A program made the translations under genes and the position numbers. DNA of 64,000 nucleotides from Rudanella paleaurantiibacter (GTDB taxonomy: Bacteria; Bacteroidota; Bacteroidia; Cytophagales; Spirosomataceae), in contig NZ_WELI01000012.1 in NCBI RefSeq assembly GCF_009184635.1, positions 62,001 to 126,000 of the forward strand, in the 5' to 3' direction. Below the pieces are notes generated by a model that worked only from the letters and a program-made list of their open reading frames with translations, ran no database searches and was not told where the DNA came from. Shown here one piece after another: positions 1 to 64,000 of the stretch; the stretch's first letter is position 1, and each line of letters begins with the position of its first letter.

Positions 1-574
1 TGGGGTAGCGGAGGGTTTGCCACGGAATGGCAAATTCGGCGGTCCAGCCCGAGTCGGTGCGCATGGTTCGCACGCGCCACAGCCCATCCCAGTCGGTATC
101 GTACAGCAAATCGTCGAACGAAAGCAGGTCACGTTGCGTGCCGTAGGGGTTGGTAGCGAGCATCATAGCGTTGCGCCGGTCGTTGAACCCGTCGATGGCG
201 ATAGCAAAAAAGTCGTGCGCCCGGTGGTTAAAGTCGCGCCGGAAATCGGTGGCCCGGATACCGCGTCTGCCCGATGAGTCACGGCAAAAAGCCCCCACGT
301 ACAGGTATTGCGCGTTGAACAGCACCCGTACCTCGGTATCATGCGTAGCCCGGTTGCCTTGTACCGGCTCTACCATCACAAAGTTGTTGGCGCGGGCGGC
401 TCGTTGCCAGGCAGCATCGTCGAGCCGCCCATCGACCCGGATCGGTGCCGAAGTCGGGGTAGCTTTCAGAAGCCGCCGAACCGAGTCGGGGGCGAAAATC
501 TGGGCGTCGGTTTGGGCCAGCGTTGGGGCCGTAAAAAACAGAATAAGAAGTACGTAGAGGTAGCGGTGAGCCAT
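1..574 (-). CDS. DUF5916 / CBM9-like exported protein, truncated by the window edge
   Basis: The reading frame is open from an ATG at 574 to the left edge, giving 191 visible codons; the C-terminal part lies outside the window. Residues 1-20 look like a signal peptide (MAHRYLYVLLILFFTAPTLA), so export is expected. From about residue 42 the pattern RVDGRLDDAAWQRA, later TEVRVLFNAQYLYVGAF and then FFAIAIDGFNDRRNA, matches the CBM9-like N-terminal domain of Bacteroidota DUF5916 proteins. In that family a large outer-membrane-barrel-like C-terminal region usually follows, but it cannot be seen here. The physiological role of the family is not established. The start is supported by a Bacteroidota -7 box 21 bases upstream. 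Confidence 0.8.
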   Translation of the reverse strand, partial: MAHRYLYVLLILFFTAPTLAQTDAQIFAPDSVRRLLKATPTSAPIRVDGRLDDAAWQRAARANNFVMVEPVQGNRATHDTEVRVLFNAQYLYVGAFCRDSSGRRGIRATDFRRDFNHRAHDFFAIAIDGFNDRRNAMMLATNPYGTQRDLLSFDDLLYDTDWDGLWRVRTMRTDSGWTAEFAIPWQTLRYP

Positions 575-594
575 ACGGTTTGCAAAGCGAGCCG

Positions 595-602
595 CAAAAA
601 TA
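595..602 (-). promoter_or_regulatory. Bacteroidota -7 box for the DUF5916 gene
   Basis: The plus strand reads CAAAAATA, which is TATTTTTG on the minus strand and fits TAnnTTTG exactly. It implies a start of transcription about 14 bases before the ATG at 574. No clear -33 element was seen. Confidence 0.5.
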
Positions 603-683
603 AGTAACGAAAAAGTGTCGCTTCTACACCCCTGTCTGTTTCCTGCATGAATTGTGTAAACTTGTGCATGAAATGTTACTACC

Positions 684-1700
684 ATGAAAACATCGCTTAG
701 TATAGCCCTGTTGCTGGGCGTTCTGATTACGGGGCAGGCCCAGCCGTTGCCCACTATTGGTAAAGTGGTTCGGTTAGACCCCCGCCTGGATAAACTCGTG
801 CCCAAAGACGCGCAGATCGACGTACTCGCGAGTGGGTTTACCTGGGCCGAAGGGCCGATTTGGGTGAAACAGGGCAATTATTTGCTATTTTCCGATGTAC
901 CCCAGAATACCGTGTTTAAGTGGTCGGAGAAAGACGGTTTATCGACGTTCCTGAAACCGTCGGGTTATACCGGCACCGGCGTGTATAGCGACGAACCGGG
1001 CTCCAACGGGCTAACCCTCGACGCGCAGGGGCGGCTCGTGCTCTGCGAACACGGCGACCGGCGGGTGTCGGTGATGCCGCTGAGCGGGGGCGGTAAACGC
1101 ACCGTAGCTGACCACTACGAGGGCAAGCGATTCAACGCCCCCAACGATGTAGTGGTGCATAGCAATGGTAGCTACTACTTCACCGACCCGCCTTATGGTT
1201 TGGCCGGTAAAGAAAAAGACCCCACCCGCGAAACGCCCCTGTTTGGCGTGTACCGGGCTACCTTGGCCGAAGGGGGTAAGCCCGGCCGGGTGTCGTTACT
1301 AATCGACGACCTGACCCGCCCCAACGGGATCACGTTCTCGCCCGACGAGAAAACCCTGTACATTGCCCAGTCGGACCCTAACCGGCCTGTTATTATGGCG
1401 TATCCCATGCAACCCGATGGCTCAGTTGGGAAAGGGCGGGTGTTTTTCGATGCCTCGGCGTTGTTGAAACAAAACCTGCCCGGCCTGCCCGACGGCCTCA
1501 AAACCGACCGCGACGGCAACGTGTGGAGCACAGGGCCCGGTGGGGTGCTCGTGATTGCCCCCGACGGTACGTTGCTGGGCCGAATTGATACAGGACAGGC
1601 TACCGCCAACTGTGGTTGGGGTGATGCCGATGGGCGTACGCTCTACATCACCGCCGACGGGTATCTGTGCCGGATCAGAACCACGGCACGGGGGTGGTGA
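684..1700 (+). CDS. SMP-30/gluconolactonase-family exported lactonase
   Basis: The 338-residue product starts with a signal peptide (about residues 1-19, ending TGQA), so it is probably periplasmic or surface-located. The rest fits a six-bladed SMP-30/LRE propeller: TWAEGPIW with the metal-ligand Glu, SNGLTLDAQG, FNAPNDVVV with the expected Asn ligand, and PNGITFSPDE with PDGLKTDRDGNVW near the C-terminus. Family members hydrolyse sugar lactones such as gluconolactone with a divalent metal; the actual substrate cannot be read from sequence. It stands alone between a divergent DUF5916 gene and mrdA. Confidence 0.85.
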   Translation: MKTSLSIALLLGVLITGQAQPLPTIGKVVRLDPRLDKLVPKDAQIDVLASGFTWAEGPIWVKQGNYLLFSDVPQNTVFKWSEKDGLSTFLKPSGYTGTGVYSDEPGSNGLTLDAQGRLVLCEHGDRRVSVMPLSGGGKRTVADHYEGKRFNAPNDVVVHSNGSYYFTDPPYGLAGKEKDPTRETPLFGVYRATLAEGGKPGRVSLLIDDLTRPNGITFSPDEKTLYIAQSDPNRPVIMAYPMQPDGSVGKGRVFFDASALLKQNLPGLPDGLKTDRDGNVWSTGPGGVLVIAPDGTLLGRIDTGQATANCGWGDADGRTLYITADGYLCRIRTTARGW

Positions 1701-1781
1701 TAAAGAGAAGGGAGGAGAGGAGGAAAGTGGGAAACTGCGTATTATTCATTCCGTACTCTTCCTTATCCATATCTTATGCTC

Positions 1782-1789
1782 TAACTTTG
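1782..1789 (+). promoter_or_regulatory. -7 box ahead of mrdA
   Basis: TAACTTTG matches TAnnTTTG exactly, 45 bases before the mrdA start. It suggests that mrdA has its own promoter and does not depend on read-through from the upstream lactonase gene. Confidence 0.5.
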
Positions 1790-1834
1790 TAGTGGGTTTG
1801 AATTGCGTAGTTTGGATTTCCGGAATTTTGTCTC

Positions 1835-3784
1835 ATGTTAGAGAATCGTAAGTATATCATCATCGGCGCTTTCTGCCTCGTCGGGCTGATATATCTGTCC
1901 CGCTTGTTTTATCTCCAGATTTTAGACGACAGTTACTCGCTCGAATCGTCGAACAACTCCATCAAACGGGTCATTGAAATTCCGTACCGGGGTCAGGTTT
2001 ACGATCGAAACGGGAAACTCATTGTGTACAACACGCCTGTATACGACCTGTACGTGACGCCTAAGCAAGTACGCATTCCCGACACGACGGCCTTTTGCCG
2101 GATGATGGAAATGACGCGTGCCGAGTTCGACAGCATCATGAACCTGGCCAAGGAGTACTCGCCCGTAAAGCCGTCGCTGTTTGTTCGTCAGCTCTCCAAA
2201 GAAGATTTTGCCCGTATTCAGGATGCCCTCGTCGACTACCGGGGCTTTGAGCCGCGCATGAGCTCCATGCGGACATACCCGGCCCGTACCTTGTCGAATG
2301 CGCTCGGGTATGTGTCGGAAATAAGCAAAAAGCAGCTCGAAAATCAGGAGATCCCCTACTATCGGCAGGGCGATTATATTGGTCATAATGGGCTTGAAGA
2401 GCAGTACGAAGAGGTGCTGCGTGGTCGTCGGGGCGTCAAGTTTGTGATGCAGAATGTGCGGGGGGTGGCCAAAGGGTCGTTCAAAAATGGCCTGTACGAT
2501 ACTGCCGCCGTAGCGGGTAAGAACCTTTATACCGGCATCGATGTAGAGGTGCAGAAATACGCCGACAGCCTCATGCAGAACCGGATCGGTAGTGTGATTG
2601 CGGTGGAGCCCTCGACCGGCGAAATTCTGGTTTCGGTATCTGCCCCAACCTATGACCCCAACCTGCTGTCGAGCCGACACTTTTCCAAAAATTACGTTAA
2701 GCTGCTGCGCGATCCGTACAAGCCGCTCATTAACCGCCCGATTATGGCGAGTTACCGGCCGGGCTCTACGTTCAAGCTGATTCAGGCCCTCATTGCGCAA
2801 CAGCAGGGTACGCTTACCCCCAATATGGTGTACGGGCACGGTGGCTCACCGATGCGCTGCCACTGTCATGGCGGTAACAACCTGCGCGGGGCCGTGCGGT
2901 TTTCGTGTAACCCGTATTTCTACAACGTGTTCCGCAAAATGATCTACCACAACGGCGATCCGAACACGTTCAAAGCATCGGCGATTGGCTTGCGGCAGTG
3001 GCACGATGCCGTGGAGAAGTTTGGAATTGGTCAGAAACTGGGTGTCGATCTGCCTACGGAGCTGAAAGGGAGCCTGCCCGACGTTGAAACCTACGACAAG
3101 CTATACCGGGGCAAAAACACCTGGAAGTTTTCAAATATTTACTCCCTCAGTATCGGTGAAGGTGAGTTGCTGGTGAACCCCCTTAAGCTCGTGAATTTGG
3201 CGGCTACTATTGCCAACCGGGGCTGGTACATTACGCCACACTACGTAAAAGGCATTGGCCGGGTGGGTGAGGGCATTCCGCAGGAATACCTCAAACGGCA
3301 CGAAACTGATATTGCTTATCAGCACTACCTGCCCGTGATCGAGGGAATGCGGATGGCGGTTGCAGCCGGTACCGTAAACAAGATGGCCGATATTCCGGGT
3401 ATTGACTTGTGCGGCAAAACCGGTACGGCCCAAAACAACAAGTTTGGCCACAAGTACGACCACTCTATTTTTATCGGATTTGCGCCCATGAACAACCCCA
3501 AAATTGCCATTGCCGTATTTGTGGAGTACGGCGGCTGGGGTGGGTCAGCGGCTGCCCCGGTAGCAGCCCTCATTGCCGAGCGGTACCTGAAACGTAAAAC
3601 CGAAGCCACCAAGCTCGACGAACACGTGAAAAAGCAGTATCTGCTGCCGCCGGTGTCGATGCTGCCGGGCTACAAGGGTCCCAAAAAGGCTCCGCAGATT
3701 CGTAAGCCCGAACCGGTGCAGAAAGACACCGGCCGCAAAGTGGAAAAACTCAAGCCTATGATGGCCAGCAATAGTGGCGAGTAG
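1835..3784 (+). CDS. mrdA: Penicillin-binding protein 2 (peptidoglycan transpeptidase)
   Basis: This 649-residue class B PBP cross-links peptidoglycan during cell elongation, working with the SEDS polymerase RodA encoded next. One N-terminal membrane segment (about residues 7-27) is followed by the PBP dimer domain and the transpeptidase domain. The catalytic motifs are all visible: S311-TFK, S357-C-N359 and K528-T-G530. The C-terminus has a charged Lys/Pro-rich tail. In many Bacteroidota mreC and mreD lie directly upstream; here an SMP-30 lactonase gene occupies that place. A long low-complexity inverted repeat separates it from rodA. Confidence 0.97.
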   Translation: MLENRKYIIIGAFCLVGLIYLSRLFYLQILDDSYSLESSNNSIKRVIEIPYRGQVYDRNGKLIVYNTPVYDLYVTPKQVRIPDTTAFCRMMEMTRAEFDSIMNLAKEYSPVKPSLFVRQLSKEDFARIQDALVDYRGFEPRMSSMRTYPARTLSNALGYVSEISKKQLENQEIPYYRQGDYIGHNGLEEQYEEVLRGRRGVKFVMQNVRGVAKGSFKNGLYDTAAVAGKNLYTGIDVEVQKYADSLMQNRIGSVIAVEPSTGEILVSVSAPTYDPNLLSSRHFSKNYVKLLRDPYKPLINRPIMASYRPGSTFKLIQALIAQQQGTLTPNMVYGHGGSPMRCHCHGGNNLRGAVRFSCNPYFYNVFRKMIYHNGDPNTFKASAIGLRQWHDAVEKFGIGQKLGVDLPTELKGSLPDVETYDKLYRGKNTWKFSNIYSLSIGEGELLVNPLKLVNLAATIANRGWYITPHYVKGIGRVGEGIPQEYLKRHETDIAYQHYLPVIEGMRMAVAAGTVNKMADIPGIDLCGKTGTAQNNKFGHKYDHSIFIGFAPMNNPKIAIAVFVEYGGWGGSAAAPVAALIAERYLKRKTEATKLDEHVKKQYLLPPVSMLPGYKGPKKAPQIRKPEPVQKDTGRKVEKLKPMMASNSGE

Positions 3785-3912
3785 CAGTGGTCAGTAAGTA
3801 GGCAGTAGCAGTGGGCAGTGCTGACGCAAGTTTTCGCTTTCCTGCCAACTGCCACTGCCACTGCCAACTGCCCCAACTGCTTACTGCCACTGCCAACTGC
3901 CACTTCTTACTG
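3784..3912. repeat. Low-complexity intergenic inverted repeat (CAGT/GGCAG words)
   Basis: This repeat fills the mrdA-rodA gap. The left arm (3784-3819) is built of words such as GGCAGT, CAGTAAG and GCAGTGG. The right arm (3842-3912) is made of the complements (ACTGCC, CTTACTG) and is about twice as long. The loop at about 3820-3841 begins GCTGACGCA, a core also present in the loops at 7616 and 43142. The strand would fold into a long imperfect hairpin. It starts at the last base of the mrdA stop codon. Confidence 0.75.
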
Positions 3913-3917
3913 TAATT

Positions 3918-5195
3918 ATGCCCCGTAACGATCCGTTTTCCCAAAATATAGACTTGCTCACCGTTGCACTGTACATAGGCTGTGTAATGATGGGTTGGTT
4001 CAATGTGTACGCTGCGGTGTACAGCCCCGAAGATCAGACGAGCTTGTTTGACCTATCGACAAATGCCGGTAAGCAACTTATGTGGATTGGCACCACCGTG
4101 ATTCTGGTGATCTGTGTGCTGGCCATTCACCACAAGTTTTACGACTCATTTGCCTACATTTTTTACGGCTTCATGATTCTGATGTTGCTGCTGGTACTCG
4201 TTGCCGGCTCCAACATCAACGGGTCGAGGTCGTGGTTTAAATTCGGCGCATTTTCCATTCAGCCGGCCGAGTTTACCAAAGTGGCCACGAGCCTGGCGTT
4301 GGCCAAGTACCTCGATGTGCCGGGTATTAACCTGAGTCGCTACAAAGATTTGCTGCCTATTGCGGGGATTATTGGCTTGCCCGCCCTGCTGATTATTGCC
4401 TCCAACGAAACGGGTTCTACCCTTGTATTTGCCGCCTTCGTAATCATGCTCTACCGCGAAGGATTGCCCGGCTGGATTCCGGCGGCTGGCATTGCTTTGG
4501 CGGCCCTGTTTGTGCTGGCACTCGTTTTCCCGAAGCTGTACATATTCTTCGGGCTGGTGGCAGTGGCTGTAGCGTTTGCGTTTCTGATGCCCCGTTACAA
4601 CCGCACCACACGCAACTTTATCAGCATGGGGGTTGTGATTGCCGGGATGATGGTCTTCGTGACGGGTGTTGATTTCTTCGTAAACAATGTGTTGCAGAAG
4701 CACCAGCGTAACCGCATTAAGGTGCTCGTAAACCCCAACATCGATCCGTTGGGGGTAGGCTGGAACGTGACACAGGCCAAAATTGCCATCGGGTCCGGGC
4801 GTTTACAGGGCAAGGGGTTTCTGGAAGGTACCCAAACCAAATTTGACTTTGTGCCCGAGCAAAGCACCGACTTTATTTTCTGTACAATTGGTGAAGAACA
4901 CGGCTTTATCGGGAGTGCCGTAGTAATTGCCTTGTTTCTGGGGCTGTTGTCGCGGATTGTAATTCTGGCTGAAAAGCAGCGGAGTAAGTTCAACCGGGTG
5001 TATGGCTACTGCGTGGCCGGTATCTTCTTTTTTCACTTTATGGTCAATATCGGTATGACCATCGGCCTCATGCCCGTGATTGGCATCCCGTTGCCGTTTT
5101 TCAGCTACGGCGGTTCGTCGCTGTGGTCATTCTCTATTCTGCTCTTTATTTTCCTCAAGCTCGACTCGCGCCGGGCGGGCATGTTCACGAGATAA
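3918..5195 (+). CDS. rodA: Rod-shape-determining SEDS glycosyltransferase RodA
   Basis: The 425-residue polytopic membrane protein has about ten hydrophobic segments and SEDS-family signatures: GSRSWFKFGAFSIQPAEFTK near residue 100, the large loop with GKGFLEGTQTKFDFVPEQSTDFIF (about 295-320), and PFFSYGGSS near the C-terminus. It polymerises lipid II into glycan strands together with the PBP2 encoded upstream, at the inner membrane. A few hydrophobic segments between residues 190 and 250 look slightly expanded relative to E. coli RodA. The gene pair mrdA-rodA is typical, but the gap holds a 129-nt hairpin repeat. Confidence 0.96.
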   Translation: MPRNDPFSQNIDLLTVALYIGCVMMGWFNVYAAVYSPEDQTSLFDLSTNAGKQLMWIGTTVILVICVLAIHHKFYDSFAYIFYGFMILMLLLVLVAGSNINGSRSWFKFGAFSIQPAEFTKVATSLALAKYLDVPGINLSRYKDLLPIAGIIGLPALLIIASNETGSTLVFAAFVIMLYREGLPGWIPAAGIALAALFVLALVFPKLYIFFGLVAVAVAFAFLMPRYNRTTRNFISMGVVIAGMMVFVTGVDFFVNNVLQKHQRNRIKVLVNPNIDPLGVGWNVTQAKIAIGSGRLQGKGFLEGTQTKFDFVPEQSTDFIFCTIGEEHGFIGSAVVIALFLGLLSRIVILAEKQRSKFNRVYGYCVAGIFFFHFMVNIGMTIGLMPVIGIPLPFFSYGGSSLWSFSILLFIFLKLDSRRAGMFTR

Positions 5196-5196
5196 C

Positions 5197-5273
5197 AATG
5201 AGTGAATTGGTGAATGAGTGAATGTGGCGGGGGTATTTATTCGCTCAATCACTCATTCACTCAATCACTCATT
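5197..5273. repeat. Low-complexity intergenic inverted repeat (AGTGAATG words)
   Basis: The left arm 5197-5223 (AATGAGTGAATTGGTGAATG...) and the right arm 5247-5273 are near-perfect complements, about 25 pairs with one or two indels. Both are reiterations of GAGTGAAT. The loop is GTGGCGGGGGTATTTATTCGCTC. It begins two bases after the rodA stop and its last base overlaps the stop codon of the convergent DUF423 gene, so it could terminate both genes. Confidence 0.8.
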
Positions 5274-5650
5274 TATTTCACGGCCCAGAACAACAGTGCC
5301 CAGCCCAGAATCATGAGTACCCCACCGATAGGCGTGATGGCACCCAACCAGGTAATTCCGGTGAAGCACAGAATATACAGTGAGCCGGAGAAAATAAGTA
5401 CCCCGCCCAGAAACGACAAGCCGGCGTAGTTGAGCCACTTTAAGGCCATTGGGTTTTGGCTCATGAGCTGCATCAATACGCCCACCAGCACTAAGGCCAA
5501 CGCGTGATAAAACTGATATTTAACGGCCGTTTCGAACGTAGCCGCCCGGCCCGTTTCGTCGAGCATTTTGCGTAACGCATGGGCGCCAAAGGCTCCCAGC
5601 CCCACGCCCAGCAGGCCCAGCAGGGCCCCGGTTTGAATAAAGAATTTCAT
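5273..5650 (-). CDS. DUF423 family small membrane protein
   Basis: The 125-residue protein has four predicted membrane segments, with GAFGAHAL near residue 20 and GSLYIL near residue 90, both characteristic of the DUF423 (YgdD-like) family. It probably sits in the inner membrane; its function is unknown. The start codon overlaps the stop of the upstream yggS-like gene by ATGA, so the two are translationally coupled. Confidence 0.88.
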   Translation of the reverse strand: MKFFIQTGALLGLLGVGLGAFGAHALRKMLDETGRAATFETAVKYQFYHALALVLVGVLMQLMSQNPMALKWLNYAGLSFLGGVLIFSGSLYILCFTGITWLGAITPIGGVLMILGWALLFWAVK

Positions 5651-6309
5651 CGTGATCCAAAAATAGCACTCCCCACCCGAACCATTGTGCTGCCTTCGGC
5701 AATCGCCAGCTCGTAATCACCACTCATACCCATCGACAGTTCCGAAAAGGCCACGTTGGGCCGTTGGATAGCGGCCAGTTCGTCGTACAGCATTTTCAGA
5801 CCTCGAAACTCCTGGCGCACCTGCTCTTCGTTGTCGGTATTGGTAGCCAGTCCCATCAGGCCCACTACCCGCACGTGCGTGAGGGCGTCGAGTTCAGGGC
5901 TTTGTAGCAGGGCGCGGGCTTCGGCGGGGTCGAGGCCGAATTTGGTGTCTTCCTGCGCAATAAAGATCTGGAGCAGGCAGTCGATCACCCGGTTGTTTTT
6001 AAGGGCTTGTTTGTCTATCTCTTTCAGCAAAGCCGGGCTATCGACCGAGTGAATCAGGGCCACAAATGGTGCAATGTATTTCACTTTATTACTCTGGAGA
6101 TGGCCGATCTGATGCCACCGAATATCAGCCAGAAGCTGCGGATACTTATCGACCATCTCCTGCACCCGGTTCTCGCCAAAATCGCGGCAGCCCGCGTCAT
6201 AGGCTTCCTGGAGCATCGGAACGGGTTTTGTTTTCGTCACGGCGATCAGCCGGGCTCGTCCCCGGATGGTTTGTTCGAGCCGGGCGATGTTATCCTGAAT
6301 AGTTGTCAT
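5647..6309 (-). CDS. YggS/PROSC-type pyridoxal-phosphate homeostasis protein
   Basis: The 220-residue protein belongs to the fold-type III PLP-binding YggS/PROSC family, which buffers pyridoxal phosphate and has no known enzymatic activity. Visible signatures are LIAVTKTKP near residue 20 with the PLP-lysine, FGENRVQE, HQIGHLQSNKVKY, GLMGLAT and LSMGMSGDYELAIAEGSTMVRVGSAIFG at the end. The frame is open to 6465, but ATG 6309 gives the family N-terminus MTTIQDNIARLEQ, and a -7 box lies at 6394-6401, so 6309 was chosen. It ends in a 4-base overlap with the DUF423 gene. Confidence 0.93.
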   Translation of the reverse strand: MTTIQDNIARLEQTIRGRARLIAVTKTKPVPMLQEAYDAGCRDFGENRVQEMVDKYPQLLADIRWHQIGHLQSNKVKYIAPFVALIHSVDSPALLKEIDKQALKNNRVIDCLLQIFIAQEDTKFGLDPAEARALLQSPELDALTHVRVVGLMGLATNTDNEEQVRQEFRGLKMLYDELAAIQRPNVAFSELSMGMSGDYELAIAEGSTMVRVGSAIFGSR

Positions 6310-6393
6310 GAGTGAAGTAGCGGAACAAGGCAAAATCCATCGGACAGGGGCTGTACGTACATACGGCAGCCTACTTCTACAAAGAAGAATTAG

Positions 6394-6401
6394 CAAAGAT
6401 A
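6394..6401 (-). promoter_or_regulatory. -7 box for the yggS-DUF423 operon
   Basis: CAAAGATA on the plus strand reads TATCTTTG on the minus strand, an exact TAnnTTTG match. It implies a leader of about 80 bases before ATG 6309 and rules out the longer frame that starts at 6465. Confidence 0.5.
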
Positions 6402-6522
6402 GGTTTGAGTTGTGTAGCGAATCGAGTAGTTTTTCGCCAAAATGAGCGTTGGAGAGGGTAAACATCCAGCGTCAAACGTTTGTATTGAATACGGGAGAGG
6501 TCGTTGGTCAGGTTAGGGGTTG

Positions 6523-6530
6523 TACCTTTG
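6523..6530 (+). promoter_or_regulatory. -7 box for the anchored coiled-coil gene
   Basis: TACCTTTG matches TAnnTTTG exactly, with TTGG at 6504-6507 upstream but at a short spacing. The implied transcription start near 6537 lies after the upstream in-frame ATG at 6449, so translation must begin at 6572. Confidence 0.55.
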
Positions 6531-6571
6531 TGCCGGGCCCGATAGTCGCCCTGTTGCTATTTTTAACGCCT

Positions 6572-7513
6572 ATGGAAGCTCGCTCCGAAAAACGAAACAA
6601 CGGTCGGAATTATCTTATTGCTGCTTTACTGGTACTGGTGGCCCTCAACGTACTCCAACTCTATTTCTGGTATCAGGAACGGGAGATGGGAAAAACAAAA
6701 GATGTTACCATTGCGGCCAAAACCGAAGAGGTGTTGGCAACGAAAACTAAGCTGGATTCTATTTCGGCCCAGCTCGATCTGAAAATCACGGAAATTCAGC
6801 GGTTGGGAGGTAATGTGGATTCGCTCCTGCGGGTGAAAGATCAGCTGGAGGCCGACAAACGGAACCTCCGCAACGTCAACAACTTCGATAATAAAAAGTA
6901 CGCGCAGCGGGTAAGTCAATACGAGTCGCTGCTGGCCCAGAAAGATCAGGAGATTGCCCGGCTCCGGGAGGAAAACGGCGCGTTGGCGGCTCAAAACCGA
7001 ACCCTGTCGGAAGAGAATGAGGGCCTGCGTGGCGAACGGGCTGCTCTGTCGGATTCGGTATCGACGTACTCAGTCCGTAACCGTGAGCTGGAGCAGAAAG
7101 TCACCATTGCGTCGGCCCTCAGGGCAGAGAATATCACGGTGAACTCGCTCAATACGCGGGGTAAGGAGCGCGACGGTGGCAGTTACCGCGCCCGGCAGCT
7201 CGATAAAATCAAGGTATCGTTCCGCTTGGCCGAAAACAGCCTGGCACAGCAAAACGAAAAAACCATCTACATCCGGGTGCTCGACCCCAGCGGGGCTATC
7301 CTGTCCGACATGGCAACGGGTTCGGGGGAGTTTACCTACAATGGCAGGGGCATGATTTACACCGCTGCCCAATCAATCCAGTTCACCAACAGCCGTCAGC
7401 AGGTCGATTTTGTGTACGGTCGGCCCAATAGTCGTTTCAACGAAGGTCGACACGTGGTAGAGGTGTATGCCGAGGGCTTCAAAATTGGGGAAGGCGAGTT
7501 TACGGTGAAATAG
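6572..7513 (+). CDS. Membrane-anchored coiled-coil protein of unknown function
   Basis: The 313-residue product has a short charged N-terminus, one membrane segment (about residues 13-32, LIAALLVLVALNVLQLYFWY) and then a long heptad-rich coiled coil to about residue 190 (for example LLAQKDQEIARLREENGALA). A compact beta-rich C-terminal domain follows (SFRLAENSLAQQNEKTIYIRVLDP...). The layout suggests an inner-membrane protein with a periplasmic stalk and head, comparable to hypothetical proteins of other Cytophagales; no function is recognised. The longer frame from 6449 was rejected because the promoter lies inside it. Confidence 0.75.
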   Translation: MEARSEKRNNGRNYLIAALLVLVALNVLQLYFWYQEREMGKTKDVTIAAKTEEVLATKTKLDSISAQLDLKITEIQRLGGNVDSLLRVKDQLEADKRNLRNVNNFDNKKYAQRVSQYESLLAQKDQEIARLREENGALAAQNRTLSEENEGLRGERAALSDSVSTYSVRNRELEQKVTIASALRAENITVNSLNTRGKERDGGSYRARQLDKIKVSFRLAENSLAQQNEKTIYIRVLDPSGAILSDMATGSGEFTYNGRGMIYTAAQSIQFTNSRQQVDFVYGRPNSRFNEGRHVVEVYAEGFKIGEGEFTVK

Positions 7514-7521
7514 GGGGGAGA

Positions 7522-7680
7522 GGAGATAGGAGAGAGAAGTGGGGGGGGGGGGGGGGGGGGGGGTGGGGGGTGGGGGGGGGGGGGGGGGGGGGTGGTGGGG
7601 GAGGAGATAGGAGTTGCTGACGCATGAGTATTGCTTACGCGTCAGCAACTCCTATCTCCTCACTTCTCTCTCCTATCTCC
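7522..7680. repeat. Intergenic inverted repeat (GGAGATAGGAG words) with shared loop core
   Basis: There are two nested perfect arm pairs. The outer arm 7522-7541 is the exact complement of 7661-7680 (20 of 20). The inner arm 7602-7623 is the exact complement of 7639-7660 (22 of 22). The outer and inner right arms are contiguous, whereas the left arms are separated by a G tract, as if G's had been inserted into one arm of a continuous 42-bp stem. The loop between GCTGACGC and GCGTCAGC closely resembles the one at 43150-43164. Confidence 0.85.
7541..7601 (+). repeat. 61-nt nearly pure G tract
   Basis: Runs of 23, 6, 21, 2 and 5 G's are separated by single T's at 7564, 7571, 7593 and 7596. It lies wholly inside the left arm of the surrounding hairpin, with no C-rich counterpart in the right arm. 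It could form G-quadruplexes and would be prone to slippage. Homopolymer length may also be affected by sequencing or assembly error. Confidence 0.9.
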
Positions 7681-7703
7681 TTTTTTTATTCTCCTTTTTC
7701 CCT

Positions 7704-7711
7704 TACCTTTG
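7704..7711 (+). promoter_or_regulatory. -7 box for the rpsF-rpsR-rplI operon
   Basis: TACCTTTG is an exact TAnnTTTG match 29 bases before the rpsF ATG. It shows that the ribosomal genes are transcribed from a promoter just downstream of the hairpin and G tract. Confidence 0.6.
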
Positions 7712-7739
7712 CACCCTCATTTTAAACTGTTTACCAATA

Positions 7740-8111
7740 ATGTTCCCAAAGAACTACGAAACGGTGTTCATTTTAACTCCCGTTTTATCTGAAGCTCAGA
7801 TGAAGGACGCCGTTGATAAGTTCCGCAAAGTGCTGACCGATAACGGGGCGGAACTTGTTCATGAAGACAACATGGGCCTGCGTAAGCTGGCTTACCCGAT
7901 TCAGCACAAGAACACGGGTTACTATTATCTGTTTGAGTTCAAGGCTCCCGGTACGATTGTAGCTGCTCTGAACACCGAGTATCTGCGTGATGAGCGCGTA
8001 CTGCGTCACTTAGTAATTGCGCTCGACAAGCACGCTGTTGATTACAACGAGCGCAAGCGCAAAGGTTTAGTAGGTAAGAAAAAACAAGCTGAAACCGAGG
8101 AGGCCAAATAA
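7740..8111 (+). CDS. rpsF: 30S ribosomal protein S6
   Basis: The 123-residue protein has the S6 ferredoxin-like fold pattern: [16 protein letters not shown] at the N-terminus, [25 protein letters not shown] in the middle, and [23 protein letters not shown] charged tail follows. ATG 7740 was chosen because it gives the standard N-terminus and follows the -7 box; the frame open from 7614 reads through hairpin sequence. S6 binds 16S rRNA and S18 in the 30S platform, in keeping with the order rpsF-rpsR-rplI. Confidence 0.98.
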
Positions 8112-8113
8112 TC

Positions 8114-8365
8114 ATGAGCTTACAGAACGAATCCGTCTCGAAAACCGAGAACCGCAAAAAATACTGCCGCTTCAAGAAGTCAGGCATCAAGTACATCGAC
8201 TACAAAGACGCAAACTTCCTGCTGAAGCTCCTCAACGAGCAAGGCAAGATTCTGCCCCGGCGTCTGACAGGCACCAGCCTGAAGTACCAGCGCAAAGTGG
8301 GTCAGGCCGTAAAGCGGGCCCGCCACATCGCCATCTTACCGTACGTAGCTGATTCACTCAAATAA
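8114..8365 (+). CDS. rpsR: 30S ribosomal protein S18
   Basis: The 83-residue basic protein carries the S18 signature [17 protein letters not shown] and the conserved [33 protein letters not shown]-type region (residues about 45-78). It pairs with S6 on the small subunit. It starts two bases after the rpsF stop, so the two genes are co-translated. Confidence 0.98.
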
Positions 8366-8367
8366 AA

Positions 8368-8465
8368 AGTTTATGGTTTTTAGTTTTTAGTTTTTAGTTG
8401 CTGGCCTGGATGCGCGCCATAACCGCACACACAAGCCGTAAACCATAAACCCAAAACTATAAACT
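8368..8465. repeat. Intergenic inverted repeat (TAGTTTT words) inside the ribosomal operon
   Basis: The left arm 8368-8398 reiterates GTTTTTA and the right arm 8438-8465 reads as its complement (ACCATAAACCCAAAACTATA...) with several mismatches, many of them compatible with G-U pairs. The loop is GC-rich. It fills the rpsR-rplI gap, starts two bases after the rpsR stop and ends nine bases before the rplI ATG. Confidence 0.65.
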
Positions 8466-8474
8466 CTTAGAAAA

Positions 8475-8918
8475 ATGGACATCATTCTCAAAACCGATAT
8501 TGCCGGCCTGGGCTACAAGAACGACATCGTGACGGTGAAGCCGGGCTACGGCCGCAACTACCTGATTCCTCAGGGATATGCGATGATGGCGAGTGAATCA
8601 AACAAAAAGATGATCGCCGAAAACATTCGTCAGGCTGCTCACAAGGCTGAAAAGATCAAGAGCGACGCACAGGCGTTGGCTGATCAGATCGGCGAGACCG
8701 TACTGACGATTCCTGCTAAGGCGGGTGAAAGCGGTAAAATCTTTGGTCGCGTTACAAGCATTCAGATTGCTGATGCCCTGCGCGAAAAAGGATTCGACAT
8801 CGACCGGAAGAAAATTACCATCGACGATGTGAAGACGCTCGGTACATACCAGGCGTCGCTTGACCTGCACAAAGAGGTGAAGCACAAAGTAAACGTTGAG
8901 GTTGTAGCTGCTGAATAA
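8475..8918 (+). CDS. rplI: 50S ribosomal protein L9
   Basis: The 147-residue protein has the L9 N-terminal motif MDIILKTDIAGLGYKNDIVTVKPGYGRNYLIPQGYA, a central helix and the C-terminal domain with GKIFGRVTSIQIADALREKG and ID(R)KKI. It binds 23S rRNA at the base of the L1 stalk. It is the last gene of the rpsF operon and is followed by an intrinsic terminator. Confidence 0.98.
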   Translation: MDIILKTDIAGLGYKNDIVTVKPGYGRNYLIPQGYAMMASESNKKMIAENIRQAAHKAEKIKSDAQALADQIGETVLTIPAKAGESGKIFGRVTSIQIADALREKGFDIDRKKITIDDVKTLGTYQASLDLHKEVKHKVNVEVVAAE

Positions 8919-8949
8919 GCAATACGCCTACGCGACACCAATAGATACG

Positions 8950-8983
8950 AGCCCGGTTGCCCTCAGGTAGCCGGGCTTTTTGT
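8950..8983 (+). terminator. Intrinsic terminator after rplI
   Basis: AGCCCGG at 8950-8956 pairs with CCGGGCT at 8971-8977, and TTTTT follows. It closes the ribosomal protein operon. Confidence 0.8.
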
Positions 8984-8984
8984 G

Positions 8985-8992
8985 TATATTTG
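8985..8992 (+). promoter_or_regulatory. -7 box directly after the rplI terminator
   Basis: TATATTTG is an exact TAnnTTTG match, three bases past the rplI terminator. Transcription from here would give a leader of about 210 bases ahead of the GSCFA gene, with a terminator hairpin inside it. No good -33 element was seen. Confidence 0.5.
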
Positions 8993-9011
8993 TTTAAATA
9001 CATCTGCCGAT

Positions 9012-9083
9012 ATGGCCTCTCTTCAGTTAGACCAACTTATGGAAGCGCCCAACCGACCGGGCTGGCGTACTGGCACCGCTTGA
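9012..9083 (+). CDS. Possible 23-residue leader ORF ahead of the GSCFA gene
   Basis: ATG 9012 opens a 23-codon frame, MASLQLDQLMEAPNRPGWRT followed by GTA and a stop. It lies about 13 bases after the predicted transcription start and upstream of the terminator at 9172-9200. The codon choice is plausible, but nothing resembles a known leader peptide. It may equally be untranslated leader RNA or a gene remnant. Confidence 0.2.
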   Translation: MASLQLDQLMEAPNRPGWRTGTA

Positions 9084-9171
9084 TTATACAAACGTCTGGC
9101 AGTGAATTGGGAGCTCTTTTTGACTGCTATAGATTTATAAGTCAGGGTGTTATATAAGTGAAATAATTGAT

Positions 9172-9200
9172 AAAAACGGACTTTTAGAGGCCGTTTTTTT
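9172..9200 (+). terminator. Terminator/attenuator 12 bases before the GSCFA start
   Basis: AAAAACGG at 9172-9179 pairs with CCGTTTTT at 9191-9198, with further T's. No gene ends just upstream, and it lies immediately before ATG 9212, so it may act as a conditional attenuator or end a short RNA. Confidence 0.6.
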
Positions 9201-9211
9201 GTTTAAAAAGT

Positions 9212-10213
9212 ATGCACTTTCACACAGAACTTACCCCCGATAAACTGCCCGCTTCGATTGGTCTTCACGACCGGATCGTGACCGTTGGCTCCTGTTTTGC
9301 GCAGGTAATGGGTGGGCAACTGACCGATCATAAAATGACCGTGACCAACAATCCGTTTGGTACGGTTTTCAACCCTATTTCCATCAGTAAGCTCCTGACG
9401 ATGGCCCTGCGGGATCAGATGCCCGACGAGGCCCTGTACGTGCAGCGCGATGGAATCTGGTTGCACCACGATTTTCACTCGAGCCACTGGGCCACTACCC
9501 GCGAAGGGCTCAAAAACCGTCTGATGGTGGTGCTCGCCGAAACCGCCGATGCCCTTCGGCAGGCTGATTGGCTATTTCTCACGTTTGGCTCGGCTTTGGT
9601 GTACCGGCACCGCGCTACCGATCAGGTAGTGGCCAATTGCCATAAGGTGCCCGGTACGCAATTCGACAAGTATCTGTATCAGCTCGATCACCTGCGGGCC
9701 GAATACAACCGCTTACTGAAAACCCTCAGGAAACATAACCCCCGGCTGAAAGTGCTGCTTACTGTCAGCCCGGTGCGGCACACCCGTGATACCCTGCCGC
9801 TCAATTCGGTGAGTAAGGCCACCCTGCGGCTGTTGTCCCACGAGCTGACGGTCTGGCACGAAAACGTGTATTATTTTCCGAGTTATGAAATCATGCAGGA
9901 CGACCTGCGCGATTACCGCTTTTACGAGGCCGACCTGATTCACCCTAATGCGCAGGCGCAGGCCTACATCTACGAAAAGTTTGCCCAAAGCGCATTTGAT
10001 GAGGAACTTTGCCGCTTTATCGGGGAGTGGTCGGGTATTCAGAAAGCACTGGCTCACCGGCCGTTGCAGGGCTATACCGACGCTCACCGGCATTTTTTGG
10101 TGCAAACCCTCGCCCGGTTGCAGGCGCTCCCCGCAGGAATTGACGTCTCGGCGGAACTTGCAGACGTACGCGAGCGGTTGACAAAACACATAATGATGAG
10201 TGATGAACGATGA
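9212..10213 (+). CDS. GSCFA domain protein
   Basis: The 333-residue protein contains the name-giving motif GSCFA at about residues 27-31, followed by NPFGTVFNPIS, then GSALVYRHR near residue 130, LLTVSPVRHTRDTLPLNSVSKATLR, and the C-terminal YFPSYEIMQDDLRDYRFYEADLIHPN. The family is related to SGNH/GDSL hydrolases and is common in Bacteroidota; substrates are unknown. There is no signal peptide. The last residues (HIMMSDER) are encoded by the beginning of the downstream repeat arm, which suggests the repeat has altered the C-terminus. Confidence 0.88.
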   Translation: MHFHTELTPDKLPASIGLHDRIVTVGSCFAQVMGGQLTDHKMTVTNNPFGTVFNPISISKLLTMALRDQMPDEALYVQRDGIWLHHDFHSSHWATTREGLKNRLMVVLAETADALRQADWLFLTFGSALVYRHRATDQVVANCHKVPGTQFDKYLYQLDHLRAEYNRLLKTLRKHNPRLKVLLTVSPVRHTRDTLPLNSVSKATLRLLSHELTVWHENVYYFPSYEIMQDDLRDYRFYEADLIHPNAQAQAYIYEKFAQSAFDEELCRFIGEWSGIQKALAHRPLQGYTDAHRHFLVQTLARLQALPAGIDVSAELADVRERLTKHIMMSDER

Positions 10214-10295
10214 GTAATGCGTGTTGAGCGTGCGCGGCCGTCTGTCGGTAAACCGCAAGACAGGCAGGTTCGTTGCTCATTACCTACCATTCATC
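10195..10295. repeat. Imperfect intergenic inverted repeat (GATGAGT/AATG words)
   Basis: The left arm 10195-10221 (GATGAGTGATGAACGATGAG...) is complementary, with gaps, to the right arm 10271-10295 (CGTTGCTCATTACCTACC...). The left arm overlaps the last codons and stop of the GSCFA gene; the right arm ends ten bases before the mrp ATG. The arms are less perfect than those of the repeats at 7522 and 17170. Confidence 0.5.
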
Positions 10296-10304
10296 TCGCC
10301 TAAC

Positions 10305-11414
10305 ATGTCTGACTACAAGCTATCTAAAGAATCCGTGTTGGAGGCTCTCGGCCACGTCGAAGAGCCAGACCTGAAGCGCGACATTGTGTCGCTGAACATG
10401 GTTAAAGATATTGAACTGGGCGTTGACCAGGTCATGTTTACGGTCGTACTGACCACTCCCGCCTGCCCGTTGAAAGAAGTAATTCGGAAGCGGTGCGAAG
10501 ATGCCATTCATACCCATATTGGCCCCACCATTGAGGTGAAGGTCAACATGACTGCCGATGTGACTTCGACCCGGATGGCCGCACCCGTGCTGCCGGGTGT
10601 GAAAAATATCATCGCCGTGGCTTCGGGCAAAGGGGGTGTGGGTAAATCGACCGTAACGGCCAACCTTGCTGTTGCCCTGCATCGGTCGGGGGCCAAAGTC
10701 GGTATTATCGATGCCGATATTTACGGGCCATCGATGCCGGTGATGTTTGGCGCCGAAGATTTGCAGCCCGGTGTTTCGCAGATCGACGGGAAAAATATGC
10801 TGCAACCCATTCAGCAGTACGGCGTGAAACTCATGTCGATTGGTTTCCTGACCCCACCCGATAGCGCCGTGGTATGGCGCGGTCCGATGGCGAGTCAGGC
10901 GTTGCGGCAGTTTTTTGCCGATACCAACTGGGGTGACCTTGATTACCTGCTCATCGACCTGCCACCCGGCACCAGCGATATTCACCTGACGCTCGTGCAA
11001 ACCGTACCCGTAACCGGGGCCGTGATTGTGACCACTCCGCAAAAGGTAGCTCTTGCCGACGCCATCAAAGGTCTGGCTATGTTCCGGCAGCCGCAAATTA
11101 ATGTACCGGTACTGGGCGTTGTTGAAAATATGGCCTGGTTTACCCCGGCCGAACTGCCTACCCACCGGTACCCGATTTTCGGACAGGGGGGCGGACAGCA
11201 ATTGGCCGATAAATTCAGCGTGCCGATGCTGGGGCAAATTCCGCTCGTGCAGGGTATCCGCGAAGCCGGCGACGAAGGGCAGCCCGTTGTCATCAGCGGA
11301 GAGCCCATTGCGGCCGAAGCGTTCCGGTCGGCGGCCGAGGCCCTGGCGCAGCAGGTGGCTATTCGGAACGCGAGCCTCGACCAAACACAGCGGGTTGAGA
11401 TTCAGCGGGCGTAA
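10305..11414 (+). CDS. mrp: Mrp/ApbC-type iron-sulfur cluster carrier ATPase
   Basis: The 369-residue protein has an N-terminal MIP18 (DUF59) domain (about residues 8-80) and a ParA/MinD-like ATPase domain with the deviant Walker A GKGGVGKST at 108-116, DADIYGPSMPVMFG, and DLPPGTSDIHLT. It is expected to bind and transfer Fe-S clusters in the cytoplasm. The C-terminal CxxC present in many Mrp proteins is not visible; the region reads ENMAWFTPAELPTHRYPIFG. ATG 10305 was chosen over the frame start at 10221, which lies in repeat sequence. An Nfu-type gene follows 55 bases on. Confidence 0.93.
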   Translation: MSDYKLSKESVLEALGHVEEPDLKRDIVSLNMVKDIELGVDQVMFTVVLTTPACPLKEVIRKRCEDAIHTHIGPTIEVKVNMTADVTSTRMAAPVLPGVKNIIAVASGKGGVGKSTVTANLAVALHRSGAKVGIIDADIYGPSMPVMFGAEDLQPGVSQIDGKNMLQPIQQYGVKLMSIGFLTPPDSAVVWRGPMASQALRQFFADTNWGDLDYLLIDLPPGTSDIHLTLVQTVPVTGAVIVTTPQKVALADAIKGLAMFRQPQINVPVLGVVENMAWFTPAELPTHRYPIFGQGGGQQLADKFSVPMLGQIPLVQGIREAGDEGQPVVISGEPIAAEAFRSAAEALAQQVAIRNASLDQTQRVEIQRA

Positions 11415-11469
11415 TTTTGGCTTTTTCTTCGATGTCCCGTAATTTTACCTATCAACGAGAACCAAACGA

Positions 11470-11736
11470 ATGACGGCGACAAACATCAATGATGAACTGA
11501 AGGAACGCGTTGAGCGGGCACTGGATGCTATGCGGCCCTATCTGGAAGCCGATGGCGGAAACGTGAAAGTGCTGGAAGTGACCGATGAGGGCCTCGCCCG
11601 GCTTGAATTACTGGGCTCGTGCGGCTCGTGCCCCATGTCGGCCATGACGTTTAAAGGAGGCCTCGAAGAAGCCATTCTGCGGGCTGTTCCCGAAGTGAAG
11701 AAAGTAGAAGCTGTAAACATCACAGCGTTTGCATAA
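11470..11736 (+). CDS. NifU C-terminal-domain (Nfu-type) Fe-S scaffold
   Basis: The 88-residue protein is a stand-alone Nfu domain: IRPYLEADGGNV-type helix region (RPYLEADGGNVKVLEV, residues 22-37) and the cluster-binding C51-GS-C54 in LLGSCGSCPMSAMTFKGGLE. Nfu proteins hold and hand over [4Fe-4S] clusters. Its place directly after mrp supports a joint role in Fe-S assembly. An intrinsic terminator follows. Confidence 0.95.
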   Translation: MTATNINDELKERVERALDAMRPYLEADGGNVKVLEVTDEGLARLELLGSCGSCPMSAMTFKGGLEEAILRAVPEVKKVEAVNITAFA

Positions 11737-11770
11737 CGGTTGTGGGTAATACTTTAGCAACCATCCCGAT

Positions 11771-11802
11771 AAAGCCGCTTGTTCGCAACAGGCGGCTTTT
11801 TT
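11771..11802 (+). terminator. Intrinsic terminator after the mrp-nfu pair
   Basis: AAAGCCGCTTGTT at 11771-11783 pairs over 13 positions (one G-U) with AACAGGCGGCTTT at 11787-11799; the loop is CGC and T's follow. Confidence 0.9.
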
Positions 11803-11886
11803 GTTTCTTTGCGTCAGTTTAGGTGGGCCTTGTTCGCAGGTCCATCAACCGATACCCCATTTTCCCGTTACAACCAGAGCCATACA

Positions 11887-13530
11887 GTGAGAATCGGAAT
11901 ATTTTTCGGTGGCCCCTCGCGCGAGCGTGAGGTGTCATTTATGGGAGGCCGTACAGCCTACGAAAGCATTGATAAGTCGTTGTTCGAACCCGTGCTGGTG
12001 TTTGTCAGCGGCTGGGGACGGTTTTACAAAGTAGAGCCCGACTTTTTGCAGCAGGAGTCGATTCGCAGCAGCCTGCCTACCCTCGATGGGTTTGCGGTGT
12101 ACGACGAATCGTTTGAAGACGATATCTTCACCGAGGTCGGCATGGAGGCTATCGAGCCCGACTGGTTCGAAGAGCATTTCGACATGGCGTTTCTGGCTAT
12201 GCACGGCCCCGACTGCGAAGACGGCGCCATTCAGGGCTTGCTTGAGTGGCACAAAATTCCGTACACCGGGCCGGGGCTGGTTGGCTCGGCTATCGGTATC
12301 AACAAAATTTTGCAGAATGAGCTGATTGCCCTTGTGACGGGGCAGCAGAAGAAAACGGCGACCATCAGCCGCGACGACTGGGAGCAAACCGACAAAGGAG
12401 CCTTTTTTGCCTCACTCGTGGAGCATCTAGGCTTACCCGTCGTGGTCAAAGCCCCGCATCAGGGCTCGTCAATTGGGGTGTCTATTATCCGAACGTATGA
12501 CCTGGACGCATTCTGTGAGGCCGTTGATAAGTGCTTCTTTACGGTATGTATGCCCGCGGGCGTGTGGCTCGATATGAGCGACAAAGACAAGGACAAATAC
12601 GCGCAGGATATTGCCAATCTGGATTCGGGAATTGGTTACCCGCTGGTGCTCGAAGACACCGGTGATTATATTCTGAGCCCGGTGGAGCTGGTGGGTATGC
12701 TCGACTCACTGGCCGAAGAAGCCCCCGACTCAAACATGGTGTTTGCCTCGGTCAATGCCGAAGACGACCTTTTGTTTGAAGAATTTATTGCCGGGCAGGA
12801 GTTTTCGTGTGGTGTTATTCAGGACGACGATGGTACGGCCATTGCCCTGCCGCCCACCGAAATTTATAATACCGAGGCTTTCGACTTTCAGACTAAATAC
12901 AAAACCAACGTAGCCCGGAAGCGGATTCCGGTAGGGACATCGCTCGAAAATAACCGGCTCATTCAGGAGTCGGTGGCGACTGTGTTTAAGCGATTGGGCA
13001 TCAATGTGTATTCGCGAATCGACGGATTTCTGACCCCCGATAATCGGGTGTTGCTGCATGACCCGAATACTATTCCGGGCATGTCGCCCGCTTCGCTTAT
13101 CTTCAAGCAGATGGCCGAGATTGGGATGAACTTCACCGACTCGCTCACGTACCTGATCCGGCAGTCGTTGCGGGAGCGCATCCGTACTGGTAAAGATACG
13201 TTCCGGCTGAAGCAACTCCTGCTCGACCTCGACGACCGGCTTGCTGAGCGGAAAGCCAACCCGGCTCCCGAAAAAACCATTACGTTTGGCCCGTCGGACG
13301 ACGCCTGGACCAAAGCCCGTGCCGAGTACCACCGTACGGCCGCGTTCGGAGCCGAACGGCCTGTGTTGCTGTACCAGAAAAGTGCTGCTGAAACGTACGA
13401 AATTCCGGTAAACCTGCTGTTTAAGGATACCATTGCCGACCTCGATACGGCGTTGACCACGCCCCGGCACCCGTTGCTGATCGAAACGGCCGAGCGGGCC
13501 CGCAGCGTTACTGAGCGGTATTTGATTTGA
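11887..13530 (+). CDS. D-alanine--D-alanine ligase-like ATP-grasp enzyme, oversized
   Basis: With a GTG start at 11887 the product has 547 residues and begins RIGIFFGGPSREREVSF, like DdlB. Ddl signatures continue: HGPDCEDGAIQGLLEWHKIPYTGPG, GSSIGVS (about 193-199), EEFIAGQEFSCGV (about 298-310), EIYNTEAFDFQTKYK and NTIPGMSPASL (about 394). Typical Ddl has about 310-370 residues. Here about 70 extra residues sit between GSSIGVS and EEFIAGQEF, and a tail of about 110 residues follows the ATP-grasp core. The metal-ligand region reads HDPNT in place of the usual EVNT/EINT. It may ligate D-Ala-D-Ala or a related dipeptide. No separate standard ddl was seen in this window. Confidence 0.82.
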   Translation: MRIGIFFGGPSREREVSFMGGRTAYESIDKSLFEPVLVFVSGWGRFYKVEPDFLQQESIRSSLPTLDGFAVYDESFEDDIFTEVGMEAIEPDWFEEHFDMAFLAMHGPDCEDGAIQGLLEWHKIPYTGPGLVGSAIGINKILQNELIALVTGQQKKTATISRDDWEQTDKGAFFASLVEHLGLPVVVKAPHQGSSIGVSIIRTYDLDAFCEAVDKCFFTVCMPAGVWLDMSDKDKDKYAQDIANLDSGIGYPLVLEDTGDYILSPVELVGMLDSLAEEAPDSNMVFASVNAEDDLLFEEFIAGQEFSCGVIQDDDGTAIALPPTEIYNTEAFDFQTKYKTNVARKRIPVGTSLENNRLIQESVATVFKRLGINVYSRIDGFLTPDNRVLLHDPNTIPGMSPASLIFKQMAEIGMNFTDSLTYLIRQSLRERIRTGKDTFRLKQLLLDLDDRLAERKANPAPEKTITFGPSDDAWTKARAEYHRTAAFGAERPVLLYQKSAAETYEIPVNLLFKDTIADLDTALTTPRHPLLIETAERARSVTERYLI

Positions 13531-13537
13531 TTGATAG

Positions 13538-13638
13538 ACGCACGGGTTGAACGGATTTGACAGAGGTAAACCGGTTTTTGGACTATTGGAATGAGTCGGA
13601 AAATTCGTGTAAATCCGCCAAATCTGTTCAATCCGCGT
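13538..13638. repeat. Intergenic inverted repeat (ACGGATTTG words)
   Basis: The left arm 13538-13563 (ACGCACGGGTTGAACGGATT...) is complementary to 13615-13638 (CCGCCAAATCTGTTCAATCC...), with several differences that are G-U pairs. It begins seven bases after the stop of the Ddl-like gene. Confidence 0.6.
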
Positions 13639-13672
13639 TCCCATTCCCAGTCGCGGCAGCGGCCTCAAATGT

Positions 13673-14134
13673 ATGGAAGCCCTTATCAAAAAGCTCAATT
13701 TTACCAATCAGGCATCCGCTCTGTTGGTTAATGTTCCACCCGAGCTCGCCGACTTGACGGCCGCTCTGGGGGCTCGTACGTCGGTCGGGCAACAGCCTGA
13801 ATCTACCCAGAGCGCCCAATTTGTAATGGCCTTTGTTCAACAACTGAATCAAGTGGAACAGATGGCCAATTGGGTGGCTGCCCATACCAAGGGCGATGCG
13901 GTAGTCTGGCTCGTGTATCCGAAGCAGTCCTCCAAAACGTACACCTGCGAGTTTAATCGGGATACCGGTTGGGCCTCGATGGGCGCGGCTGGCTTTGAGC
14001 CGGTTCGGATGGTGGCGGTCAACAACGATTGGTCGGCCTTGCGATTCCGGAGGGTTGGATTCGTGAAAAAAATGACGCGCGACCCTAAAGGTGCCCTGAC
14101 TGCCGAAGGCCGAAGCCGGGTTGGACTTGGATAA
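13673..14134 (+). CDS. DUF3052-like small cytoplasmic protein
   Basis: The 153-residue protein has no signal peptide or membrane segment. The pattern of an N-terminal KKLNF..QASALLVNVP, a central block with GDAVVWLVYPKQSSK (about 84-98), and AVNNDWSALRFRRVGFVKKM resembles DUF3052-type proteins, whose function is unknown. The family assignment rests on remembered patterns and is moderate. Confidence 0.6.
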   Translation: MEALIKKLNFTNQASALLVNVPPELADLTAALGARTSVGQQPESTQSAQFVMAFVQQLNQVEQMANWVAAHTKGDAVVWLVYPKQSSKTYTCEFNRDTGWASMGAAGFEPVRMVAVNNDWSALRFRRVGFVKKMTRDPKGALTAEGRSRVGLG

Positions 14135-14192
14135 GTAAATAAAACAATTCGCAAAAAGAATAGATAAGTGATAGGACTAGACCCCTATCAAA

Positions 14193-15194
14193 ATGAATGC
14201 ATTCGTTTGCCGACTCGGGCGGGTTTCGGCCCTGCTATTGAGTGCATGGTTCGGATTAACGGCCTGCAACAACCCCGACCCCAATTTGCTGGCCCCCGAT
14301 TTCGGCGACCGGATCACGTTCATGAGTGCCCGTCAGTATCCCGAGGGCATTACCTTTTCGCCGGTGCTCAACCGATTCCTCGTTACGTCGATCACGCAGG
14401 GGAAAGTAGGTACTGTGGACGATGATGGCGAGTACATGGATCTTTTTTCCGACGCCCAGCTCATCAGTGCCATTGGTATCAAGGAATTTGGCGGCAAAAT
14501 TTACGTTTGCAACGGTGACCAGGGCGTTTCGAGTAAGAGCACGGCCCAAAGTCGGCTCCGAACCGCCGGTTTGTTTGTGTACAACTTGGCTACCAATCAG
14601 GTTGAGCGCCGAACCGACCTGGCGGCTCTGCTCCCCAATAGTCAACACTTTGCCAACGACGTAGCCCTCGACCCGCAGGGAGTCGCCTACGTGACCGACT
14701 CCTTTGCGCCGGTGGTGTATCGGGTTGGGGCCGACGGGCAGGCGAGTGTGCTGGTCAATGACCCGGTGCTGGCTCCGCCCACGGGACAGTTTGGGCTCAA
14801 CGGTATTGTGTACCACCCCGGTAATTTCCTGATTGTTGCCAAAGCGGCTACCGGGCAGTTGTACAAGATTAATCTGGCCAGCAACAACGCTATCACCGAA
14901 ATTACGGGATTGCCCACCTTGACCGGGGCCGATGGAATGACCCTGATAGGCGCCGACCTGTACGTGGTGAACAACCGTAACCGGGTTACCCAGCTCCGTA
15001 GCAGCGACAATTGGGCTACGGCCAGCACCGTGAAGGTGGATGAGGCCGGGTACGAGGGGGCTACCACCAATGCCGCCTTCAATGGGCAGATTTACACGCT
15101 TAACGGCCGAATAGGTGAGGTAGGAGCCGCTGCCATGGCGGGTAATCCGGCCAGCCTGACAGCCTCAAGCTATACCATTCAGCGATTCCGGTAA
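14193..15194 (+). CDS. Lipoprotein with SMP-30/NHL-like beta-propeller
   Basis: The 333-residue product has a type II signal peptide ending in the lipobox LTAC with Cys25, so it should be a lipoprotein. The mature part has propeller-like repeats: PEGITFSPVLNRFLVTSI, ANDVALDPQGVAYVTDSF, GLNGIVYHPGNFLIVAKAATG and GADGMTLIGADLYVVNN. These resemble SMP-30/lactonase propellers, but the metal ligands cannot be assigned with certainty. The role is unknown; a sugar-lactone or peptide-binding propeller is possible. Confidence 0.7.
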   Translation: MNAFVCRLGRVSALLLSAWFGLTACNNPDPNLLAPDFGDRITFMSARQYPEGITFSPVLNRFLVTSITQGKVGTVDDDGEYMDLFSDAQLISAIGIKEFGGKIYVCNGDQGVSSKSTAQSRLRTAGLFVYNLATNQVERRTDLAALLPNSQHFANDVALDPQGVAYVTDSFAPVVYRVGADGQASVLVNDPVLAPPTGQFGLNGIVYHPGNFLIVAKAATGQLYKINLASNNAITEITGLPTLTGADGMTLIGADLYVVNNRNRVTQLRSSDNWATASTVKVDEAGYEGATTNAAFNGQIYTLNGRIGEVGAAAMAGNPASLTASSYTIQRFR

Positions 15195-15255
15195 GTGTAA
15201 TCTGGCTGACTTACAGGTTAGCGAAAAGCCATCTTGCTCAGCCTCTACAGCTTCG

Positions 15256-15298
15256 GCCTCTGGTTTATCCGAATCAGAGACCAGGGCTCTTTTTTTTG
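15256..15298 (+). terminator. Probable intrinsic terminator after the propeller lipoprotein
   Basis: GCC-T-CTGGT at 15256-15264 pairs with ACCAG-GGC at 15280-15287, with one bulged T. TCT and then eight T's follow. Confidence 0.6.
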
Positions 15299-15383
15299 GC
15301 ATTTACCGAAGGCATTGCACTACATAACCCAACACCGTATCTTGCCGAGTAAAAATCACAGTATTCCCTGACTGAATTTAGGT

Positions 15384-17153
15384 ATGACCACTGCAACCAT
15401 TGACCCAGCCGCACAAATCGAGATTGACCGCTGGCTCACCGGCCCCTACGACTACGACACCAAAGCCGCTATCCGCCAGCTTCAGGCTGAGGGAAACACC
15501 ACCGAACTGACCGACTCATTTTACCGCTCGCTGGAGTTTGGTACCGGTGGGTTGCGGGGTGTGATTGGTGTGGGGTCTAACCGCATGAATCGCTACACTG
15601 TTGGGGCCGCTACGCAGGGGCTGGCTAACTATATAAACCGGGTCGCCGGCGCGGGCGCTTTTCCGGGTCAGGATGTGAGCGTAGCCATTGCCCACGATAG
15701 CCGCCGGATGAGCCCCGAGTTTGCCCGGCTCGCGGCCGATGTGTTTGCTGCTAATGGCATCACGGTCTATTTGTTCAGCAGCCTGCGCCCCACGCCCGAA
15801 CTCTCTTTTGCCATTCGGCAGCTTGGGTGCCAGAGCGGTATTGTGGTAACGGCTTCGCACAACCCGCCCGAGTACAACGGCTATAAAGTGTACTGGAACG
15901 ACGGTGCGCAGGTGGTAGCCCCACACGACAAGAATATTATTGACGAGGTTGAAAAAGTACAGTCGATAGAAGACATCAAGTTTGGCGGAGACCCGGCCAA
16001 AATCAAGCTGATCGACGAAGAGGTGGATGCGCCCTACGTGGAGCGTATCAAGACCAATGCCGTGAACCCCGATGTGATTGCCCGGCAGTCGGACCTGAAT
16101 ATTGTGTTTACGCCGATTCACGGTACCGGTATCACGCTCGTGCCCCGCGTGCTTGATGCCCTCGGGTTCAAGAATGTAAGCGTCGTAGAGGCCCAGGCAA
16201 CCCCCGATGGGAACTTCCCGACTGTAAAGTCGCCCAATCCCGAAGAGCGGGCGGCCATGCAACTCGCGCTCGATCAGGCGCTGTCGCAAAACGCTGATCT
16301 GGTGATGGCTACCGACCCCGATGCCGACCGCGTAGGGGCGGGTGCCCGGAACCATCATGGCGAGTTTGAGTTGCTCAACGGCAACCAGATGGCCAGTCTC
16401 ATTATTTTCTACCTTCTGCGGGCCTGGCGAGATGCCGGTAAGCTGACCGGAAAAGAGTTTGTAGCTAAAACCATCGTAACCACCGACCTCATCGACCGCA
16501 TGTGCGAGCGGGCCGGGGTGCCTTGCTACAATACACTGACGGGCTTCAAATACATTGCCCAGGTGATTCGGGAGTTGGAAGGGCAGCAGCAGTTTATTGG
16601 CGGGGGCGAAGAAAGCTACGGATACCTCATCGGTGATTTCGTGCGCGATAAAGACGCCATTGCGTCCTGCGCGATCATCGCCGAGCTAACCGCCTACGCT
16701 AAAGATCAGGGTCTGAGCCTGTTCGATATGCTGATGGAAATGTACCAGGAAAACGGCTTCTACTACGAAGGTCTCGTGTCGCTGACCAAGAAAGGGAAAT
16801 CGGGTTCTGAAGAAATCCAGCAGATGATGGCCGATTTCCGGGCCAATCCGCCGAAGCAGATCGCCGGTTCGGATGTGGTGCGGATTGATGATTACAAAGC
16901 CCTGACCCGGACCGAAAACGGTCAGACCAGCCCGATTGAGGCCGGTAAGATGGGTATCGAATCATCGAACGTGTTGCAGTTTTTCACGGCCGACGGTACT
17001 AAAATATCGGCCCGGCCCTCGGGCACAGAGCCCAAAATCAAGTTTTATGTCTCGGTAAATGAGCCGCTCAATAGCAAAGACGAGTTTGATGCCGTGTACG
17101 CGTCGCTCAAAGCAAAAGTGCAGCGCGTGATCGACGACATGAATCTGAAATAA
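15384..17153 (+). CDS. Phosphoglucomutase/phosphomannomutase (alpha-D-phosphohexomutase)
   Basis: The 589-residue enzyme interconverts hexose 1- and 6-phosphates. All alpha-phosphohexomutase landmarks are present: FGTGGLRG near residue 52, the phosphoserine loop VTASHNPPEYNGYK with Ser158, the Mg-binding D311-P-D313-A-D315-R, the sugar loop GGGEESYGY, and the C-terminal phosphate loop RPSGTEPKIKFY. The length fits the bacterial PgcA-like subgroup. It feeds UDP-glucose or GDP-mannose formation in the cytoplasm. It is followed by a very regular inverted repeat. Confidence 0.94.
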   Translation: MTTATIDPAAQIEIDRWLTGPYDYDTKAAIRQLQAEGNTTELTDSFYRSLEFGTGGLRGVIGVGSNRMNRYTVGAATQGLANYINRVAGAGAFPGQDVSVAIAHDSRRMSPEFARLAADVFAANGITVYLFSSLRPTPELSFAIRQLGCQSGIVVTASHNPPEYNGYKVYWNDGAQVVAPHDKNIIDEVEKVQSIEDIKFGGDPAKIKLIDEEVDAPYVERIKTNAVNPDVIARQSDLNIVFTPIHGTGITLVPRVLDALGFKNVSVVEAQATPDGNFPTVKSPNPEERAAMQLALDQALSQNADLVMATDPDADRVGAGARNHHGEFELLNGNQMASLIIFYLLRAWRDAGKLTGKEFVAKTIVTTDLIDRMCERAGVPCYNTLTGFKYIAQVIRELEGQQQFIGGGEESYGYLIGDFVRDKDAIASCAIIAELTAYAKDQGLSLFDMLMEMYQENGFYYEGLVSLTKKGKSGSEEIQQMMADFRANPPKQIAGSDVVRIDDYKALTRTENGQTSPIEAGKMGIESSNVLQFFTADGTKISARPSGTEPKIKFYVSVNEPLNSKDEFDAVYASLKAKVQRVIDDMNLK

Positions 17154-17169
17154 GCACGCAATGTATAAT

Positions 17170-17280
17170 AATGTATAATGAAGAATGCGTAATGAATAAT
17201 GGGGTAAACAGGAGTCTATCCTACCATTATTCATTACGCATTCTTCATTATACATTCATCTTCTTCATTATACATTCATC
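17170..17280. repeat. Perfect 33-nt inverted repeat plus tandem 20-mer
   Basis: The left arm 17170-17202 is the exact complement of 17224-17256 (33 of 33), both reiterating AATGTATAATGAAGAATG-type words. The loop is 21 bases. Beyond the stem the 20-mer TTCTTCATTATACATTCATC occurs twice in direct tandem (17241-17260 and 17261-17280). It lies 17 bases after the phosphohexomutase stop, and its right end supplies the first two bases of the stop triplet of the convergent small gene. Confidence 0.92.
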
Positions 17281-17425
17281 ATTCCCCCTCGGCGGGCATA
17301 TCTGGCGCTTTGGAGCCCTCCTCGGTAGTCCGATCGCCGTATGAGCTGGCGGCCGACGATTGCGTTTCGCTGTCGGGTGCCGTGCTGTTGTTATTGTCCT
17401 GCTGATTTTGTTCGTTTGGTTGCAT
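17279..17425 (-). CDS. Small hydrophilic protein, 48 residues
   Basis: ATG 17425 opens a 48-codon frame (MQPNEQNQQDNNNSTAPDSE at the start, ending DMPAEGE) rich in Gln, Asn, Ser and Glu. It has no hydrophobic segment and looks disordered. It lies 43 bases downstream of another small acidic gene on the same strand. Its stop codon is formed at the edge of the repeat. No family is recognised; the composition and pairing with the next gene make it a plausible but unproven gene. Confidence 0.4.
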   Translation of the reverse strand: MQPNEQNQQDNNNSTAPDSETQSSAASSYGDRTTEEGSKAPDMPAEGE

Positions 17426-17468
17426 ACGTGTTGTTTAGCGTTGGATAGCGTCTTTGGTACGTATCCGG

Positions 17469-17723
17469 TTAGTAATCTGACCGACCCGTCGAGGTCGTGT
17501 CGTTGTCAAAATCTTCCTCCATTTCGTCGCCCAGCGGGTCGGTATTGTCATCGTCTTCCTCGTCCAGAAGCTCGTCGTCGTCCATATCGTCGCCCCGACC
17601 TACAGCATCGGCGTCAGTAGCACCATACCCGGCCGTCGACCCTGAGCCCAGATCGTCGTACGGGGCTCCGCCCTGTTCGGGGGCTGTGGCCAGAATCTCC
17701 TCGGTATTGAGTTGGTAGTTCAT
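17469..17723 (-). CDS. Small, very acidic protein, 84 residues
   Basis: The product is strongly acidic and low in complexity, with DDMDDDELLDEEDDDN near residues 45-60 and DEMEEDFDND near the end. An ordinary N-terminus, MNYQLNTEEILATAPEQGG, precedes it. There is no signal peptide or membrane segment. It is probably disordered; a histone-like, chaperone-like or metal-buffering role is possible but unsupported. It is divergent from the GH130 gene. Confidence 0.6.
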   Translation of the reverse strand: MNYQLNTEEILATAPEQGGAPYDDLGSGSTAGYGATDADAVGRGDDMDDDELLDEEDDDNTDPLGDEMEEDFDNDTTSTGRSDY

Positions 17724-17828
17724 GTTGCGTTGTTAGTTTTTGTTGAACAAAACGGGTACGTGTGTGCTTGTAGCCAAATAACCCCGCTGATCGAGCCCCG
17801 TTGCAAGAACTGAGGGAATGGCCCAACG

Positions 17829-18866
17829 ATGAAAAACTACACCTTACGACGACTTTCTGACCAGCCCATTATCCGTACGGCCGATGTGCGGCCCTCTATG
17901 CCGGGCTTTCAGGTGCTGGGTGCTTTTAACCCGGCGGCTTGCCGTTTCAACGATGAAATCATTTTGCTGCTGCGCGTGGCTGAAGGTCCCGCTGCCGGGC
18001 ATATCGAACCCGGTTGGCTGCATATCCCCGTCCTCGAAGAAACCGATGGAGTGCCACAGCTGGTGGTCAAACGGTTTCGTGAGCCTATTACCCCGTACGA
18101 CCCGCGTGTAGTGACGCTAGAAGGAACCGTGTATTTGACCTCGATCAGTCACCTGCGCGTAGCCCGTAGCCGCGATGGAATTCATTTTCAGATCGACCCG
18201 AAGCCGTTTCTGTTTCCGGCCCGTGCCGATGAAGCATTCGGTATCGAAGACGCCCGCATCACGTTTCTGGAAGGTACTTACTGGATCACCTACACCGCTG
18301 TGTCGGCGCATGGACCAGCGGTGGGCTTGGCCAAAACCACCGATTTTGTCCATGTTGAACGGGTAGGGCTGGTATTGCCACCGCCTAATAAAGATGTGGT
18401 GCTGTTTCCCGAACGTATCAACGGTAAATACCAGATGCTGCACCGGCCTATGGTGTCCGAAATTGGAAAACCCTCGGTATGGCTGGCCGAGTCGCTTGAT
18501 GGTGTACACTGGGGGAACCACCAGTTTGTATTTGGGCCCAGTACGCACAGCTGGGAATCGATGAAGATTGGAGCCGGTCCTGAGCCCTTGCAAACACCCG
18601 ATGGCTGGCTGGTGTGTTATCATGGCTCCGACCCAACACATAGGTACGGACTCGGGCTGGCCCTGCTCGATCTGGATACCCCCTCGCGGGTGCTTTACCG
18701 GACAGCGGCCCCGTTGCTTACGCCCGAGCTCGACTGGGAGCGGAACGGGTTTTTTCCGAATGTCGTGTTCTCTAACGGATGGGTACCGCAACCCAATGGC
18801 TCGGTGCTGGTTTATTACGGCGCGGCCGATTCGGGCGTGGGGGTTTGTGCATTGGAATGGCGCTAA
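17829..18866 (+). CDS. GH130-family glycoside phosphorylase/hydrolase
   Basis: The 345-residue cytoplasmic protein shows the GH130 five-bladed propeller pattern: NPAACRFNDEIILLLRVAEG near residue 35, YDPRVVTLEG, FGIEDARIT with the candidate acid Asp141, KDVVLFPERINGKYQMLHRP (about 190-210), WESMKIGAGPEPLQTPDGWLVCYHG, and the final blade with WERNGFFPNVVFSNG. Family members mostly phosphorolyse or hydrolyse beta-mannosides; the exact substrate is not deducible. It ends 36 bases before bioB, and the bioB promoter overlaps its 3' end. Confidence 0.9.
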   Translation: MKNYTLRRLSDQPIIRTADVRPSMPGFQVLGAFNPAACRFNDEIILLLRVAEGPAAGHIEPGWLHIPVLEETDGVPQLVVKRFREPITPYDPRVVTLEGTVYLTSISHLRVARSRDGIHFQIDPKPFLFPARADEAFGIEDARITFLEGTYWITYTAVSAHGPAVGLAKTTDFVHVERVGLVLPPPNKDVVLFPERINGKYQMLHRPMVSEIGKPSVWLAESLDGVHWGNHQFVFGPSTHSWESMKIGAGPEPLQTPDGWLVCYHGSDPTHRYGLGLALLDLDTPSRVLYRTAAPLLTPELDWERNGFFPNVVFSNGWVPQPNGSVLVYYGAADSGVGVCALEWR

Positions 18867-18880
18867 ACTCTATATCTTTG
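18852..18880 (+). promoter_or_regulatory. Bacteroidota promoter for bioB
   Basis: The -7 box TATCTTTG at 18873-18880 fits TAnnTTTG exactly. TTG at 18852-18854, within the end of the GH130 gene, lies 18 bases upstream and can serve as the -33 element. Confidence 0.65.
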
Positions 18881-18902
18881 GGTATTCATTCGCTTATTCA
18901 TT

Positions 18903-19940
18903 ATGACATCAAACCTGCCGACTCTTGACGTTGCTCAGGAACTCCGCAATGACTGGACCCGCGACGAGATTGGTGCAATCTACAACTCCCCGGTTCTGGA
19001 CCTGATTTACCGGGCCGCTACTGTGCACCGGCAGCATCATGACCCGCAGGAAGTACAGGTCTGCACCTTGTTGTCGGTTAAAACGGGCGGATGCCCCGAA
19101 GACTGCGCGTATTGCCCGCAGGCAGCCCGGTACCACACCAACGTGAAGGTACACAAGCTGCTCGAAGTAGGTGAAGTGCTCGAAGCTGCCAGCCGGGCCA
19201 AAGCCTCGGGTAGCTCGCGCTTTTGCATGGGGGCCGCCTGGCGTGAAGTGCGTGACAACAAAGACTTCGACAAGGTGCTCGATATGGTGCGGGGCGTTAA
19301 TGCCATGGGGATGGAAGTGTGCTGTACCCTCGGAATGCTGACCGATAGTCAGGCGCAGAAGCTGAAAGATGCCGGCCTGTATGCCTACAACCATAACCTC
19401 GATACGAGCGAAGAATACTACGGTGATATTATTTCGACCCGCACGTACGACGACCGGCTCGAAACGCTGGGCCACGTTCGTCAGGCGGGCATTTCAGTTT
19501 GCTCGGGTGGAATCATCGGCATGGGGGAATCACATAATGACCGGGTTGGGATGTTGCACACCCTCGCTACCCTGCCCGAGCACCCGGAGTCAGTGCCGGT
19601 CAATGCGTTGGTGCCGGTAGAAGGTACCCCGCTCGAAGATCAGGAACGGGTATCGGTTTGGGAAATGGTTCGGATGATTGCCACCGCGCGTATCATCATG
19701 CCCAAAGCAATGGTTCGGCTATCGGCAGGGCGCGTACGTATGAGTACCGAGGAGCAGGCACTGTGTTTTCTGGCCGGGGCTAACTCGATTTTTGCGGGCG
19801 ATAAACTGTTGACCACGCCCAACCCCGGCGACGATGCCGATCAGCAGTTGTTCCAGACGTTGAATATTCGGCCGCGTGAGGCCTTCAAAAACGAATCGAC
19901 GGGGCAAGCAGCGGTAAAATTTGAGCAGATTCCGCTCTAA
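18903..19940 (+). CDS. bioB: Biotin synthase
   Basis: The 345-residue radical-SAM enzyme inserts sulfur into dethiobiotin. The radical-SAM cluster motif is C64-PED-C68-AY-C71 within [16 protein letters not shown]. Other signatures are [38 protein letters not shown] and the C-terminal [15 protein letters not shown]. No other biotin genes are in the window, so bioB stands alone. Confidence 0.97.
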
Positions 19941-20159
19941 TACAGGAGGTTTAGCAACTTTTTTGAGGAAAACTGAAATTTTTTCATTTAAAAATCAGTA
20001 CTTTACAAAAAAAACAGGCAGAGTAGCTTATTTCAGCGTCTTTGACAACCGATTAATAAGGGAATTCTCGTCGCACTGGTTCAGTAGTGAACGGCAATGG
20101 CGTTAGGTCTGTTACAGAATGAAGCGTACAAGTTTTTTTAATTAACAAGTTAATTTCTA

Positions 20160-20354
20160 ATGGCACAGACCGGCAAAGTTAAGTTTTACAATGAGTCAAA
20201 AGGGTTTGGTTTTATCAAGCCTGATGCGGGTGGCCCCGACGTGTTCGTACACGCTACGGGTCTGATTGACCAGATCAATGAGAATGACGTCGTAACGTTC
20301 GACGTAGTAGAAGGTCGCAAAGGATTGAGCGCAGAGAACGTAAAGAAAGCATAA
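20160..20354 (+). CDS. Cold shock domain protein (CspA family)
   Basis: The 64-residue OB-fold protein has KGFGFI (RNP1) and VFVHA (RNP2) and starts MAQTGKVKFYNESKGFGFI. It should bind single-stranded RNA and DNA. It is preceded by about 220 bases of AT-rich sequence after bioB, consistent with the long leader typical of csp mRNAs; no clear -7 box was found (TACTTTAC at about 19999 is the nearest). A very strong terminator follows. Confidence 0.96.
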   Translation: MAQTGKVKFYNESKGFGFIKPDAGGPDVFVHATGLIDQINENDVVTFDVVEGRKGLSAENVKKA

Positions 20355-20371
20355 GTCTGCTCTGAAGACAT

Positions 20372-20405
20372 AACAAAAAAGCCCGCAACCGCGGGCTTTT
20401 TTGTT
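20372..20405 (+). terminator. Intrinsic terminator after the csp gene
   Basis: AACAAAAAAGCCCGC at 20372-20386 pairs perfectly over 15 bases with GCGGGCTTTTTTGTT at 20391-20405; the loop is AACC. It could act in both directions. Confidence 0.95.
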
Positions 20406-20545
20406 GTAGGCAGATCTTCGTTTGGGGCTTATCCTGTTCCAGTGCTGATGACTCAGGTTGAAAATGTAGAAGCCGAGACATCAAAAAGGAACTCTACCCA
20501 AGGCAATAAACCCAAAACGAGAAACTAAAAATCACAAACTGTACA

Positions 20546-21052
20546 TCAGCGCTTACCTAGTTCAATAACTTGCATATCGCGAACGGAGCCACTGTCGAGC
20601 GTGAAACGCAGACAGGTACGTATCTGATGAAAGCCCGTTCGGCCGGCAGCGCCCGGATTCAAGTACAGTAGGCGCTCGGTGGAGTGCCCACGCAGGGTCG
20701 GGTCGCGCATGACGCTCAGGATGTGCGAATGCCCGCAGATAAATATATCGGGCGGATTGCGTTGCAGGGTGGGCCGTACCGCCGGGTTGTACCGTGGAGG
20801 CTTGCCACCAATGTGCGTCATCCAGATCGTGAGCCCTTCCAGCTCGAACCGCTGATTAGCGGGCCACGCCACCGATTCATTGTCGATATTGCCGCACACG
20901 AGCCGCACCGGCCAACGTGCCCGCAGCCGGTCGATCACGTCGGGTGAACCGATATCACCGGCATGCCATACCTCGTCGCAGGCATCGAAGTGGGTAAACA
21001 CCTGCTCGTCGAGATAACTATGGGTGTCGGAGAGTAAGCCAATACGGGTCAT
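20546..21052 (-). CDS. YfcE/MJ0936-family metallophosphodiesterase
   Basis: The 168-residue calcineurin-like phosphoesterase has the motif set of the small YfcE/MJ0936 group: LLSDTHSYL with D9 and H11, WHAGDIGS, VCGNIDN and CGHSHI. It should coordinate two metal ions and hydrolyse phosphodiesters; the natural substrate is unknown. It starts 12 bases after the stop of the acyl-CoA ligase gene, so the two are probably one operon. Confidence 0.9.
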   Translation of the reverse strand: MTRIGLLSDTHSYLDEQVFTHFDACDEVWHAGDIGSPDVIDRLRARWPVRLVCGNIDNESVAWPANQRFELEGLTIWMTHIGGKPPRYNPAVRPTLQRNPPDIFICGHSHILSVMRDPTLRGHSTERLLYLNPGAAGRTGFHQIRTCLRFTLDSGSVRDMQVIELGKR

Positions 21053-21064
21053 TAGTTGGGTTGG

Positions 21065-22744
21065 TTAGCCGCCTATGAGTAGGTCTTTCATCTCCGAGCG
21101 AATCCGTTTCTTATCAATTTTGCCGACGCTCGTTTTCGGAATTTCGGAGACTACCACAATCCGGTCGGGGACATACCATTTGTTTAACTCGCCCCGTTCG
21201 GCTTTGGCTTGCAGAGCCTCCCGAATGGCATCGGTGGAAGGGCTCATGCCGGCTTTGGCCACAATCAGCGCGTACGGGCGCTCGCCCCATTTCTCATCGG
21301 GTAAGCCTACTACGGCGGCCTCGCCTACGCCCTCCTGTTGCGAAAGCAGGTCTTCGATTTCGAGCGACGAAATCCATTCGCCCCCGGTTTTGATCACATC
21401 TTTCGTCCGGTCGGCAATCATCAGCCAATGGTCGGGCGTGATGCTGGCCACGTCGCCGGTATGCAGCCAGCCCCCGCGCCACAGTTCCTCGCTTCGCTCT
21501 GGTTCTTTGTAGTAACCCTGGGTCATCCACGGCCCCCGCGCTACTACTTCGCCCAGCGACTGCCCGTCGTGCGGCACAAAGTTACCGTCGTCGTCCATCA
21601 GCCGAATCTCCACGAAGGGCGCAATACGGCCCGCCCGCGTCCGAAACTCCACTTGTTCATCGGGCAGTAACTGCCGCTCCTGCTCGTTGAGGTAGGTGAG
21701 GCTCATGATCGGGGCCGTCTCCGACATACCATATCCCTGATACAACTCAATACCCAGATCGGCTGCCGCTTTGGCCAGTCCTTTGGTCAAGGCCGACCCG
21801 CCGATAATGACCCGCCACCGGCTTAGCTGCGCCTGAAACTGCCGGGCGGCCGGGCTGTTTACGAGCATAGTCATAATGGTTGGTACGCAGTGGGAGAATG
21901 TGACCCCTTCTTTCAGTAACAGTTTCAAGAGCATTTCGGGCTCGTAGCGGCCGGGGTAAACCTGCTTCGCCGAAAACATCGTTGCCAGGAAAGGGAAGCC
22001 CCACGCATGGACGTGAAACATGGGGGTAATAGGCATGTACACGTCTTTCGCGGATTTGAAAGACACAAACTCATAGGCCGACACGCAGGCCATCAGGCCC
22101 ATAGTGTGCATAAACAGCTGGCGTTGCGAGAAGTAAACCCCCTTTGGGTTGCCCGTGGTGCCGGTGGTGTAGAAGGTGGTGGCCCAACTGTTTTCGTCCA
22201 GGTCGGGAAACTCGTACGCGTCTGATTCCTGCGCCAGCAGCGATTCGTACTCGCCCGCAAAACCGTCGGGGACCGTAATCGCCGAGGGGTCAGTGTAAGC
22301 CTTGTCGGAAATAACAACGTAGGTCTGAACCGTGTTCAATTGCCCTTTGAGGGCATCAATAATGGGCAAGAAATCCTCATGCACGAGCACAATCTTATCC
22401 TCCGCATGATTCATGGTGTACAGAATCTGAGCGGGCGACAGCCGGATGTTGATTGTGTGCAGAATGGCCCCGATACCCGGTACGGCAAAGAAACACTCCA
22501 GATACCGGTGGCTATCCCAGTCCAGTACGGCAACCGTATCGCCCGCTCCGACACCCAGCTTGCCCAGTAGATTGGCCAGTTGCCGTACCCGACTGTTGAA
22601 CGTGTGGTAGTTCATGCGGAATAGGTCGCGGTACACAATTTCACGACCGGGCTCGTACTTAAGCGACTGCGCCAACAGGGTTTTTATCAATAAGGGTGGC
22701 TCCTGAGCCGAGGAGGTGCGCGGTATTAGTTTCGTTGTTGACAT
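21065..22744 (-). CDS. Medium/long-chain fatty acyl-CoA ligase
   Basis: The 559-residue ANL enzyme activates fatty acids with ATP and CoA. Visible core motifs are the AMP-binding loop YTTGTTGNPKGVYFS (about 192), YQGYGMSETAPIMS, GWLHTGDVASI, the hinge DRTKDVIKTGGEWISSLEIED, and SVGKIDKKRIR with the C-terminal catalytic Lys. The sequence type resembles acyl-CoA ligases of medium to long chain length rather than acetyl-CoA synthetase. It is cytoplasmic and followed by a phosphodiesterase gene. Confidence 0.92.
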   Translation of the reverse strand: MSTTKLIPRTSSAQEPPLLIKTLLAQSLKYEPGREIVYRDLFRMNYHTFNSRVRQLANLLGKLGVGAGDTVAVLDWDSHRYLECFFAVPGIGAILHTINIRLSPAQILYTMNHAEDKIVLVHEDFLPIIDALKGQLNTVQTYVVISDKAYTDPSAITVPDGFAGEYESLLAQESDAYEFPDLDENSWATTFYTTGTTGNPKGVYFSQRQLFMHTMGLMACVSAYEFVSFKSAKDVYMPITPMFHVHAWGFPFLATMFSAKQVYPGRYEPEMLLKLLLKEGVTFSHCVPTIMTMLVNSPAARQFQAQLSRWRVIIGGSALTKGLAKAAADLGIELYQGYGMSETAPIMSLTYLNEQERQLLPDEQVEFRTRAGRIAPFVEIRLMDDDGNFVPHDGQSLGEVVARGPWMTQGYYKEPERSEELWRGGWLHTGDVASITPDHWLMIADRTKDVIKTGGEWISSLEIEDLLSQQEGVGEAAVVGLPDEKWGERPYALIVAKAGMSPSTDAIREALQAKAERGELNKWYVPDRIVVVSEIPKTSVGKIDKKRIRSEMKDLLIGG

Positions 22745-22766
22745 GATGAATTCGTATTGTCTTTTG

Positions 22767-22774
22767 CGAAGATA
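22767..22774 (-). promoter_or_regulatory. Variant -7 box for the acyl-CoA ligase gene
   Basis: The plus strand reads CGAAGATA, which is TATCTTCG on the minus strand, one base off TAnnTTTG, 23 bases before the ATG. The same variant lies ahead of the nucleoside transporter and tsaE. Confidence 0.35.
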
Positions 22775-22948
22775 TAATTGTCTCGTTCCTCGACACGATT
22801 TTAGGCTAAGAACTTTTGTTTGGCCCTGTGTTTGCTACGTGCATAAGTACGTGTCCTCACTGGTCATTTATCACAAAGCAAAATCTCTTAGGTGTTTTTC
22901 TTTTGCGTATTGTGTACTTAATAAGTTGCAATACAGGAGGAAAATTGT

Positions 22949-22999
22949 ATGAGTGATAGAATTGCTTCAAAAAATGTAAGTATGTGGAATCCGCCTTAA
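22949..22999 (+). CDS. Possible 16-residue peptide with strong Shine-Dalgarno
   Basis: AGGAGG at 22935-22940 lies eight bases before ATG 22949, followed by a 16-codon frame (MSDRIASKNVSMWNPP). A perfect Shine-Dalgarno is rare in this window. No homologue is known and the frame could be fortuitous. Confidence 0.15.
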   Translation: MSDRIASKNVSMWNPP

Positions 23000-23258
23000 T
23001 CCTAATTCCGTAAAATATACCAAGACAGTTAGCAGCTATGTGAGCGCAGAATCACGACAACGTGGTTCGCTAAACGTACAGAATTTGACCTGGTTACTTA
23101 TACCTATTTAGGGCGTCCTAAGGCAGCATTTTTGTGGGTAAATATCTGTTTTTATTTACATAGTTCCATTCAATAACTGTTGACACACAAAATTCAGAGG
23201 AGCCAGTTTTAAAAGAGGAGATTATTTATTAAATATGGCTCATAATTGATTTGTTAAT

Positions 23259-24107
23259 ATGAGAAAGACGTTTTCTACTTCAACTGCACTTTTTTCACTC
23301 TGTTTCCTGGCAAGCTGTACGCTGCAGGATGACTCAACCTCTATGTTTCTCACGCCCAAAGAAACGGTCGCGATTGAACAGGCATACCCTGGTCAGATTG
23401 GGATCGCCAAAAAAGGCTACTGGCACCAGCAAGAGGTTGGTTACCGGGCGGTCAACGGCGAGGCTATCGTGGACGGTGACATTGTTATTCACCCGGACGA
23501 ACTGTCAGCCGAGCGGCTACCCCAAACAGAATCGACCGGGCGGACCCGGTCGACGGCCAAGTGGCCTAACAATACAATCGTTTATCAGGTAGACCCGACG
23601 GTGCCTAATCCGCAGTGGGTTGATCAGGCCATTGCGCATTGGCAGGCTGTTACTCCCATCCGGTTTGTTCGTCGGACTACCGAACGCGCCTATGTGCTGT
23701 TCCGTGGAGGGAGTGGCTGCTCATCCAACGTAGGCCGGATTGGTTCGCTTCAGTACATCACGTTATCGTCATCTTGCTCGGTTGGAAACATCATCCACGA
23801 AATTGGCCATACGGTGGGCTTGTGGCACGAGCAAAGCCGGGCCGACCGCGATGCGCACATTACCATCAACACCCAGAATATTCAGGCGGGCTACGAGAAT
23901 GATTTCAAAACCTACATCCAGACTAACTACGATGGGTTTGACTTTGGGCCTACCCTCGATTTTGGTTCGATCATGATGTACGGGCCTTACACGTTCTCGA
24001 AGAACGGGCAACCCACCATTACGCGGAAAGATGGTTCGTTGTTCTCGATTCAGCGCGATGGCCTCTCACCAACCGATATTGCCACCGTTCGGCAAATGTA
24101 TCCGTAA
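23259..24107 (+). CDS. Astacin-like (M12A) zinc metalloprotease lipoprotein
   Basis: The 282-residue product has a lipoprotein signal with Cys20 in FLASC, so it should be anchored to a membrane. The catalytic domain (about residues 100-282) carries the astacin zinc motif HEIGHTVGLWHE (180-191), with His180, His184 and His190 as ligands and Glu181 as base, and a Met-turn at SIMMYGPYTFS. Bacterial astacins digest proteins or peptides outside the cytoplasm. The propeptide-like N-terminal part has no recognised domain. It converges on rhaT with a two-base gap. Confidence 0.9.
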   Translation: MRKTFSTSTALFSLCFLASCTLQDDSTSMFLTPKETVAIEQAYPGQIGIAKKGYWHQQEVGYRAVNGEAIVDGDIVIHPDELSAERLPQTESTGRTRSTAKWPNNTIVYQVDPTVPNPQWVDQAIAHWQAVTPIRFVRRTTERAYVLFRGGSGCSSNVGRIGSLQYITLSSSCSVGNIIHEIGHTVGLWHEQSRADRDAHITINTQNIQAGYENDFKTYIQTNYDGFDFGPTLDFGSIMMYGPYTFSKNGQPTITRKDGSLFSIQRDGLSPTDIATVRQMYP

Positions 24108-24109
24108 GA

Positions 24110-25144
24110 TTAGAGCTGACTGCCCATTCCGATCAGAATCGTAGACAGCACAATGAGGGCCAGTCCGGTGTACACGACTCGATACGTGGCCGGGCTGGCC
24201 CCTTTCCATTCGTTGAGGTATAAACCCCACAGGGTGCTGAACGTGATGATGAAGGCCATGTGCATAGTCCAGCCGGCATACCGGAACTCAGCGGGGAGGT
24301 ACGCATCGCCCATGCCGTAGAAGAAGAACTGAAAGTACCAGGTGGTGCCCGCTAAAATGGCCCAGAGGTAATTGTTGGCGAGGGGTTTGTCTTTGGCCAG
24401 GTAGTCGCCGAAGCTCTTGTTACGCCGGTTTAGAGCCATGCACCAGATAAAATTGGTGGTAAAGCCGCCCAGAAGCAGTACGGGGTACACAGCGTTATTC
24501 TGAAAGAGTGGGTTGGTGCCGCCTTTCAGAGCAAGCTCGGCAATGGGTTTACCAGCGGTAAGGCCAAAGTTGAAACAGGCGCTCAGAATCCCTGATACAG
24601 TGGCTACCACAATACCTTTGCGCAGGTTAAACTCGGCCACGGTGGCTTTCTGCTCCTCGGGGTTCAGCTCTTTCTCTTTCCGAACGCCCGCAATGCCGCA
24701 GATTCCGATACCAATAAGGCACACCAACACCCCCGCAAGCGTAAACTGCCCGGTACGCGTAGTGATAAGGTCGTTGAATTTACCGTCCCAAATTGGGGGA
24801 ACAAGGGTGCCAAAAGCTGAGCAGTAGCCCAGGGCTACGGCCATACCGAGCGAGATGCCCAGATACCGCATACTGAGGCCGAAGGTGAGTCCACCAATAC
24901 CCCACAATACCCCAAAAAAATACGTCCACCAAAGAGTTGACTGGTTGGCACCCGTAATGGATTCGAGTGGGTTGCTGACGGTAAGCCAGCTCATGAGCCA
25001 AGGGACTAGAATCCAGGAAGCCACTCCGCCTACAATCCAGGCACTTTCCCAGGCCCACTCGCGTACCCGGCGGAACGGAATATAAAAACTACCGGACGCG
25101 TACCCGCCCAGCGCGTGAAAAAAAACACCTAAAATGGAAGACAT
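24110..25144 (-). CDS. rhaT: L-rhamnose/proton symporter
   Basis: The 344-residue membrane protein has about ten transmembrane helices and the RhaT patterns HALGGYASGSFYIPFRRVREWAWE at the N-terminus, GGLTFGLSMRYLGISLGMAVALGYCSAFGTLVPP, and FFFYGMGDAYL near residue 270. It imports L-rhamnose across the inner membrane. ATG 25144 was preferred over the frame start at 25207 because it matches the family N-terminus. It is the last gene of the minus-strand rhamnose locus and has its own -7 box. Confidence 0.93.
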   Translation of the reverse strand: MSSILGVFFHALGGYASGSFYIPFRRVREWAWESAWIVGGVASWILVPWLMSWLTVSNPLESITGANQSTLWWTYFFGVLWGIGGLTFGLSMRYLGISLGMAVALGYCSAFGTLVPPIWDGKFNDLITTRTGQFTLAGVLVCLIGIGICGIAGVRKEKELNPEEQKATVAEFNLRKGIVVATVSGILSACFNFGLTAGKPIAELALKGGTNPLFQNNAVYPVLLLGGFTTNFIWCMALNRRNKSFGDYLAKDKPLANNYLWAILAGTTWYFQFFFYGMGDAYLPAEFRYAGWTMHMAFIITFSTLWGLYLNEWKGASPATYRVVYTGLALIVLSTILIGMGSQL

Positions 25145-25182
25145 ACGGGGTATTGGGGCTTGGTTAAGTACAGAATAATCGT

Positions 25183-25190
25183 CAAAAGTA
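25183..25190 (-). promoter_or_regulatory. -7 box for rhaT
   Basis: CAAAAGTA on the plus strand is TACTTTTG on the minus strand, an exact TAnnTTTG. The wider string TCAAAAGTATG is also found ahead of the aldolase-dehydrogenase gene at 31391-31401, so the two rhamnose promoters look alike. Confidence 0.6.
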
Positions 25191-25256
25191 TGGGGCGCCG
25201 GTCGCACTGTTCACGCCGTTTTTCCGGTCACAGCCGTTAGCTGGCCTGTAACTGGT

Positions 25257-26273
25257 TTACAGGGATCGGCGGACAATGAGCCGAAACGGGTTTTCGATAT
25301 GCTCGTGTCGGTCGCTCAGAATGAGGTCGGCGGCTGTACGGCCCATATGGGCATGATCGGTCGAAATAACGGTGATTCCGTCGAGCAGGACCTCTTTGAG
25401 CGGGCTTTCGTTGTACGACAGAATACCTACTTCTTTGCCTACCTGATACGCCGTATCCTTGGTCTTTTTAATGAGCGTGACCAAGTCTTCTTCCATCAGG
25501 TTGATATACGCGCAGTCGGGTTGTACCACCAGGTCGTTCACTTCGTGTACCACGCGCGCGTTGAACCCATAGGCATGGCAAAAGGCGTAAAATCCGTTCA
25601 GAATCCCTTTGTCGTAGTAGCTATAGGCCGGAAACAGGATGTTGAGCGTGGAGTACTTGCGGAGTAGGGGCAGGGCGTCGGTAAGGGCCTGGGTCAGGTC
25701 TTTCTCGAAATTCTGCACTACCGATCCGTATTGGCCCATAAGGCCGTCAATGGCTTTGTCGAGAACAATCAGTTTGTGTTTGGGTAACTGATTGATCAGG
25801 TCGACGGCCCGCTCGCTCTGATCCAGAAAATGCGGGATGATTACGTAATGCGTATAGCCATGTGCATGCCCAAGCAACAGGTTTTTGAACAGCCGGAAAT
25901 CGTTGTTGTAAATGAAAAAATCGATGGCCACGTCGGAGCCTAATCGCTCCACAAAGGCGTCGTAAATGATTTTTTTGTGCGGACTGAGCTTGTTGAATAG
26001 CAGAAAAATCTTCTGAGTGCGCCCAAACTTGGTGTGCTGAATATAGAATCCCTTACCCTGCACCCCACCAATCAGCTCTTTTTCTTTCAGAACCTCGTAG
26101 GCCCGCTCTACGGTGCGTTTGCTAATCTCGAAATGCGCACACATTTCGTAAATCGATGGCAGCTTGTCGCCGGGGAGAATGTCGTTCTGCTCAATGCCCT
26201 CGATAATCGAATTAACAATCTGCAGGTATTTGGGCGTGCTCGAAAAATCGTTGATTGCAATCTGGTTCAGCAT
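25257..26273 (-). CDS. GntR-type regulator with sugar-binding-like domain (probable rhamnose regulator)
   Basis: The 338-residue protein has an N-terminal GntR winged helix (about residues 10-75: PKYLQIVNSIIEGIEQNDILPGDKLPSI, FEISKRTVERAYEVLKEKELIGGVQGKGFYI). The C-terminal part (about 85-338) resembles the periplasmic-binding-protein-like ligand domain of LacI regulators, ending DLILSDRHEHIENPFRLIVRRSL. Its place between the kinase and rhaT genes suggests that it senses L-rhamnose or a derivative and controls this locus. Confidence 0.87.
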   Translation of the reverse strand: MLNQIAINDFSSTPKYLQIVNSIIEGIEQNDILPGDKLPSIYEMCAHFEISKRTVERAYEVLKEKELIGGVQGKGFYIQHTKFGRTQKIFLLFNKLSPHKKIIYDAFVERLGSDVAIDFFIYNNDFRLFKNLLLGHAHGYTHYVIIPHFLDQSERAVDLINQLPKHKLIVLDKAIDGLMGQYGSVVQNFEKDLTQALTDALPLLRKYSTLNILFPAYSYYDKGILNGFYAFCHAYGFNARVVHEVNDLVVQPDCAYINLMEEDLVTLIKKTKDTAYQVGKEVGILSYNESPLKEVLLDGITVISTDHAHMGRTAADLILSDRHEHIENPFRLIVRRSL

Positions 26274-26343
26274 ACAAAAAGTTGTCCGGCCCTCATGGCT
26301 AAATGGTCAGGAGCCGGATAAACTACTGACGTTCGATAACGCT

Positions 26344-27786
26344 TTATTTGGATTCGGGGAAATAGCGTCGGAGCGACACCAGTCCCGGCCGAACAGGTTG
26401 CGAATTCCAGTAGGCATGAATGGCCAGAGCCGCCCCCAGCGCACTTGCCTGCGGTACCGATGCGGCATAGACCGCTACATCGGGGAAGGCCGAAGCCAGT
26501 AAGTGCATGTAAATGGGGTTCTGCCCGAAGCCACCATCGACATACAGGTTCTTGAGCGCCGGCCCACCCGCTGTTTGGCCGGTAGGTAGCACCAGTGCCG
26601 TTGACACGAGCTGTTGAGCCACCAGATCAAGCATCAGTTGATGGTATGCTTCTTCGTAGGTGGCAAACAAGGCCAAATCCCGTTGCCGGAACCGGGTTTC
26701 GGCAAGTGAGGGCAACAGTTTGGGGGCTAGCAGGCCGCCTTCGCGCTCAGGCGTTGGGTCGGTGCCTGTATCAGCGTCCTGCAACTGACGGATCAGGTCG
26801 GCCCGGTACGCTACCTGTTTGTAATAACCCACCGGTACGTTGAAATGCGTAGCCAGTCGTTTCACCTGTGACTCGTGCTCGTAGCCCGCAAAGAGCCGAC
26901 TGGCTTTTACCGGTTGTCCTTTGTAGTGCATGTAGCACAGGCAGTCGTACTGTAACTCTTCGGCGGTCAGGGGCTGGTGGTTAAACGGATTCATGCTTAC
27001 GCACCAGGTACCCGTTGAAATGAGCACAAACGGCCGGTGGTCGCTACCTTCCTCAAAGCTGGCGAGGTACGGAATGAGGGCCGCTGAGCTGTCGTGCAGG
27101 CCCACGCCCACGGGTATCGACCGCTGGCCGATCTGTACCGGCTGGGCTGAGTCGGAAGGGACAAGCGGAGCCTGATACCGGTCGAGTTGTTCCTGAATCA
27201 CCCAATGGTGATACTGTTGTTGGGTAAAATCCCAGAGCAGGGTGTGGCACCCTACGCTGGTGAGGTCGGCTACTGCCCGACGACTGACCTGAAAGCTCAG
27301 AAACTGAGGCAGGTGTAGGGCATATTTGAGTTGTGCCAACCGCTCTGGATGCTCGTACTTGAGCCGGTAAAGTTGCAGGCCGGAGTTCAGGCTGTCGAGA
27401 GCGGGTGAGGCTGTTTGTACCGAAAGGGCTCCCTCGGGGCCGTAGTCGGTGTAAAACTGTTGGCGAAGATCAGCCGGGTAGGGCTTTAGGTAATTAGACA
27501 ATGGCCCGATGGGGTTGCCCTGTTCGTCGATGTTCACCAGACTGGCCCCGTACCCCGAAAAATTGATTGCCTTAATCTCGAACTGGGGTAGAGCCATGAT
27601 TTCCTCTAAAGCCTGCGCAAGCCAGGTGGTCAGCGCGTGCAGGTCCTCGCAGGGGTCGCCGTCTTCGTCGGTAATTTCGTCCATCGAAGTCGACGTTTCC
27701 CAGACGATCTGGTATTGTTCATCAAACAGAAAGACCTTTTTATTCGTCTTGCCGACGTCAAAAATGGCGATAACAGGAGTAGGCAT
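26344..27786 (-). CDS. FGGY-family sugar kinase, probable L-rhamnulokinase
   Basis: The 480-residue protein has an FGGY N-terminal phosphate loop, AIFDVGKTNKKVFLFDEQY, a central VGLHDSSAALIPYL with the likely catalytic Asp, ISTGTWCVSMNPFN, and the C-terminal YVDGGFGQNPIYMHLLASAFPDVAVYAA with SALGAALA. The context, adjacent to L-rhamnose isomerase and the rhamnulose-1-phosphate aldolase fusion, makes L-rhamnulose the probable substrate. Fuculose or another ketose cannot be excluded from sequence alone. Confidence 0.85.
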   Translation of the reverse strand: MPTPVIAIFDVGKTNKKVFLFDEQYQIVWETSTSMDEITDEDGDPCEDLHALTTWLAQALEEIMALPQFEIKAINFSGYGASLVNIDEQGNPIGPLSNYLKPYPADLRQQFYTDYGPEGALSVQTASPALDSLNSGLQLYRLKYEHPERLAQLKYALHLPQFLSFQVSRRAVADLTSVGCHTLLWDFTQQQYHHWVIQEQLDRYQAPLVPSDSAQPVQIGQRSIPVGVGLHDSSAALIPYLASFEEGSDHRPFVLISTGTWCVSMNPFNHQPLTAEELQYDCLCYMHYKGQPVKASRLFAGYEHESQVKRLATHFNVPVGYYKQVAYRADLIRQLQDADTGTDPTPEREGGLLAPKLLPSLAETRFRQRDLALFATYEEAYHQLMLDLVAQQLVSTALVLPTGQTAGGPALKNLYVDGGFGQNPIYMHLLASAFPDVAVYAASVPQASALGAALAIHAYWNSQPVRPGLVSLRRYFPESK

Positions 27787-27801
27787 CGGAATAAAGATGA
27801 G

Positions 27802-29091
27802 TTAGAGACCAGTGGCAACGGTTTTGGCGCCACGTTCCCGAATCAGGCTGTCGCGTACGTTGAGTTGCCGGAACAGGGCCAGTGGATCGAGGGCGCCCCC
27901 GGCCCGCCGACGGGCTTCGGCCACGAGCGGGCGCACATCGGACCGGAACACATCCTGCAACAGCTCCTGCGCCTGCACTACATCATTGGCTTCGCGGGCT
28001 TCTTCGAGGGCCACCCGGTCAACGAGCAGCGCCTGGGCGTAGGCAATCTGGATGGCTTCGACGCTCTGCAACAGGTCTTCGAGGGGGTCTTTCACATTGT
28101 GGCTGGCATCGATCATCCAACCCAGATCCGTGGCATGGTTCATACCGTGGGCATCCATTCCATCGACCAGCTCGTTGAAAATCAGAAATAGCTGGTACGG
28201 TTTGATACTGCCGGCGGTCAGGTCGTCGTCGCCGTATTTAGAGTCATTGAAGTGGAAACCACCCAGTTTGCCTTCCTGCAACAGAATCGCCACAATCTGC
28301 TCAATGTTGGCATTGGGCAGGTGGTGGCCCAGGTCGACAAGGGTATACGCTTTGGGGCCGAGCTTGCTGGCGTACAGGAAGCTACTGCCCCAGTCGCCCA
28401 CGGTCATCGAATAAAAATTGGGTTCAAACGCCTTGTACTCGACAAACATTTTCCAGCGGGCCGTGTCGCTATCGGGTGGGAGGGCGGCATAAATTTCGTG
28501 CAGACTTTCGAGCGTGCGCTCAAAGGCTTTGCGGAAATTAAGCTGCCCCGGAAAGCAGGAGCCGTCGGAAAGCCAAACCGTAAGGGCTTGTGAGCCGAGG
28601 GCTTCACCGTGCCGGATTACCTCAATGTTGTGGTCGATGGCCTGTTGCCGCACCGCTTTGTCAACGTGTTGCAGGGAGCCAAATTTGTAGCTCAGCGGTT
28701 GATCTGATTGATCCTGAAACGTATTGGAGTTAACCGCGTCGAAAGCCAGACCGTGACTCCCGGCCTGTTGCCGAATGGCCGCCACATCCTTGGGAATATC
28801 CCACGGAATATGCAGTGAAATAGCCCCACTGCTGCGGTTTAGGGCGTGCAACAGACCCACATCATCAATTTTTTCTTCCAGACTGCGGGGCTCTCCGCCC
28901 CCCGAAAACCGCCCGAACCGGGTGCCGCCCGTACCGAGTGCCCAACTGGGAATGGCAATCTGGAAATCAATTAGCTTCTGAATCACAAACTCGGCTTTCT
29001 CGACCTCATTGGCCCAGTAAGAAAGCTTGCTCCGGTGCGAATCGGACCGGAGCTGATTGTGGTCGGCAATGTATTGAGGGTTTAGGAGCAT
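27802..29091 (-). CDS. rhaI: L-rhamnose isomerase (RhaI/Pseudomonas stutzeri type)
   Basis: The 429-residue TIM-barrel enzyme converts L-rhamnose to L-rhamnulose. The P. stutzeri-type pattern is visible: AIPSWALGTGGTRFGRF near residue 50, SLHIPWDIPKD, KMFVEYKAFEPNFYSMTVGDWGSS (about 220-243) with metal-ligand Glu, LVDLGHHLPNANIEQIVAILL, and GFHFNDSKYGDDDLTAG. ATG 29091 (MLLNPQYIADHNQ) was chosen over the frame start at 29124. It is followed 15 bases on by the kinase gene, and a terminator hairpin lies just upstream of it. Confidence 0.93.
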   Translation of the reverse strand: MLLNPQYIADHNQLRSDSHRSKLSYWANEVEKAEFVIQKLIDFQIAIPSWALGTGGTRFGRFSGGGEPRSLEEKIDDVGLLHALNRSSGAISLHIPWDIPKDVAAIRQQAGSHGLAFDAVNSNTFQDQSDQPLSYKFGSLQHVDKAVRQQAIDHNIEVIRHGEALGSQALTVWLSDGSCFPGQLNFRKAFERTLESLHEIYAALPPDSDTARWKMFVEYKAFEPNFYSMTVGDWGSSFLYASKLGPKAYTLVDLGHHLPNANIEQIVAILLQEGKLGGFHFNDSKYGDDDLTAGSIKPYQLFLIFNELVDGMDAHGMNHATDLGWMIDASHNVKDPLEDLLQSVEAIQIAYAQALLVDRVALEEAREANDVVQAQELLQDVFRSDVRPLVAEARRRAGGALDPLALFRQLNVRDSLIRERGAKTVATGL

Positions 29092-29121
29092 ACGGTTAAC
29101 GGGATTGGAACACGAAGTAAG

Positions 29122-29165
29122 CAAAAAAGGAACAAGGGACTGATGGGGCAGCTTTCCTTGTTCCT
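29122..29165 (-). terminator. Intrinsic terminator between the aldolase fusion and rhaI
   Basis: On the minus strand AGGAACAAGG (29156-29165) pairs with CCTTGTTCCT (29128-29137) and a run of T's follows. It would limit read-through from the aldolase-dehydrogenase gene into rhaI. Confidence 0.85.
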
Positions 29166-29199
29166 CTTCAATGGGTTACAATACGTCTGATTGAATAGT

Positions 29200-31335
29200 T
29201 TACCGAACAAAAGCCATGGCTACCCCGCCGTCGACGTTCAGCACGTTGCCGGTCGATTTGTCGAGCAGGCCACCTACGTAGGCGAAGCAGGCATTGGCAA
29301 TGTCGTCGGGCAGAATGACCTCATTGAGCAGGGTGCGCTTGGCGTAGTAAGCGGGTAGCTCTTCTACGCTGACCCCGTAGGCTTTAGCGCGGCCCTCGGC
29401 CCACTCGCCCGCCCAGATTTTGGAGTCGGCGATAACGGCATCGGGGTTCACTACATTGACCCGAATCCGGTCTTTGCCGAGTTCGGCGGCATTCAGGCGG
29501 CTCAGGTGCATTTGCGCGGCTTTGGCTGACCCGTATCCGGCGTTGTTCGGCCCTGATACGAGGGCATTTTTGCTCACAATATTGAGCACGTCGCCACCGA
29601 GGTTCTGCTTACGCATGATGGCTACGCCGTACTGCGTGACCAGGAATTGCCCTTTTACCAGCACATCGTACAGCAGATCCCAGTCTTTTTCGGTATGCTC
29701 TTCGATGGGCTTTGAAATAGACAGACCCGCGCAATTAACCACAATGTCGACTCCGCCAAACGCCAGAGCGGCTTTCTCAAATGCTTTCTGGATGGCATCG
29801 GCGCTGGTTACGTCGAGCAGGGCCGTGGTATGGGTGTCGCGGCCGTACTGCGCTTTGAACTCCGCATCGGCGCTGCTCAGGCGGTCGGCGTCCATGTCGT
29901 TGATAATCACACAGGCCCCCTCGTTGGCAAACTTCCGGGCAATGGCCTTGCCAATACCACCGGCGCTGCCCGTGACGAGTGCAATTTTGCCCGACAGCGG
30001 TTTGGGCTTCGGCATCCGCTGAAGCTTGGCTTCTTCGAGCAGCCAGTATTCAATATCGAATGCTTCCTGACGGGGCAATGAGGTGTATTCCGACACAGCC
30101 TCGGCGCCCTTCATCACGTTGATGGCGTTGATGTAAAACTCGGCCGCTACTCGTGCCGTTTGCTTGTCTTTGGCAAACGTAAACATACCCACGCCCGGCC
30201 ACAGAATTACCACCGGGTTGGGGTCGCGCATGGCGGGGCTGTTGGGGTGCTTGCAGCTTTCGTAGTACTCGGCATACATGGCGCGGTAGGCTGCAAAAGC
30301 CGGTTCGAGGCCTGCCTTGATTGCCCCGCTGTCGCTCAGGTCAATATCGGCGGGGAGGTCGAGTACGAGCGGGCTGATTTTGGTGCGCAGGAAGTGGTCG
30401 GGGCAAGAGGTGCCCAACGGAGCGAGCCGGTCGAGGTCGGCAGAGTTGGTGAACTCCAGCACGCGCTCATCGTCGGTAAAATGACCGATCATGCGGGTAT
30501 GACCCGAGCAGAGGCCGCGTAAAACGGGGGCCAGCGCGGCTGCCTGGGCGGTGCGGTTCTCGGCGGGTAAGCTCTGCCGGATGGCCCCGCCAAACACAGG
30601 CCGGTTTTTACCGAAATTATCTTCCAGGTATTCGGCGCAACGCTCAATGACCTCGAGCGTGTTTACGTAGCTTTCGTAAGCCGTATCGCCCCAGGTAAAC
30701 AACCCGTGCGATCCGAGCATGATGCCCCGGATACCCGGATTGTCGGCAAGGCACTGCTCCAGTTGCAGGCCCAGGTCGAAGCCCGGCCGCTGCCAGTCGA
30801 CCCAGCCGATTTGTCCATTGAACAGCTCCTGCGTAATGCGCTTACCGTCTTTAGCGGCAGCGATTGCGATAGCTGCGTCGGGGTGTAAGTGATCGACATG
30901 CTTGAACGGCAGAAAGGCGTGCAGGGGCGTATCAATCGAGGGGGCTTTGGAGTTGAGGTCGTAGATGCAGTAGTTGAACAGTTCAACCATTTCATCTTCA
31001 AATGCCAGCCCGCGGTACCGCTTTTTGAGGGCATGGAGCCGGTTGAGGTACAGAGCCGCCAGCCCGCTTTTCTTGAGCGTACCAATATCGCCCCCGGAGC
31101 CTTTCACCCACATGACTTCGGTTGGATCACCGGTGAGTGGGTCAGGCGACGTCACTTTGCACGACGTATTGCCCCCGCCGTAGTTGGTCAGCCGGAGGTC
31201 GGCCCCGAGCAGATTGGATCGGTAAATAAGAAGCCCTACTTCATCGCCTTCCAGCGCGGCAGCTTTGGCATCGTCCCAAAGGTAGCTCACGTGTTTGAAC
31301 GATGAGGGTTGATAGGTGTTGGCTTGGGTAAGCAT
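29200..31335 (-). CDS. Bifunctional rhamnulose-1-phosphate aldolase / short-chain dehydrogenase
   Basis: The 711-residue fusion has a class II aldolase domain (about residues 1-425), with MLGSHGLFTWGDTAYESYVNTLE and LHPDAAIAIAAAKDG, followed by an SDR domain (about 430-711). The SDR has the NAD loop VTGSAGGIGKAIA, an NCAGLSI segment, and Y-x3-K in NAGYGSAKAAQMH. The first domain cleaves L-rhamnulose 1-phosphate to dihydroxyacetone phosphate and L-lactaldehyde; the second probably oxidises lactaldehyde to lactate. It is the first gene of the locus in the direction of transcription. Confidence 0.92.
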   Translation of the reverse strand: MLTQANTYQPSSFKHVSYLWDDAKAAALEGDEVGLLIYRSNLLGADLRLTNYGGGNTSCKVTSPDPLTGDPTEVMWVKGSGGDIGTLKKSGLAALYLNRLHALKKRYRGLAFEDEMVELFNYCIYDLNSKAPSIDTPLHAFLPFKHVDHLHPDAAIAIAAAKDGKRITQELFNGQIGWVDWQRPGFDLGLQLEQCLADNPGIRGIMLGSHGLFTWGDTAYESYVNTLEVIERCAEYLEDNFGKNRPVFGGAIRQSLPAENRTAQAAALAPVLRGLCSGHTRMIGHFTDDERVLEFTNSADLDRLAPLGTSCPDHFLRTKISPLVLDLPADIDLSDSGAIKAGLEPAFAAYRAMYAEYYESCKHPNSPAMRDPNPVVILWPGVGMFTFAKDKQTARVAAEFYINAINVMKGAEAVSEYTSLPRQEAFDIEYWLLEEAKLQRMPKPKPLSGKIALVTGSAGGIGKAIARKFANEGACVIINDMDADRLSSADAEFKAQYGRDTHTTALLDVTSADAIQKAFEKAALAFGGVDIVVNCAGLSISKPIEEHTEKDWDLLYDVLVKGQFLVTQYGVAIMRKQNLGGDVLNIVSKNALVSGPNNAGYGSAKAAQMHLSRLNAAELGKDRIRVNVVNPDAVIADSKIWAGEWAEGRAKAYGVSVEELPAYYAKRTLLNEVILPDDIANACFAYVGGLLDKSTGNVLNVDGGVAMAFVR

Positions 31336-31391
31336 ACTGGTACGAGTCGAGTCAGAGACGGATTAGAAGGACGTATAACGGTCCGGTATAT

Positions 31392-31399
31392 CAAAAGTA
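31392..31399 (-). promoter_or_regulatory. -7 box for the rhamnose locus
   Basis: CAAAAGTA on the plus strand is TACTTTTG on the minus strand, an exact TAnnTTTG match, 57 bases before the aldolase-dehydrogenase ATG. The surrounding string TCAAAAGTATG is shared with the rhaT promoter. Confidence 0.6.
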
Positions 31400-31459
31400 T
31401 GTCGACAGTAAAGCAAAACTTTCACCTACTTTCCTCGGTATTGCCGAAAGAAAAATGAC

Positions 31460-31502
31460 AAAAAATAGGGGAGAAGGTCTGGTTTATCCGCCCTTCTCCC
31501 CC
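31460..31502 (-). terminator. Intrinsic terminator after the nucleoside transporter gene
   Basis: On the minus strand GGGGAGAAGG (31492-31501) pairs with CCTTCTCCCC (31468-31477), and TATTTTTTG follows. It insulates the rhamnose locus from the upstream transporter gene. Confidence 0.88.
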
Positions 31503-31529
31503 GTATGTCTACTGTTGACGTTCGTCTAT

Positions 31530-32771
31530 CTATAGCAAAAGTCCGGCCAATGTTGCCGACATATAACTCGCCAACGTGCCGCAAATCAGGGCTTTAAAGC
31601 CGAGTCGGGCCAGGTCGCTCCGGCGGTTGGGGGCCAATTCACTGATACCACCCACCTGAATAGCAATGGATGAAAAATTGGCAAACCCACAGAGGGCAAA
31701 GCTCACGATAGCCACCGTTTTAGGGTCGAGGGTGCCCTTTACCTTCACCAGGTCAAGGTACGCGACAAACTCATTGACTACCATCTTGGTACCCATCAGG
31801 GCGCCGGCCGCCTGCACATCTTTGGTCGGAACGCCCATAGCCCAGGCGAACACCGAAAACAGGCCGCCCAACAGGTAGTTAAGGCTCAGCTCCGATGTGC
31901 CGAAGATGTAAAACCCAATGCGGAACAGGATGCTGTCGAGCAGGGCAATCAGGGCAATGAAGCCAATGAGCATGGCTACCACGTTGAAGCCCACTTTGAG
32001 GCCCTCGCTGGCCCCGGCGGCAATAGCGTCGAGCAGGTTAGCGTGGCTTTTCTTGATGTCGAGCTTTACCGTTCCCTGCGTTTCTGAAACCTCGGTCTCG
32101 GGAAATACAATTTTGCTGATGACCAGTGCGCCCGGAGCTGCCATGATACTGGCTGCCAGCAGGTAGGGGGCCGGTACACCCAATGATACATATACGGCCA
32201 GTACCCCGCCCGCAATACAGGCAAAGCTACCCGACATAGAAGCCAGCAGCTCGGAGTTGGTCATATTTTTGAGATAGGGCTTCACCATGATCTGCGCTTC
32301 TACCTGCCCCACAAACGTACTGGCAACGTTGGAGAGGGCTTCGGCCCCGCTCACACCCATCAGCCATTTCATGCCACGGGCCATCACGGCTACTACGCGC
32401 TGCATGATGCCCAAGTGGTAAAGAATGTTGACGAGCACCGCCACAAAAATGATGGTCGGGATGATCGAGAAAAAGAAGATGAAGTTATTGCCCGGCCCGA
32501 ACGCCTTACTCAGTACGTCGGGCTTAACCAGGGGCGAAAACACAAACTCAGCCCCTTTGCCTGCCTTGCCCAGCAGCCGCTCGACATAGTACCCAATGGT
32601 CTGGAAAATTTGCTGCCCAAGCTCGGTTTTAAGGACAAACACAGCCAGCCCAAACTGAAGGGCCAACCCAACGCCAACGGTTCGGTAATTGATGGCTTTA
32701 CGATTGTTCGACATTGCGTAGGCAATGCCCAAAATAAGGACTATCCCGATTAGCCCGGTAAAACGCTCCAT
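31530..32771 (-). CDS. Concentrative nucleoside transporter (NupC/CNT family)
   Basis: The 413-residue polytopic membrane protein imports nucleosides with H+ or Na+. CNT signatures are GSAFVFSPL-like ...GKGAEFVFSPLV near residue 72, LGIMQRVVAVMARGMKWLMGVSGAEALSNVASTFVGQVEAQI (residues about 118-160), MSGSFACIAGGVLAVYVS, and NEFVAYLDL with FALCGFANFSSIAIQVGG near the C-terminus. Substrate range and coupling ion are not deducible. It is a single-gene unit with its own terminator. Confidence 0.93.
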   Translation of the reverse strand: MERFTGLIGIVLILGIAYAMSNNRKAINYRTVGVGLALQFGLAVFVLKTELGQQIFQTIGYYVERLLGKAGKGAEFVFSPLVKPDVLSKAFGPGNNFIFFFSIIPTIIFVAVLVNILYHLGIMQRVVAVMARGMKWLMGVSGAEALSNVASTFVGQVEAQIMVKPYLKNMTNSELLASMSGSFACIAGGVLAVYVSLGVPAPYLLAASIMAAPGALVISKIVFPETEVSETQGTVKLDIKKSHANLLDAIAAGASEGLKVGFNVVAMLIGFIALIALLDSILFRIGFYIFGTSELSLNYLLGGLFSVFAWAMGVPTKDVQAAGALMGTKMVVNEFVAYLDLVKVKGTLDPKTVAIVSFALCGFANFSSIAIQVGGISELAPNRRSDLARLGFKALICGTLASYMSATLAGLLL

Positions 32772-32809
32772 GCGGTGAATCTCTGATTACGGTTTGGCTC
32801 GAAAGCCCG

Positions 32810-32817
32810 CGAAGATA
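32810..32817 (-). promoter_or_regulatory. Variant -7 box for the nucleoside transporter
   Basis: CGAAGATA on the plus strand is TATCTTCG on the minus strand, one base off TAnnTTTG, 39 bases before the ATG. The same variant occurs at 22767 and 44951. Confidence 0.35.
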
Positions 32818-32862
32818 CAGCTTGAACCCGACTAATGCACTACCTGCGTAGGGTAACCTGAC

Positions 32863-33561
32863 TCACAGCAGATTTAGCCGGTTCATCAACTCAGCTTTGT
32901 TGGCCCGGCTGATTGGAATAACCTTGTTGGCCACTACCAGCGTATTCTCTTCGATATCGACAATTTTGTCGAGATGGACGATATACGACCGGTGTACCCG
33001 CATAAATTGCGTACCCAGTTTTTCTTCCAGATACTTCATGGTTGCGTAGACAATGTGGGTTTGGGTTGCCGTAAAAATTTTTACATAGTCGCCGGTATTT
33101 TCAATGTACGAGATGACGTCGAAGGGCAGGCGAATGTAGCGCCCGTCGGTTTTGATGTAAATTTCCTGTCGCTCCGGCCCTGCCGTTGGGTTGGCTTTGG
33201 CCCGGGCGGCCAGATCAAGCACTTTCTCGACGGCCAGATTGAAGCGTGGCAGTGTGACAGGCTTTTTTACGTAGTCGGTCACCTGATACTGAAAGGCATC
33301 GTAGGCGTACTCGGTCTTGCTCGTTGTGAGAATCACGTACGGGGTCGACGAGAGCTTCTCCAGCAGATCGAAGCCGGAGAGGCCGGGCATTTCAACATCG
33401 AGCCAGATAAGGTCGACGGATTGTTCGGCCAGAAAATCGAGTGCCTTGCGGGCGTTATCGAACGTAGCCAATACCTCCAGAGACTGATGCTGTTCGCAAA
33501 ATCGGTGCAGCGATTTTCGGGACATCAGTTCGTCTTCAACAATAATACAAGTAAGAGACAT
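32863..33561 (-). CDS. LytTR-family response regulator
   Basis: The 232-residue protein has a receiver domain (about residues 3-120) with the phospho-acceptor Asp55 in DLIWLDVEMPGLSG, acidic residues ED at 9-10, and Lys in VKKPVTL. A LytTR DNA-binding domain follows (about 133-232): EIYIKTDGRYIRLPFDVISYIENTGDYVKIFT and FMRVHRSYIVHL. It lies 82 bases after a hybrid kinase that ends in an HPt domain, and is the probable end point of that phosphorelay. Confidence 0.93.
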   Translation of the reverse strand: MSLTCIIVEDELMSRKSLHRFCEQHQSLEVLATFDNARKALDFLAEQSVDLIWLDVEMPGLSGFDLLEKLSSTPYVILTTSKTEYAYDAFQYQVTDYVKKPVTLPRFNLAVEKVLDLAARAKANPTAGPERQEIYIKTDGRYIRLPFDVISYIENTGDYVKIFTATQTHIVYATMKYLEEKLGTQFMRVHRSYIVHLDKIVDIEENTLVVANKVIPISRANKAELMNRLNLL

Positions 33562-33643
33562 ACGTACTCAAATCGGATTAAATGGCGGATGTGTAGATGT
33601 CGTGTGATGCGTGATAAATACCTCTTGTTCCTCGCTCAACTAT

Positions 33644-36496
33644 TCACGGTTGCGCTAACTTTTGCAGCTCGTTTTTGAGCAGTGGAATGGCCTCATTCGT
33701 ATGCTTAATAATATCACTGCAGTAAATGACCACCAGTTCGCTGTTGCTATTCTGACTGGCACTACGCTCAATCTGCGCCATTTTGGCCTCCAGCTCCGTC
33801 AGCCCAACCATGCTGAAGGTGGGCTTTAATTTATGGGCCAGGCGGGCCACCTCTGCCCAGTCATGTGCGGTGCAGAGATCGTTGAGCCGGTTGATTTCCG
33901 GAACAATATCGTTCAGAAACAATTCGAACATTTCGGAAGCGGTGCTGAGGTCGGGGCCGTACATATCGTGCAGATGCCGCCAATCGAGTCCAAGGGCAAT
34001 CGGGACAGAGGGGTTAGCATCGGGCAGCTCAGCGGGGGTATATTGCCGAAGCAAAGCGAGCAGCTTGGGTGGATCGAAGGGCTTGGTCAGAAAATCGTCC
34101 ATCCCGGCGGCCAGGGCAATATTTTTATGGTCGAGCATGGCCGAGGCCGTCAACGCAATAATAGGTACGTGCTGATTGGGGTTACGCGTACTCCGAATGG
34201 CCACCGTAGCCTCGTAGCCGTCGAGCACGGGCATCTGAATATCCATCAGAATCAGGTCGAACTTATGTTGCCTGCACACCTCAATGGCCTGCATGCCATC
34301 GGGGGCGAGGGTGTACGAGATTCCCCATTTGTTGAGTAGGCTGCCAATGTACTTTTGGTTCATGGTGTTGTCTTCCACAACCAGCACATGGCCCAGGCGC
34401 CACTCCATCATCGGTACCGGGCTAAGTTCGGGCACCGGCACCGGGGCCGACTGCGTAGCCGAACGGGTAAAAGGAAGGATAAATGTAAACACACTACCCT
34501 CGCCAACCCGGCTTTTGACCTGAATTGTACCGCCTTGAATTTCAACAAGTTCTTTGGTGATAGCCAGCCCCAAACCAGTGCCTTTGTGTTTGTGGCCCTG
34601 CGGGTTTACCTGTTTGAACTTCTGGAACACCAGCCCAAGTTTTTCGGTCGGAATCCCCACGCCCGTGTCAGTCACCGAAAATTCGATCCAGCACTGGTTC
34701 TGCTCTTCTTTCCGAATCCGGGCCGAAATCTGGATACTCCCCTCTTCGGTGAACTTGTCGGCATTGCCTACCAGGTTGGTCAAAATCTGGTTGAGCATCA
34801 CATCGTCGCCGATGAAATCACCATTGATACGGGCGTCGAGCATTACGTCGATGTCGATGGGCCGCCCTTGCAGTTTCATCTCGAATACTTTCTGCGTGCC
34901 CCGCATCAAACCCGCCAGATCGAACGGGCGCGACTGAACCTCAATGCGGCCGGCCTCAATTTTGGTCATATCGAGCAAGTCAGAAATCAGACTGTGTAGA
35001 AAGTCGGCGGAAGTCTGCAAAATCTCGATGTACTCCTGTTGCTGGGCCGTGGGGCGGGTATCAAACAGCAAGTGCGACATGCCGATGATGGCATTCAGGG
35101 GGGTCCGAATCTCGTGGCTCATGTTGGCCAGAAACTGCTTTTCGGCCTGCCGGGCTTCGTCGGCCAGGTGTTTGGCGGTTGCCAGCTCCTGTTCCAGTTG
35201 TTTGCGGGCGGTGAGGTCGTAATGAATACCCATGGAGCCTACCTGTGCGCCATGTTCGTCCTGAATAGGCACCCCGCTGACCAGCACCCAGATCCGTGAC
35301 CCATCTTTTCGCATCAACTGCAATTCGTACGAACCGGCCGTGCCGAGTCGGCGTTGCTGTTGCTGCTCACTCAATACTTGAATAAACTCGGGTGGCACCA
35401 GCATTTTGGCTGCATTCTGACCAATCAGCTCGTCTTCGCGGTATCCAATCATTTTGCAGAACCGGTCGTAGGCCCGCAAAATTGTCTGGTCATTATCTAC
35501 TTCGAGCAACCCGAGTTCCATGTTATTCATGATACCCCGGTATTTTTCTTCGCTCCGGCGAATACGCTCCCGCGTTGTATTTTTCTTCGTAACGTCGGTG
35601 TACTGCCACAGGTGGCCCATGCACATTCCATCAATCAAAATCGGAATGTAGTCCTGTTCCAGAATACGTCCGTTGCTTAGCCGAACTTCGGTCCCGACTG
35701 ATGCCTGCCGACAAGCCAGCAGCTCGTCTGTTCGGGCCTTAAAGGCTTGTGGGTCATCCACAGGGTTGCCCGTTAGTGCTTCGAGGTCAGTATGGCTGAG
35801 GCCTGTTAATTGTTGTGCACTGACCGATATGCCGAAGAGGTCGCAAAAAAGGCCATTAGCCAAAATAACCTGGCGGTCCTGCGTTTCGAGCATCACGCCC
35901 GACTGTAAACTGGAGATAAGGGCAGTTAGCTGAATCTGAGTGGTTTGTAGGGCCAGTTCGGTGGTTTTTCGGGCGGTCACATCCCGGGCTACGGCCACCA
36001 TTTCAACTATTTCATTGTTCGACTCAATGATCCGAACGGTTTGCCCGATCCAGACCGTCCGGCCGTCTTTGGCAATAATGGGTAACTCGTAGTAAGTGCT
36101 GCTTTTACGTTCTTCCAGTACACGCTGGTAGTACGTAATCAGCGCGCCCTTGTAGCCCTGTTCAACAAAATAACTGGCGTGTTTGCCAACAAATTCGTGC
36201 TCTTTGTACCCCAGTAATTTTTCGGCTACCGGGCTGATATAGGTGAAATAGCCATCGGGCGAAATTTTGTAGATAATATCCTCGATCGACTCAATGAGTT
36301 GGCGGTACCGCTGCTCACTTTCCTGGAGTTCGGTTAGTTTATTCTGGATTTCGAGTTCCAGATTTTCGTTCAGGTGTTGGAGTCGGATGTTGACGTCGTA
36401 CAATTCGAGCGCCTTCTGCTCCAGAATACCCTCGGCCTGCCGACGGGCGGCCTGTTCGCGGGCCAGCCGTCGTTTTAGTAATTCGATATCGTCCAT
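33644..36496 (-). CDS. Soluble hybrid histidine kinase with three PAS domains, REC and HPt
   Basis: The 950-residue protein has no membrane segment. Domains in order: a coiled coil (1-60), PAS (about 62-178), PAS (about 187-305), PAS (about 316-432), HisKA with His461 in ANMSHEIRTPLN, HATPase_c (NADKFTEEG, DTGVGIP, GTGLGLAI), receiver with Asp752 in LMDIQMPVLDG, and HPt with His888 in RLAHKLKPTFSMVG. The parts form a complete His-Asp-His relay in one chain. It starts 4 bases after the stop of an H-NOX gene, so it is probably regulated by the H-NOX protein, as in known H-NOX/HahK (HnoK) systems. Confidence 0.93.
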   Translation of the reverse strand: MDDIELLKRRLAREQAARRQAEGILEQKALELYDVNIRLQHLNENLELEIQNKLTELQESEQRYRQLIESIEDIIYKISPDGYFTYISPVAEKLLGYKEHEFVGKHASYFVEQGYKGALITYYQRVLEERKSSTYYELPIIAKDGRTVWIGQTVRIIESNNEIVEMVAVARDVTARKTTELALQTTQIQLTALISSLQSGVMLETQDRQVILANGLFCDLFGISVSAQQLTGLSHTDLEALTGNPVDDPQAFKARTDELLACRQASVGTEVRLSNGRILEQDYIPILIDGMCMGHLWQYTDVTKKNTTRERIRRSEEKYRGIMNNMELGLLEVDNDQTILRAYDRFCKMIGYREDELIGQNAAKMLVPPEFIQVLSEQQQQRRLGTAGSYELQLMRKDGSRIWVLVSGVPIQDEHGAQVGSMGIHYDLTARKQLEQELATAKHLADEARQAEKQFLANMSHEIRTPLNAIIGMSHLLFDTRPTAQQQEYIEILQTSADFLHSLISDLLDMTKIEAGRIEVQSRPFDLAGLMRGTQKVFEMKLQGRPIDIDVMLDARINGDFIGDDVMLNQILTNLVGNADKFTEEGSIQISARIRKEEQNQCWIEFSVTDTGVGIPTEKLGLVFQKFKQVNPQGHKHKGTGLGLAITKELVEIQGGTIQVKSRVGEGSVFTFILPFTRSATQSAPVPVPELSPVPMMEWRLGHVLVVEDNTMNQKYIGSLLNKWGISYTLAPDGMQAIEVCRQHKFDLILMDIQMPVLDGYEATVAIRSTRNPNQHVPIIALTASAMLDHKNIALAAGMDDFLTKPFDPPKLLALLRQYTPAELPDANPSVPIALGLDWRHLHDMYGPDLSTASEMFELFLNDIVPEINRLNDLCTAHDWAEVARLAHKLKPTFSMVGLTELEAKMAQIERSASQNSNSELVVIYCSDIIKHTNEAIPLLKNELQKLAQP

Positions 36497-36500
36497 ACGG

Positions 36501-37040
36501 TTAGCGCTTTACGATATCGAATAAGACCTGGCTACCATCGTCGGTGAGGTTCGTTTTGGTCACCGTTGCCTGCTCGCCAAAATGTTCCAGACATCCCTCA
36601 ATTAGCCCGTGGGCAAAATCGGCAAGCTTACGCTCCGATGTGTAATGCATAGTCAGGTGATCGGGGGCGGGCTGCTCAACGAAGAAATGGGGCAGCTCAG
36701 CGTCGGGGTAGAGCTTGCGTACTTCTACAGAATGGTATTCCTGGATAAGATGAAAAAGACTAAACGCAGAATCACTACGGTCTAACAGCTGGCGGTAGCT
36801 CCGGGTAAATATTTTAAACATGTACTGCCCGTACGCCCTCAGAAGTTCGGCTACTGTTTGGTGGGTATAGCTGCTTAGTTGCTCAACGAGCGTGAGCATT
36901 TCGCAGTGGTTGTAGGTGCCTACAGCCGTGTAGATTCCTCTCGAAGGTAGGTCAGATTTGGTAAGAAGTTGATCAACAACGCCATAACCAAATCGCTCTT
37001 CGACCATTTCCAGGAATTCTGTGAATACAAGTCCTTTCAT
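36501..37040 (-). CDS. H-NOX heme nitric-oxide sensor protein
   Basis: The 179-residue protein matches the stand-alone bacterial H-NOX (HNOB) domain: MKGLVFTEFLEMVEERFG at the N-terminus, the proximal heme ligand His103 in EYHSVEVRKLYPDAELPHF, and the heme-propionate motif Y133-x-S135-x-R137 in HYTSERKLADFAHGLIEG. Spacing of these residues is as in characterised H-NOX. It should bind NO (possibly O2 or CO) through b-type heme in the cytoplasm and control the hybrid kinase encoded 4 bases downstream. TAACTTTA at 37071-37078 on the minus strand may be its -7 element. Confidence 0.94.
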   Translation of the reverse strand: MKGLVFTEFLEMVEERFGYGVVDQLLTKSDLPSRGIYTAVGTYNHCEMLTLVEQLSSYTHQTVAELLRAYGQYMFKIFTRSYRQLLDRSDSAFSLFHLIQEYHSVEVRKLYPDAELPHFFVEQPAPDHLTMHYTSERKLADFAHGLIEGCLEHFGEQATVTKTNLTDDGSQVLFDIVKR

Positions 37041-37263
37041 CGTACTTAGCTAACCGGTAGGTTAAGTACGTAAAGTTATACATATAGATAGAAAAACATA
37101 TAAAAGACACATGTTAAAAAGTGGTTATTACCGAAAAAGGTGTAAAAAATGCAGTTTATCGAAATCCAAAGACCCATGAATTATAGTATATACATTTTTG
37201 CAGGCCAGAGAGGGGAGAGGGATCTTTTCATTCTGACAAAACCCATGTGATAAAACAAACTGT

Positions 37264-37812
37264 ATGAGAACCCTCATGACCGATGAAGAGCTGATTCGGC
37301 AGTATTTGCATTCTGGAACAAATAGCTGTCTGGAGGCTTTGTACAATCGCTATTCGACCAAGGTGTACCATCGCTGTATGGCGGTGATACGAGACACAAA
37401 CAAGGCTCAGGATTACACGCACGACATTTTTATCCGCATCTTCGCCCGGCTCGACCGGTTTCAGGAGCGGTCGAGTTTTGCAACCTGGCTCTATTCAATT
37501 GCGTACAATTACTGCGTTGATCAGCTCCGGGCCGATAAGCGGTTGATGCTGACGGCGCTGGATAGCCAAACCGACTACCATTCGTACACGACCGAGGAGG
37601 CCGATGGGTACGAGTACAATCTGCAACTGCTCTCGAAGGTAATGAAAACCATGCCTGATAACGAGGCCCGGCTGCTACGGTTGAAATACCAGGAAGGGCT
37701 GGACATTCGGCAGATTGCCAGTCAGTTAAATATTAACGATAGTGCCGTAAAAATGCGGCTGAAACGTTCGCGCGAGCGGGCCAAACGATTGTATCAGGGA
37801 GCAGTATGTTAA
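37264..37812 (+). CDS. ECF-type RNA polymerase sigma factor
   Basis: The 182-residue protein has a sigma70 region 2 (about residues 22-90: LYNRYSTKVYHRCMAVIRDTNKAQDYTHDIFIRIFARL and FATWLYSIAYNYCVDQLR) and region 4 (about 125-178: MPDNEARLLRLKYQEGLDIRQIASQLNINDSAVKMRLKRSRERAK). It directs core polymerase to a specific promoter set. No anti-sigma gene follows; a strong terminator lies just downstream. It is divergent from the H-NOX operon, across an AT-rich gap of 223 bases. Confidence 0.94.
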   Translation: MRTLMTDEELIRQYLHSGTNSCLEALYNRYSTKVYHRCMAVIRDTNKAQDYTHDIFIRIFARLDRFQERSSFATWLYSIAYNYCVDQLRADKRLMLTALDSQTDYHSYTTEEADGYEYNLQLLSKVMKTMPDNEARLLRLKYQEGLDIRQIASQLNINDSAVKMRLKRSRERAKRLYQGAVC

Positions 37813-37830
37813 AAAGGAAGGAGCATTTGA

Positions 37831-37874
37831 GCAAACGGCCGGATCAAAACGATAGATCCGGCCGTTTGCTTTTG
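37831..37874 (+). terminator. Intrinsic terminator after the ECF sigma gene
   Basis: GCAAACGGCCGGATC at 37831-37845 pairs perfectly (15 bases) with GATCCGGCCGTTTGC at 37855-37869, followed by TTTTG. Confidence 0.92.
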
Positions 37875-37898
37875 TCTATAAATCAGAAACTTGTACGT

Positions 37899-37949
37899 GA
37901 ATGAATAATGACTCATTCTGCTGGTTATCAGCTTGCTCGTTATTCATTC
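37899..37949. repeat. Short inverted repeat (GAATGAATAA words)
   Basis: GAATGAATAA at 37899-37908 pairs with TTATTCATTC at 37940-37949. It resembles the low-complexity repeats elsewhere in the window but is much shorter. It lies 24 bases before the ppk1 stop. Confidence 0.4.
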
Positions 37950-37973
37950 TACACTGTCCATTCCACAGTTGCT

Positions 37974-40271
37974 TCACAGGTTGGCGATAGCGTGTTCCTC
38001 GCTTTCGTCGAGATGAATTTCAGGAGCGGGTTTATCCTGATGATCGCCCTCAAAGAGCCGGGCCTGCATTACATCCGACCAGTTGACATCGAAGAAGCGC
38101 TGGTGAAGATTAAACGGTTCTTCGCCTTCGGCAACCTGGCATTTCTGATACGTACCGTCTTCGGCCAATTCGTAAGCATTCACGTTATCGCGCAGGTTGT
38201 AACTCAGGATATGGATGGCCTGTTGTTTCACCCGGTCGTCGGCCAGTAGAAACAGCGATTCGATGCGCCGGTCGAGGCTGCGCACCATAATGTCGGCACT
38301 GCCGCCGTAAACCTTGGGTTTACCGTTGTTGTGGAAATAGAAAATCCGGGTGTGTTCGAGGTAATCGCCTACAACCGAACGGACGGTAATATTCCCGCTT
38401 AAGCCCTCGCGTTTTGGCCGCAAACAGCAAATGCCCCGCACAATGAGCCGGATAGGCACACCAGCCTGTGACGCCTGGTATAGCTCATCGATCACGGCCT
38501 TGTCTTCGAGCGAATTGATTTTGATGCAGATTCCGCTTGGCACGCCTTGTCGGGCGTTTTCGGCTTCGGCCTGAATCAGTTCAATGAGCTGGTTGCGCAT
38601 GTTGCGCGGGGCCGTAATCAGGTACTGGTAACGGTTGGGCAGTGAGTGCCCCGTGATGACGTTGAAAAACTCGGCAATGTCGCGCGTGATAATTTCATTG
38701 GCCGTAAGCAGACCAATGTCGGTGTACATTTTAGAGGTCTCCTCGTTGTAGTTGCCGCTCGACAGGTGGGCGTACTGTACTACCCGGTCGCCTTCGTTAC
38801 GGACTACCAGCAGCAGTTTGGTATGGGTTTTAAACTTACTGATACCGTAAATTACAAAGCAGCCCGCTTTTTGCAGGCGCTGAGCCTCCCGAATGTTGTT
38901 TTCTTCGTCGAAACGCGCTTTTACCTCGAATAGTACGGATACGTGTTTACCGTTTTCGGCTGCTTTCAACAGAGCCTCGGTCACGCGCGAATGCTTGGCC
39001 AACCGGTAAATAGTCAGCTTGATGGCCAGCACCGTCGGATCTTCGGCGGCCTGTTCGAGCAACTGAAGCACCGGCTCAAAATTGTTGAACGGATGGTGCA
39101 GAAACAGGTCGCGCTCCCGAATGGTCTCGAAAATATCGGCCACTTTTTCGCGGTTCAGGCCCAGCGGAGGCACCGGTGGGTGCGGCACGGGCATATCATC
39201 CTTAAAGTCAGGATATTTAATGATTTGCCACAGGCTGGTAAAGTCAATTAGGGAGGCCGCTTCGAAGAGGTTATAATCGTCGATTTCCCACCGTTTTTTC
39301 ACCAGCTTGATCATCCACTCAACGCTAGGCTCGCTGTAATCGACCGTTTGGGTTTCAACGCGCACCACCCGCCCGAGCCGCCGGTTCTTGATTTTCTGTT
39401 TTACCTCGTCGATAAAATCGACCTCGGCATCGTCGCTTTCTTCGAGCGTGAAATCACCGTTACGGGTAATCCGAAATAGGTTCACGGCCAGAATCTCGAC
39501 GTTGCGGTACAGCTTTTTGATGTTGTGCCGTACAATTTCTTCGATGGGCAGGAACAGGGTTTCGCTTTGCCGCTCAAACGTCATGAAGCGGGGCAGGTTG
39601 GCCGGAATCTGCACGAACGAGAGCCGTTGCCGGTCATCTTCATCGCCCGACAGAATCTTGCGGCCGTCGGCTACGTCGGTGTTTTGGGTCACCACCCCGA
39701 AGATCAGGACTTTGGCCAGCAATACCGGAAAGGTATGCGTGTAGTCGTAGATCATGGGGGTCAGGGTGGGGTAAATCGTCCGGTCGAAATAATCGTTGGC
39801 CTGACTTTGTTCGTGCCGGGTAAGGTCGGCTATCTGAACAATACGCAGCTCGTTTTTCTGAAATAGGGGCAGCAGTTCGTTCTGATATACAGCCTGTTGC
39901 TCCTGACTAAACTGCTGCATAGCCGTGAACAGGGCTTTGCGAAACGGAATTTCGCGCAGACCCGAATAATCGACCCGCTGTTTGTGGTAATCAAGATAAT
40001 TGTACAGACTACCCACCCGAATGGTAAAAAACTCATCCAGGTTCGACGCCGTAATGGCCAGAAACTTAAGTCGTTCCATCAGGGTTCGTTCGGGGCTGCG
40101 CGCCTGATCGAGTACCCGTTCGTTAAATTTCAACCAACTCAGATCGCGACTGAGGTAGTCGCTCTGATCAATAACACTGCTTACTTTTTCGCTGACTTTA
40201 GCCATATGACCTGGTTCCCCCGCTGAGGAATGCTTAGGGTTCGTCAGTTTATTGATGAATTGTTTCAACAT
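37974..40271 (-). CDS. ppk1: Polyphosphate kinase 1
   Basis: The 765-residue enzyme builds polyphosphate from ATP. PPK1 signatures are YLSRDLSWLKFNERVLDQA near residue 40, FLAITASNLDEFFTIRVG, HHPFNNFEPVLQLL, KLTIYRLAKHSRVTEALLKAAENGKHVSVLFEVKARFDEE, the autophosphorylated His region FKTHTKLLLVVR, YAHLSSGNYNEETSKMYTDIGLL and GICCLRP. The start is uncertain: ATG 40271 (MLKQFINKL) was chosen, but ATG 40205 (MAKVSEKV) is also possible and the frame extends to 40346. It lies downstream of gyrB, with a terminator between them. Confidence 0.93.
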   Translation of the reverse strand: MLKQFINKLTNPKHSSAGEPGHMAKVSEKVSSVIDQSDYLSRDLSWLKFNERVLDQARSPERTLMERLKFLAITASNLDEFFTIRVGSLYNYLDYHKQRVDYSGLREIPFRKALFTAMQQFSQEQQAVYQNELLPLFQKNELRIVQIADLTRHEQSQANDYFDRTIYPTLTPMIYDYTHTFPVLLAKVLIFGVVTQNTDVADGRKILSGDEDDRQRLSFVQIPANLPRFMTFERQSETLFLPIEEIVRHNIKKLYRNVEILAVNLFRITRNGDFTLEESDDAEVDFIDEVKQKIKNRRLGRVVRVETQTVDYSEPSVEWMIKLVKKRWEIDDYNLFEAASLIDFTSLWQIIKYPDFKDDMPVPHPPVPPLGLNREKVADIFETIRERDLFLHHPFNNFEPVLQLLEQAAEDPTVLAIKLTIYRLAKHSRVTEALLKAAENGKHVSVLFEVKARFDEENNIREAQRLQKAGCFVIYGISKFKTHTKLLLVVRNEGDRVVQYAHLSSGNYNEETSKMYTDIGLLTANEIITRDIAEFFNVITGHSLPNRYQYLITAPRNMRNQLIELIQAEAENARQGVPSGICIKINSLEDKAVIDELYQASQAGVPIRLIVRGICCLRPKREGLSGNITVRSVVGDYLEHTRIFYFHNNGKPKVYGGSADIMVRSLDRRIESLFLLADDRVKQQAIHILSYNLRDNVNAYELAEDGTYQKCQVAEGEEPFNLHQRFFDVNWSDVMQARLFEGDHQDKPAPEIHLDESEEHAIANL

Positions 40272-40314
40272 GGGTTCCGTTCGTTCTTGTGTGGGCTGTC
40301 TGTCAAAGTAAAAC

Positions 40315-40341
40315 AAAAAAGCGGGCTGTTCTGCCCGCTTT
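40315..40341 (-). terminator. Intrinsic terminator after gyrB
   Basis: On the minus strand AAAGCGGGC pairs with GCCCGCTTT around a 6-base loop, followed by T's. It lies 17 bases after the gyrB stop. Confidence 0.9.
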
Positions 40342-40357
40342 CTCAACTGTTTTATAC

Positions 40358-42367
40358 TTAAACGTCCACTCGGGCGTATTTAGCGTTCCGTTCGATAAAC
40401 TCTCGACGGGGCGCCACCTCATCGCCCATGAGCGTTGAAAAGACGTGGTCGGCGTCGGCGGCCGACTCAATCGTTACTTTTTTGAGGCTCCGGCGCTCGG
40501 GGTCCATCGTGGTGCTCCAGAGCTGTTCGGCGTTCATTTCTCCCAGACCTTTATACCGCTGCACGTTTACGTTCTCTTCCCGGCCTGAGCCTGCCAGTTC
40601 GCGTACGGCCTGTTCGCGCTGTTGTTCGGTCCAGCAGTAGCGCTCTTCCTTCCCTTTTTTCACGAGGTACAGGGGCGGCTGCGCAATGTACACGTAACCG
40701 TTGTCGATGAGCGCCTTCATGTTGCGGTAGAACAACGTCAGGATGAGTGTTCGGATGTGCGACCCGTCGACGTCGGCATCGGTCATGATGATGACCTTAT
40801 GATACCGGAGTTTTTCGAGGTTCATCACCGTCTCGTCGTCTTTCTTTTCGAGTCGAACGCCGAGGGCCGTCCAGATATTCTTGATTTCTTCGTTTTCGTA
40901 GATTTTGTGCTCAAGGGCCTTCTCTACGTTCAGAATCTTACCACGGAGGGGCAAAATTGCCTGAAACGCCCGGTTACGGCCTTGTTTGGCGGTTCCACCG
41001 GCCGAGTCCCCTTCCACAAGGTACAGTTCGCAGCGTTCGGGGTCGGTATCCGAGCAGTCGGCGAGTTTACCGGGCAGGCCGGCTCCTCCCATAAAGTCTT
41101 TCCGGTCGGCCATGATCCGCTTGTACGCCTGTTCGGCGGCAATGCGGGCCTGTGCCGACACAAGCACTTTTTTCACGATGCCCTGCGCCGTTTTGGGGTT
41201 TTCTTCCAACCAGGTTTCGAGCAGTTCATCCATTGCCTGACTTACCGCTTTCACTACCTCCTGGTTGCCCAGCTTGGTTTTGGTTTGCCCTTCAAACTGA
41301 GGCTCCTGCACCTTGACCGAAATAACGGCGGTAAGTCCCTTGCGGAAGTCCTCGCCCGTGAAGGTGAGCTTACCCAGATTTTTGAATTTATCGGCGTTTT
41401 TGTCGGCGTATTGCTTCAATACCCGTGTGAGAGCCGAGCGGAAGCCCTGCACGTGCGTGCCGCCCTCGTGGGTATTGATGTTGTTCACGTACGACAATAC
41501 GTTTTCCGAGGCCTCGTAGTTGTACACCAGTGCTACCTGAACAGGCGTAGAGCCTTTGGTGCTCTCCATGTACACGGGCGTCATACCGTCGAGCGAAGGC
41601 CGGGTTTCGTCGAGGTATTTCACAAACTCAACCAGGCCCCCTTCTGAGTAAAATTCGGTTTGGTTGATAGGCTCACCGGTTTCGTCCAGTTCCCGCATAT
41701 CCTTCAGGAAAATCCGGATGCCTTTGTTGAGGTACGCCAACTCGCGCAGACGGCCCGCTACGGTGTCGTACCGGTACACGGTTTCGGTGAAGATGCTGCC
41801 ATCGGGCTTGAAATGGGTAATAGTCCCTGTATCATCAGCTTCGCCAATCACGCGAACGTCGTACTGCGGAATCCCGATTTTATATTCCTGTTCGAAGATT
41901 TTGCCTTCGCGGTGAACCTCCACACGCACATCGGTCGAGAGGGCATTCACGCAGGATACACCCACGCCGTGCAAACCACCCGACACTTTGTAGGTGTCTT
42001 TGTCGAACTTACCACCGGCATGAAGCACGGTCATCGCAATTTCGAGGGCCGACTTGCCCATTTTGGTATTGATACCCGTTGGGATACCCCGGCCGTTGTC
42101 GCGTACCGTGATGGAGTTATCGGCGTTGATCGTGACGTGTATGGTGTCGCAGTAGCCGGCCAGTGCCTCGTCAATTGAGTTATCAACCACCTCCCAAATC
42201 AGGTGGTGTAATCCTTTGATCCCAACGTCGCCAATATACATGGCCGGGCGCTTGCGCACAGCCTCCAATCCTTCAAGAACCTGGATGTTGTCGGCTCCGT
42301 ACTCCCCCAGGGGGGCTGAGTCGGCGGTATTGGTCAGAACGTCGGTTTCGATCAATTCGTTTGTCAT
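40358..42367 (-). CDS. gyrB: DNA gyrase subunit B
   Basis: The 669-residue subunit supplies the ATPase and TOPRIM parts of gyrase, which introduces negative supercoils. GHKL ATPase motifs are EVVDNSIDEALAGYC, DNGRGIPTG and GGLHGVGVSCVNALS; the TOPRIM motifs are EGDSAGGTAKQGRNR and DADVDGSHIRTLIL; and the C-terminal signature is QRYKGLGEMNAEQLW. Length fits the short GyrB type without the E. coli-specific insert. It precedes ppk1. Confidence 0.97.
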   Translation of the reverse strand: MTNELIETDVLTNTADSAPLGEYGADNIQVLEGLEAVRKRPAMYIGDVGIKGLHHLIWEVVDNSIDEALAGYCDTIHVTINADNSITVRDNGRGIPTGINTKMGKSALEIAMTVLHAGGKFDKDTYKVSGGLHGVGVSCVNALSTDVRVEVHREGKIFEQEYKIGIPQYDVRVIGEADDTGTITHFKPDGSIFTETVYRYDTVAGRLRELAYLNKGIRIFLKDMRELDETGEPINQTEFYSEGGLVEFVKYLDETRPSLDGMTPVYMESTKGSTPVQVALVYNYEASENVLSYVNNINTHEGGTHVQGFRSALTRVLKQYADKNADKFKNLGKLTFTGEDFRKGLTAVISVKVQEPQFEGQTKTKLGNQEVVKAVSQAMDELLETWLEENPKTAQGIVKKVLVSAQARIAAEQAYKRIMADRKDFMGGAGLPGKLADCSDTDPERCELYLVEGDSAGGTAKQGRNRAFQAILPLRGKILNVEKALEHKIYENEEIKNIWTALGVRLEKKDDETVMNLEKLRYHKVIIMTDADVDGSHIRTLILTLFYRNMKALIDNGYVYIAQPPLYLVKKGKEERYCWTEQQREQAVRELAGSGREENVNVQRYKGLGEMNAEQLWSTTMDPERRSLKKVTIESAADADHVFSTLMGDEVAPRREFIERNAKYARVDV

Positions 42368-42697
42368 AGTATGCTCGTAGAATATCAGCGAATCGGTTTT
42401 GTCAGGGGTCTGGAAAAACGCTGTAAATAGGCGTTATCAGATGGTAAAAATACAAAAAATATCCGTCATTTCCTACGATCTGCTCCAAGATTGACCGAAT
42501 GCATAAAAAAACGTGGTCCTTGTAGAGAACCACGTCCAAAAACGTGTTTTTGCCCTTAAAACGTGGTCTTTAGCCGCATTTCGACCTTGTCAAATCCAGC
42601 AACAAACATTTGGGTAAGCTGGTTGTCGAATTTGTGTGGGCGTTCTGGGAAAAATCTTATTAATTTCCTGCAACCGATTGTATAAGCACAGAGGGGG
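42368..42697. other. 330-base gap between gyrB and a hypothetical gene
   Basis: It contains the minus-strand terminator at 42504-42535 and three copies of ACGTGGT in either orientation (42511, 42529, 42571). Nearest gyrB is an A-rich stretch with CAAAAAATA (about 42454-42462), which is one base longer than a perfect -7 box. No gene was seen. Confidence 0.6.
42504..42535 (-). terminator. Intrinsic terminator downstream of the hypothetical gene at 42698
   Basis: On the minus strand ACGTGGT pairs with ACCACGT around an 11-base loop, and a run of T's follows (plus-strand A's at 42505-42510). It would end transcripts coming from the tsaE-ald side before gyrB. Confidence 0.7.
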
Positions 42698-43102
42698 TCA
42701 GTCTTCCGGAAACGGAATATACACAAACCCCGCAAACTCGTTATGCACTACAAATAAGCAGCAGTATTCATCGGGGTTTTTGTAATGCTCCTTAAACAAC
42801 TCGACCGACTCCGGGCCGATTAACTGACGTTGGACAAACTCGTCTACAAACGTGGCTTTGTAGTCCCAGGCATTGGCGAGCTCTTTAGCCCCAATCAGCA
42901 ACTGCCCCAGTTCCAGGGGGCGTTGAGATGCCACAAAAATAGGATAGTCCGAAAAACCACGCTTCCGGATTTGGTACGAAGCCTCTTTGAGCTGATCGGC
43001 CACCAGCACAAAATCGGCTGAAATCAACCCCATCAAGCGTTTGTTGATGTCGGGCGAATTAGCGTCGTCCAGCAGGACGTTTTCGTTACTATGGTGTATC
43101 AT
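42698..43102 (-). CDS. Conserved hypothetical cytoplasmic protein, 134 residues
   Basis: The product starts MIHHSNENVLLDDANSPDIN and has no signal peptide or membrane segment. It is mixed alpha/beta with an aromatic C-terminus, CCLFVVHNEFAGFVYIPFPED. No family is recognised. The frame is open to 43174, but that extension (MLTRKQYSCVSNS...) is read from the adjacent hairpin and an identical 16-residue string arises from the hairpin at 7600-7650, so ATG 43102 is the likely start. It may be co-transcribed with ald. Confidence 0.7.
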   Translation of the reverse strand: MIHHSNENVLLDDANSPDINKRLMGLISADFVLVADQLKEASYQIRKRGFSDYPIFVASQRPLELGQLLIGAKELANAWDYKATFVDEFVQRQLIGPESVELFKEHYKNPDEYCCLFVVHNEFAGFVYIPFPED

Positions 43103-43113
43103 GTTGAGGAGTG

Positions 43114-43200
43114 AGGAGTGAGGAGCGAGGAGATAGGAGTTGCTGACGCACGAATACTGCTTACGCGTCAGCAACTCCTCGCTCCTCGCTCCTCACTCCT
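43114..43200. repeat. Intergenic inverted repeat (GGAGTGA/GGAGCGA words) with shared loop core
   Basis: The arms 43114-43149 and 43165-43200 are 36 nt each and complementary apart from two positions. The arms reiterate GGAGTGA and GGAGCGA, then end GTTGCTGACGC. The loop is ACGAATACTGCTTAC. The inner half and loop match the hairpin at 7602-7660 with only a few transition-type differences. It fills the gap between ald and the hypothetical gene. Confidence 0.9.
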
Positions 43201-43213
43201 ATCTACTTTGTTG

Positions 43214-44422
43214 TTAAAACCGTGCGGCCAGCAAGAGCTGCAAATCCTTAAATCGCATACTGAACTTGCGGGCAATGTAGGCATTAGTCAATGTGCCTTT
43301 ATGAGAGTAAACACCTTTCATGAACCAACGGTTCTTGTACATCATTTCTTCGATGCCCCCGATGGTGCCGGTTTCGAGTAAAAACGGTAAAAAGATATTG
43401 CTCAGGGCCATGCTCGCCGTGTGGGCCACGCGCGAGGCAATGTTGGGCACGCAGTAGTGAATAATGCCGTGGTGCTGAAAGGTCGGGTTTTTGTGCGAAG
43501 TCATGCGCGACGACTCGAAGTTGCCCCCCTGATCAATGGCTACGTCGACAATGACCGCTTCGGGCCGCATCCGCGACACCATCTCGTCGGTGACCACAAC
43601 AGGACTGTGCCCATCGTCGCCCCGGATGGCCCCGATCACCACATCGGCCCGTTCGATGGCCTCGGCCAGCGTGTCGGAGTCGATAATGGCGGTGTAAATA
43701 GGCTGCCCAACGGCGTATTTCAGGCGTTGTAGCTTGTACAGGTGCCGGTCGAAAACCTTAATGTCGACGCCCATCCCGTGGGCCGCCCGAATCGCGTACT
43801 CGGCTACAGTCCCCGCCCCCAGAATCACCACTTTGGTGGGGGGCACGCCCGTGATGCCGCCCAGAATGACGCCCCGTCCGTTGACACTGCTGAGGTATTC
43901 GCCCGCAATGAGCATCACGGTACTCCCCGCAATTTCGCTCATGGTTCGGATTACGGGCAACCCTCCGCCGGGGTCTTCGATGTACTCGTAGCCGATACCG
44001 GTAATCTGTTTTTCGTTGAGCCGCTCGAAATACCGGCGCTCATGCGAGGGTAGGTTGAGGGCCGAAATGAGGGTGCTGCCCGATTTGAGGTAGGCAAACT
44101 CATGATCGACCAGCGGCTCTACTTTCAGAATCACGTTCGAGTCGAACACTTCTTCGGGCGAATATACAATCTGCGCCCCGGCTTCGCTGTAGTCGTTATC
44201 GCTGAATTTGGCCCCGGTGCCGGCCGCTGTTTCGACCACTACCCGGTGGCCATGGCGTACCAGAATCGCGACGGCCTCGGGCGTGAGGGCGATGCGGTTT
44301 TCCTGAAACGAAACCTCTTTGGGCAGGCCGATCTGAAGGCTGTGTTTATCCGTTCTGACGGCCGCCGGGGCTTCTTTAGGGTATAAAGCCGTTTGCTTGG
44401 CTAATTCCTCGAATCCAGTCAC
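43214..44422 (-). CDS. ald: Alanine dehydrogenase-like oxidoreductase
   Basis: The 402-residue protein has the AlaDH/PNT N-terminal domain (GLPKEVSFQENRIALTPEAVAILVRHGHRVVVE, about residues 33-65) and the NAD-binding domain with VVILGAGTVAEYAIRAAHGMGVDIKVFD (about 200-228). The C-terminal part includes DVAIDQGGNFESSRMTSHKNP and a HHGIIHYCVPNIAS segment. It should interconvert alanine and pyruvate with NAD(H). It follows tsaE, and its stop is 14 bases from the right arm of a hairpin repeat. Confidence 0.92.
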   Translation of the reverse strand: MTGFEELAKQTALYPKEAPAAVRTDKHSLQIGLPKEVSFQENRIALTPEAVAILVRHGHRVVVETAAGTGAKFSDNDYSEAGAQIVYSPEEVFDSNVILKVEPLVDHEFAYLKSGSTLISALNLPSHERRYFERLNEKQITGIGYEYIEDPGGGLPVIRTMSEIAGSTVMLIAGEYLSSVNGRGVILGGITGVPPTKVVILGAGTVAEYAIRAAHGMGVDIKVFDRHLYKLQRLKYAVGQPIYTAIIDSDTLAEAIERADVVIGAIRGDDGHSPVVVTDEMVSRMRPEAVIVDVAIDQGGNFESSRMTSHKNPTFQHHGIIHYCVPNIASRVAHTASMALSNIFLPFLLETGTIGGIEEMMYKNRWFMKGVYSHKGTLTNAYIARKFSMRFKDLQLLLAARF

Positions 44423-44431
44423 TTTGGGGAA

Positions 44432-44513
44432 GTTTACAGTTTTCAGTGTGCGGTTCTCAATTAAATAGGTCTGTAGCAGAACTATAAACCGAAAACTATG
44501 TACTGAAAATTCT
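44432..44513. repeat. Weak inverted repeat (CAGTTTTCAGT words)
   Basis: GTTTACAGTTTTCAGTGTGC at about 44432 is partly complementary to the A-rich segment 44479-44513. It fills the tsaE-ald gap and may be a degraded member of the repeat group. Confidence 0.35.
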
Positions 44514-44517
44514 TATT

Positions 44518-44931
44518 CTAACGTGTCTTTACGGTGCGTTTTCCGGTGGGGTCGGCGGTCAACTGTACCCGAAAATGCGGGGTTGGCCAGAGAGCTTCAA
44601 TGCGTTCGGGCCATTCGACAAAACAATAGTCACCCGAATCAAAATACTCTTCCAGCCCAATGTCGAGGGCTTCGGCTTCATTGCGGAGCCGGTAACAATC
44701 GAAATGATAAATTGGGTCTCCGCTCTGCGTGGTGTATTCATTGACGATCCCAAACGTGGGACTCTGTACCACACTGACTACGTGGAGGGCTCGGCACAGG
44801 GCTTTGATGAGCGTGGTTTTCCCAGCTCCCATATCGCCCTCGAATAGCCAGACCCGGTGCGGCCCGGCCTCGTTGAGCAGCAGGTTGGCAACCTCATCTA
44901 ATTCGTCCAGCGATTTGAAGTGAAGTGTCAT
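44518..44931 (-). CDS. tsaE: tRNA threonylcarbamoyladenosine biosynthesis ATPase TsaE
   Basis: The 137-residue P-loop protein works with TsaB and TsaD in making t6A at position 37 of ANN-decoding tRNAs. The Walker A is GDMGAGKT at residues 32-39, followed by SPTFGIVNEY, YHFDCYRL with the conserved aspartate, and FVEWPERI. A -7-like TATCTTCG lies 20 bases upstream. Confidence 0.95.
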   Translation of the reverse strand: MTLHFKSLDELDEVANLLLNEAGPHRVWLFEGDMGAGKTTLIKALCRALHVVSVVQSPTFGIVNEYTTQSGDPIYHFDCYRLRNEAEALDIGLEEYFDSGDYCFVEWPERIEALWPTPHFRVQLTADPTGKRTVKTR

Positions 44932-44950
44932 AGCATCCCTAATAACGTCA

Positions 44951-44958
44951 CGAAGATA
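44951..44958 (-). promoter_or_regulatory. Variant -7 box for tsaE
   Basis: CGAAGATA on the plus strand is TATCTTCG on the minus strand, 20 bases before ATG 44931. It is one base off TAnnTTTG and identical to the boxes at 22767 and 32810. Confidence 0.35.
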
Positions 44959-45082
44959 CGATTTTTCAAGCTGCTACCCGACCGGTCGGTTACTTTCCGG
45001 GCCGTACGCACCCGGCCCGGTTATACCCACGGCCCGCAGAAATGACAAGGGCACTGGGCGAAAGGGGCGGTTATGAAATGCC

Positions 45083-45127
45083 GAAAGTCGGTCGGTACAT
45101 ACACAGGGTATGCACCGACCGACTTTC
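45083..45127 (-). terminator. Hairpin 3' of the SusD-like gene
   Basis: GAAAGTCGGTCGGT at 45083-45096 is the exact complement of 45114-45127, and five further pairs follow after one mismatch. It lies 22 bases past the susD stop. There is no clear T run on the minus strand, so it may be a factor-assisted terminator or an mRNA-stabilising end. Confidence 0.6.
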
Positions 45128-45148
45128 AGAATCTGGTAACGGGTAGGC

Positions 45149-46876
45149 TTAATAGCCGGGATTTTGCTCCAGCGTGGGCTTTCCGTCTTTCTGGCTGTTC
45201 AGGATTTCCTGCAACGGAATCGGGAAGTACTCGTGCTTGCCTTTTACAAATTGTACCCCCCGGAGGTAGCTCCGCTTGGCGCTCTCGGCCGCGTAGTATT
45301 TGTTCAGCACCTCGTCGGCAATACCCCAGCGCACCAGGTCGAACCGGCGGTGGCCTTCCATTGCAAACTCCAGGCGTTGCTCAAACTGAACCGCCTTGCG
45401 GGCCACAGCGCGGTCGGTCCAGGCGGTCGCGTACTCCTTAATGAGGTAGTTGGCGGCTGGCGTTCCGTCGGCGTTCTTCACAAAGCCGTCGGGATTGGCG
45501 GCCCGCTTCCGAATCCGGTTGACGTAATCCCGTGCTTTTTCGAGATCGCCAATTTCGGCTTCGATTTCGGCCAGCCACAGCAATACGTGGCTGTAGCGGA
45601 TCATGCGGTAGTTATTGGCGTTCAGACGGGGGTTGCCCGCAAACGTGTTGGTACCCACATCCGAACGGTACATAACGTGCTTCTTGGGCGAGTAGGGGCC
45701 GCCGTACGCCTGGTCGCGCACGTAGGCTTTGCCGGGATGAACGCCCCAGTCGAGATACGGAACTCCCCGGCGGCCTACCGTCCAGTCGAGACGGGGGTCG
45801 AGTGTGCGGGTTTCGGGCGTAAACGGAGCTGTGGACTCGATGCCCTGGTCGCTTTTAACGTCGTTTTCGTTGAACGTATCGATCAGAGGCAGGCCACTGG
45901 CGTCGGTTTTGAAGGCGTTGACGAGGTTCTGCGAAGGTTGGAAGAAGCCGCAGCAGGTAGTGACCCCACCGCCCCCATATGGGTAGTTCAGGGTTGAACC
46001 GGCGTTGCCGTTTTCACCGCCCGATGCGCCGTCGTTAACCGAGTACTGCACTTCAAAAATCGACTCCGCGTTGTTGTTGGTTACGGCCCGGAAGTTGTCA
46101 TGGTACCGATCCATGAGCCGGTACTGGTTGCTGGCGACAATAGCCTCGAGCAGGGTTTTGGCTTCGGCGTATTTTTTCTGGAACAGGTACGCTTTGGCCA
46201 ACGTAGCCGCAGCCGCCCACTTGGTAGGCCGTCCTGCCTGTGTTTGCTTGGCAGGCAAAGCCGTGTAAGCCGCGTTCAGGTCTTCTACAACCTTGGGCCA
46301 GATGTCGGCCGTGTTGGTCAGCTTGGCACTTTCGAGGTTGTTGGGGTCGTACATCTTCTCGTCGATGTACACCACCTTGTTGTACATTTTTTTCAACTCG
46401 AAGTGGAAGTGGCCGCGCAAAAAGCGGGCCTCGGCCGTTACAAGGGCTTTTTCGGCATCGGTCATGTCTTTGGCACCAGTCAATGCCTGTAGGGCATCGT
46501 TTACCCGCGCAATGCCGTCGTACATACCCCGCCATTTACCCCGGAAATAGATGTTGTCCGACTGGATATTGGCCTGCTCAATAAGCGAAATGGGCGGTTG
46601 GTCGCCGGCAATGGTTCCTTTATAGGCATCGTCGGAAGCCACGCTGCCGTACACCCAGTTGTCGGCACCAACCTGATACGAACGGTAGGCCCCTTCGGGT
46701 GTGGCCCAGCCGTCGAGCAGGGCATAGGCACCCGTCAGCAGGGCGTTGACACCCGCTTTGTTTTGCAACGCCGTGGCCGACAGGGCGGCTTTGGGCTGCA
46801 CATCTAAAAACTTATCGGAGCAGGACGAAGCCGCTACCAGACAGAATATGAATAGGATGGAGGTAATACGTTTCAT
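45149..46876 (-). CDS. SusD/RagB-family nutrient-binding lipoprotein
   Basis: The 575-residue protein has a lipoprotein signal with Cys19 (AASSC-SDKFLDVQP), as is usual for SusD. SusD features are an N-terminal TPR-like region (NKAGVNALLTGAYALLDGW, KALVTAEARFLRGHFHFEL near residue 130) and the C-terminal NYRMIRYSHVLLWLAEIEAEIGDLEKARDYVNRIRKRA with EFAMEGHRRFDLVRWG. It sits on the cell surface as the lid of the SusC transporter encoded one base upstream. No glycosidase genes adjoin, so the substrate is unknown. ATG 46876 was preferred over 46933, which lies inside susC. Confidence 0.95.
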   Translation of the reverse strand: MKRITSILFIFCLVAASSCSDKFLDVQPKAALSATALQNKAGVNALLTGAYALLDGWATPEGAYRSYQVGADNWVYGSVASDDAYKGTIAGDQPPISLIEQANIQSDNIYFRGKWRGMYDGIARVNDALQALTGAKDMTDAEKALVTAEARFLRGHFHFELKKMYNKVVYIDEKMYDPNNLESAKLTNTADIWPKVVEDLNAAYTALPAKQTQAGRPTKWAAAATLAKAYLFQKKYAEAKTLLEAIVASNQYRLMDRYHDNFRAVTNNNAESIFEVQYSVNDGASGGENGNAGSTLNYPYGGGGVTTCCGFFQPSQNLVNAFKTDASGLPLIDTFNENDVKSDQGIESTAPFTPETRTLDPRLDWTVGRRGVPYLDWGVHPGKAYVRDQAYGGPYSPKKHVMYRSDVGTNTFAGNPRLNANNYRMIRYSHVLLWLAEIEAEIGDLEKARDYVNRIRKRAANPDGFVKNADGTPAANYLIKEYATAWTDRAVARKAVQFEQRLEFAMEGHRRFDLVRWGIADEVLNKYYAAESAKRSYLRGVQFVKGKHEYFPIPLQEILNSQKDGKPTLEQNPGY

Positions 46877-46877
46877 C

Positions 46878-49800
46878 TTAGAAAGAAAGGTTAAGGCCGA
46901 GTAATACAGTTTTAGCAACCGGGTACGCACCACCGTCGACGCCGATCTGACGGTCGTTGCCGGCTGAGTAGTTCCGCAGGTTGATTTCGGGGTCCATGCC
47001 TGAGTACTTGGTGAACGTCAGCATGTTCTGGCCCTGAATGTACACCGATAGGCCACCCACCTGGAGCTTGTTGAGCAGCGCCTGTGGCAACCGGTAGGTC
47101 AACTGGATGTTTTTCAGCCGGAAGTACGAGCCCGATTCGAGGTAGTACGTTGAGGGCTGAATACTTACCTGATCGCTTGAGGTCAGGCGGGGCAGAACGG
47201 CGTCGGTAGCACCGGGCCGCCACGATTGATAGAGCATCCGGGTTGAGCGGTTACCGCCAAACGTCGGGAAGTCGGTCCAGTATTTCGTGTAGTTGAAAAT
47301 CTGGTTGCCCTGAACGCCCTGCCCAAACAGGGTAAGCGAGAATGTGCGGTAGTTGACGCCCAGGTTCAGGCCGTACGTAAAGCCGGGGTGCGGGTTACCA
47401 ATAATGGTCTGGTCTTTAGTATTGATTACCCCGTCGTTGTTCACGTCGCGGAACTTGAACCGACCAGCTACGTTTTCGGTGGTGGCATTGCCAAACTGTA
47501 CCGGGTGGGCCTTGGCTTCTTCATTGGTCTGGAAGATACCGTCAACAACGTACCCGAAGAACGACGAAATGGGGTGGCCCTGCTGGGTTACCACGAAGTT
47601 CTGAATCCGCTCATCGTTGATGCCGAAATACTGCGTGTTGGGGTCTCCATTCGTTTTGGTTACCTGGTTACGATACGTGCTGAAGTTGGCCGAAACGTCG
47701 TAGGTCAGGTCGCGGAGTGCGGTACGACCGTTGTACGTAATGGCGAGGTCGATACCCTTGTTGCTCATCTTACCAATGTTCTGGAACGGCACCGAGGCTA
47801 CGCCCTGCGTGAGCGGAGCCGCCACCGGGAACAGCATATCGCTTGTTTGGCGGGTGTACCAGTCGAGGGCTACCGTTAGGCGGTTTTTAAACATCGACGC
47901 ATCAATACCGATGTTGGTGCTGGTTGTGGTTTCCCACTTGGCGTTTGCGTTACCGAATTGGGTAAGCTCATAGCCCGGCACGGCGTTGGTGCGTGAGCCG
48001 TTGAGGTCATAAAACGACGTGATTGGGTTGGTACCAAACTGGGTAAACGAGTTGTAGTTACCAATTTCCTGGTTGCCGGTTTGGCCGTAGCCAATGCGTA
48101 GCTTGGCATCATCGAGCCACGATACATCTTTTAGGAAACCCTCCTGCGAGAAGCGCCAGCCAGCACTGACAGCCGGGAAATAAGCCGTGCGGAAATCGCG
48201 GGCGAAACGCGACGAGCGGTCACGGCGCAGGGTTAAGTCGAGTAGGTAGCGGTCGTTGAAAGCGTAGTTGACCTTCGCGAACTCCGACGCGAGGCTCCAG
48301 TTCGAGGCTGTTCCGTTGTTCGTTTGAACCCCGGTACCGGCGCTTAGGTAGCGGTTGTCCAGATCATCGACGGCAAAGTTGGTCCGGCTGGCGTCGAACG
48401 TTTCGAAGTAGCTCTTGATGGCCTCTGTACCGGCAATAATGTTGAGCCGGTGCAGGCTGCCCAGGTCTACGTTGTAGGTCAGGGTGTTGTACCAGGTCCA
48501 GGTCCAGTCGTAGTTGTTGCTTGTCTGGAGCAGGTTCGACCCCCGGGCCTCAGCCGATTCAATATCCCGAATCGTGTAGTTGCGCAGGTTGAAGATGTTG
48601 TAATCAATACCGAAGCTGGTACGGGCGGTCAGGTTTTTGGCCACATCAACTTCGGCAAAGGCATTCCCGAAAAGCCGGATTTCCTTCTGGACGTTGTTGC
48701 GGTTCCGATACAGCAGTGCCATTGGGTTGTTGGCATTATCGAGGTCGCCCCCGCGTGTACCGGCAAAGGCCCCGGTTACGTCGTACACCGGAATAATGGG
48801 TTGAATCCGGTAAGCAAACGAAATAGGGTTACTCTCGTTGCTGTTGCCATTGGGCTGCCCGATACGCTCGCCGTAGGCTACCTGGAAGTTTTCGCCCACG
48901 CGCACCCGCTTGGTCACGTTAAACTCGGTGTTGGCCCGCAGTGAGTACCGCTTGTAACCGGTGTACTGCATGATACCCTGCTGGTTGAAGTAGTTCAGCC
49001 CCATAGCGTACCGACCCGATTCGTTACCGCCCGATACCCCCAGCTGATGATTCTGAATCGGGGCTACCCGGCCAAATACTTCTTCGAGCCAGTTGGTCCC
49101 CTCTTTGTTTGCCTTGGTAATGAGCCACTTGGTCTTGTTGAAGTCAGCCCCGTCGATGTTGTTACCGTAGTTGATATAGTTGCCGCTGGCATCGCGGGCT
49201 ACGCGAGGATCGCCTTCAAAGGCACCGCTCGGGAATACATAATCAGGAATAACGGGTGTAGCGCCATTGCCAAACTGTGAGTGAACAGGGTTACCGTTGG
49301 CGGCTACTGCCCCGGCGTTTTTCCGCGACTCCCAGACCAAATCGGCATACTCTTTGGTGTTGAGCATATCGAGCAGTTTACCGTGCCGCTGCGATCCGTA
49401 GTAGGTGTCGTAGGTAAACTTGGGCTTACCGGCCTTCCCTTTTTTGGTGGTGATAATCACGACCCCGTTACCGGCCCGCGACCCGTAGATCGATGAAGCC
49501 GATGCATCTTTCAGAATCTGCATCGACTCAATATCGTTCAGGTTAAGGGTATTCAGGTTCCCTTTGGTTGGCACCCCATCAATTACGTACAGGGGCGAGT
49601 TGTCGTTGATGGTACCGAACCCGCGTATACGTACCATCACACCACCACCCGGCGAGTTATCGTTACCGACCTGCACCCCCGATACCCGGCCCTGTAGAGC
49701 CTGCCCGAGGTTGGTAGCGGGTACCGACAAAAGCTGCTTTGTATCGACGGTGGCAACGGCCCCGGTGATATCGCGCTTCGATTGGGCACCATAGCCGGTG

Positions 49801-50150
49801 ACAACTACCTCGCTCAGGGTTTTAATATCGGGCCGCAGCTGAATATTAATCTGGGTTTTATTGCCAATATTGACCTCCTGCGATTCAAAACCGATAGCAG
49901 ATACCGTCAGCCGGTCCCGGTTGGCGGGTACGTTGAGCGTATAATCGCCATTAGCGTCAGTTACTACCCCCGTTTGAGTACCTGTAACCACAATGTTCAC
50001 ACCGGGCAGCCCTGCGTTTTCGCTCGCGTCTGTAACTCGACCAGTAATTTTACGGTCCTGAGCTATCGCTGAGACAGCCATAAAACAGCAGAAAACGCAA
50101 AGCGTGAGCATAGATAGCCAACGCCCTGCGTTCGGGTAATTTTGTTTCAT
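46878..50150 (-). CDS. SusC/RagA-family TonB-dependent outer-membrane transporter
   Basis: The 1090-residue protein has a signal peptide (ending VSAIAQ near residue 31), a CarboxypepD_reg-like domain (about 33-115: KITGRVTDASENAGLPGVNIVVTG), a TonB box/plug (TLSEVVVTGYGAQSKRDITGAV; LQGRVSGVQV; RIRGFGTINDNSPLYVIDGVP), and a beta-barrel with the final strand SYFRLKNIQLTYRLP and LLGLNLSF. There is no STN domain, so control through an anti-sigma factor is not indicated. It imports oligosaccharides or peptides with the SusD partner; stop and start are separated by one base. Confidence 0.96.
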   Translation of the reverse strand: MKQNYPNAGRWLSMLTLCVFCCFMAVSAIAQDRKITGRVTDASENAGLPGVNIVVTGTQTGVVTDANGDYTLNVPANRDRLTVSAIGFESQEVNIGNKTQINIQLRPDIKTLSEVVVTGYGAQSKRDITGAVATVDTKQLLSVPATNLGQALQGRVSGVQVGNDNSPGGGVMVRIRGFGTINDNSPLYVIDGVPTKGNLNTLNLNDIESMQILKDASASSIYGSRAGNGVVIITTKKGKAGKPKFTYDTYYGSQRHGKLLDMLNTKEYADLVWESRKNAGAVAANGNPVHSQFGNGATPVIPDYVFPSGAFEGDPRVARDASGNYINYGNNIDGADFNKTKWLITKANKEGTNWLEEVFGRVAPIQNHQLGVSGGNESGRYAMGLNYFNQQGIMQYTGYKRYSLRANTEFNVTKRVRVGENFQVAYGERIGQPNGNSNESNPISFAYRIQPIIPVYDVTGAFAGTRGGDLDNANNPMALLYRNRNNVQKEIRLFGNAFAEVDVAKNLTARTSFGIDYNIFNLRNYTIRDIESAEARGSNLLQTSNNYDWTWTWYNTLTYNVDLGSLHRLNIIAGTEAIKSYFETFDASRTNFAVDDLDNRYLSAGTGVQTNNGTASNWSLASEFAKVNYAFNDRYLLDLTLRRDRSSRFARDFRTAYFPAVSAGWRFSQEGFLKDVSWLDDAKLRIGYGQTGNQEIGNYNSFTQFGTNPITSFYDLNGSRTNAVPGYELTQFGNANAKWETTTSTNIGIDASMFKNRLTVALDWYTRQTSDMLFPVAAPLTQGVASVPFQNIGKMSNKGIDLAITYNGRTALRDLTYDVSANFSTYRNQVTKTNGDPNTQYFGINDERIQNFVVTQQGHPISSFFGYVVDGIFQTNEEAKAHPVQFGNATTENVAGRFKFRDVNNDGVINTKDQTIIGNPHPGFTYGLNLGVNYRTFSLTLFGQGVQGNQIFNYTKYWTDFPTFGGNRSTRMLYQSWRPGATDAVLPRLTSSDQVSIQPSTYYLESGSYFRLKNIQLTYRLPQALLNKLQVGGLSVYIQGQNMLTFTKYSGMDPEINLRNYSAGNDRQIGVDGGAYPVAKTVLLGLNLSF

Positions 50151-50544
50151 GATTAATTTAATTGGTTAAAGATTAAGTTGGACAACTCAGGGGCCAAAAA
50201 TCGGGCATTGGCTTGCCTAAATCAACGATTTAGCAGGAATTTAATATTTTTATAAATGCAAATAAGTATTTATCTTCTTTTTGTATATATAAACGGAGAA
50301 AAAGCGAACGTTTAATAATTATAGGATGCCCTTCAGCGTTGATTTTTCTAACTAACACAAAAAATAGACGGCCTTTATGTACTTAAGCATACCGGCTGGC
50401 TGTGCAGACCATCGAGTAAGTGTTTTTGCTTAGTTAGGTACAAGTGCTATACACCGCGTAAGTAATCCACCCGCTTTCGGCTCATTTGCGATTATCACTA
50501 CAGGCCGTACGGAAATGAAATAATTTTTACTAAGTCTGATTTAT
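50151..50544. other. AT-rich upstream region of susC
   Basis: This is the first part of the 919-base gap between susC and the response regulator gene. It is AT-rich, with poly-A and poly-T stretches. CTAAATC-AAC-GATTTAG (50216-50232) is a perfect small hairpin. No exact -7 box for susC was found; AAAAAATA at about 50359 is a near match. No gene was seen. Confidence 0.5.
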
Positions 50545-50552
50545 TATATTTG
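50545..50552 (+). promoter_or_regulatory. -7 box for the first candidate RNA
   Basis: TATATTTG is an exact TAnnTTTG match. A transcript from about 50559 to the terminator at 50711 would be about 150 nt. Confidence 0.55.
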
Positions 50553-50558
50553 CGGACA

Positions 50559-50711
50559 GAAAGAGAATACAGGTCAGCAACGCGCTGGACATTACATAGA
50601 TATTAGTGCCAGGAAACTGGCGCGAAGGCAAACAGTCAATTATTTGGCTGTTTTTAAATGGTGTGGATATAGTCGGAAAGCTATTTGGGAGATCCTGAAT
50701 AGCTTTTTTTT
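50559..50711 (+). ncRNA. Candidate structured RNA, copy 1 of 2
   Basis: No reading frame of note is present. From 5' to 3': GTGCCAG-GAAA-CTGGCGC hairpin with a GNRA tetraloop (50606-50623, one G-U), a GAAGG linker (50624-50628), a 10-bp hairpin AAACAGTCAA/TTGGCTGTTT with loop TTAT (50630-50653 region), the core AAATGGTGTGGATA (50656-50669), CGGAAA (50674-50679) and a terminator, AAAGCTATT/AATAGCTTT plus T's (50677-50711). The same order and core occur 252 bases downstream. It lies between susC (divergent) and a two-component system. It is not a riboswitch I recognise. The ends are inferred from the -7 box and the terminator. Confidence 0.6.
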
Positions 50712-50775
50712 GGCCTTTACTTAAGTATTAAATGAATTTTAACGCCTGCTTAACACCCGTTTAATCCGGCCCTAT

Positions 50776-50783
50776 CATCTTTG
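50776..50783 (+). promoter_or_regulatory. -7-like box for the second candidate RNA
   Basis: CATCTTTG differs from TAnnTTTG in the first base only and lies about the same distance ahead of the second RNA as TATATTTG does ahead of the first. Confidence 0.4.
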
Positions 50784-50789
50784 TATCAC

Positions 50790-50960
50790 CAAACCAGACA
50801 GAACAACAAAGTCGGTTTCAAACATAAGTATTTGCTGTAAGCATAAAGATCCTTTACAAAGGGAAGGTTGAACATCAAGGTTTACTCGCGTTAGCGCGAT
50901 AGCCTTGAAATGGTGTGGATAGAAGCGGAAAACCGTTGGAGACTCTTCAACGGTTTTTTT
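50790..50960 (+). ncRNA. Candidate structured RNA, copy 2 of 2
   Basis: It has the same architecture as the copy at 50559: hairpin CCTT-TACA-AAGG (50851-50862), GAAGG linker (50863-50867), hairpin TCAAGG...CCTTGA with an inner CGCG-TTAG-CGCG (50875-50908), core AAATGGTGTGGATA (50908-50921, 14 of 14 identical), CGGAAA (50926-50931), and a 13-bp terminator, AAAACCGTTGGAG/CTTCAACGGTTTT with loop ACT (50929-50957) plus T's. The stems differ in sequence but are preserved as stems, which argues for a functional RNA fold. It ends 109 bases before the response regulator gene. Confidence 0.6.
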
Positions 50961-51069
50961 GTTGCCCACTGCGGAAATATGGCGAATAATTAGTATATCG
51001 GAACGAAGCGGTAAATAAGTAGTTCGAACGTTTCTTGTAAAAAGCCTATTTGACCCGTAAGTTTCGTTT

Positions 51070-51747
51070 ATGAAGGTACTTGTAGTAGAAGACGAGCCAA
51101 AATTGGCCTCATTCGTCAAGAAAGGATTAGAAGAGCAGCAGTGTGAAGTCGAAATGGCATACGACGGTCAAATCGGTCGGACGATGGCGCTGAGTAATGC
51201 GTACGACGTGATCATTATGGATGTGAACCTGCCTAAAATGAATGGGTTTGATGTGGTACAGTCCATTCGGCAGGAAGACATCAAAACGCCCGTACTCATG
51301 CTCACAGCCATGGGGTCGGTTGATGATAAGCTCACGGGCTTTGAATCAGGAGCCGACGATTACCTGGTGAAGCCGTTTGAGTTTCGGGAGCTGATGGCGC
51401 GGTTGAAAGCCTTGTACAAACGGGGGCATGATACCGGTCCGCAGCCCAACGTACTGAAAGTGGCCGATCTTGAACTCGATCTGAACGAGAAGGTAGCTCG
51501 CCGACAGGGGAAGCGCATTGAGCTGACAGCCAAAGAGTTTGGGCTGCTGGAATACCTGATGCGTAACCGGGGGCGGGTAGTGTCAAGGGTCGACATTGCC
51601 GAGAAAGTGTGGGATATTCATTTCGATACCGGCACCAATGTGATTGATGTGTATGTCAATTTCCTTCGTAAAAAAGTGGATAAAGAATTCTCGCCCAAAC
51701 TGATTCATACGGTGATCGGGATGGGCTACATGCTGAAAGAGGAATGA
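51070..51747 (+). CDS. OmpR/PhoB-family response regulator
   Basis: The 225-residue protein has a receiver domain (1-115) with acidic pair E7-D8, phospho-acceptor Asp51 in VIIMDVNLPKMNG and Lys in LVKPFEF. A winged-helix DNA-binding domain follows (about 130-222: KRIELTAKEFGLLEYLMRNRGRVVSRVDIAEKVW ... VIDVYVNFLRKKVD). Its stop overlaps the kinase start by ATGA, so the two are co-translated. Confidence 0.96.
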   Translation: MKVLVVEDEPKLASFVKKGLEEQQCEVEMAYDGQIGRTMALSNAYDVIIMDVNLPKMNGFDVVQSIRQEDIKTPVLMLTAMGSVDDKLTGFESGADDYLVKPFEFRELMARLKALYKRGHDTGPQPNVLKVADLELDLNEKVARRQGKRIELTAKEFGLLEYLMRNRGRVVSRVDIAEKVWDIHFDTGTNVIDVYVNFLRKKVDKEFSPKLIHTVIGMGYMLKEE

Positions 51748-53141
51748 ACATCCGCACCCGTCTGACGCTGTTGTTTACGTTGCTGGTGGCTTCCATCATG
51801 CTGCTGTTTTCGCTGTCGATTTACTATTTGTACAATCAATTTCGCGAAAACGAATTTCAACAACGTCTGGAGGATAAAGCCATGACGGCCGCCCGGCTGC
51901 TGGACGACGTGGGTCAGACCTCTAAAGATGACCTGACCACGATGGTCGCGGAGCAGGTGTCTGTGTACAATAATCAGGATAAGGAAGTTTACCGGAGTAA
52001 CCAGACAAACCCGGTGTTTGAGATTACGCCGGAGGTACGTCGGCAGGCCCGTAAAGGCGGTTCAATTCGGATTCGGGTTGATACGCTGGAAGCCGTAGTG
52101 ATGCATTACTACTCGCTGACGCACAAGCAGGACTATGTCATGGTGGCGTCGGGGTACGACCGGTTTGGTTTCAGCAAGCTTGACCGGCTTCGCGAGATTC
52201 TGTTTTTTGGCTGGCTGTTTAGTCTGATGGTTGTAGCGGTGGCGGGCTGGCTTTTTTCCAGTGATGCCCTGCGACCTGTATCCGAACTGATTGAGCAGGC
52301 TAAGGCTATTTCGGGAACAAATATTCACCGACGGCTGCGGGTAGGCCGTCAACGCGACGAACTGGCGCAACTGGCGCTCACGTTCAATGAAATGCTGCAA
52401 CGGCTCGAAGAAGCCTTTGTGACTCAGAAAAGTTTCGTGTCGCACGCGTCGCACGAACTACGTACACCCCTGGCGGTTATGATGAGTCAGATCGATGTGG
52501 CCCTTATGCAGCAGCGGTCGACGGTTGAGTACGAAGCCTCATTGAGTGAATTGCTCGACTCGGTTAAAAACATGATGGGGCTGGTAAACGGCCTGCTCGA
52601 ACTGGTGCGCGCCAACTCCGACTCGGTCACGCTCAATTATCAGCCCGTGCGGGTCGATGAGTTGCTGTGGCAAGCTCGTAGCGCCCTGTTGCTGAAACAG
52701 CCCGATTATCTGATCGAGATCGATTTTGAGAATATGCCCGAGCAGGAAGAAGACCTGATTCTGCTCGGCGAAAGCCACCTGCTGACCACGGCCTTCCAAA
52801 ACCTGATGGAGAACGGCTGTAAGTATTCGTCGGACCATGCCGTAACGGTAAGCCTGCTGTTTACACCCGATCAGGTGCAGGTTAGCTTCGTGGATGAAGG
52901 GTTGGGGATTCCGGCGGCTGATTTACCCCATATTTTCGAGCCATTTTATCGCGCTGATAATATCATGACCGTAAAAGGACATGGTATTGGGCTGGCCCTG
53001 ACCCGGCGTATCATCAATCTGCACAAAGGAAATATACAGGTTGCTTCGGTCGAATCGGTAGGAACAACGATCACGGTAACTTTTCCATTGCGGGAACCAA
53101 CTCCGGCTGTTCAGCCTCTTTTAGAAGAAACTGCCGAATAA
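51744..53141 (+). CDS. Membrane sensor histidine kinase
   Basis: The 465-residue partner of the preceding regulator has two membrane segments (about 9-30 and 152-172) enclosing a periplasmic domain of about 120 residues. A HAMP region (about 172-225) is followed by HisKA with His237 in SHASHELRTPLAVMMSQ and HATPase_c with NLMENGCKYS, DEGLGIPAADLPHIFEPFYRAD and GHGIGLALTRRI. The signal is unknown; metal or envelope stress would be typical for this CusS/QseC-like architecture. Confidence 0.94.
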   Translation: MNIRTRLTLLFTLLVASIMLLFSLSIYYLYNQFRENEFQQRLEDKAMTAARLLDDVGQTSKDDLTTMVAEQVSVYNNQDKEVYRSNQTNPVFEITPEVRRQARKGGSIRIRVDTLEAVVMHYYSLTHKQDYVMVASGYDRFGFSKLDRLREILFFGWLFSLMVVAVAGWLFSSDALRPVSELIEQAKAISGTNIHRRLRVGRQRDELAQLALTFNEMLQRLEEAFVTQKSFVSHASHELRTPLAVMMSQIDVALMQQRSTVEYEASLSELLDSVKNMMGLVNGLLELVRANSDSVTLNYQPVRVDELLWQARSALLLKQPDYLIEIDFENMPEQEEDLILLGESHLLTTAFQNLMENGCKYSSDHAVTVSLLFTPDQVQVSFVDEGLGIPAADLPHIFEPFYRADNIMTVKGHGIGLALTRRIINLHKGNIQVASVESVGTTITVTFPLREPTPAVQPLLEETAE

Positions 53142-53186
53142 CACGCGCACGCAGTTTCACAGGCAACGGCTTTTTCGAGCTTACCG

Positions 53187-54452
53187 ATGACCAACACTAT
53201 TACCCCCCTTTTACAGCAGGCTAAGCAGGCTGCTTCGGCCGTTCGTCAATTGTCCGACGAACAAAAATCGGCTTTGTTGTCGTATCTGGCTGATTTACTA
53301 CTGGCCAATACCGATTCGATTCTGGCCCAAAATGCGCTCGATCTGGCCCGTATTCCGGACGATGATCCTAAAAAAGACCGGCTTAAACTGACCGAAGCCC
53401 GCGTGGCTGATCTGGCCCGGAGCCTCAACGAAGTAGCCAACTTACCCGACCCATCGGGGCAGGTGTTGCTCGACCGAACTATTGAGAAGGGCCTGCAACT
53501 CCGCAAGCTGGCGGTGCCATTGGGGGTTGTGGGGGCTATTTATGAGTCGCGGCCCAATGTAACGGTCGATGTGGCGGCCCTGTGCCTGCGCTCGGGTAAT
53601 GCCTGTGTCCTGAAAGGTGGCAAAGAAGCTGATTTTTCGAACCGGGCACTGGTGGGGCTTATTGAACAGGCGCTGGAGGCTTTCGATATTCCGAAGGCAG
53701 CCGTAACCCTGTTGCCGCTCGATGGCGAAGGGCAACGCGGGGCGGTGGTCAATGAATTGCTGACGGCCGTCCGCTACGTAGATATTATTATTCCCCGGGG
53801 TTCGGAGTCGCTTATTCAGTTTGTGCGCAAGCACTCACTGGTACCTACCATCGAAACGGGGGCGGGTGTGTGCCATACGTATGTGCACAAAACGGCCGAT
53901 CTGGCCAAAGCCACGGCTATTGTGGTTAATGCGAAAGTAACCCGGCCGTCGGTGTGTAACTCGCTCGATTGCATTGTGGTTGATGCCGCCGTGGCAGAGG
54001 CCTTTTTGCCCATGCTCAAGCCCGGCTTTACGGAGTACAACGTCGAGGTTTTTGCCGACGAAACGGCCTTCGGTATTCTGGAGCGGGCCGGTTACCCGTA
54101 TCTGCAACGGGCACAGCCGGCTGACTTTGGCCGGGAGTTTCTGGACTACAAATGTGCGGTGCGGGTCGTGTCCGACATCGACGAGGCTCTGGCCCATATT
54201 CAATTGTACTCGTCGCGCCATTCGGAGGCTATTGTTGCCACCGATCAGATGGCGATCAACCGGTTTCTGAACGAGGTGGATGCTGCGGCCGTTTACGCCA
54301 ACGCGTCGACCCGCTTCACCGACGGGGGCGTGTTTGGTCTGGGGGCCGAAATTGGTATCTCAACCCAGAAATTACACGCGAGAGGGCCGTTTGCCCTCGA
54401 AAAATTAGTCACTGAAAAATGGGTAGTGGTTGGCGATGGTCAGGTACGATAG
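53187..54452 (+). CDS. proA: Glutamate-5-semialdehyde dehydrogenase (gamma-glutamyl phosphate reductase)
   Basis: The 421-residue enzyme performs the second step of proline synthesis, NADPH-dependent reduction of glutamyl 5-phosphate. ProA signatures are PLGVVGAIYESRPNVTVDVAALCLRSGNACVLKGG (about 110-144), IIPRGSESLIQFV, THVYVHKTAD-like CHTYVHKTADLAKA, the catalytic Cys in RPSVCNSLDCIVV, and the C-terminal STRFTDGGVFGLGAEIGISTQKLHARGP. No proB adjoins. Confidence 0.97.
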   Translation: MTNTITPLLQQAKQAASAVRQLSDEQKSALLSYLADLLLANTDSILAQNALDLARIPDDDPKKDRLKLTEARVADLARSLNEVANLPDPSGQVLLDRTIEKGLQLRKLAVPLGVVGAIYESRPNVTVDVAALCLRSGNACVLKGGKEADFSNRALVGLIEQALEAFDIPKAAVTLLPLDGEGQRGAVVNELLTAVRYVDIIIPRGSESLIQFVRKHSLVPTIETGAGVCHTYVHKTADLAKATAIVVNAKVTRPSVCNSLDCIVVDAAVAEAFLPMLKPGFTEYNVEVFADETAFGILERAGYPYLQRAQPADFGREFLDYKCAVRVVSDIDEALAHIQLYSSRHSEAIVATDQMAINRFLNEVDAAAVYANASTRFTDGGVFGLGAEIGISTQKLHARGPFALEKLVTEKWVVVGDGQVR

Positions 54453-54492
54453 ATGATGATATTGTATATTGCGGCCCATTACCGTAACTATC

Positions 54493-55383
54493 ATGAATGC
54501 CGTTCCAGAAACCCTGCTGATCGTATGGGCAACCCCTCTGTATGTACTTGTCATTGGTGCTGAAATTCTGCTGAGTCACTGGCAGCACCGTAACCTGTAC
54601 TCCTGGCGGGGTGTTTTTCAGAACCTGTACCTGACTCTGCTCAATGGGTCGCTCGATTTGCTGCTGCGGGGTTTGTACGTGGGCCTGCTGGTCTGGGTGT
54701 ATCAACGCCGGCTTGGCCAACTCACCAACCCCTGGGCGTACTGGACGGCTCTGCTATTGCTCGAAGACTTTGTATTTTACTGGCTGCACCGATTCGACCA
54801 TTTTTGCCGGGTACTCTGGGCCGTACACGTCACACATCATTCATCCGAAGAGTTTAACCTGACGACCGGTTTCCGGTCGTCGGTGTTTCAGCCTGTGTAC
54901 CGGTTTCTGTATTTTATTCCGCTCGCCCTATTGGGGTTCCGGCCTGAAGATATTCTGGTGATGTATTCGGCTACCCAAATCTGGGGGATTCTGGTGCATA
55001 CGCAGTACGTGGGTAAGCTGGGTTTTCTCGAATGGTTTCTGGTGACTCCCTCGCATCACCGGGTGCATCATGCATCGAACCTTCAGTATCTGGACCGGAA
55101 TATGGGCATGTTCCTGATTGTCTGGGATCGGCTTTTTGGCACCTTTGCCGAGGAAGACCCCGCCGAGCCGGTACGCTACGGGCTGACCACCAATATCACC
55201 GATCATTCGCCCGTCAATCTGGTTTTCCACGAATGGAAAAAGCTGGCCGATGACCTGCGGAAGCCGGGTCCACTTACTCAAAAGCTCAAGTACCTGTTTG
55301 CCCCGCCGGGCTGGAGCCACGACGGCAGCTCGTTGACGGCTGCTCAGATGCGCCAACAGCAGGCGCTTGTAGACAGTCAGTAA
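54493..55383 (+). CDS. Sterol desaturase/fatty acid hydroxylase-family membrane enzyme
   Basis: The 296-residue membrane protein has four to five hydrophobic segments and the eight-histidine di-iron motifs of the family: HRFDH (about 95), HVTHHSS (about 115) and HHRVHH (about 190). Members hydroxylate or desaturate lipids; the substrate is unknown. ATG 54493 (MNAVPETLL) was preferred over 54469. Confidence 0.88.
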   Translation: MNAVPETLLIVWATPLYVLVIGAEILLSHWQHRNLYSWRGVFQNLYLTLLNGSLDLLLRGLYVGLLVWVYQRRLGQLTNPWAYWTALLLLEDFVFYWLHRFDHFCRVLWAVHVTHHSSEEFNLTTGFRSSVFQPVYRFLYFIPLALLGFRPEDILVMYSATQIWGILVHTQYVGKLGFLEWFLVTPSHHRVHHASNLQYLDRNMGMFLIVWDRLFGTFAEEDPAEPVRYGLTTNITDHSPVNLVFHEWKKLADDLRKPGPLTQKLKYLFAPPGWSHDGSSLTAAQMRQQQALVDSQ

Positions 55384-55415
55384 TCGGTGTTTTTAGCGAG
55401 AATTAGCCTGTGCTT

Positions 55416-57791
55416 TCAGCGCAGCACAACTACTTTACCGCGAATGGTTTCGTAGCCGGGGGCCGGTTTCAGTACAAATACGTATGGGCCTTCGGGGAGG
55501 GGTTGCCCCTGGAATGTGCCATCAAATGGCGACTGGTACCCGTTGTTCGACCAGTACACGACCTCGCCCCATCGGTTGAAAATTGTCAGTTCGGCTTTGG
55601 TGAATCCTTCTACGCCTTTCAGTTCCCAGACGTCGTTTTGTCCGTCGCGATTGGGCGAAAACGCGTCGGGTATCCAGATGCGCGAAAACACCCGCACCCG
55701 CACCGTGTCGCGCGCTTCGCACAATCCTTCATTGCGCACTCTGAAATAGTACGTCGTGTCGTGCTGAATATCCACAATGTCGAGCTGGGCCGAACGCGAG
55801 TTACCCAGGAACGCGGTGGGTTCCCACCAGAACTGATTGGGCGAACCAGTCAGCTCGGGGTCTACGGTAAAGGTGTTGCCCCGCCAGGTTTTGATCGTGT
55901 CGGGCAGGCCAATGGTTGGGATGGGGGCTACGAGGGCATTCTGCCGGGCCGCCACGCCCTCGCACCAGGGCGCAGGCCGTACTGTGTAGGTGAGCGCATG
56001 AAGCCCAACCCCAGCCGCAGCAGGGCTAAACTGTCCTGTAGCGGGGTCTGAGGGGGCAATGCCCGTACCCGCAAATACACCTCCGTCAGGTTTGCCCGTG
56101 AGCCTGAGGGCCGGGGCTACAGTGCCGCAACTGGGTGGAACGGGTTCCAGCGTAACGGTAATGGGGGGGACCTGCCCAATAGCCAATGGGGCTGAGGTAC
56201 CTTCGCAACCGTACTCGTCAATGGCGGTGAGGCTGTATGTTCCCGCCGTTTGCGCGTCGAAGGCAGCGGCCGAATGGCTCAGCGACTGCCCGTTTTGCTG
56301 CCATCGGTAGTTGACTCCGCCCCCAGCGATGAGGGCAAGCGAGGTGCCGGGGCAAATAGCTGAGGCCGAACTGCTGAGAGTAGCCTGCACCGGCGCCGAC
56401 CGAGCCACGGTGCGCTCCTCTGACCGAACCCGGCAGCCGTAGATCGTGTTGGTTACCTCTACCTGAAACCGGCCGGGCTGTTCGGTTGTAAAGGTAGGTT
56501 GTACGGCTCCTGCCCGAACTTGCCCGTCCACAAACCATCGGTACGTCTGGTTGTCGCTGGCCGGCACGCTAAAACTCATGGTGCCTGTAGTGGGACACAG
56601 GTGGCCGCTGCTACTCAGTTGGGTGCCTACATCCACTACCGTGACCGTCAGCGCCTGTGATTTGCTCGACTGCACACAGCTTGTTTTCGACGATACCACC
56701 ACCATATAGCTGCCCGGCATTCGGGCTTCCAGCGTCGGGAGGGTATCGCCGGGCAGGTTCAGGCCGTCGCGCTGCCATTGGTAAAACCAGGTAGGGTCGG
56801 TATTGGCCAGAAGTGTTAGCCCCGTATTGGGGCAGATGGTGAACGAGGAAGCTGTGGCCGGTTTGTTCTGAGCACGAACCAAAGCTTTGGGCAGACTCAC
56901 AGGGGGGCAATCGACCACCAGAAACTGAAAGTCACGCCGAACCTCGCCAATAAGCTGCCCGTTTCGGTATTCCTCTACCTTCACCGCAAACACAAATAGC
57001 CCCTGCGAGCTGGCCGTAACGGTTAGTTCGCCGGTGGTTGGGTTGACTCGTAAGGCGGGTTTGCCCGGAATGGCATTGTCAGAATCATAGCCCGGTGCCC
57101 ATACGACGTCGGGGTAGGGCCCGGCCGATACGTTGTTGGTATTGTTGTTGCCCGACCCCAGTTGGTTCAGGGGCGACACGAGCGAGTAGCGTAGTTGGTC
57201 GCCGTCGGGGTCGGTGCCTCCGAAGGCAAACGTAAACGGGTCATTGATGCAGATGTATTCGCCGTTGATTGCCGGAAACCGGGGCGAACTGTTCAGAAAA
57301 GGGCTTCCGTTGCGCAGCAGGGGTGGAAATTCCAGATAAAACGTGTAGCCCGTGTTTACCGGGTTCATGATGTTATCGATACCATCGTTGCGGTTGCGGG
57401 TCTGGTACGAAATGTAGTACCCAAGAGGGTCGCTGTAGGTGAGCGGGTCAAGGTTGATTTCGGCACTAAACGTAGCCACGATAAAATTGAGATTTCGCTG
57501 CTCGGCACACCGCTCGTTGGCAAACACCAGAGGTTGCCGGGGACCACTCTGGCTGGTGGTGAAAATAAGCATCAGGAAATTATCGCGTTTCCGGTAAATG
57601 CCTAACCGCCCACCGCCCTGCTGGTTGCCACGCGCATTATTCTCCAGGTAATTGGTGACTGTAATCAGATAGCGGCCGGGCGAAGTGTCCAACGCACGCA
57701 TTTCCAGATGCCCCCCTACCTGATGCGTAGCAAAGCTGCTGCCTAACAAACCCAGACTGCACCACAAAAGAACGTAAATTTTCAGACGCAT
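55416..57791 (-). CDS. Large exported protein with gliding-motility (CHU_C/T9SS) C-terminal domain
   Basis: The 791-residue protein starts with a signal peptide (about 1-21, ending GSSFA). The middle has several Ig/PKD-like repeats, seen as recurring CPNTGLTLLA, CPTTGTMSFSV and CPGTSLALIAG starts with YQWQRDG, YRWFVDG and YRWQQNG. The end (about 705-791) is a CHU_C domain: IWIPDAFSPNRDGQNDVW, FNRWGEVVYWS, PLPEGPYVFVLKP. Such C-termini direct secretion by the type IX system and surface attachment. An adhesin or matrix role is likely; no catalytic domain was seen. Confidence 0.9.
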   Translation of the reverse strand: MRLKIYVLLWCSLGLLGSSFATHQVGGHLEMRALDTSPGRYLITVTNYLENNARGNQQGGGRLGIYRKRDNFLMLIFTTSQSGPRQPLVFANERCAEQRNLNFIVATFSAEINLDPLTYSDPLGYYISYQTRNRNDGIDNIMNPVNTGYTFYLEFPPLLRNGSPFLNSSPRFPAINGEYICINDPFTFAFGGTDPDGDQLRYSLVSPLNQLGSGNNNTNNVSAGPYPDVVWAPGYDSDNAIPGKPALRVNPTTGELTVTASSQGLFVFAVKVEEYRNGQLIGEVRRDFQFLVVDCPPVSLPKALVRAQNKPATASSFTICPNTGLTLLANTDPTWFYQWQRDGLNLPGDTLPTLEARMPGSYMVVVSSKTSCVQSSKSQALTVTVVDVGTQLSSSGHLCPTTGTMSFSVPASDNQTYRWFVDGQVRAGAVQPTFTTEQPGRFQVEVTNTIYGCRVRSEERTVARSAPVQATLSSSASAICPGTSLALIAGGGVNYRWQQNGQSLSHSAAAFDAQTAGTYSLTAIDEYGCEGTSAPLAIGQVPPITVTLEPVPPSCGTVAPALRLTGKPDGGVFAGTGIAPSDPATGQFSPAAAGVGLHALTYTVRPAPWCEGVAARQNALVAPIPTIGLPDTIKTWRGNTFTVDPELTGSPNQFWWEPTAFLGNSRSAQLDIVDIQHDTTYYFRVRNEGLCEARDTVRVRVFSRIWIPDAFSPNRDGQNDVWELKGVEGFTKAELTIFNRWGEVVYWSNNGYQSPFDGTFQGQPLPEGPYVFVLKPAPGYETIRGKVVVLR

Positions 57792-57870
57792 AGGCTTAGC
57801 AGGGGGAGGGGATGTGCTAAGCTAATTTACGTGAAAATCAGCAAGTTCGTTGCGCCAATTTTGTTTTTAA

Positions 57871-59346
57871 TTACTTACTGGCAAGCCCGGCCTGAAGAGC
57901 TCTGAAACGCTCGAACGTTTCCTGGTAAACCCGGTGGTGCTCTGGATTTGGTTCGTAGGTTTTACCGAAGCTCACACTGCCTGCGGCTATATCGAGTGAG
58001 GGGTAATGTCCCGTAGCAGTCAGAGCAAGCAAAATAGCCCCTACGGCTCCGCTTTCGTTGCTGGCGTTGAGCCGTACGGGTACCCCGGCAATGTCGGCCA
58101 GCATCTGCACCCAGAATGCCGACTGGGCAAATCCGCCGTTAGCATGGATGACGTGCGTTGGGCCGGTATAGTCGCCCAGGAGTTGATTGATGCTCCAGAG
58201 GTTGAACAAGACTCCCTCAAGGGTAGCCCGGACAAAATGAGCCTGCGTATGTAGCCAGTCGACGTGGTGAAACGCCCCGCGAACGGCCGCATCCCAGAGC
58301 GGAGCCCGCTCGCCTTGTAAGTAGGGCAAAAACAAGAGCCCGTCGGCCCCGGCACCCATTTGGGCGGCCTGCGCCAGTACAGCCTCGGGTGTTTGCTGTG
58401 TAAACTGTTCGGCCAGCCATTGCAGCACATTGGCCCCATTGTTGGTCGGCCCCCCCACCACATAGTAGCCTTCGGTCAGGTGGTAACAGAACAACCGGCC
58501 CTGCGGGTCGCGTAGGGGTTGCCGAACGGTTTGCCGAATGGCCCCGCTCGTACCAATGGTGAGCGTTGTCATGCCCGGTGCTACGGCCCCGGCCCCCAGG
58601 TTGGCCAGACAACCGTCGGAGGCCCCAATAAGCAATGAGGTACCGGGTTCCAGACCTGTATGGGCGGCACTCGACTCGAGCAAGGGGCGAATGTGCATCG
58701 TGGGTACGGGTGTCGACAGTTGCGTATCGGCAATACCTGCTACCGAGAGAGCCAATGGGCTCCATTGCCGGTGTTCCTGGTCGAAGAGGCCGGTAGCGGT
58801 AGCCATCGAAAAATCAACGTCGTACTCGCCCGTCAGCCGAACCCACAAGAATTCTTTGATACTGATAAAGCGGGCGGCATCCCGGATGAGATCGGGCTGA
58901 TGGTGCCGCCAGAAAGCGAGTTTGCACAGCGGAATCATTGGGTGAATAGGCGTACCGGTTTGCTCGTAAATGGCCTGCCCCAGCGCGGCCTGATGCGTAC
59001 GCAGCGTGCGGGCTTCGGCCTCGGCCCGGTTATCGGACCAGAGCAGGGCATGGGTGAGGGGTTTTCCCGCAGCATCGACGGCCATCAAACTGTGCATGGC
59101 AGCACTAAATGCCACTACCCCGACTGTTGCGCCGGCCTGCTGTACGGCCTGCATCAGCTCGCGCATGACCTCGCCAAAGGCCTGCCAGATAGCTTCCGGG
59201 TCTTGCTCCGAATAACCCGGTTGAGGTTGCAGGGTATGCAACGGCCGCGATGCGTGAGCCAGAATCTGGTCGGAATGGGGCTCGTAGGCGATGGCTTTGA
59301 CGTTGGTAGTGCCAATGTCGGCGCCAATGGTGAGGGTTGTAGGCAT
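57871..59346 (-). CDS. FGGY-family carbohydrate kinase (gluconokinase/xylulokinase-like)
   Basis: The 491-residue protein starts MPTTLTIGADIGTTNVKAIAY with the FGGY N-terminal phosphate loop, then has AALWSDNRAEAEA-like HALLWSDNRAEAEA, LIGASDGCLANLGAGAVAPG with the catalytic Asp, GTSGAIRQTVRQP, LPYLQGERAPLWDAAVRGAF and HANGGFAQSAFWVQMLADIAGVPV. The pattern is nearest to gluconokinase or xylulokinase; the substrate is not proven. ATG 59346 was chosen because it gives the family N-terminus and follows a -7 box; the frame is open to 59454. Confidence 0.9.
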   Translation of the reverse strand: MPTTLTIGADIGTTNVKAIAYEPHSDQILAHASRPLHTLQPQPGYSEQDPEAIWQAFGEVMRELMQAVQQAGATVGVVAFSAAMHSLMAVDAAGKPLTHALLWSDNRAEAEARTLRTHQAALGQAIYEQTGTPIHPMIPLCKLAFWRHHQPDLIRDAARFISIKEFLWVRLTGEYDVDFSMATATGLFDQEHRQWSPLALSVAGIADTQLSTPVPTMHIRPLLESSAAHTGLEPGTSLLIGASDGCLANLGAGAVAPGMTTLTIGTSGAIRQTVRQPLRDPQGRLFCYHLTEGYYVVGGPTNNGANVLQWLAEQFTQQTPEAVLAQAAQMGAGADGLLFLPYLQGERAPLWDAAVRGAFHHVDWLHTQAHFVRATLEGVLFNLWSINQLLGDYTGPTHVIHANGGFAQSAFWVQMLADIAGVPVRLNASNESGAVGAILLALTATGHYPSLDIAAGSVSFGKTYEPNPEHHRVYQETFERFRALQAGLASK

Positions 59347-59394
59347 GAACAAACGGGTTGGTACGCACCCGGCGTATAGTGTACTCCGGTTGGC

Positions 59395-59402
59395 CAAAAA
59401 TA
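59395..59402 (-). promoter_or_regulatory. -7 box for the FGGY kinase gene
   Basis: CAAAAATA on the plus strand is TATTTTTG on the minus strand, an exact TAnnTTTG, 49 bases before ATG 59346. Confidence 0.55.
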
Positions 59403-59441
59403 AGCAATGTAGCCTGGCAAACGTGAATAAATGCCCTGTAT

Positions 59442-59483
59442 AAAACAGCCGCACCCGACCCCTGAGAGGGAGCCGGGTGCGGC
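59442..59483 (-). terminator. Intrinsic terminator after the propeller gene at 59518
   Basis: On the minus strand GCCGCACCCG (59474-59483) pairs with CGGGTGCGGC (59448-59457), followed by TGTTTTAT. It separates this gene from the FGGY kinase. Confidence 0.8.
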
Positions 59484-59517
59484 AAGGGCTAATTCCCGAT
59501 TACTAGTGCGGTGACGC

Positions 59518-60795
59518 TTACGGAATTACCTTGATAGCATGGCAACCGCGGGTCAGGCTGATCCGGCCGGCCTGCTTGGTGAGGGTCGGCTTGTCGCCCT
59601 TGGTTACTTTCCAGAATTCAATACCGCCATTCCGCATTCCGTAGTCGAGGTATTCGGGTACGGCTACGGCAATAGCATCGCCCGAGCGGTCGAAGTCAAC
59701 GCTCTGGGGAGCAATGCCTTCAAACGGATAATCGGCCGACTGGGTCAGCTTGCCGTCTTTGCCGAGTGCGTACACTGTCAGGGAGCTTTTAGCTACGGCT
59801 GCGTTGCCAAACGGCTGGTACGACTGACCAGCGTTGACCACAACTACTACCGAACCGTCGGGGCTAATGGCTACGCTCTCGGGGCCTTCACCCGTAGCGG
59901 CCTGCGACAGGATTTTGTGTTCGCCCGGCGTATCGTCGGTGCTGAACTGAACGGCGAACACCTCGCCCGCCCCCGTGCCCGAAGCATTGGCGGCTTTCTT
60001 AGCGTCGACGAGCACAAACACGCTGCCGTCGGCGTTGAATTTACCCGTGCCGGGCATAGCACCTACCTTAATGGTTTTGCCGTGCGGAACCAGGTTTGGC
60101 TTTTTGGTAGCATCAAGGGCGTATTTCATCAGACCCACTTCCTGCGAGCCGGCAATGGTGTAGGACACAAACTGCCCACCCGGATGCCAGGCCAGATCGG
60201 TAATGACCGCGTTGGGCACCGGCGATGCTGCCGTCAGGATCCGTGTTGGCTTGCCGGTACCGTCTACTTCTACAATCCGCAGCTCTTTACCAGGATCAGC
60301 CGAGGCTACGATCAGGGCGTTGCCGGTTGGGTTGATGGTAACGGCCGTTGGGTTTTGGCCCACAGCAAAACCGTATTTCAGGGCGGGCTTGCCCGCGCTC
60401 AGGTCAACGGTAAACATTTTGGTACTGGCAGGCAGGCCGCTCAATCCACCTTTAAGCGAGGTAAGGCTGTCGCCGGTTTGGCCACGGCCTTCGACCACAA
60501 ATGCCAGGCGGCCGTTGTTCGATACAGCGAGTACTTTATCGAACAGGGCCATGCTGTTCGAAATGACTGAGGTGTTGATGTTGCTGCCACTCCGGTCGAG
60601 CGGAAAACCAATGGTGGTTAGGGCATCTTTGGTGAACTTGTCTTTGAGCAGGTTCCCGTCAACCATGGCCGACGCGGCCATATCGGCATCTGAGAGGGCT
60701 ACAATACTTTTGGCCGTGAACTGAATCGGACCTTGCTGGGCCATCACGCCAGTGGCCAGTAAGGACAGAGCAAGCGAAATACCTTGTTTTTTCAT
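59518..60795 (-). CDS. Exported beta-propeller protein
   Basis: The 425-residue protein has a signal peptide (about 1-19, ending GVMA), followed by repeated WD/YVTN-like motifs: PTAVTINPTGNALIVASADPGKELRIVEVD, DLAWHPGGQFVSYTIAGS, GPESVAISPDGSVVVVVNAGQSY and APQSVDFDRSGDAIAVAVPEY. This suggests a seven-bladed lactonase-like or LVIVD-type propeller in the periplasm or at the surface. No catalytic residues can be assigned. ATG 60795 was chosen over the frame start at 60834, which lies upstream of the -7 box. Confidence 0.75.
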   Translation of the reverse strand: MKKQGISLALSLLATGVMAQQGPIQFTAKSIVALSDADMAASAMVDGNLLKDKFTKDALTTIGFPLDRSGSNINTSVISNSMALFDKVLAVSNNGRLAFVVEGRGQTGDSLTSLKGGLSGLPASTKMFTVDLSAGKPALKYGFAVGQNPTAVTINPTGNALIVASADPGKELRIVEVDGTGKPTRILTAASPVPNAVITDLAWHPGGQFVSYTIAGSQEVGLMKYALDATKKPNLVPHGKTIKVGAMPGTGKFNADGSVFVLVDAKKAANASGTGAGEVFAVQFSTDDTPGEHKILSQAATGEGPESVAISPDGSVVVVVNAGQSYQPFGNAAVAKSSLTVYALGKDGKLTQSADYPFEGIAPQSVDFDRSGDAIAVAVPEYLDYGMRNGGIEFWKVTKGDKPTLTKQAGRISLTRGCHAIKVIP

Positions 60796-60831
60796 GCTGA
60801 ATTTGGTCAGTTTACTAATTGGGGTTTCCTG

Positions 60832-60839
60832 CAAAAATA
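60832..60839 (-). promoter_or_regulatory. -7 box for the propeller gene
   Basis: CAAAAATA on the plus strand is TATTTTTG on the minus strand, an exact TAnnTTTG, 37 bases before ATG 60795. Confidence 0.55.
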
Positions 60840-60976
60840 ACCGAAATGGGCAGAGTTAAAACGACGGCGGGTGTCCAAATCCGTTTTTCTCAACACGATT
60901 TTTGGGCTTTGGGCTGATTCACCAAATTTTATTAAGAGAATAAACCTGAATCCGGGTCGGCTGGTCCCTGGATGCC

Positions 60977-61957
60977 CTACCGCAGCGGACGTGCTTTTAC
61001 ACCTTCTACCGTAATCTGTACCGGTTTAATGGCGCCGTTGGCATCAAATTCGAGCCGGTCGATGCAGGTTTCGCGGTGATTGCCGTCTGTTTCGGTGAGC
61101 GGGCGCCGGTGGTAAACAATGTACCACTCGTCGGTGCCGGGTATGTTTAGCATAGAGTGATGCCCCGCCCCCGTGGCTACTTTGGGGTCTTGTTGCAGAA
61201 TTTTACCGACCCGTTCAAACGGACCAAACGGCGAATCGGCAATGGCGTAGGCAACCGAATAGTCAGGGCCTGTCCAGCCTCCTTCCGACCACATGAAGTA
61301 GTATTTGCCATTGCGCATAAACATGAGAGGCCCTTCTACGTACCCTTTGGGTGTGATTTCGCGGAAGGTTTTACCATCGGGGAAGGGCGAGAACCCTTTG
61401 AAATCGGCGTTGAGCCGGGCAATGTTGCAGTGCCGCCACCCCCCGTAAATCATGTAGTACTGCCCGTCTTTATCTTTAAACACAAATTGATCGATGGGTT
61501 GGGCACCGTTGTGGATCTGCCCAATGAGCGGTTTGCCCAGATAATCGCGGAAGGGGCCTTCGGGCTTATCGGCTACGGCTACCCCGATACCGCCCACTTC
61601 CCCTTCGTGCACATCGTTGGCCCCGAAGAAAAGAAAGTATTTCCCGTCTTTCTGAATGGTCGAAGGGGCCCACATAGCCCGGCGAGCCCATTTTACGGCG
61701 GTTGTGTCGATAATCCGTGGGTGCTTGGTCCACTTGACCAAATCGGGCGATGAGAAAGCGTCCATGAACACCTGCTTTTCGTACGGCGCTGAGAAAGTGG
61801 GGTATATCCAGTACTTATTGCCAAAAACGGCTACTTCAGGGTCGGCGTACCAGCCCGGAAACACCGGATTGCCTGCGCTTGTCGGCTTGGTTGTTTGGGC
61901 GCAGATGGGGGAAATCAGAAGGCTAAAAAGGCTTGCCGCCAATAAGCGATGAAGCAT
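60977..61957 (-). CDS. Glycoside hydrolase family 43 exported enzyme
   Basis: The 326-residue protein has a signal peptide (about 1-20, ending SPICA) and a five-bladed GH43 propeller: GNPVFPGWYADPEVAVFGNKYWIYPT with the base Asp, MWAPSTIQKDGKYFLFFGAND, the likely acid Glu in YVEGPLMFMRNGKYYFMWSEGG, and GAGHHSMLNIPGTDEWYIVYHRRP. GH43 enzymes act on arabinans, xylans or galactans; the specificity cannot be set. It is the nearest carbohydrate-active gene to the FGGY kinase, 1.6 kb away. Confidence 0.9.
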   Translation of the reverse strand: MLHRLLAASLFSLLISPICAQTTKPTSAGNPVFPGWYADPEVAVFGNKYWIYPTFSAPYEKQVFMDAFSSPDLVKWTKHPRIIDTTAVKWARRAMWAPSTIQKDGKYFLFFGANDVHEGEVGGIGVAVADKPEGPFRDYLGKPLIGQIHNGAQPIDQFVFKDKDGQYYMIYGGWRHCNIARLNADFKGFSPFPDGKTFREITPKGYVEGPLMFMRNGKYYFMWSEGGWTGPDYSVAYAIADSPFGPFERVGKILQQDPKVATGAGHHSMLNIPGTDEWYIVYHRRPLTETDGNHRETCIDRLEFDANGAIKPVQITVEGVKARPLR

Positions 61958-62208
61958 GATGTAAGCGTTTGGTTGTGTCTTGAGGTAAAGCGGAAACGGG
62001 GTGCTACATACCATTCAGGCGGGAAGGGTTTTGCGTTTTTCGTTGAACTGGCCGCGATTTAAAACAACGACGGGCCCCCAAAAGAGACCCGCCGTGCACT
62101 CGCTTCATCACAACTTATGGATTAGGTTGTATCGGAACGCAAGTACGTACATGCGTGTAAGTGTAGGTGCTTGTCGTAAATTAAATGTCAGTTAACGTTA
62201 CTTGTGAA

Positions 62209-62251
62209 TATAAAAATAGCCGGCCTGTATGTGCTTAACAGGCTCGGCTAT
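62209..62251 (-). terminator. Intrinsic terminator downstream of the S9 peptidase gene
   Basis: AATAGCCGGCCTGT at 62214-62227 pairs with ACAGGC-T-CGGCTATT at 62237-62251 (14 bp, one bulge). On the minus strand TTTATATT follows. It is about 220 bases past the S9 stop. Confidence 0.75.
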
Positions 62252-62319
62252 TGGGGTAATATGACCGACGGTGAGGTCGGAAAAACAAGAAGAATTCAAA
62301 TAAGCAGAGTGAGGCAGTA

Positions 62320-62349
62320 CGTGCAGATACCGGGTTGGGTATCTGCACG
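62320..62349. promoter_or_regulatory. Perfect 12-bp hairpin or operator-like palindrome
   Basis: CGTGCAGATACC (62320-62331) is exactly complementary to 62338-62349, with loop GGGTTG. Neither side has a T run, so a terminator is unlikely. It may be an mRNA 3' structure of the S9 gene or a protein-binding palindrome. Confidence 0.4.
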
Positions 62350-62469
62350 CGCCTACGCAGACCGGCGGCATGAAGTTTAGTTAAGAATACAATGCGGCCA
62401 AAGCTAAGCATTCGTACGAATCAAACTCACTCATACCCAATTCTTTGAGGGAATGGCCCTACTTACTTC

Positions 62470-64000
62470 TCAATATTTCATTTCGCCCCGGTCTTTTTCC
62501 ACGGCGCTGCGTCCTTCTTTCATCCAGACGGGCATGGGCGCATCTTTCAGGTAATGGTCAAAGAACTGGTACATCCGAATGCTCAGGTCTTTGGCATTGT
62601 GGCGTTGGACCAGATTGTGGTCTTCGCCATTATACACCACCATCCAGACTGGTTTCTGCAACCGGCGCAGAGCCGTAAACATTTCAATCCCCTGGTACCA
62701 GGGCACAGACCCATCGGCATCATTGTGCATCAGCATGAGGGGCGTCTGAACGCGGTCGGCGTAAAACAGCGGAGAGTTCTCGATGTAATGCATCGGTTTT
62801 TCCCACAGTGTACCCCCAATGCGGCTCTGGGTTTTTTCGTACTGAAACTGGCGTACCAGACCCGTACCCCAGCGGATACCGCCGTAAGCCGAGGTCATGT
62901 TGGCAACAATGGCACCCGCCATCGCAGCCTTGAACAGATTCGTTTGGGTGATGATATACGCCGTTTGATAACCACCCCAGCTTTGCCCCTGAATGCCCAG
63001 GCGGTTGCGGTCGACAAAGCCCCGGTTTATCAGACTCAGCACGCCCGGCACAATACAATCGTAAGCGTTTTGTCCGGGGTTGCCTGTGGTGTACACAATA
63101 TCGGGTACAAACACGAGGTAGCCGTTTGAGACGCAGTACGGAATATTGATGGTAGAGCGGCTGGGAGCCGGAAACTTGTAATCGGGCAGGGTTTCGGCGC
63201 TACGCTCGTAGAAGTACGTCAGCATGGGGTACTTCTTGTTCGGATCAAAATCTTCGGGCTTGTACAGAAGTCCTTCAAGGGCTATGCCGTTGGTGCCTGT
63301 CCATTTTACCAGCTCAACCGAGCCCCAGCGAATGCTGTCCTGCTGCGCATTGACCCGGCTCAGTTGTTGCTGGGTGGCAAACGTAGTGTCGGTTACAAAG
63401 AGGTTGATTGGCTCCTGGAAGTTGCCCCGGTAGAAGGTCATGGTCGGCGCGTTTTTGGCCTTGTTGATACCGAAATACCGGTGTGGGCTGCTTACCAAAA
63501 CCTCGGGAGCTTTGGCAGATGCCACTCCGAGAGATGTCATCTCTTTTGTCGGCCGAATCCGCAAAATGCCGGTATGTTTGTCGCTCTCCCAGAATCCCGT
63601 CAGGTACAGGTCGGCGGTGGGCTGAATACCCGGCCGTTCGGCGGGGCGGTCGTCGCTATCGAGTTCTATCCGGCGCAGCCGCACTTTATTGGCCCGGCCC
63701 CAGCCGTTGGTCAGGTTGCGAGGTTTTTCGCGGCCGGTGGGGTCAATCTGCCAGATGTCGTAGCGGTCGTACACCCAGAAATAGGCGTCGTTGGTGGTCC
63801 AGCCCGCAGCGCCGTAGCTGCCCGGTAGGTTGGGGGTATCGTGCTCTTCGTCGAACAGTTTAGCCGGGAGGCCGCGCGTGAGATCAATGCGTTTCCCCTC
63901 CGTAATCGACCAGGCCCGCCAAAGGGTGTCGCGTTCGTCGAACCAGTAGGCGTACTTGCCTTCGGGCGAAATGCGCATCTCCGACGCCATAACGTCGTTG
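62470..64000 (-). CDS. S9-family peptidase (prolyl-oligopeptidase/DPP-type), truncated by the window edge
   Basis: About 509 C-terminal residues are visible; the frame is open through position 64000 (NDV precedes the first ATG at 63990), so the N-terminal part is missing. The visible portion has the end of a propeller domain (EMRISPEGKYAYWFDERDTLWRA) and an alpha/beta hydrolase domain with nucleophile Ser in GQSWGGYQ, Asp in MHNDADGSVPWYQG and His in NGEDHNL. Family members cleave peptides, often after proline, and are usually exported. The DPP-like sequence LTYFYERSAETLPDYKFPAPSRSTIN-type region is typical of Bacteroidota S9 peptidases. Confidence 0.9.
   Translation of the reverse strand, partial: NDVMASEMRISPEGKYAYWFDERDTLWRAWSITEGKRIDLTRGLPAKLFDEEHDTPNLPGSYGAAGWTTNDAYFWVYDRYDIWQIDPTGREKPRNLTNGWGRANKVRLRRIELDSDDRPAERPGIQPTADLYLTGFWESDKHTGILRIRPTKEMTSLGVASAKAPEVLVSSPHRYFGINKAKNAPTMTFYRGNFQEPINLFVTDTTFATQQQLSRVNAQQDSIRWGSVELVKWTGTNGIALEGLLYKPEDFDPNKKYPMLTYFYERSAETLPDYKFPAPSRSTINIPYCVSNGYLVFVPDIVYTTGNPGQNAYDCIVPGVLSLINRGFVDRNRLGIQGQSWGGYQTAYIITQTNLFKAAMAGAIVANMTSAYGGIRWGTGLVRQFQYEKTQSRIGGTLWEKPMHYIENSPLFYADRVQTPLMLMHNDADGSVPWYQGIEMFTALRRLQKPVWMVVYNGEDHNLVQRHNAKDLSIRMYQFFDHYLKDAPMPVWMKEGRSAVEKDRGEMKY

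Follow-up and report, generated by a model that had tools for sequence, protein, structure and literature searches.

FopS of Bacteroides thetaiotaomicron is described as comprising 14 paralogous sRNAs with an unpaired seed and a terminator, which pair at the initiation regions of susC and other mRNAs, and many of their targets encode surface proteins (PMC11697453, Nat Commun 2025). The same source ties FopS to the RRM protein RbpB and reports it as deposited in Rfam, and it describes GibS, also of B. thetaiotaomicron, as an sRNA that pairs at translation initiation regions and has two seeds in one gene (PMC11697453). Among the papers listed by our search of open-licence PMC papers there was no sRNA work in this group beyond FopS-related papers and no description of the sRNA family presented below, and for Bacteroidota other than gut species sRNA regulation seems to have received little attention. 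A further point of comparison is given by decoy sRNAs of the CsrB/RsmY type, which carry GGA motifs and have a possible link to two-component systems.

The window (the whole 64,000-nt stretch of DNA analysed here) holds two tandem elements that are sister members of an apparently undescribed family of predicted sRNAs with many copies in one family of environmental bacteria.

Two tandem elements beside a two-component system

The elements lie in a 920-nt intergenic gap, with a SusC/SusD-like pair on the reverse strand on one side and a response regulator and a histidine kinase on the forward strand on the other. Domain searches identified the regulator (51070-51747, forward strand; Response_reg and Trans_reg_C) and the kinase (51744-53141, forward strand; HAMP, HisKA and HATPase_c). 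The divergent neighbour of the elements is a SusC-like TonB-dependent receptor gene (46878-50150, reverse strand), which is present beside them in the window's genus and in one record labelled 'Flavobacterium sp. SUN052' (see below); by eye, no complement of the conserved core was seen at the start of this gene.

Both elements read on the forward strand. Copy 1, assigned to class A, has a predicted transcript of ~150 nt (50559-50711; delimited by box position, fold and covariance model) and follows the box TATATTTG (50545-50552), read from the sequence as an exact TAnnTTTG, which in both copies we take to be the Bacteroidota -7 promoter box. Its centroid fold contains hairpin 1 (50606-50623) and hairpin 2 (50630-50653; AAACAG...CTGTTT), after which come the conserved core and proposed seed, the 14-mer AAATGGTGTGGATA (50656-50669), and CGGAAA (50674-50679) with an intrinsic terminator (50674-50711). 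Copy 2, a predicted class B sRNA (50790-50963; fold, class-B sequence set and covariance model), follows the box CATCTTTG (50776-50783), read with one mismatch to TAnnTTTG, and is common to other genera from ~50848 onward. There it holds a conserved 5' block, GATCCTTTACAAAGGGAAGGTTGAACATC, made of a small hairpin and GGTTGAAC (50848-50876; invariant alignment columns), a hairpin 2 that covaries across genera (50875-50908; class-B alignment and fold), the same 14-mer (50908-50921), and CGGAAA (50926-50931) with its intrinsic terminator (50926-50961).

The order of parts in both copies is a hairpin, GAAGG, a hairpin, AAAT, GGTGTGGATA, four free bases, CGGAAA and a terminator. The initial annotation had described two tandem copies with such a common order, an identical 14-mer and CGGAAA, agreement at 21 of 24 positions over the block that spans them, an intrinsic terminator in each copy and an exact or near-exact -7 box before it; the coordinates hold, a recount again gave 21 of 24, and a terminator hairpin with a T-run was read in both copies. 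A terminator scanner found none at the two elements, probably owing to stems that extend into the T-tract, and a sigma-70 scan was likewise uninformative. Scores against the covariance model were 68 bits (copy 1) and 69.1 bits (copy 2), and folding compared with 200 shuffles gave z = -5.1 and -3.45, respectively. The core is predicted to be free in the centroid structure of copy 1 and in short class-B RNAs such as that of L021, and partly paired in copy 2, where 8 of its 14 bases pair with the longer 5' part typical of the window's genus.

A multicopy family with a constant core

Reduced to its minimal unit, the element reads (A)AT-GGTGTGGATA-N4-CGGAAA-terminator. Within the window's bacterial family, 81 of 222 genomes and 16 of 36 genera contain the exact pattern GGTGTGGATA-N3-5-CGGAAA (this family, f1, mixes NCBI Spirosomataceae genera with Rudanella, which NCBI places in Cytophagaceae), while the reversed-pattern control occurs 0 times among the matches listed; the frequency of the core-plus-CGGAAA pattern is far beyond chance. 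Two of the 81 genomes, from genus g8, presumably Dyadobacter, match at loci lacking a proper terminator hairpin (L014, L015), probably by chance, and 79 genomes in 15 genera are left without them. A DNA search in the window's genus recovered the pair together with extra copies elsewhere.

The initial annotation had proposed a covariance-model search of the order, and with a model of core plus terminator this search found further copies, matching 71 of 391 genomes, 60 of them in the window's bacterial family. Outside this family ten genomes were marginal (E 6.6e-5 to 9.6e-5), and the lone convincing homologue, in G515 (family f18), scores 40 bits (L345, 1001-1054) and keeps both the core and the class-B block GGTTGAACG. 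The window's own genome has three good matches. Genome G196 has at least 15, a minimum, as 15 candidates were scored per genome. In named genomes a longer pattern was found in 78 stretches, of which 74, counted by label and not one by one, are labelled Spirosoma, Runella, Larkinella, Fibrella, Fibrisoma, Fibrivirga, Arsenicibacter, Rudanella, Telluribacter, Persicitalea, Arundinibacter, Rhabdobacter, or unclassified Spirosomataceae, Cytophagales or Cytophagia. Another two stretches (Lachnospiraceae, Prevotellaceae) are without a terminator and resemble coding sequence. The remaining two come from 'Flavobacterium sp. SUN052' (L192, L207), a record that is probably mislabelled or contaminated; L192 shows synteny with the window, SusD, SusC, copies A and B, regulator and kinase following one another in that order, and its proteins are by eye closely similar.

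Searches against Rfam 15 gave no match above the gathering cut-off in the window, four matches in the region at E<=10, all far below the cut-off, and no match in ten loci with homologues. With homologues in many genera, covariation and no matching Rfam family, the initial suggestion of an undescribed structured RNA has held.

No part of the element is more constant than the 10-nt core. Drift affects the linker, the hairpins and the terminator, and paralogues differ from one another in their upstream hairpins, in the four free bases and in terminator sequence. The core was invariant in 37 aligned units (of 56 distinct units; the set excludes six elements that have no T-run as well as L015, L067 and L005, which is truncated), an invariance imposed by the exact search pattern, and in the family at large it is partly imposed because most members were found via the core. 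Members of genus g8 and the G515 homologue were found by covariance model and nevertheless keep it. CGGAAA is altered in the g8 members, in class-B copies of genus g22 and in the G515 sequence, with the core GGTGTGGATA intact in each. Weaker model matches, such as the third copy of the window's own genome and L354, depart from GGTGTGGATA. The smallest members consist of a TATATTTGC box, ~10 bases, the core and the terminator, for a predicted length of ~60 nt.

Class B has a second very constant stretch, ATCCTTTACAAAGGGAAGGTTGAACATC. In an alignment of 32 of its 48 distinct sequences, 17 of the 26 pairs of hairpin 2 changed on both sides, a number reached by 5 of 500 shuffles, and the covariation score was 0.380 versus 0.203 in shuffles (0 of 500 as high), which keep the relatedness among sequences, and 0.079-0.160 in slid registers, which remove it; the number of further pair types was unexceptional (67 of 500 shuffles). 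Two copies alone prove no covariation, so that the compensatory change first proposed from the pair in the window is borne out by class B across genera and not by the pair itself.

Such conservation also bears on the idea that the elements regulate nothing and are a dispersed repeat or a mobile, terminator-like element that duplication has spread. Copy number does differ strongly between genomes and some copies are tandem duplications (L071), but paralogues differ upstream with the core staying fixed, the class B structure is kept by compensatory change across genera, and the two-component locus retains an element over several genera; we give this explanation hardly any weight.

In many copies the core reads ATG GTG TGG ATA, and a reading as a short ORF was considered and rejected because several members lack the ATG. 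Just upstream of the core, L079 (~2972-3060, reverse strand) and L291 (~397-504) carry a perfect complement of it and L006 (~1474-1545, reverse strand) a partial one; the core would therefore be locked in a hairpin in these three members, which are possible sponges or self-silenced paralogues.

The two elements had also been read as possible tandem leaders of the two-component system. A cis-acting leader or attenuator of that operon would act by ligand- or protein-dependent termination versus read-through into the response-regulator gene. Consistent with this, the elements are structured and have a terminator, and an orthologous response-regulator gene (70-99% identical) follows an element at a distance of ~90-260 nt in five genera, g1, g5, g22, g24 and g33 (g33 is, we guess, Spirosoma). 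The element is class B in g1, g5, g22 and g33, where the regulators are 81-99% identical, and a single element of another type in g24, where the regulator is 70% identical. In genera g1, g5, g10, g22 and g36 a TAGTC-type copy (class A or similar) is followed by class B.

A leader would always be co-directional with the gene that follows; however, the next gene lies on the opposite strand for 21 of 82 elements, two of these cases (the window and L003) resting on a doubtful ORF, and on the same strand for 61, a number inflated by repeats of the two-component locus, near-identical loci being counted repeatedly (nine loci were left out of the count). Other members adjoin unrelated genes, for example RF3, DinB and a recombinase, the minimal members are without an aptamer-sized domain, and by eye the core has no complementarity to the regulator's own leader. 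We therefore consider a leader very unlikely as the general role of the family, although an element does stand before the orthologous regulator in five genera. The unrelated neighbours and the opposite-strand genes point instead to independent sRNA genes, and the other initial suggestion, a pair of sister sRNAs, agrees with the opposite-strand genes, with minimal copies built of a promoter-like box, core and terminator, and with members at many unlinked loci.

Several loci have arrangements of their own. In L071 (3001-7158) an element occurs in each of two tandem units, ~145 nt before a gene; the two genes are related and encode 464 and 623 aa, the shorter protein being without a Pfam match, as if element and gene had been duplicated together. 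Members in L044, L061 and L063 lie near a gene pair, which in L044 belongs to RES-domain and Xre/MbcA/ParS-type toxin-antitoxin families. In g33 (L055, L065, L078) class B stands between a gene and the orthologous two-component genes, and in L055 the gene on the far side is an AcrB-type RND pump.

Core complements at translation starts

We think it likely that copies 1 and 2, and with them classes A and B, are trans-acting antisense sRNAs of one multicopy family, whose members have a seed in common and would block translation initiation. Judging from its sequence, each copy would be transcribed from its own promoter and ended by its own intrinsic terminator, and the core AAUGGUGUGGAUA would be presented by the hairpin that precedes it and the terminator that follows. 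In target mRNAs the core would then pair with UAUCCACACCAU within the region of translation initiation, in many cases across the AUG itself.

The core complement UAUCCACACCAU ends with the first two bases of AUG, and its extension to the full start codon, TATCCACACCATG, occurs at 51 sites in the bacterial family compared with 12 for the reversed pattern (21 versus 0 in genus g33). Of the 51 sites 49 were examined; the other two coincide with covariance-model sRNA matches. When starts were called by a fixed ORF rule, 12 of the 31 sites in genera that bear the sRNA lie at translation starts versus 1 of 18 elsewhere (g8, 0 of 9; g2, g3 and g23 together, 1 of 9), with L268, L269 and L274, which look sRNA-like, kept as non-starts. 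Fisher's test gives p 0.007 for 12 of 29 versus 1 of 18, L253 and L254 (T-run) being dropped in this comparison only. The 0 of 9 in g8, a genus with one diverged sRNA copy, counts against this reading.

By the same rule 177 of 6577 ATGs generally lie at starts, and composition-matched controls gave 4.6-7.5% (1.6 Mb of one g33 genome). The 12 of 31 exceeds the ACCATG rate of 6 of 84 (binomial p 7e-7) and, with weaker significance, the small CACCATG baseline of 3 of 21 (binomial p 7e-4, Fisher p 0.05). Among g33 non-sRNA sites with an ATG within 30 nt, 6 of 24 were at starts versus 3.2%, where one of the six repeats L271 and rows that are sRNA-like by context or model had been removed via a hand-made list. 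All start calls use simple ORF rules and some sites are orthologous (L262/L271).

The bases flanking the core appear to drift together with those of the sites. The continuation is GGATAU in the sRNAs of g22 (class A) and g28, and GGATAG in most of those seen in g33 and g11; A precedes TATCC at 4 of 5 start sites of g22/g28 versus 0 of 12 of g33/g11 (p 0.002), and C precedes it at 9 of 12 g33/g11 start sites versus 6 of 22 internal sites (p 0.01). The lists of start and internal sites in these tests are hand-made, with L253 included despite failing the strict ORF rule and unclear sites omitted, such as L222, L225, L226, L248, L272, L281, L290, L308, L310 and L312. Two g22 start sites extend the sRNA match to 15 nt, and 3 of the 12 g33/g11 start sites (L267, L309, L319) gain no extension from their own genus's sRNA.

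The putative targets would be diverse and include secreted proteins, membrane proteins and proteins resembling lipoproteins. Five start-region sites (L262, L271, L273, L283, L319), four at the AUG and one 29 nt upstream, belong to genes for small secreted proteins of one homologous family (31-82% identity; weak DUF3244/Por_Secre_tail similarity). Other start-site genes encode a MacB/FtsX-type permease (L253, missed by the strict rule), a 3-keto-disaccharide hydrolase and unknowns, some appear from their N-termini, by eye, to be probable lipoproteins, and 10 of the 20 proteins scanned have no Pfam match at E<=0.01.

The concentration of complementarity at translation initiation regions is seen for long matches and not for short ones. 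In 1.6 Mb of one multicopy g33 genome, 1273 predicted initiation regions showed no enrichment of anti-core matches of 7-9 nt (8-mers, 11 versus a shuffle mean of 8.9, with 60 of 194 shuffles as high), and in the same genome near-matches (>=8/10) before ATG were at starts in 0 of 14 cases; the visible regulon therefore amounts to a limited set of long matches. In the window's own genome, 1 of 11 non-sRNA decamer sites lies by eye at an obvious start (L217), with 12 matches left outside the start/internal classing, and a DNA search did not find the L217 gene in three congeners. In this genome and a congener, stretches of 30-34 nt (L007, 1501-1536; L009, 1501-1532) match the class-A core region at 86-88%, apparently antisense to a protein-coding gene, which is probably due to chance.

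The same constant block could instead be a protein-binding site, with core and CGGAAA acting as a decoy of the CsrB/RsmY type or as a chaperone-binding 3' module and not as a pairing seed. Several GGA motifs lie in and around the core, and the conserved block adjoins the terminator, next to which chaperone sites often sit. Yet this would leave the site distribution and the co-drift with targets unexplained, CGGAAA has changed beside an unchanged core in the g8 members and in class B of g22, and CsrA (PF02599) was found in none of ten relatives including the window's own genome, with three control genomes positive. We rejected a CsrA decoy on this absence and regard a protein site in place of a seed as unlikely; a dual role in pairing and protein binding is possible, the proteins searched for being CsrA and RRM proteins.

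For the antisense sRNA reading, pairing would block translation initiation at sites distributed as described above, and with copies under different promoters, several signals could converge on one shared regulon, possibly with that of the adjacent two-component system among them. More tentatively, and as less likely than not, we suggest a lineage-wide regulon in a genus with no RRM-type chaperone detected, in which a start-codon seed of 10-12 nt would have been fixed since the family ancestor, copies would have risen to at least 15, each with its own promoter, flanking bases would co-drift genus by genus, and L079 and L291 would be sponges or self-silenced copies.

Comparison with FopS, GibS and CsrB-type RNAs

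The closest functional analogue of these elements is FopS, a likeness of descriptions and not of compared sequences. As in the description of FopS, paralogous sRNA genes, here predicted from sequence, occur in multiple copies in Bacteroidota and share one seed, the conserved seed, here as folded in copy 1 and in short class-B RNAs, is single-stranded and followed by an intrinsic terminator, and pairing is placed, here by prediction, at the initiation region. The differences are that the host belongs to another bacterial family, that no family of the Rfam copy used, which may lack a FopS model, was matched here, that a hairpin precedes the seed in most of the members examined and the seed often covers the AUG, and that the RRM partner type reported for FopS was not found in the window's genus: RRM (PF00076) was present in 0 of 4 genomes of this genus (one of them 71% complete) and in 4 of 10 relatives overall. 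With GibS, as described, the elements share predicted pairing at initiation regions, and unlike GibS they do not combine two seeds in one gene. The GGA motifs and a possible two-component link recall CsrB/RsmY, and the difference is that no CsrA was found in ten relatives.

The above analyses indicate that the window's bacterial family has a real, apparently undescribed multicopy family of predicted sRNA genes with a probable start-codon-covering seed, and its target logic has good comparative support. This would give a specific sRNA set that spans the bacterial family, in which the seed is defined, candidate targets at start codons can be listed for testing and seed and target covary naturally, and it bears on how sRNAs work in a genus in which neither CsrA nor an RRM protein was detected. 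The likeness to FopS suggests that multicopy sRNAs with a shared seed may be a recurrent solution in Bacteroidota.
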